From contig CAKREC010000041.1 in assembly GCA_934316925.1 (NCBI GenBank), positions 1 through 17,774 of the forward strand: a stretch of DNA of 17,774 nucleotides. The letters are read 5' to 3'. The translations under genes were made by a program, and so were the position numbers. Below are positions 1 to 17,774 of this stretch, one piece after another. The notes beneath the pieces were generated by a model. The model was not told the DNA's origin, did no database searches, and saw only the letters and a program-made list of their open reading frames with translations. This DNA is from an uncultured Eubacterium sp. Its GTDB lineage: Bacteria; Bacillota; Clostridia; Lachnospirales; Lachnospiraceae. How positions within the stretch are numbered: position 1 is the first letter of the stretch; each line of letters begins with the position of its first letter.

Positions 1-57
1 TACGATTCCTAACTGTCTGTTAGCGTTCATAGATGAAATATTGTGCTGTACGATCAT
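1..57 (-). CDS. hag: Flagellin, N-terminal start only (cut by window edge)
   Basis: The minus strand from 57 reads MIVQHNISSMNANRQLGIV, the conserved D0 start of flagellins, which typically begin M-I-I-Q-H-N-x-x-A-M-N-A-N-R. Flagellin is exported through the flagellar type III apparatus and polymerises into the filament, with this terminal helix packing in the core. Only 19 residues lie in the window; the rest is beyond position 1. A strong ribosome site, GGAGG at 70-66, sits 8 bases before the ATG. The gene follows csrA by 128 bases in the same direction. I see no convincing promoter of its own in that gap, so it probably depends on transcription through csrA. The leader carries CsrA-type sites. 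Known in the family: Bacillus subtilis hag is repressed by CsrA and released by FliW. Confidence 0.93.
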   Translation of the reverse strand, partial: MIVQHNISSMNANRQLGIV

Positions 58-64
58 AATAATT

Positions 65-74
65 ACCTCCTTGT
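65..74 (-). promoter_or_regulatory. CsrA-type site overlapping the flagellin ribosome site
   Basis: The minus strand reads ACAAGGAGGT, close to the CsrA RNA consensus ACARGGATGT, with its GGA inside the Shine-Dalgarno sequence. CsrA bound here would block ribosome loading. The placement matches the second CsrA site in the B. subtilis hag leader. Any strong ribosome site contains GGAGG, so the useful evidence is the ACAA before it together with the upstream site at 84-97. Confidence 0.55.
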
Positions 75-83
75 TTTACCGCC

Positions 84-97
84 ACAAATCCGTTTGT
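84..97 (-). promoter_or_regulatory. Candidate upstream CsrA hairpin in flagellin leader
   Basis: The minus strand reads ACAAACGGATTTGT: a perfect 5-bp stem (ACAAA/TTTGT) that shows CGGA in a four-base loop. A GGA held in a short hairpin loop is the classical high-affinity CsrA site. It lies about 10 bases before the site over the ribosome-binding sequence, a spacing that a CsrA dimer could bridge. Confidence 0.55.
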
Positions 98-145
98 AGC
101 GTTGCATGTTTTTTGTTTTCTATTTTATAATATCTAAAAGGACAA

Positions 146-164
146 GACTGCGGGCCCGGCAGCC
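146..164 (-). other. GC-rich hairpin between csrA and flagellin
   Basis: A GC-rich stretch in an otherwise AT-rich gap can fold on the minus-strand RNA as GGCTGC/GCAGTC around a 7-base loop. It is followed by TTGTCCTTTTAG, a poor T-run, so it may be a weak attenuator, a processing or stability hairpin, or nothing. It could set the ratio of csrA to flagellin message. Confidence 0.3.
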
Positions 165-185
165 CCACCCTTTCAGTTATTACCA

Positions 186-437
186 TTAGTGATTGTCCGG
201 TTTTGTTCCTCGTTTTTTTCGATAGCGTTCCGGCAGATTAGGTTCTGCATAATATGCAGTTTTGTTTTCTTTCAGCTCCGGATTTTTCTTTTCCAAAACG
301 GTACTTCGAAGAATATTCACATCTTTCGGAGCGTCGATCATAATTCGCATATGATGATTGCTTCCTCCCAGAAAAACGATTTTTACATCATCACCAATCA
401 TCAGATACTCTTCGGTACTTACAGATAATCGAAGCAT
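186..437 (-). CDS. csrA: CsrA-family RNA-binding translational regulator, divergent and long
   Basis: The 83-residue protein has the CsrA core LMIGDDVKIVFLG (residues 12-24), then APKDV (36-40) and R44, the conserved RNA-contacting arginine. CsrA forms a strand-swapped dimer that binds GGA motifs in mRNA leaders and blocks translation; in Firmicutes its classical target is flagellin mRNA and FliW is its antagonist. Two things are odd. The usual N-terminal LSRK-x-GE, which supplies the other RNA-contacting basic residues, reads LSVSTEE here, so R6 is V and K7 is S. The C-terminus also has a basic tail of about 33 residues (50-83), longer than usual. No fliW adjoins it in this window. The ribosome site AGGGAGGT lies 7 bases before the ATG. 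No promoter is visible between it and the recombinase in the present orientation; the flagellar-type promoter in the neighbouring cassette points away. Confidence 0.88.
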   Translation of the reverse strand: MLRLSVSTEEYLMIGDDVKIVFLGGSNHHMRIMIDAPKDVNILRSTVLEKKNPELKENKTAYYAEPNLPERYRKKRGTKPDNH

Positions 438-463
438 AATAAAGACCTCCCTGTCTTGTATTT

Positions 464-492
464 ATGTAACATTTGATACTAAAATGTTGCAT
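464..492 (+). repeat. Left recombination site (inverted repeat left)
   Basis: Arm ATGTAACATTT (464-474), spacer GATACTA (475-481), arm AAATGTTGCAT (482-492). The arms are inverted copies of each other except for one T in the outer arm where the other copies have C. Two 11-bp arms around a 7-bp asymmetric spacer is the usual tyrosine-recombinase core site; the spacer direction fixes the outcome. It lies between the ribosome site of csrA and that of the recombinase gene. Confidence 0.85.
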
Positions 493-519
493 ATACAAAT
501 AGGACGAGGAGGCTTATTT

Positions 520-1098
520 ATGAGTACAACACAACCAATCAGAAACAAACAACAGTTGGAAAATTTCAGAAACTATTACAAAACAATCGAACAAAAGCCG
601 CGAAATTATGCTCTTATCGTCTTTGGCTTAAATTCTGCCCTGCGAATTGGGGATATTTTGAATTTAAAATGGCAGGATATTCGAAAAGACGACCATTACC
701 GAAAACACATTACTGTTATTGAATGTAAAACGGGAAAAGAAAATATTTTTCCGCTGAATAAAGCATCTATCGAGTCACTGGAATTTTATCGGAAAGCAAT
801 TGGCAATCCCGCTGAAAATGACTATATCTTTTTCAGCCAAAAGGCAAAAAATTGTCCGATCAGTCGCTCACAGGCCTTTCGCATTATTCAAAAAGCCGCA
901 AATGCTACAGGACTGGACGAACAGCATATCAGCTGTCATTCGTTGCGTAAGACTTTTGGTTATCACGCCTGGAAAAACGGGACGCCTCCCGCATTATTGA
1001 TGAGTGTTTTTAACCATTCTTCTTATGAAATAACAAAACGGTATTTGGGAATTCAACAATTTGATAAGGACGAAGTGTACCAGAAAACCATACTGTAG
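520..1098 (+). CDS. Small tyrosine recombinase / DNA invertase, FimB/FimE-like
   Basis: The 192-residue protein is essentially only the catalytic domain of the lambda-integrase family. The whole active-site set is visible: R42 in ALRIGD, K70 in CKTGK, H140 and R143 in HSLR, H166 in FNHSS and the nucleophile Y175 in KRYLG. Larger Xer-type enzymes have an N-terminal SAM-like core-binding domain that is absent here. The size matches FimB and FimE (about 200 residues), which invert the fim promoter. I chose the ATG at 520 because GAGGAGG (506-512) sits 7 bases before it; an upstream in-frame extension to 358 runs antisense through csrA and is not real. It is the only plus-strand gene and lies between two inverted sites, so it most likely acts on those. 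I see no convincing promoter for it. Confidence 0.9.
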   Translation: MSTTQPIRNKQQLENFRNYYKTIEQKPRNYALIVFGLNSALRIGDILNLKWQDIRKDDHYRKHITVIECKTGKENIFPLNKASIESLEFYRKAIGNPAENDYIFFSQKAKNCPISRSQAFRIIQKAANATGLDEQHISCHSLRKTFGYHAWKNGTPPALLMSVFNHSSYEITKRYLGIQQFDKDEVYQKTIL

Positions 1099-1173
1099 CA
1101 GGTTTATTGTATTCACCTTTTAAAGTAGAAAAAATGCTCAGCAAATTTTTATCCAAAAAATTTTAAAAAGGTG

Positions 1174-1200
1174 TTAAGTATTTCAAAGACACTCCGATAT
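1174..1200 (+). promoter_or_regulatory. Sigma-28 (SigD/FliA) flagellar promoter, pointing right
   Basis: A -35 box TTAAGTAT (1174-1181), 11 bases, then a -10 box TCCGATAT (1193-1200). The consensus is TAAAGTTT-N11-GCCGATAA, and B. subtilis SigD promoters often end CCGATAT, so six of eight match in the -35 and seven of eight in the SigD -10, with exact spacing. It is the only such match I found near csrA and flagellin. It lies inside the invertible segment, 20 bases before the right site, and points away from csrA as sequenced. The TATAAT at 1202-1207 has no good sigma-A -35 box. Confidence 0.75.
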
Positions 1201-1219
1201 ATATAATGTCAAAAGAAAA

Positions 1220-1248
1220 ATGCAACATTTTAGTATCAAATGTTGCAT
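1220..1248 (-). repeat. Right recombination site (inverted repeat right)
   Basis: Arm ATGCAACATTT (1220-1230), spacer TAGTATC (1231-1237), arm AAATGTTGCAT (1238-1248). Its reverse complement equals the left site at 28 of 29 positions, and its arms are perfect inverted copies. The spacer is the reverse complement of the left spacer, so the pair is in inversion orientation. Confidence 0.88.
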
Positions 1249-1254
1249 TTTTTA
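1220..1254 (+). terminator. Right recombination site acting as terminator for rightward RNA
   Basis: RNA made rightwards through the site folds into an 11-bp stem with a 7-base loop, followed directly by a run of T (1248-1253). This is a plausible intrinsic terminator. It would stop the OFF-state flagellar transcript before it runs antisense into dut. The left site has no T-run on its csrA side (AAATACAAG follows), so the same fold would not terminate in the ON state. Confidence 0.55.
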
Positions 1255-1312
1255 TTTATTATAAATAGATTTCTCCCGGCTATTCATACAATTTGAAGCA
1301 ATATCCAGGCAT

Positions 1313-1352
1313 AAAAAAGTTGCTCCAAGAAAATTTTTCTCGAAACAACTTT
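1313..1352 (-). terminator. Terminator of the nrdD-nrdG-dut transcript
   Basis: On the minus strand a long stem (AAAGTTGTTTCGAGAAA pairing with TTTCTTGGAGCAACTTT, some G-U pairs) is followed by six T. This is a strong intrinsic terminator about 105 bases after the dut stop codon. Confidence 0.8.
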
Positions 1353-1371
1353 ATATGCTCTAAATCAATAT

Positions 1372-1426
1372 ATCATAAGCTTCGCTTATGATCGTTGTTG
1401 CATTCGCCAAATGCTTCGCGCTTGGC
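1372..1426. other. Cluster of hairpins after dut, possible structured repeat
   Basis: A perfect 9-bp stem with a 3-base loop lies at 1372-1392 (ATCATAAGC/GCTTATGAT). Two overlapping, mutually exclusive stems follow: GCATT/AATGC at 1400-1414 and GCCAA/TTGGC at 1406-1426. Both parts share the motif GCTTCGC. Together with the terminator at 1313-1352 they form a compact structured tail on the dut message. It could be a dispersed intergenic repeat or a small RNA domain; I cannot tell which. Confidence 0.45.
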
Positions 1427-1457
1427 TCATTGCCTTCATTATATCACAACCACATCT

Positions 1458-1904
1458 TTAGTGCGTACCCGTGCTGCCAAAACCGCCCTCACCACGGACA
1501 CTTTCATTCAGTTCTTCCACCTCATGGTACTCAGCAAAAATGTATGGCGCGATCACCATCTGTGAAATACGTTCGCCCGGTTCTACAAGAATTGCTTCTG
1601 CACTATGATTGTGAAGTGCCACCATGATCTCCCCACGATAATCCGAGTCTATAACACCAACTTTATTTGCAGGTGCTAACCCTTTTTTACAAGCCAGTCC
1701 ACTTCGTGCATATACAAGACCAACAAGTCCTTCCGGAATTTCCATTGCTATTCCCGTGTGAATAAAAGCGGTCTCTCCCGGCTGAATTGAAACAGCCTCT
1801 TCCATGCACGCATACAGATCAGCTCCTGCTGCATATGCAGTACCATACTGCGGTACGACTGCATTTTTATCCAATTTTTTAAAATTTACTACTGTTTTAT
1901 TCAT
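1458..1904 (-). CDS. dut: dUTP diphosphatase (trimeric dUTPase)
   Basis: Hydrolyses dUTP to dUMP and pyrophosphate, keeping uracil out of DNA and supplying dUMP for thymidylate synthesis. All five motifs of the trimeric family are present in order in 148 residues: AGADLYA (26-32), RSGLACKKG, GVIDSDYRGEI, GERISQMVI and the C-terminal RGEGGFGSTG that closes over the site. The length is normal. I place the start at 1904, where GGAGAA (1920-1915) lies about 10 bases upstream and homology begins; a longer in-frame start at 1940 lies within nrdG and adds 12 unrelated residues. The gene starts one base after the nrdG stop codon, so the two are surely co-transcribed and probably translationally coupled. 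Pairing dUTPase with ribonucleotide reductase makes metabolic sense: both serve dNTP supply and quality. Confidence 0.95.
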   Translation of the reverse strand: MNKTVVNFKKLDKNAVVPQYGTAYAAGADLYACMEEAVSIQPGETAFIHTGIAMEIPEGLVGLVYARSGLACKKGLAPANKVGVIDSDYRGEIMVALHNHSAEAILVEPGERISQMVIAPYIFAEYHEVEELNESVRGEGGFGSTGTH

Positions 1905-1905
1905 G

Positions 1906-2436
1906 TTAAACAATTTCTCCTTCCCAATGAACAACGTCACCGGTCTCTAGTGATTTTTTGACATCTATAATTCTTTGATTGTCAGATCCCCTGAAATTTA
2001 CTTTGAGATTTTTTTGAGCCACCACAAACTCACCATCCACCAAAATATCAATATACGAAAGCAATTCTCTGGTAATCGCAGATTCTTTGCACATATGTTC
2101 CAAAATATCTTTATCAAACAGATATCCGGAATAACACCAGATATTCTTTTCCGGATATGTGCTCTTAACTTCTCGTAATAAAGGAAGGAGCCCCTCCTGA
2201 TTAGCAGGTTCGAAAGGCTCCCCTCCGAGCAGGGACAACCCTGCTATGTATCCCGGCTTCAGGTACTGAATAATATCCTCAATCTCTTTATCAGTAAATG
2301 GTTTACCATAATTGAAATCCCATGCTTCTTTGTTGAAGCATTCTTTACAGTGATGGGTGCATCCACTGACAAAAAGGGAAACTCTTACTCCCGTGCCATT
2401 GGCTACATCATACTGCTTGATATCAGCATAATTCAT
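1906..2436 (-). CDS. nrdG: Anaerobic ribonucleotide reductase activating protein (radical SAM)
   Basis: A radical S-adenosylmethionine enzyme that makes the glycyl radical on NrdD. The 176-residue protein has the cluster motif C26-x3-C30-x2-C33 in SGCTHHCKECFN, binding a [4Fe-4S] cluster, and the SAM-binding LLGGEPF stretch near residue 70. The order of these motifs and the length are typical for NrdG. The start is fixed by GAGGT (2450-2446), nine bases before the ATG. It follows nrdD by 32 bases and abuts dut. With no promoter visible in the gap it belongs to the nrdD operon. Confidence 0.95.
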   Translation of the reverse strand: MNYADIKQYDVANGTGVRVSLFVSGCTHHCKECFNKEAWDFNYGKPFTDKEIEDIIQYLKPGYIAGLSLLGGEPFEPANQEGLLPLLREVKSTYPEKNIWCYSGYLFDKDILEHMCKESAITRELLSYIDILVDGEFVVAQKNLKVNFRGSDNQRIIDVKKSLETGDVVHWEGEIV

Positions 2437-2468
2437 ACCTAAATTACCTCGATTTCATCCTATATATT

Positions 2469-4595
2469 TTATAAATGAAGAACTCTGGCATTGATCTCTT
2501 TGGTCTTTCCAACATTCCAGAAGTTCTCTCCCAGATATCCACAGGTACGTCTGGTCACATTCATCTTGTCATGATCCTTATTGCCGCAATTTGGACATTC
2601 CCATTCCAGGTTTTCATTTACGATGATCTCGCCGTCAAAGCCACATACATGACAATAATCAGATTTTGTATTGAACTCAGCATACTGAATATTATCATAG
2701 ATATACTTTACAACTTCTTCCATGGCTTCCAGATTGTGTTGCATGTTTGGAACCTCAACATATGAAATCGCACCACCCGAAGAGATCACCTGAAACTGCG
2801 CTTCAAAATCAAACTTACTGAACGCATCGATTTTTTCTCTGACATCTACATGATATGAATTTGTATAATAACCTTTGTCCGTAACGTCTTCGATCTCGCC
2901 AAATTTCTTCTTGTCAATCTCAGCAAAACGATAACACAAACTTTCTGCCGGTGTTCCATAAAGTCCAAAATGAATTCCGGTCTCTTCTTTCCATGTGTCG
3001 GTCGCGCGACGCAGACGATTCATAACTGCCTTTGCAAACACCCCGCCTTTTTCCGTCGTATGGCTTTCGCCCGTCATAAGTTTTGTAACCTCGTACAAAC
3101 CAATATAACCAAGAGAAATCGTGGAGTATCCACCGTGCAAAAGTTTGTCGATCTTCTCACCCTTTTCCAACCGGGCGATCGCACCATACTGCCAATGGAT
3201 CGGACTTACATCACTTGTCACTCCCTCCAGCGCACGATGTCTGCACATAAGTGCTTCGAAGCACAGAGACAACCGTTCCTCCAGCAGCTGCCAGAAATAC
3301 TCGGTATCTCCTTTTGCCAGAATACCAATCTGCGGAAGGTTGATGCTTACAACACCCTGATTGAAACGGCCTTCAAATTTGTATTCGCCATTCTCATCCT
3401 TCCATGGAGTAAGAAAACTCCGGCAGCCCATACAGCTAAATACATTGCCTTCGTAGTTCTCTCGCATCTTCTTGGCTGATATGTAATCCGGATACATCCG
3501 CTTGGCAGAACACTTAACCGCAAGTTTCGTAATATAATCGTACTTGCCCCCCTTAAGAGCATTGTGTTCATCCAGAACATAGATCAGTTTCGGAAACGCC
3601 GGTGTTACATAAACACCTTTTTCATTTTTAATTCCTTCGAGTCTCTGTCGTAAGATCTCCTCAATGATCATCGCATTTTCTTCAATGTACGGATCATCCT
3701 TGTCCAGATTCAAAAACAGGGTAACAAACGGGCTCTGTCCATTGGTCGTCATCAGGGTATTGATCTGATACTGAATCGTCTGGACACCGGAACGCAGCTC
3801 ATCGCTGACTCTGTCTTTCACAAACTGTTCGATCACCTCTGGCGATACTTTATCCCCATACTTTTCAGTGTAATGTGCACGATACTTCAAAGCACTTTTA
3901 CGAAGATATTTGCCCAGATGTCTCGTATCTACCGACTGTCCACCATACTGGCTGCTTGCTACCGCAGAAATGATCTGCGTCATGACCGTACATGCCACCT
4001 GAAAGCTTTTTGGACTCTCGATCAGCTTGCCATTCATAACGGTGCCGTTGTCGAGCATATCACCAATATTGATCAGACAGCAGTTAAAGATCGGCTGAAT
4101 AAAATAGTCCATATCATGGAAATGTAAAACGCCATCCTCATGAGCCTTTGTAATCTTCTCCGGCAAAAGCATACGCTTAGTCAAATCTTTCGACACCTCT
4201 CCGGCGATCAGATCACGCTGCGTACTTGCTACATACGCATTTTTATTGGAGTTTTCCTCCATAACATCTTTATTGCTGTTCTGGATCAAACTCATAATGG
4301 AGTCATCCGTCGTGTTGGCTTTACGAACCAATTCTCTTGTATAACGATAAATAATATACTTCTTCGCAAGAACAAACTTTCCTGCTGCCATAAGCTTCTG
4401 CTCAATAATATCCTGAATGTCTTCTACCTGCATCGTATCCCGTTTCATGTTTTCAATGCTGGCAACAATACCATCGATCATGTCATCTGGCACTTTTTCA
4501 AAAGAATCCACTTCTGCATTGGCCTTTCGAATGGCAACTAAAATTTTGTTTCTGTCGTACTCTGCGGTTCGTCCGTCTCTCTTTATAACCTTCAC
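2469..4595 (-). CDS. nrdD: Anaerobic (class III) ribonucleoside-triphosphate reductase
   Basis: Reduces ribonucleoside triphosphates to deoxy forms without oxygen, using a glycyl radical. The 708-residue protein starts with an ATP-cone (about 1-95, MKVIKRDGRTAEYDRNKI), the allosteric activity site, followed by the ten-stranded barrel. Near the end is a zinc ribbon with C648-x2-C651 and C667-x2-C670, then RRTCGYLG with the radical-bearing G686. Length and domain order are those of full NrdD. The first codon is GTG (4595-4593), with AGGGG nine bases upstream; no better ATG exists. The leader contains a clear sigma-A promoter and a candidate NrdR box. The enzyme is destroyed by oxygen, which agrees with a strict anaerobe. 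Confidence 0.97.
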   Translation of the reverse strand: MKVIKRDGRTAEYDRNKILVAIRKANAEVDSFEKVPDDMIDGIVASIENMKRDTMQVEDIQDIIEQKLMAAGKFVLAKKYIIYRYTRELVRKANTTDDSIMSLIQNSNKDVMEENSNKNAYVASTQRDLIAGEVSKDLTKRMLLPEKITKAHEDGVLHFHDMDYFIQPIFNCCLINIGDMLDNGTVMNGKLIESPKSFQVACTVMTQIISAVASSQYGGQSVDTRHLGKYLRKSALKYRAHYTEKYGDKVSPEVIEQFVKDRVSDELRSGVQTIQYQINTLMTTNGQSPFVTLFLNLDKDDPYIEENAMIIEEILRQRLEGIKNEKGVYVTPAFPKLIYVLDEHNALKGGKYDYITKLAVKCSAKRMYPDYISAKKMRENYEGNVFSCMGCRSFLTPWKDENGEYKFEGRFNQGVVSINLPQIGILAKGDTEYFWQLLEERLSLCFEALMCRHRALEGVTSDVSPIHWQYGAIARLEKGEKIDKLLHGGYSTISLGYIGLYEVTKLMTGESHTTEKGGVFAKAVMNRLRRATDTWKEETGIHFGLYGTPAESLCYRFAEIDKKKFGEIEDVTDKGYYTNSYHVDVREKIDAFSKFDFEAQFQVISSGGAISYVEVPNMQHNLEAMEEVVKYIYDNIQYAEFNTKSDYCHVCGFDGEIIVNENLEWECPNCGNKDHDKMNVTRRTCGYLGENFWNVGKTKEINARVLHL

Positions 4596-4647
4596 TTTTG
4601 AGAACCCCTTTCTTCCCTTTTACTTAAATAAAAAAACTACGGTTCTT

Positions 4648-4676
4648 ATTATAACACTCCCCCTTTTTCTTGTAAA
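4648..4676 (-). promoter_or_regulatory. Sigma-A promoter of nrdD-nrdG-dut
   Basis: On the minus strand, TTTACA (4676-4671) and TATAAT (4653-4648) are separated by 17 bases. The start would be near 4641, giving a 5' leader of about 45 bases. A 9-bp inverted repeat, AAACTACGG (4634-4642) and CCGTAGTTT (4783-4791), brackets the promoter; its meaning is unknown. Confidence 0.75.
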
Positions 4677-4682
4677 CAACAA

Positions 4683-4698
4683 AAACTATATTTTGTGT
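4683..4698 (-). promoter_or_regulatory. Candidate NrdR box upstream of nrdD promoter
   Basis: The plus strand reads AAACTATATTTTGTGT, matching 14 of 16 positions of the NrdR consensus acaCwAtATaTwGtgt. It lies just upstream of the -35 box. NrdR boxes usually come in pairs about three helical turns apart. Only a weak half site, ACACT at 4654-4658 between the promoter elements, is near that distance, so the pairing is uncertain. Confidence 0.5.
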
Positions 4699-4794
4699 TT
4701 TTTCTTGTTGTTCCTGTTTTTTCCCTACCACATCATGTGTTTTTACTATCGTAGTAGAAAAGGAGAAAAAGCATTATAAAGCCCGTAGTTTCCC

Positions 4795-5862
4795 TTATTT
4801 TTCGTATATTTGTTTCCAAAATCCCTGAAATGCAACCGGAAGTGCCAGATCATTTGCCAGTTCTTCTTTTGACACCCATACAATATCTTGTGTCAGTTTT
4901 CCTGCCTGATCTGGCTTCATTTCCACACAATAACCGTTCATGTGCCACTCCACATGTGAAAAAATATGTTTCACCGGCTGCAGCTTTTGAATGTTTCCGT
5001 AAGAAATATCCTGCTCTTGTAAATATTCTTCCAATATTTTTTTTGTGAAATTTCCTTCTACCCATGGAAATTCCCACAAGCCGGCTAACAGTCCCCGATC
5101 CGATCGTTTACAGATGCCAACCTGACTGCCCTGCATAGGGATAAACACCGTTTTCTTTTCAATTTTTCTCGCTTTTTTCTGCGTTTTTACCGGCAATTCC
5201 ATTACCCGATCCTGAATTCTTGCCTGACATTTTTCCCGGATCGGACATTGCTCACACTTAGCCATTCCATTTGGAATACAGATCGTTTCTCCCAATTCCA
5301 TGATCCCCTGGTTAAAATCACCCGGCTTATCTCCGGGGATTACCGCCATGATCGATCGCTCCACTTTGTGACGCAACGCCATCTTCATAATATCTTCTTC
5401 ACAGTTGAGATACCGCATCAGAACACGAAGCACATTGCCATCGACCGCTGGCGCCGGTACACGATATGCAATCGAAGCAACTGCCCCAGCTGTATAATTG
5501 CCGATTCCGGGAAGTTTTTTCAATTCCTCATAGGAATCCGGCAAGGCCCCATCATATTCTTCCATCACAAGTCTCGCCGCCTTTTTCATATTTTTCACGC
5601 GGCTGTAATAACCAAGTCCCTCCCACAATTTGAGCAGTTCCTCATCCGATATCTCTGCCAGATCCCGGATCTGTGGCAATCGTTCAATAAATTTTGCATA
5701 ATACGCCTTTACTGCCTCAATCCTTGTTTGCTGCAGCATGATCTCCGAAACCCAGACATGATAAGGACTAGGAGCATCCCGCCAGGGCATGCTCCTATGA
5801 TTTTTCCCATACCACTCGCATATGGGAGTTACAATATCTTTTAGTTGAAAAATAGTCTCCAT
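4795..5862 (-). CDS. mutY: Adenine DNA glycosylase MutY
   Basis: Removes adenine mispaired with 8-oxoguanine, preventing G-to-T mutation. Visible in the 355 residues are E40 in SEIMLQQT (the catalytic acid), the helix-hairpin-helix LPGIGNYTAGAV (118-128), catalytic D141 in AVDGNVLRV and the iron-sulfur cysteines C195, C203, C206 and C212. The C-terminal part (from about 235) is the NUDIX-like domain that recognises 8-oxoguanine, including FSHVEWHM. Spacing of the first two cysteines is one residue longer than in E. coli, which I believe is a common clostridial variant. The gene starts 5 bases after the stop of the sigma-like gene, and its ribosome site AGGGAGA overlaps that gene's end, so the two are translated from one message. 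Confidence 0.94.
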   Translation of the reverse strand: METIFQLKDIVTPICEWYGKNHRSMPWRDAPSPYHVWVSEIMLQQTRIEAVKAYYAKFIERLPQIRDLAEISDEELLKLWEGLGYYSRVKNMKKAARLVMEEYDGALPDSYEELKKLPGIGNYTAGAVASIAYRVPAPAVDGNVLRVLMRYLNCEEDIMKMALRHKVERSIMAVIPGDKPGDFNQGIMELGETICIPNGMAKCEQCPIREKCQARIQDRVMELPVKTQKKARKIEKKTVFIPMQGSQVGICKRSDRGLLAGLWEFPWVEGNFTKKILEEYLQEQDISYGNIQKLQPVKHIFSHVEWHMNGYCVEMKPDQAGKLTQDIVWVSKEELANDLALPVAFQGFWKQIYEK

Positions 5863-5867
5863 GTAGT

Positions 5868-6623
5868 CTATTCTCCCTGACCCAGTTCGATCTTATCCTT
5901 GGAAAAATCTACATACATCTGAATTTCTTCTCGATCCATATGCGTAAATTCCATGAGTTCTTCCATGGTCGCTACCCGGCCATATTCTTCCGCCAAGGCT
6001 CTGGTTGCCTCCAGTAAAAGATTCATCCTTGCAACGACCGAATGGATACTGTCATCATCAGATAATTGCTCATCCACAAGCTCGATCAACCGGCTTTTTA
6101 CCGCATGATCAATGGCAACTGAATAATCCAGTACCTCCTGGTTGCCACACAGCATATTTACGCAGGTCATCAGTTCAAGGTTAGCTTCCTGTATCAGATC
6201 CTCAAGCAATACACCACGGCCTTTGTACTGATCCGCTATCTTTGCCACATGTGACAAGTGTGCTTCCACAACAGACGCCACAGCTCCTTCTTCGCCACCA
6301 CGCAATGAAAGAAATAACGCTTCCCGCTCCGGATCCGTGTATACTGGCAACTGCTCCAGCTCTTCCCAGTACATTTTCAAATATTTTGAATCTGCTTTTT
6401 TATTTTCTTTCCTGCCATCTGCTGATTCGGTGATCTTCTTTTCCGCTCCGTCAACTTCAATATTATGTTCGGAAAGATAAGCATAAACCAATGACTGCTG
6501 CTCCTCTGTCAAATTCAGATCAGAGCAATAATCATCAACCTCTTCTTTTGTCAGAAGATTTTCCTTGGTACGCCCAAGCTCGATCAAGTCTGCCATCTGT
6601 TGTAAAAACTTCTGCTGATCCAT
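5868..6623 (-). CDS. Sigma-70-like protein lacking region 4
   Basis: The 251-residue protein resembles a housekeeping sigma factor in pieces. Residues 20-57 (LLTKEEVDDYCSDLNL, EEQQSLVYAYL) look like region 1.1. Residues 96-152 look like region 2.1-2.2, ending in GRGVLLEDLIQEANLELM. Residues 193-246 match region 3 (LLLEATRALAEEYGRVATM, EELMEFTHM, REEIQMY). The stretch where region 2.3-2.4 should melt and read the -10 element (161-182) lacks the aromatic-rich YATWWIRQ signature, and the protein stops straight after region 3, so no -35-reading region 4 exists. It may be a degenerate or regulatory sigma, perhaps binding core polymerase without normal promoter recognition. AGGAGG lies 6 bases before the ATG. 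It sits 35 bases after the dehydrogenase gene and 5 before mutY. The family likeness is clear; the role is unknown. Confidence 0.75.
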   Translation of the reverse strand: MDQQKFLQQMADLIELGRTKENLLTKEEVDDYCSDLNLTEEQQSLVYAYLSEHNIEVDGAEKKITESADGRKENKKADSKYLKMYWEELEQLPVYTDPEREALFLSLRGGEEGAVASVVEAHLSHVAKIADQYKGRGVLLEDLIQEANLELMTCVNMLCGNQEVLDYSVAIDHAVKSRLIELVDEQLSDDDSIHSVVARMNLLLEATRALAEEYGRVATMEELMEFTHMDREEIQMYVDFSKDKIELGQGE

Positions 6624-6658
6624 AGTTTTCCTCCTGAATAATGTAGCGCCCCTCGCCT

Positions 6659-7828
6659 TTACAAAGCGCTTTTATAGATTGCAATAACGTCCTTTTTCGC
6701 AAGCTTTACATAGTTTCCTTCTGTCTTGCGACTGCCAAGTAACTTATCCGTCATTTTTTCTATATCTTCTTCTTTTGCGCCAATCTCTGCAAATGTGCTC
6801 GGCATATCAATACTCTTCAAGAATTTTTCAAATGCTTCGATTCCTTTTAATGCCGTTGCTTTTGGATCTTTTTCATCCAACGGAATGTCCCATACACGTG
6901 TAGCAAACTGCACAAGTTTGTCCGGATTGATCTCCAGGACATACCGCATCCATTTTGGTGCTATCACAGCCAGACCAGCACCGTGAGTCACATCATAAAG
7001 TGCAGACAGCTCATGCTCAATATGGTGGCTTGCCCAGTCCTGAACGCGGCCTACACCACAGACATTATTATGTGCCAGCATACCTGTCCACATAATGTTG
7101 GCTCTGGCATCATAATTGTTCGGATCCGCCATAACTCTAGGCGCTTCATAGATCATCGTTTTCAAAAGACCTTCGCACAATCGATCGGTCACTTCCACTT
7201 CTGTCGTATTGGAAAAATAACGTTCACAAATATGAATCATAATGTCTGTTGCGCCGGCAGCAGTCTGATACGGTGGCAGTGAGCAGGTAAGTTCCGGATT
7301 CAATATCGAAAATTTAGGACGAAGCAGATCACTTTTCGTTCCTTTCTTGATCTGCGTTTCTTCATCGGTGATAACCGTATTCGGAGATCCTTCGCTTCCG
7401 GCCGCTGCAATCGTAAGAATGGTTCCAATCGGAAGAGCTTTCTCTACTTTTGCTTTTCCACGGTAAAAATCCATAAAATCGCCGTCATACAAGCTTCCAG
7501 CCGCGATCGCTTTGGATGAATCAATCGTACTTCCGCCACCGACAGCCAGGATAAAGTCTACTTTTTCTTTTTTGCAAAGTTCCACGCCTTCATAGACTAA
7601 GCCACTTCTTGGATTTGGTTTTACTCCTCCCAGCTCAACAAAAGGAATTCCCGCTTTCTGTAATACATTTACGACACGATCATACAATCCGTTCCGTTTG
7701 ATCGAGCCTCCACCATAATGGAGCAATACCTTGCTTCCTCCAAATTTTGTGATCAGCTCTGCCACATGCTCTTCGGCTCCTTTTCCAAAATCAAAATACG
7801 TCGGTGCATAAAATGTAAAATTATCCAT
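6659..7828 (-). CDS. Iron-containing alcohol dehydrogenase, butanol-dehydrogenase type
   Basis: A type III (iron-dependent) alcohol dehydrogenase, likely reducing acetaldehyde or butyraldehyde with NAD(P)H to dispose of fermentation electrons. Visible features are the nucleotide-binding GGGSTIDSSKAIA, the metal-ligand region ATDIMIH and two further histidine ligands in HHIEHELSALYD and THGAG. The length of 389 residues and the motif set match the BdhA/YugJ group. I place the start at 7828 (MDNFTFYAPTYF) because GGAGA (7841-7837) lies 8 bases upstream; a longer start at 7843 has no ribosome site and would place this one inside the gene. A good promoter lies upstream. The sigma-like gene and mutY follow closely and may share its transcript. 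Substrate is not readable from sequence. Confidence 0.9.
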   Translation of the reverse strand: MDNFTFYAPTYFDFGKGAEEHVAELITKFGGSKVLLHYGGGSIKRNGLYDRVVNVLQKAGIPFVELGGVKPNPRSGLVYEGVELCKKEKVDFILAVGGGSTIDSSKAIAAGSLYDGDFMDFYRGKAKVEKALPIGTILTIAAAGSEGSPNTVITDEETQIKKGTKSDLLRPKFSILNPELTCSLPPYQTAAGATDIMIHICERYFSNTTEVEVTDRLCEGLLKTMIYEAPRVMADPNNYDARANIMWTGMLAHNNVCGVGRVQDWASHHIEHELSALYDVTHGAGLAVIAPKWMRYVLEINPDKLVQFATRVWDIPLDEKDPKATALKGIEAFEKFLKSIDMPSTFAEIGAKEEDIEKMTDKLLGSRKTEGNYVKLAKKDVIAIYKSAL

Positions 7829-7869
7829 ATCATTTATCTCCATTTCTATAAATTCAAAACACTACGTAT

Positions 7870-7898
7870 AGTATATCGTTTTCCATTCACATTTGCAA
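7870..7898 (-). promoter_or_regulatory. Sigma-A promoter of the alcohol dehydrogenase gene
   Basis: On the minus strand, TTGCAA (7898-7893) and TATACT (7875-7870) with a 17-base spacer, about 40 bases upstream of the chosen start codon. Confidence 0.7.
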
Positions 7899-7940
7899 TT
7901 TTTTCATGATTGAATTTCAAATGTACCCTAAAATACAAAT

Positions 7941-7970
7941 AAAGTCCCAAATGAAATCATTTGAGACTTT
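7941..7970 (-). terminator. Terminator after tRNA-Gly
   Basis: The minus strand folds as AAAGTCTCAAATGA/TCATTTGGGACTTT with a two-base loop (one G-U pair), followed by an interrupted T-rich stretch. It lies just 3' of the tRNA and upstream of the dehydrogenase promoter. Confidence 0.65.
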
Positions 7971-7982
7971 ATAAAATAAAAG

Positions 7983-8055
<73 letters not shown>

Positions 8056-8084
8056 ATTTTGCATCTGTGTCAGACACAATTGGT

Positions 8085-8113
8085 ATATTATCATATCTTA
8101 TATTATATGTCAA
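8085..8113 (-). promoter_or_regulatory. Sigma-A promoter of tRNA-Gly
   Basis: Perfect -35 box TTGACA (8113-8108), 17-base spacer, -10 box TAATAT (8090-8085) on the minus strand, about 30 bases before the mature tRNA 5' end. It lies just past the tpiA terminator. Confidence 0.8.
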
Positions 8114-8135
8114 ATACTTTTTTCACAAAAACAAT

Positions 8136-8181
8136 AAAACGCCACAAAATACGATTCCAATGGTAGTATTCGTGACGTTTT
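8136..8181 (-). terminator. Terminator after tpiA
   Basis: The minus strand forms a long stem (AAAACGTCACGAATAC against GTATTTTGTGGCGTTTT, with G-U pairs and one bulge), followed by ATTGTTTTT. It closes the gap-pgk-tpiA group. Confidence 0.75.
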
Positions 8182-8214
8182 ACTGCTAACTATAATAAAT
8201 ATTTCATTTCGAAA

Positions 8215-8958
8215 CTATGCATTTACGATTTTACCAAAATCCGGTTTTAAGGACGCTCCTCCTACCAGACCACCATCAATATTCGGTTCCGCAAGAAGTT
8301 CTGCCGCATTTTCTGAATTCATAGAGCCGCCGTAAAGAATATGAATCTTTTCTGCTGTCTCTTCATCATACATCTTACAGATCAGTTCACGGATCACACC
8401 ACATACTTCATCTGCCTGGCTGGCCGATGCTGTCTCTCCGGTGCCAATGGCCCAGATCGGTTCATAAGCGATCACTGCTTCTTTTGCCTGCTCCTTTGTG
8501 ACATTCTGAAGTGCGATCTTGATCTGGCTGCAGATCCATTCAACATATACACCTTGCTGTCTCTGTTTTAAAGATTCACCGCAGCAAATGATCGGTGTAA
8601 TGCCATGCTCCAGAGCTTTTAAAACTTTTTTATTTACAGTTTCATCCGTCTCTGCAAAATATTCTCTTCTCTCTGAATGTCCGACAATGACATAGTGAAT
8701 TCCGGCATCTGTGAGCATTTTAGGTGAAATCTCACCAGTATACGGACCAGTCTCTTCGTAGTACATATTTTGAGCCCCAATATTTATAGTACTACCCTTT
8801 GTTGTCTCTAATGCTGGAAAAATATCAATCGAAGGTACACAGAACACCACATCAACATCCTTATTATCCACTAATGGAAGGAGTTCTTTTAACAAAGCAA
8901 CTGCCTCACTTGGTGTATTATTCATCTTCCAATTCCCAGCAATAATTCTTCTACGCAT
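8215..8958 (-). CDS. tpiA: Triose-phosphate isomerase
   Basis: Interconverts dihydroxyacetone phosphate and glyceraldehyde 3-phosphate. The 247-residue barrel shows K11 in GNWKMN, catalytic H94 in VGHSERR, catalytic E166 in [11 protein letters not shown] (with the closing loop 6) and the phosphate-binding YGGSM and GLVGGASL. The start at 8958 ([13 protein letters not shown]) has AAAGGGG eight bases before it; a longer GTG start at 8976 would lie within that ribosome site region. It is last in the gap-pgk-tpiA series, 63 bases after pgk, with a terminator-like hairpin between. Confidence 0.97.
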
Positions 8959-8985
8959 AATGCTTACCCCTTTCACATTATAAAA

Positions 8986-9014
8986 ATTGCGGCAATCAAC
9001 TAAATCGCCGCAAT
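8986..9014 (-). terminator. Terminator-like hairpin between pgk and tpiA
   Basis: On the minus strand ATTGCGGC and GCCGCAAT form a perfect 8-bp stem with a 13-base loop, followed by TTTTTA. It ends just before the tpiA ribosome site. No promoter for tpiA is evident after it, so it may be a partial terminator or a processing/stability element. Confidence 0.6.
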
Positions 9015-9021
9015 CTTTTAA

Positions 9022-10218
9022 TTATTTGTCGTTTGCTGCAGCAACACCTGGCAATTCTTTTCCCTCCAAAAATTCAAGAGAAGCACCGCCACCAGTGGAA
9101 ATATGAGTCATTTTATCGCCGAAGCCCAATGTGTTGCAGGCAGCTGCGCTGTCACCACCACCAATAATAGTCGTAGCGTCTTCCAGATCAGCCATAGCCT
9201 GTGCTACCGCAATCGTACCTTTAGCGAAATTAGGCATTTCAAAGCATCCCATAGGTCCGTTCCAAACTACGGTCTTAGCCCCTTTGATCGCATCTGCATA
9301 TAATTTAGCAGTTTTAGGTCCAATATCAAGACACATCATGTTGGCAGGAATTTCTCCAGGGCCACACTCTTTGATGTTTGCATCATTTGAAAATTCATCT
9401 GCTGCAATGTTATCAACCGGAATCAAAAGCTTAACACCTTTTTCAGCGGCTTTCTTTTCCATGTTAAGAGCATACTCTTTGTAATCTTCCTCCAACAAAG
9501 ATTTACCGATCTCTTCACCATGTGCAGCTAAGAATGTGTAAGCCATTCCACCACCGATGATAAGAGTATCTACTTTGTCCAAAAGATTTTCAATTACAGA
9601 AATCTTGGAAGAAACTTTTGATCCACCAAGAATAGCCACGAATGGTCTTTCCGGATTATTTACTGCATTTCCTAAGAAATCGATCTCTTTCTGCATCAAA
9701 TAACCAACTACAGCAGTGTCAACATACTTGGTAACACCTACGTTGGAACAATGAGCACGATGAGCAGTACCGAACGCATCATTTACAAATACGTCACAAA
9801 GAGAAGCAAGATCTTTCGAGAAAGCATCCTCATTTTTCGTCTCTTCTGCACGATAACGTGTATTCTCAAGAAGAACAACATCGCCATCTTTCATAGCAGC
9901 AACAGCAGCTTTTGCATTTTCGCCAACAACATTGTCATCTTTTGCAAAAACAACCTCCTGTTCTAACAGTTCTGACAATCTTTTTGCTACTGGAGCTAAT
10001 GACAACTCCGGTTTTGGTTCTCCTTTTGGCTTACCAAGGTGAGAGCAAAGAATCACTTTACCACCATCTGCAATCAATTTCTTGATCGTAGGAAGCGCAG
10101 CAACCAGACGATTCTCATCGGTAATCTTTCCATCCTGTAAAGGAACGTTAAAATCGCAACGAACTAAAACTTTCTGTCCTTTTACATTAATATCATCTAC
10201 TGATTTTTTGTTTAACAT
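9022..10218 (-). CDS. pgk: Phosphoglycerate kinase
   Basis: Transfers phosphate from 1,3-bisphosphoglycerate to ADP in glycolysis. The 398-residue protein opens with [10 protein letters not shown], contains HLGKPKGEP and [11 protein letters not shown] for the sugar-phosphate site, GGSKVSSKI and GGGMAYTFL in the hinge and nucleotide part, and ends with IGGGDSAAA and [18 protein letters not shown], which bind nucleotide phosphates. The start at 10218 ([20 protein letters not shown]) has GGAGG about 6 bases upstream; a longer in-frame start at 10281 would code through the hairpin of the gap-pgk leader and is rejected. It lies 91 bases after gap. Confidence 0.97.
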
Positions 10219-10244
10219 AACAGACCTCCATTGTAATAATAAAA

Positions 10245-10269
10245 GAGTCCGGCCCAACAGACCGGACCC
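10245..10269 (-). terminator. Terminator-like hairpin between gap and pgk
   Basis: On the minus strand GGGTCCGG pairs with CCGGACTC (one G-U) around a 9-base loop, followed by TTTTATTATT. It lies about 25 bases before the pgk ribosome site. As with the hairpin between pgk and tpiA, it could reduce read-through so that gap is made in excess of pgk. Confidence 0.6.
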
Positions 10270-10309
10270 TTTCAGGATCATAACTAAATGAAACGAAATC
10301 CCATCTAAA

Positions 10310-11326
10310 TTAAGCTAACTCGCTGAAGTACTTAATTGTACGAACCATCTGGCTTGTGTAAGAGTTTTCGTTGTCATACCAAGAAACAACCTGTACTTCA
10401 TACAAGTCATCTGCAACTTTGGATACCATTGTCTGAGTAGCATCAAACAAAGAACCAAATCTCATACCTACGATATCAGAAGAAACGATCTCATCTTCGT
10501 TGTATCCGAAGGATTCGTTAGAAGCTGCTTTCATAGCTGCGTTGATTCCATCAACTGTGATGTCGCTACCCTTAACTACAGCAGTCAAAATTGTTGTAGA
10601 ACCTGTAGGAGTAGGAACACGCTGAGCAGAACCGATCAATTTGCCGTTCAATTCTGGAATAACAAGACCGATTGCTTTTGCTGCACCAGTGCTGTTTGGA
10701 ACGATGTTAACAGCTGCTGCACGAGATCTTCTCAAATCGCCTTTTCTCTGAGGACCATCAAGAGTCATCTGGTCACCTGTGTAAGCATGGATTGTAACCA
10801 TGATACCAGACTGGATCTCTGCATATTTGTTCAAAGCGTCTGCCATAGGAGCAAGACAGTTTGTTGTACAAGAAGCAGCGGAAATAATTGTATCTTCTGC
10901 TTTCAATGTATTGTGGTTTGTATTGTATACGATTGTAGGAAGGTCATTTCCTGCTGGAGCAGAGATAACAACTTTTCTAGCACCTGCATTGATGTGAGCC
11001 TGAGCTTTTTCTTTGGATGTATAGAATCCGGAACACTCAAGAACTACGTCTACACCAAGTTCTCCCCATGGGCAGTTGTTTGCATCTGGGAATGCATAGA
11101 TCTTAATCTCTTTTCCATCAACTGTGATAGAATCTTCACTTGCGGATACAGTATCAGCCTTCTCATATTTACCCTGAGAAGAATCATACTTCAACAAGTG
11201 AGCAAGCATCTTAGGGCTTGTCAAATCGTTAATTGCTACTACTTCATAACCTTCTGCACCGAACATCTGTCTGAATGCGAGACGACCGATACGGCCAAAA
11301 CCATTAATCGCTACTTTTACTGACAT
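10310..11326 (-). CDS. gap: Glyceraldehyde-3-phosphate dehydrogenase
   Basis: Oxidises glyceraldehyde 3-phosphate to 1,3-bisphosphoglycerate, reducing NAD. The 338-residue protein has the Rossmann start [16 protein letters not shown]34 in AINDLT (favouring NAD over NADP, as expected for the glycolytic enzyme), catalytic C153 in SAASCTTNC and H180 in TIHAYTGDQ, then [14 protein letters not shown] for the phosphate sites and the C-terminal [22 protein letters not shown] is 7 bases before the ATG. It is the first gene of the glycolytic set and has a well-formed promoter with a palindrome over the -35 box. Confidence 0.98.
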
Positions 11327-11391
11327 GATATTTCCTCCTAATAATAGTTAAAGATTTAGTTTGTTAATTTTTACACAAACTCGTTAGTATT

Positions 11392-11420
11392 ATTTTACCC
11401 AAATCTCCTTGAAAATTCAA
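11392..11420 (-). promoter_or_regulatory. Sigma-A promoter of gap
   Basis: On the minus strand, TTGAAT (11420-11415), 17 bases, TAAAAT (11397-11392). The leader to the gap start codon is about 60 bases. Confidence 0.65.
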
Positions 11421-11422
11421 GG
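11407..11422. promoter_or_regulatory. Palindrome over the gap -35 box, possible operator
   Basis: CCTTGAA-AA-TTCAAGG is a perfect 7+7 inverted repeat that covers the -35 box. It has no T-run in the glgA direction, so it does not look like the glgA terminator. A repressor bound here would compete with polymerase. The regulator is unknown. Confidence 0.4.
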
Positions 11423-11445
11423 GGAAATATGGATTTTTTTAACAT

Positions 11446-12882
11446 TTACATTCTATTATACAAGTCTTCGTATTTTCTGGCTGAATTATTCCACGAAAAG
11501 TCCATCGCCATGCCACGGTCAATGATCTTGTTCCATTCTCTCTTTCGATTGAAATACACACTCTTGGCATAACGGATCGTATCTAACATTTCATGCGCAT
11601 TATAATTGGCAAATGAGAATCCTGTTCCGGTACTTTCATATTCATTGTATGGCTGTACCGTATCCCGAAGACCTCCTGTCTCACGCACAATCGGAACCGT
11701 TCCATATCGCAGGCTCATCAACTGGCTTAAGCCACAAGGCTCAAACAAAGACGGCATAAGAAACGCGTCACACGAAGCATAGATCTTATGTGACCGTTCA
11801 TTGGAATAATAAATATTCGCCGATACGCGGTCCGGATATTTCCATGCGAAGTGACGGAACAGATGCTCATACTTCTCTTCCCCTGTCCCCAGTACAACTA
11901 ACTGCGTATCTTCTGCACAGATCTCTTCAATGACATAATCGATCAGGTCAAATCCCTTTTGATCTGTCAGACGGGAAACAATACCGATCATAAATTTCTT
12001 GTCATCCTGCGCAAGACCAAGTTCTTTTTGAAGTGCACGTTTATTCTTGATCTTTTCCTTGCGGAATGTCCTTGCATCATAATGATGTTCGATCAGCGGG
12101 TCAGTGGCCGGATTGTATTCATTGTAATCCAGACCGTTCACAATGCCGGTAAGGCAATTTGCCCTTGCATTGATCAAGCCATCCAGCTTTTCCCCATAGA
12201 ATGGCATCTTGATCTCTTCTGCATACGTGTCACTGACCGTAGTGATCTGATCTGCATATACCAAACCACCTTTGAGATAGTTGGCATCTCCATAGGCTTC
12301 TAACTTGTCAGATGTGAAATAATAAGCATCGAGTCCTGCCGTATCCATCACGGTCTTTAAATCCCAAACACCTTGGAATTTGAGATTATGTATCGTCATG
12401 ATCGTCTTAATCCCACGGAAAAACTCGCCCTGCTGGAACGAATCTTTCAGGTAAACCGGGATCAATCCGGTCTGCCAGTCATGACAGTGGATAATGTCCG
12501 GTCGGAAATCGATCACCGGCAATGTTGACAGTACTGCTTTGTCAAAAAAAGCAAATTTCTCAATATCCTGATAGATCTCCCCGTATGGGCGGTCCCCACA
12601 AAAATAGTATTCATTGTCAAGGAAATAAAAAATCACGCCATCTAACTCAAGTTTGAACACTCCTACATACTGTCTACGCCAGGATAATTCCAGATAGAAA
12701 TTGGTGATATACTCCATCTGGTCTTTATACTGCTGCGGAATCGCTGTATATTTTGGCATCATAACCCGAACATCAAATTCATCTTTGTTAAAATACTTTG
12801 GCAGAGAACCAACTACATCTGCCAGTCCTCCCGTCTTCATAAACGGTACACACTCAGAAGCTGCAAATAAAACTTTCTTCAC
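11446..12882 (-). CDS. glgA: Glycogen synthase (ADP-glucose type, GT5)
   Basis: Extends alpha-1,4-glucan from ADP-glucose, making storage glycogen. The 478-residue protein begins MKKVLFAASECVPFMKTGGLADV, with the K-T-G-G-L motif (16-20) that binds ADP-glucose. The second Rossmann half has GIVSRLTDQKGFDLI and PSLFEPCGLSQLMSLRYGT, with the conserved glutamate of the retaining GT-B fold, then VRETGGLRDTV. The length is normal. The first codon is GTG (12882), with GGGGAGA five bases upstream. No glgC, glgD or glgB is beside it, so it is a stand-alone copy here. A TATAAT lies upstream at about 12924-12930 on the minus strand, but no good -35 box goes with it. Confidence 0.95.
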   Translation of the reverse strand: MKKVLFAASECVPFMKTGGLADVVGSLPKYFNKDEFDVRVMMPKYTAIPQQYKDQMEYITNFYLELSWRRQYVGVFKLELDGVIFYFLDNEYYFCGDRPYGEIYQDIEKFAFFDKAVLSTLPVIDFRPDIIHCHDWQTGLIPVYLKDSFQQGEFFRGIKTIMTIHNLKFQGVWDLKTVMDTAGLDAYYFTSDKLEAYGDANYLKGGLVYADQITTVSDTYAEEIKMPFYGEKLDGLINARANCLTGIVNGLDYNEYNPATDPLIEHHYDARTFRKEKIKNKRALQKELGLAQDDKKFMIGIVSRLTDQKGFDLIDYVIEEICAEDTQLVVLGTGEEKYEHLFRHFAWKYPDRVSANIYYSNERSHKIYASCDAFLMPSLFEPCGLSQLMSLRYGTVPIVRETGGLRDTVQPYNEYESTGTGFSFANYNAHEMLDTIRYAKSVYFNRKREWNKIIDRGMAMDFSWNNSARKYEDLYNRM

Positions 12883-12992
12883 GCTAGTCTCCCCTTTCTT
12901 ACATTATAGTCCAATACCTGTCTATATTATACTATATTTGACCTGCAGAGGAAAGCAAAAAAGCCTTCTTTCACAATTTTTTTATTTTTATG

Positions 12993-13787
12993 TTATGCCC
13001 GCCGCTTCTGTTCTAACCGGATCTTATCCGCGATCATGGCTACAAATTCAGAATTGGTCGGTTTTCCTTTGCCATTATTCACCGTATAGCCAAACAGTTC
13101 ATCGATCGTATCCACTTTGCCGCGGCTCCATGCCACTTCGATCGCATGCCGGATCGCACGTTCCACACGACTTGGCGTCGTATCATGTTGTTTGGCGATG
13201 GAAGGATACAGAATTTTTGTGATCGAATTCAACATCTCCTGATCATCCACCGACATCAGGATGGCATCCCGCAGATACTGATACCCTTTAATGTGAGCCG
13301 GGACTCCGATCTCATGAATGATGTTGGTAACATTGGATTCCAGGTTATAACGAACAAGTTCATCATGACGACTCTGTTCTTTTCCTCTTCCGACATAGGC
13401 ATTGGCCACGCCTGGCTTGAAATACTGAACATGTCGCAGGATCATCTGTTTGTCGAACGGTTTTAAGATATAATACGCCGCCCCTAATTCAAATGCCCGG
13501 TTGGTGATCCCATCCTGAACAATACCGGAAACAACAATAACCTCCGGTCTTTTCTTCAAGGTGGCATCCTGCCGAAGATGCTCCAGAACTCCGATCCCGT
13601 CCAGCTTAGGCATAATAAGATCAAGCAGAACAAGGTCAGGTTCTGTTTCGCGGATCATCCCCAAAGCCTCCTGACCATCTTCTGCTTTTCCAACAACTTG
13701 AATTTCATCGTCATCCGTGAGTATTGATTCCAGCGAAGAAGTCATTCTTTTATTGTCATCAACAATCAATACTTTCAGTTTCGTCAT
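12993..13787 (-). CDS. spo0A: Sporulation response regulator Spo0A
   Basis: Master transcription factor of endospore entry. The 264-residue protein has a receiver domain with the acidic pair D10-D11, phospho-acceptor D56 in LLDLIMP and K109 in ILKPFD, then a C-terminal effector domain typical only of Spo0A. That domain has the helix-turn-helix around [20 protein letters not shown] and the conserved [18 protein letters not shown] and [22 protein letters not shown] is about 8 bases before the ATG. A sigma-A promoter with a candidate 0A box lies upstream, which would fit autoregulation. It normally follows spoIVB; here an alpha-galactosidase gene separates them. Confidence 0.98.
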
Positions 13788-13838
13788 TCCTATACCTCCA
13801 ATTAAAATATAAATTTTTTATAAACAACTTTTAGGTAC

Positions 13839-13867
13839 AGTATAACCGCTATTTTTCGATAAATCAA
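13839..13867 (-). promoter_or_regulatory. Sigma-A promoter of spo0A
   Basis: On the minus strand, TTGATT (13867-13862), 17 bases, TATACT (13844-13839). An AT-only stretch of about 50 bases (13870-13920) lies upstream and could act as an UP element. No sigma-H promoter was found. Confidence 0.65.
13853..13863 (-). promoter_or_regulatory. Candidate 0A box in the spo0A promoter
   Basis: The minus strand reads TTTATCGAAAA, one base off the Spo0A-binding consensus TTTGTCGAAAA. It lies between the -35 and -10 boxes of the spo0A promoter, where binding by Spo0A~P would be expected to repress. Confidence 0.45.
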
Positions 13868-13953
13868 GTCAAGATTATAATTTTATTTTATTATTTTTTA
13901 ATTTATTTTTAATTTTTAGACATCTCCCCCCAAAAAACGACAGTCTCTTGGGA

Positions 13954-16056
13954 TCACTTGAGGTGGATCGCAACAGCATTCATATTTTCGGTCGGCTTGT
14001 ACGTCAGAATACCATTCTCACAGGAAACCTGTGCTTTGCCATCATAACTATATACCTGTTTGATCTGTGTACCGCAATCGTGTACATCAACCTGTATAGA
14101 CTCCGGCAGATCCCCATGAAAACAATGGATCGTAACCAGTGCTTCGCCATCCTCCTTTTTCTGAACGATCGCCTGATATCCTTCCGGATGACGGTCACTT
14201 CGGATCTTAGGACAGCGATGATAACTCTTACCATCCCGGATGATCATGGATACTTCCTTGTAAAATGCAATTCCTCTCTCGATCACATCCCATTGTTCCT
14301 TTGTCAGATTATTTACATCGCCGGATAAACACATTCTGCCAAGGAATGTGTTAGCAATCGAATATCCGATCCGCTTGAGGGAGTCTTTTTCCCGGATCAC
14401 TGCCCAGATCTGGCTCTGTCTTGGCAGGATCGCACGGTGAAGATTGGCTGCTACGATCGGAATCTCTTCCGTTTCATGTGCATCGGAAAAGGATGCCATG
14501 GAGCACAAACTCATCATGAGAGGCTCCAGTTTATGTCCACCGGAAGCGCAGTTTTCCAGAATAATACCCGGAACATTTTCCTTTACTTTCTTAACAAATG
14601 CTACCGAAGCTTCCATATTTCTCCGGAGTCCCTCTCCCAGTGATTCACAGCCGTCACAGCCAATGCCGATCGTATCATTATAGTCCATCTTCATGTATTC
14701 AAAGCCATAAGTATTGAGCATGTCGATCACTTTATGTGTAAGGTATTCATCAACCCATGGGTCGTTCATATTCCAGAACCGTCTGCTATATGTACTGAGA
14801 ACTTTTCCATCTTTGTGAAGAAGATGCTCTTCTTTATGGTATGCTTTTGCGGCACTTCCCACATTGTCTATCTCAAACCAGATTCCCGGTTTCATACCGG
14901 CATCCCGAATCGCAGAAACTGTTTTTTCCAGTCCCTCCGGGAACAAAGTCGGTGATACATTGTAGTCACCCATGCTGATGTCCCACGGCACACCGTCCTC
15001 CTTAAACCAGCCACAGTCGATCACAAAGTATTCAAATCCCTTGTCTTTGATCGAATTTAAAATTCCGCTGATATTTTCATGGGAAGGACATCCCCAGGTT
15101 GTGCAGTATTCATTGAAGATGATCGGCAAGTGATTCTCGGATTCCGGAACCTCTTTGAGATATTTCTTTCCTGCTGCCACCAGACGATTGCAAAGATCAT
15201 CTACATCTCCTTTGCAAACCGTAAGGATCGCTTTTGGAGTCTCAAACTGTTCTCCCGGCTGAATGTCTTTCATCCAGTGACCAAACTCACGATCTGCCAG
15301 TCCACCGCTGATATGTAAACCGTCATCCTGACGATACACCTCCATCTGCCAGGATGATTCATGCGCCAGCTGGGCACCCCAGAGCACCTCATGCGCCGTA
15401 TCTTCCACTGCCACAAATGGAAAATATTTCAAAACCGGCATCGAACCGATTGCCCCAAACCGCTCAACGCCAACCGACCAGTTCGACCAGCTTGGTTCCA
15501 GCTGAAGATCCTCTACCGTGTCCGTTACCAGCCTTCCCTCATGACTCCATTTACTGCGGAGGCGGTGGACAAGAAGAGAATTCGGTGCATCTCCTTCAGT
15601 AAACGGAGTGATATTCGACATCTCAAAACTGGACAGCATCTCCAACGTAACTTTTTCTCCGCTCTGGTTACAAAAGACGTTTTTCATCTCAAAACTCTCT
15701 TCGCCTTCATAATATGTAATGATATTATCCAATTCATAACCACGACGATCTTTCATGACGGTCGTGATCGTTGTCACGTTTCTATTCTTTTCCTCTTTCT
15801 GCGAATCATATTCAAATAAGTTTGCCGTCTCACAATTGTGCATCGTCTGTCCATGCCCATAACAATTCGGGTAAATATCCCCCATCAGCTTGCACTGGGC
15901 AAGGCTATTGACCCGGTAAAACTTTTGTGTACTGACATCATTATCTTCCATTGCGGCAGGCATCATATAAAATCCGACCCGCTTATAATCTGTTTCCTGT
16001 TCAAAGATCAGCACCATATCCCCTAAATAGTGTTTTGACACCCGTTGAATTGACAT
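13954..16056 (-). CDS. GH36-type alpha-galactosidase
   Basis: Probably removes terminal alpha-galactosyl units, for example from raffinose-type sugars. The 700-residue protein has an N-terminal beta-sandwich (to about 300), a barrel (about 310-600) and a C-terminal beta domain. In the barrel, YMKMDYND gives nucleophile D458, ENCASGG (501-507) is the substrate loop and SFSDAHE supplies acid/base D525. The motifs differ from the common GH36 forms (KWDMNR, SDDTDA), so activity on N-acetylgalactosamine or another alpha-galactoside is possible. No signal peptide is present, so it works in the cytoplasm on imported sugars; no transporter gene adjoins it. AGGAGG lies 9 bases before the ATG. It stands between spoIVB and spo0A, an unusual place, with its own promoter. 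Confidence 0.85.
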   Translation of the reverse strand: MSIQRVSKHYLGDMVLIFEQETDYKRVGFYMMPAAMEDNDVSTQKFYRVNSLAQCKLMGDIYPNCYGHGQTMHNCETANLFEYDSQKEEKNRNVTTITTVMKDRRGYELDNIITYYEGEESFEMKNVFCNQSGEKVTLEMLSSFEMSNITPFTEGDAPNSLLVHRLRSKWSHEGRLVTDTVEDLQLEPSWSNWSVGVERFGAIGSMPVLKYFPFVAVEDTAHEVLWGAQLAHESSWQMEVYRQDDGLHISGGLADREFGHWMKDIQPGEQFETPKAILTVCKGDVDDLCNRLVAAGKKYLKEVPESENHLPIIFNEYCTTWGCPSHENISGILNSIKDKGFEYFVIDCGWFKEDGVPWDISMGDYNVSPTLFPEGLEKTVSAIRDAGMKPGIWFEIDNVGSAAKAYHKEEHLLHKDGKVLSTYSRRFWNMNDPWVDEYLTHKVIDMLNTYGFEYMKMDYNDTIGIGCDGCESLGEGLRRNMEASVAFVKKVKENVPGIILENCASGGHKLEPLMMSLCSMASFSDAHETEEIPIVAANLHRAILPRQSQIWAVIREKDSLKRIGYSIANTFLGRMCLSGDVNNLTKEQWDVIERGIAFYKEVSMIIRDGKSYHRCPKIRSDRHPEGYQAIVQKKEDGEALVTIHCFHGDLPESIQVDVHDCGTQIKQVYSYDGKAQVSCENGILTYKPTENMNAVAIHLK

Positions 16057-16095
16057 ACTAACATTCCTCCTGATTGTTGTTCATTTGATATACCC

Positions 16096-16124
16096 AATAT
16101 ACTGAATTTTCCAATGTTTTTCAA
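16096..16124 (-). promoter_or_regulatory. Sigma-A promoter of the alpha-galactosidase gene
   Basis: On the minus strand, TTGAAA (16124-16119), 17 bases, TATATT (16101-16096), in the 81-base gap after spoIVB. It makes the gene an independent transcription unit. Confidence 0.65.
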
Positions 16125-16137
16125 TTGATTTTTCCCG

Positions 16138-17358
16138 CTATTTTGACGCTTCGATCATATTTTCAATAAATACCCCGTACCCCCTTGTCGGGTCCTTTAC
16201 AAAAACATGCGTGACTGCACCGATCATTTTCCCATTCTGCAAAATAGGACTTCCACTCATTCCCTGCACAATTCCTCCTGTTTTTTTCAACAACTCCGGA
16301 TCTGTAATATGAACGATCATGCTTTTATTATCATTCCGATTCATATAGATCTGTTCAATTTCTATTTCATATTTTTTTGTCGATCCGTCCGGAGAAGAAA
16401 GAATATAAGCCTTTCCCGTTTTGATTTCCTGTTTCATGCCAAGGGATACCAATTCTCCCGATATTTTCTTTTGATCGGCAATCTTTCCAAATACACCAAA
16501 TTCCGTATTTTTTTCAATCTTGCCATATTGGTTTGCCGCAACCATATTAATGTATCCCTGCAGTTCTCCCGGTTTTCCTTTCTGACCTTTGGTAATCCCA
16601 AGAATTCTTGTCTGATACAACTCTCCATCTTTGAGATTCAACAGTGTGCCGGTATCCGAATCTGCTATTCCATGACCGAGTGTACCAAAATCCCCCGCTT
16701 CGGTGACATAAGTCAATGTTCCAATCCCCTGCGTGTCCTCTCTGACCCAGGTTCCAATCTTATACATATTGTCTCCGGTCAAAACAGGTTTGATCAAAAC
16801 AGTAAGTACCTTCTTTCCCCTTTTGATCGCAACCTTTGTCTTTTTCCCTTTGGATTTTTGAATTTTTTTGTTTAGTTCCGCTATGGTAGACACGTTTTCT
16901 CCGTCCCATTTCACAATATAATCCCCGGACATAAACACATCTTTTCCGGGGCTGTAAACCAAGCCGTCTTTTCCCTGCACATCTGCACACCCCAGCACCA
17001 GAAGTCCTTTTGTCTCTACATAAATTCCAATCGGCTCGCCGCTGGGTACTACTTTCATCTCACGGATCACTTTTACATTGACTTTTTTTACCTGAAACAA
17101 TCCAAAAAACTTGACCGGCACCTGGTACGTTCCAAGTTTTTCCGATGCCATAGAAAAGCCACTGTCCTGATTCGTCGTTTTTAATACTTCCTTTGACTCT
17201 TCCACCGAGAAGCCAGCAGGCAGCGAGATCTGTTTTTTGTCCCCTGAAAACAAATATAACGAATTGGGAATTCGATCCAGCGAATATTCCCACAGTACAC
17301 CGATCACAACCAGATCCAATACTAAAAAAACAATCAACCATCTTCTTAATGCCTTCAT
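16138..17358 (-). CDS. spoIVB: Stage IV sporulation protein B, S55 serine protease
   Basis: A forespore-made protease that crosses the inner forespore membrane and cuts SpoIVFA, releasing pro-sigma-K processing. The 406-residue protein has an N-terminal membrane anchor (about 5-28, WLIVFLVLDLVVIGVLW), a PDZ domain (about 100-190, including GKDVFMSGDYIVKWDG) and the S55 catalytic part with the histidine in LGHGIADSD and the serine in QGMSGSPILQNGKMIGAVTH. I choose the ATG at 17358, preceded by GAGGGG; a TTG start at 17376 would put that ribosome site inside the gene. It follows recN as in many clostridia and bacilli. Upstream, a terminator hairpin and a candidate forespore promoter overlap. 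Confidence 0.95.
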   Translation of the reverse strand: MKALRRWLIVFLVLDLVVIGVLWEYSLDRIPNSLYLFSGDKKQISLPAGFSVEESKEVLKTTNQDSGFSMASEKLGTYQVPVKFFGLFQVKKVNVKVIREMKVVPSGEPIGIYVETKGLLVLGCADVQGKDGLVYSPGKDVFMSGDYIVKWDGENVSTIAELNKKIQKSKGKKTKVAIKRGKKVLTVLIKPVLTGDNMYKIGTWVREDTQGIGTLTYVTEAGDFGTLGHGIADSDTGTLLNLKDGELYQTRILGITKGQKGKPGELQGYINMVAANQYGKIEKNTEFGVFGKIADQKKISGELVSLGMKQEIKTGKAYILSSPDGSTKKYEIEIEQIYMNRNDNKSMIVHITDPELLKKTGGIVQGMSGSPILQNGKMIGAVTHVFVKDPTRGYGVFIENMIEASK

Positions 17359-17374
17359 ATATCCATTTCCCCTC

Positions 17375-17409
17375 AAAAAAAATAGAGCCTACTGCTTGTA
17401 AGCTCTATT
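17375..17409 (-). terminator. Terminator after recN, abutting the spoIVB ribosome site
   Basis: On the minus strand AATAGAGC pairs with GCTCTATT around a 13-base loop and is followed by a run of eight T. The T-run ends three bases before the GAGGGG of spoIVB, so any message made from upstream must pass it. Confidence 0.75.
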
Positions 17410-17439
17410 TAGTATGGATCAATGAAATGATTTTTATGT
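17410..17439 (-). promoter_or_regulatory. Candidate forespore (sigma-G/sigma-F) promoter of spoIVB
   Basis: On the minus strand CATACTA (17416-17410) matches the sigma-G -10 consensus CATnnTA, with ACATA (17439-17435) 18 bases upstream as a fair -35. In B. subtilis spoIVB is read by sigma-F and sigma-G. The start would fall at the edge of the recN terminator stem, so much of that hairpin would be in the leader. Confidence 0.5.
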
Positions 17440-17443
17440 TTTT

Positions 17444-17774
17444 CTATTTATAATTTTTTTGCTTTGTCGCCAATTGTTTCATTTCTTTTGCGTTCTCATA
17501 TACCGCATCCGTAATCTGCACACCACCAAGGATCCGTGCCAGCTCGACGATCATCTCTTCTTCATTCAATGGTCGGATGTTGGTAACGGAAGCATCTTTT
17601 GTCACTTCTTTTTCAATGACAAAATGGCGGTCTGCCATCGCTGCGATCTGATATAAATGGGTAATACAGATAATCTGATGTTCTTTTCCCAAAACGCTCA
17701 TTTTTTCTGAAACTTTTTGTGCCGTTCTTCCACTAATACCAACATCGATCTCATCAAAGATCAGCGTTTCAATA
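17444..17774 (-). CDS. recN: DNA repair protein RecN, C-terminal end (cut by window edge)
   Basis: The last 109 residues of RecN, an SMC-like ATPase that gathers broken DNA ends for recombinational repair. The reading frame stays open to the window edge. It shows Walker B LIFDEIDVGISG, then GRTAQKVSEKM, the D-loop region and IICITHLYQIAAMADRHFVIEK, which in most relatives reads THLPQIA; the proline-to-tyrosine change is a small oddity. It ends VYENAKEMKQLATKQKNYK. It lies upstream of spoIVB on the same strand, in the usual recN-spoIVB order, with a terminator between them. Confidence 0.94.
   Translation of the reverse strand, partial: IETLIFDEIDVGISGRTAQKVSEKMSVLGKEHQIICITHLYQIAAMADRHFVIEKEVTKDASVTNIRPLNEEEMIVELARILGGVQITDAVYENAKEMKQLATKQKNYK

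Follow-up and report, generated by a model that had tools for sequence, protein, structure and literature searches.

In Salmonella, hin-fljBA uses a serine recombinase, hix sites and an enhancer, and fljA lies beside the flagellin gene. In E. coli fim, the recombinase genes of FimB and FimE are found outside fimS. B. subtilis has one CsrA, and Lachnospiraceae flagellins are prominent immune antigens. The flg switch of C. difficile is a 154-bp segment with 21-bp repeats and no promoter that exerts control after transcription initiation; a single recombinase, RecV, serves several switches, and the target of flg is the flgB operon (excerpts of PMC5386303). In hCom2, inverton group 139, which goes with invertase group 35, consists of Clostridia invertons (32/33) with a nearby tyrosine-type recombinase, and the terms flagell-, motility, Roseburia and Lachno- are absent from the main text (PMC11892184). 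For B. subtilis, CsrA has been described to occlude the hag ribosome-binding site, and the excerpted text holds nothing on phase variation for hag-CsrA-FliW (PMC6529632). For the motility loci of Roseburia and Eubacterium, csrA and flagellin promoters of the sigma-28 type have been described; the portions consulted do not mention recombinase, integrase or phase variation (PMC3720852). Likewise, the portions consulted of PMC5622956 and PMC11868660 offer no match to the system described here, and those of PMC5903667 contain no occurrence of flagellin, csrA, Roseburia or Lachno-. We found no published description of this system in the open-licence literature, a scope that leaves bioRxiv and most subscription journals outside.

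Here we analyzed a stretch of 17,774 nucleotides from an uncultured Eubacterium sp. of the Lachnospiraceae, which we call the window. Near its start is what is very probably a self-contained invertible promoter cassette, in which the recombinase likely turns the segment around, and this would direct the promoter at either csrA and flagellin (ON) or a predicted terminator (OFF). The features are listed in Table 1.

Table 1. Features at the flagellin end of the window, with the evidence for each
Feature	Position	Strand	Basis or remark
Start of the flagellin gene (19 codons, continuing beyond the window); N-terminus MIVQHNISSMNANRQLGIV	1..57	-	
Flagellin ribosome-binding site ACAAGGAGG, possible second CsrA site	66..74	-	Sequence; CsrA role proposed
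CsrA-type hairpin with GGA in the loop, flagellin leader	80..101	-	Covariation over 31 sequences
csrA, divergent, 83 aa with C-terminal extension; predicted first gene read when ON	186..437	-	Pfam CsrA
csrA ribosome-binding site ACAGGGAGG, putative CsrA site	446..454	-	Sequence; CsrA role proposed
Left (csrA-side) recombination site	464..492	+	11-7-11, spacer GATACTA
Tyrosine recombinase gene, 192 aa, intact	520..1098	+	PF00589, alignment, PDB profile match XerA
Predicted sigma-28 promoter TTAAG-N15-CCGATAT, away from csrA (OFF)	1174..1200	+	Sequence, consensus
Predicted intrinsic terminator: right site with flanking A- and T-tracts	1215..1253	+	16-pair stem, folding
Right (distal) recombination site, inverted copy, same spacer	1220..1248	-	Core of terminator-like hairpin

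The original prediction saw in this locus the hin-fljBA order of recombinase, promoter, site and flagellar genes, with a tyrosine in place of a serine recombinase. With the details of hin taken as general background, this holds: in both systems the recombinase and an outward promoter lie within the invertible segment and a regulator gene lies beside flagellin, which would suggest convergent evolution. The cassette differs from hin-fljBA in its tyrosine recombinase, 11-7-11 sites, sigma-28-type promoter and terminator-like far site, and in having csrA in the place of fljA. With E. coli fim it shares a small tyrosine recombinase of about 200 aa and a promoter on the invertible segment, but the recombinase gene is inside the segment and the protein falls below the cut-offs of the NCBIfam DNA-invertase models. 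It also resembles C. difficile flg and RecV in having a tyrosine recombinase, inverted repeats and a predicted ON/OFF control of flagella in a member of the Clostridia (excerpts of PMC5386303). However, the window cassette is not a short promoterless segment with its recombinase outside; it spans 785 bp, carries its own recombinase and a sigma-28 pattern inside, and has csrA-flagellin as its target.

The two recombination sites of the window, 29 nt each, are inverted and complementary at 28 of 29 positions. The left site is ATGTAACATTT-GATACTA-AAATGTTGCAT and the right site, on the opposite strand, is ATGCAACATTT-GATACTA-AAATGTTGCAT; each is an imperfect palindrome around the same asymmetric spacer. 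With a score of 26.5 this pair is the top inverted repeat found by a scan of the whole window, while the best in 200 first-order Markov shuffles of bases 1-3000 scored 17.5. Inverted repeats flank the promoter, as in an inverton, with the promoter called by consensus only. The complete cassette of opposite 29-bp sites, 192-residue recombinase and sigma-28 promoter that had been proposed for 464..1248 was found in all its parts, and those bounds are right for the ends of the sites, but the feature at the distal end runs past 1248 as a terminator-like hairpin.

In a motif scan, the recombinase was flanked by a site pair in 61 of 85 loci, window counted (80 genome loci, four viral loci and the window, leaving out a viral locus of 25% identity); here and in the counts below, related loci are not independent of one another. 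Within a pair, the spacer was identical at 7/7 positions in 60 of the 61 loci and at 6/7 in the other one, while between loci the mean match was 3.2/7, with 32 distinct forms across the 61 loci. Identity within pairs combined with diversity between loci is what strand exchange in the spacer by a tyrosine recombinase would enforce, and we infer that the exchange takes place in these 7 bp. The motif scan gave no site pair in the remaining 24 loci, in some of which a generic scan then found one (e.g. L061, L078 and L019). Some recombinases, such as those of L003, L004, L038, L066 and L076, have neither a site pair nor csrA adjoining. In L021 and L041 both sites are on one side of the recombinase.

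The recombinase matches Pfam Phage_integrase (PF00589) over residues 10-176 with 99.7 bits (cut-off 27.1, E 2.1e-28), and its PDB profile match is XerA (E 2.1e-12). R42, K70, H140, R143, H166 and Y175 are invariant in an alignment of 21 recombinases, and we take them to be the catalytic R-K-H-R-H-Y set of tyrosine recombinases. Phage_integrase was the sole Pfam family matched at E up to 1, so by this search the protein is not a serine recombinase of the Hin type. The label FimB-like in the original prediction was right as to a tyrosine recombinase of 192 aa and is otherwise loose: two NCBIfam "tyrosine-type DNA invertase" models, presumably of the FimB/FimE type, gave 39.1 and 53.4 bits, below their cut-offs of 221 and 222. 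Invertase group 35 of hCom2 may be part of a wider family of recombinases that includes this protein, and inverton group 139 may overlap with the present system. Inspection by eye revealed no conserved promoter ahead of the recombinase gene. Flipping of the segment would be reversible and catalysed by this enzyme.

Relatives of the recombinase are numerous (4043 at E up to 1e-3); among the 120 matches listed, the closest is 98% identical and the next are at 70-71%. For comparison of gene neighborhoods we used 86 loci, made up of the best 80 of at least 577 confirmed stretches from a scan of genome contigs, five loci from viral contigs and the window. A CsrA match was present in 68 of these, a flagellin match in 70, and the csrA start lies at most 300 bp from the recombinase in 65. 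Among 397 genomes drawn evenly from one family-level group, 33 had the recombinase (E up to 1e-40), as did 25/62 genomes of the genus around L062 and 11/39 of the genus around L001, which is the closest locus to that of the window. On a tree of 105 rows, the presence of csrA required 11 changes, compared with a shuffled mean of 23.3, and no shuffle in 500 was as low. Judging from these matches, the cassette system is widespread in the Lachnospiraceae, and dozens of relatives share the arrangement.

Between the recombinase stop and the right site, a -35-type TTAAG (1174-1178) is followed after 15 nt by CCGATAT (1194-1200). The + strand consensus bears out the earlier claim that the promoter as sequenced points away from csrA and flagellin. 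After inversion the -10 would be at 512-518 on the - strand, about 75 nt from the csrA start, close to the "about 70" bases given before. An outward sigma-28 pattern is present in 58/61 recombinase-to-site tails and ends 15-22 nt before the site, compared with 1/61 on the reverse strand and 2/61 after one shuffle per tail; the three tails lacking it contain CCGATAT with an off-consensus -35. In OFF loci, no sigma-28 pattern faced csrA at up to 350 bp from the csrA-side site (0/55), while 52/55 had the outward distal one, and just 2 of 56 intervals between the csrA and flagellin starts contained such a pattern. A sigma-28-type factor would be expected to use the cassette promoter, and csrA and flagellin would be silent when OFF, although a sigma-70-type promoter may read csrA in that state.

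Behind the promoter, the distal hairpin of the window has a 16-pair stem and then a T-tract, with a folding energy of -16.3 kcal/mol (z -5.4), and is predicted to stop the OFF-state transcript. This strengthens the earlier reading of the window as apparently OFF. Among 57 csrA-linked site pairs, 50 had a T-tract (5 or more T in 8 bases) immediately beyond the distal site, and 3 had one beyond the csrA-side site. The seven loci without one directly outside the distal site all have at least 5 T in some 8 bases within 40 nt. In four of these seven (L030, L042, L075 and L040) the stem is lengthened by the inner tail pairing with the distal flank, and no strong T-tract follows the lengthened stem in L075 and L040. 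Predicted transcripts fold more stably on the distal side in 55/57 loci, with means of -21.1 kcal/mol distally and -11.4 on the csrA side. When the 29-bp site and two flanking bases were folded alone, the distal side was more stable in 47/57 (-11.3 vs -8.4), and L062 went in the wrong direction, with -10.8 on the csrA side and -3.6 distally. The role of the far site as a predicted terminator in the OFF state is new here.

From 112 loci with both csrA and the recombinase, we dropped 19 that shared 120-nt stretches with another locus, leaving 93 distinct loci. By pattern, 67 of these are OFF and 2 are ON (L062 and L028), 15 have no inverted pair, and 9 have no pattern match. When these nine were read by eye, seven had the promoter directed away from csrA and two toward it (L132 and L136). 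In total, 74/78 readable csrA-linked loci are OFF and 4/78 are ON, two of the latter by eye only. The opposite orientation, whose absence from related genomes would have counted against the original prediction, was found in these loci; through L062 and L028, both orientations are represented across species. So few ON loci would also be expected if the cassette were locked or inverted only on rare occasions; the excess of OFF may come from gut selection, from a bias in recombination or from assemblies that represent the commoner form. We called orientation by promoter direction because three loci (L140, L144 and L147) break the rule of recombinase direction, which we rejected as a criterion: by eye, the relative order of recombinase and promoter is opposite in them and the promoter still points away from csrA.

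L062, an ON locus in a Roseburia clade, mirrors its close OFF relatives L067 and L077 across both flanks: csrA is on the promoter side in L062 and on the other side in L067 and L077. When the 60-base flanks of L062 were compared with those of L067 and L077, the crosswise scores were 32.0 and 30.0 (right to left) and 15.0 and 18.5 (left to right), and the straight scores were 6.5-9.0. In the control pair L067-L077, the flanks score 32 and 40 straight and 6 and 6 crossed. All three loci share identical distal outer half-sites and identical promoter-side inner half-sites, and the csrA-side outer half-site agrees at 9/11 bases, which places the crossover within the sites. Compared with the more distant L048 and L071, L062 scores 9.5-10.0 straight and 7.5-12.0 crossed, values that do not discriminate between the two. 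L028 gives the same sign against L047, more weakly than L062 (18.0 and 12.5 crossed vs 4.0 and 10.0 straight); against L079, L046 and L059 the crossed and straight scores differ little, and the OFF control pair L079-L047 is uninformative as well.

One could argue from the large majority of OFF loci, and from the one mismatch between the two sites of the window, that this is a fossil or locked switch, which once inverted and is now OFF in the lineage, with csrA-flagellin silent or read from elsewhere. We consider this improbable. The recombinase is open and keeps all of the residues that are invariant in the alignment, spacers would be expected to decay without use and yet are identical in nearly all pairs across the 32 types, and both orientations are found in one small clade (L062 vs L067 and L077). 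A second alternative is that the switch acts on mRNA, through a leader hairpin or recombinase read-through, and that csrA-flagellin has a further promoter. This has a precedent in the promoterless C. difficile flg switch, which is controlled after transcription initiation (excerpts of PMC5386303). We give it a very low probability in the present case, where 58 of 61 cassettes have the sigma-28 pattern in a matching position and almost no other such pattern could read csrA (0/55 and 2/56, as above).

The match to Phage_integrase also raises the question of whether an integrase of a mobile element landed beside csrA by chance, with the sites being its attachment sites, and distant relatives do occur on viral contigs (four at 44-46% identity and one at 25%). 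We find this scarcely credible and have rejected it, since the sites are inverted and not direct, the segment holds no other gene, and the position next to csrA is conserved, as the spacing to the recombinase in 65/86 loci indicates. Moreover, the four closer viral relatives are without such sites and, together with two cellular ones, form a supported group of six without csrA. We retain the reading of an invertible promoter cassette, for which we propose the following mechanism. Bound to both sites, the recombinase would exchange strands in the spacer and invert the 785-bp segment. In the OFF orientation, the sigma-28 transcript would run into the terminator formed by the far site. In the ON orientation, it would pass the weaker csrA-side hairpin into csrA and flagellin as one shared message, and the second CsrA would probably limit flagellin translation through the GGA hairpin of the leader and the ribosome-binding site, by analogy with CsrA and hag in B. 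subtilis.

The CsrA of the window scores 65.5 bits with Pfam CsrA, above the cut-off of 27, and fails the two NCBIfam csrA equivalogs (42.4 and 34.4 bits, cut-offs 73 and 70.1). As a query it has 780 relatives, the nearest at 99%. In eight genomes tested, each had one copy of a canonical csrA (86.8-94.4 bits), and six of the eight also had divergent copies, nine in total (54.5-61.6 bits). By coordinates, six of these nine are the cassette-linked genes. The genomes without a divergent copy are those of L001 and L009, which are two-flagellin types without csrA at the cassette. The remaining three copies (L119, L120 and L121) all adjoin flagellin. L120 and L121 each show two sites whose starts are only 154 bp apart, and a sigma-28-like pattern directed away from csrA; L119 has no site pair. 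The recombinase of L120 is 2.4 kb away, while no recombinase was found in the 12 kb examined around L121, so one in trans would be needed there. By sequence comparison, the csrA of the cassette is a divergent second copy that travels with it, in contrast to the one CsrA of B. subtilis, and this is new here. As a side observation, three csrA-flagellin loci occur in the L037 genome, which includes L120 and L121, and each of them has a predicted invertible promoter directed away from csrA.

The ribosome-binding site of csrA resembles what we take to be the CsrA-binding motif, and the GGA-loop hairpin of the flagellin leader presumably has the shape of a CsrA target. The interval between csrA and flagellin could be delimited in 48 of 68 loci, and a GGA-loop hairpin with a stem of at least 6 was present in 38 of the 48, compared with 1.1% of shuffles. 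Across 31 hairpins, window included, the helix has 60 double-sided changes vs 18.6 in shuffles, and 89.6% of its cells are paired vs 28-43% in slid versions; the 31 come from 35 distinct hairpins and were preselected for at least 6/9 pairs, a selection that leans towards pairing. Double-sided changes occur at 7 pairs, a count that is ordinary for shuffles (180/500). The covariation indicates that a CsrA-type hairpin is a feature of the flagellin leader, which is also new here. Searches of Rfam gave nothing above the gathering threshold in 12 loci except a T-box elsewhere, and the best matches for window positions 1-1400 were far below threshold. We also noted by eye a second GC-rich hairpin-like element between csrA and the GGA hairpin, at 105-185 on the - strand of the window and in many relatives, with a core of CTAACCTAGGGG or GGGCCCGGC flanked by TAATAA and TTATTATAA. 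It is possible that this is an unnamed RNA element or a processing site.

In three loci (L001, L009 and L058) the cassette is between divergent flagellin genes and has a T-tract on neither side, as expected if both directions have a target. Both flagellins of L001 are Pfam-confirmed, with LicD downstream on each side, and both of L058 are likewise confirmed, with a family 2 glycosyltransferase downstream on each side. Overall, we lean towards the view that this is a widespread Lachnospiraceae flagellin switch that differs from both Hin and RecV: a single site would serve for recombination and as a one-sided terminator, the ON state would bring its own CsrA brake, some terminator-free relatives would alternate between two flagellin operons that each have a modification enzyme of their own, and most sequenced members would be OFF. 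As part of the same reading, and with similar reserve, the two-flagellin variant may be the tyrosine-recombinase counterpart of phase 1 and phase 2 in Salmonella.

If flagellin is phase variable and mostly OFF in these bacteria, cells of identical genotype would differ in motility, TLR5 and antibody exposure, and carrying a flagellin gene would not imply expressing it. Since existing metagenome reads can reveal the orientation of the cassette, the question is testable at scale. A recombination site that acts as a terminator on one side only would be a neat means of achieving a tight OFF state.

Several other arrangements were seen among the relatives. L058 (positions 1-8371) has a third flagellin start and, 5.5 kb away, a third site with an identical spacer (TGGTCCA), so that a single promoter could in principle serve all three flagellin loci. 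Cousins of the recombinase adjoin large putative surface-protein genes in L054 and L060, of which the one in L060 has Ig-like domains by Pfam and the one in L054 has no Pfam match, and in L139 and L148 they adjoin what by eye are putative sugar-modification genes; the module may therefore have been reused for other surface structures. In L016, a second sigma-28 pattern with a site of a different spacer (positions 1176-1250) is 4.7 kb from the first cassette.
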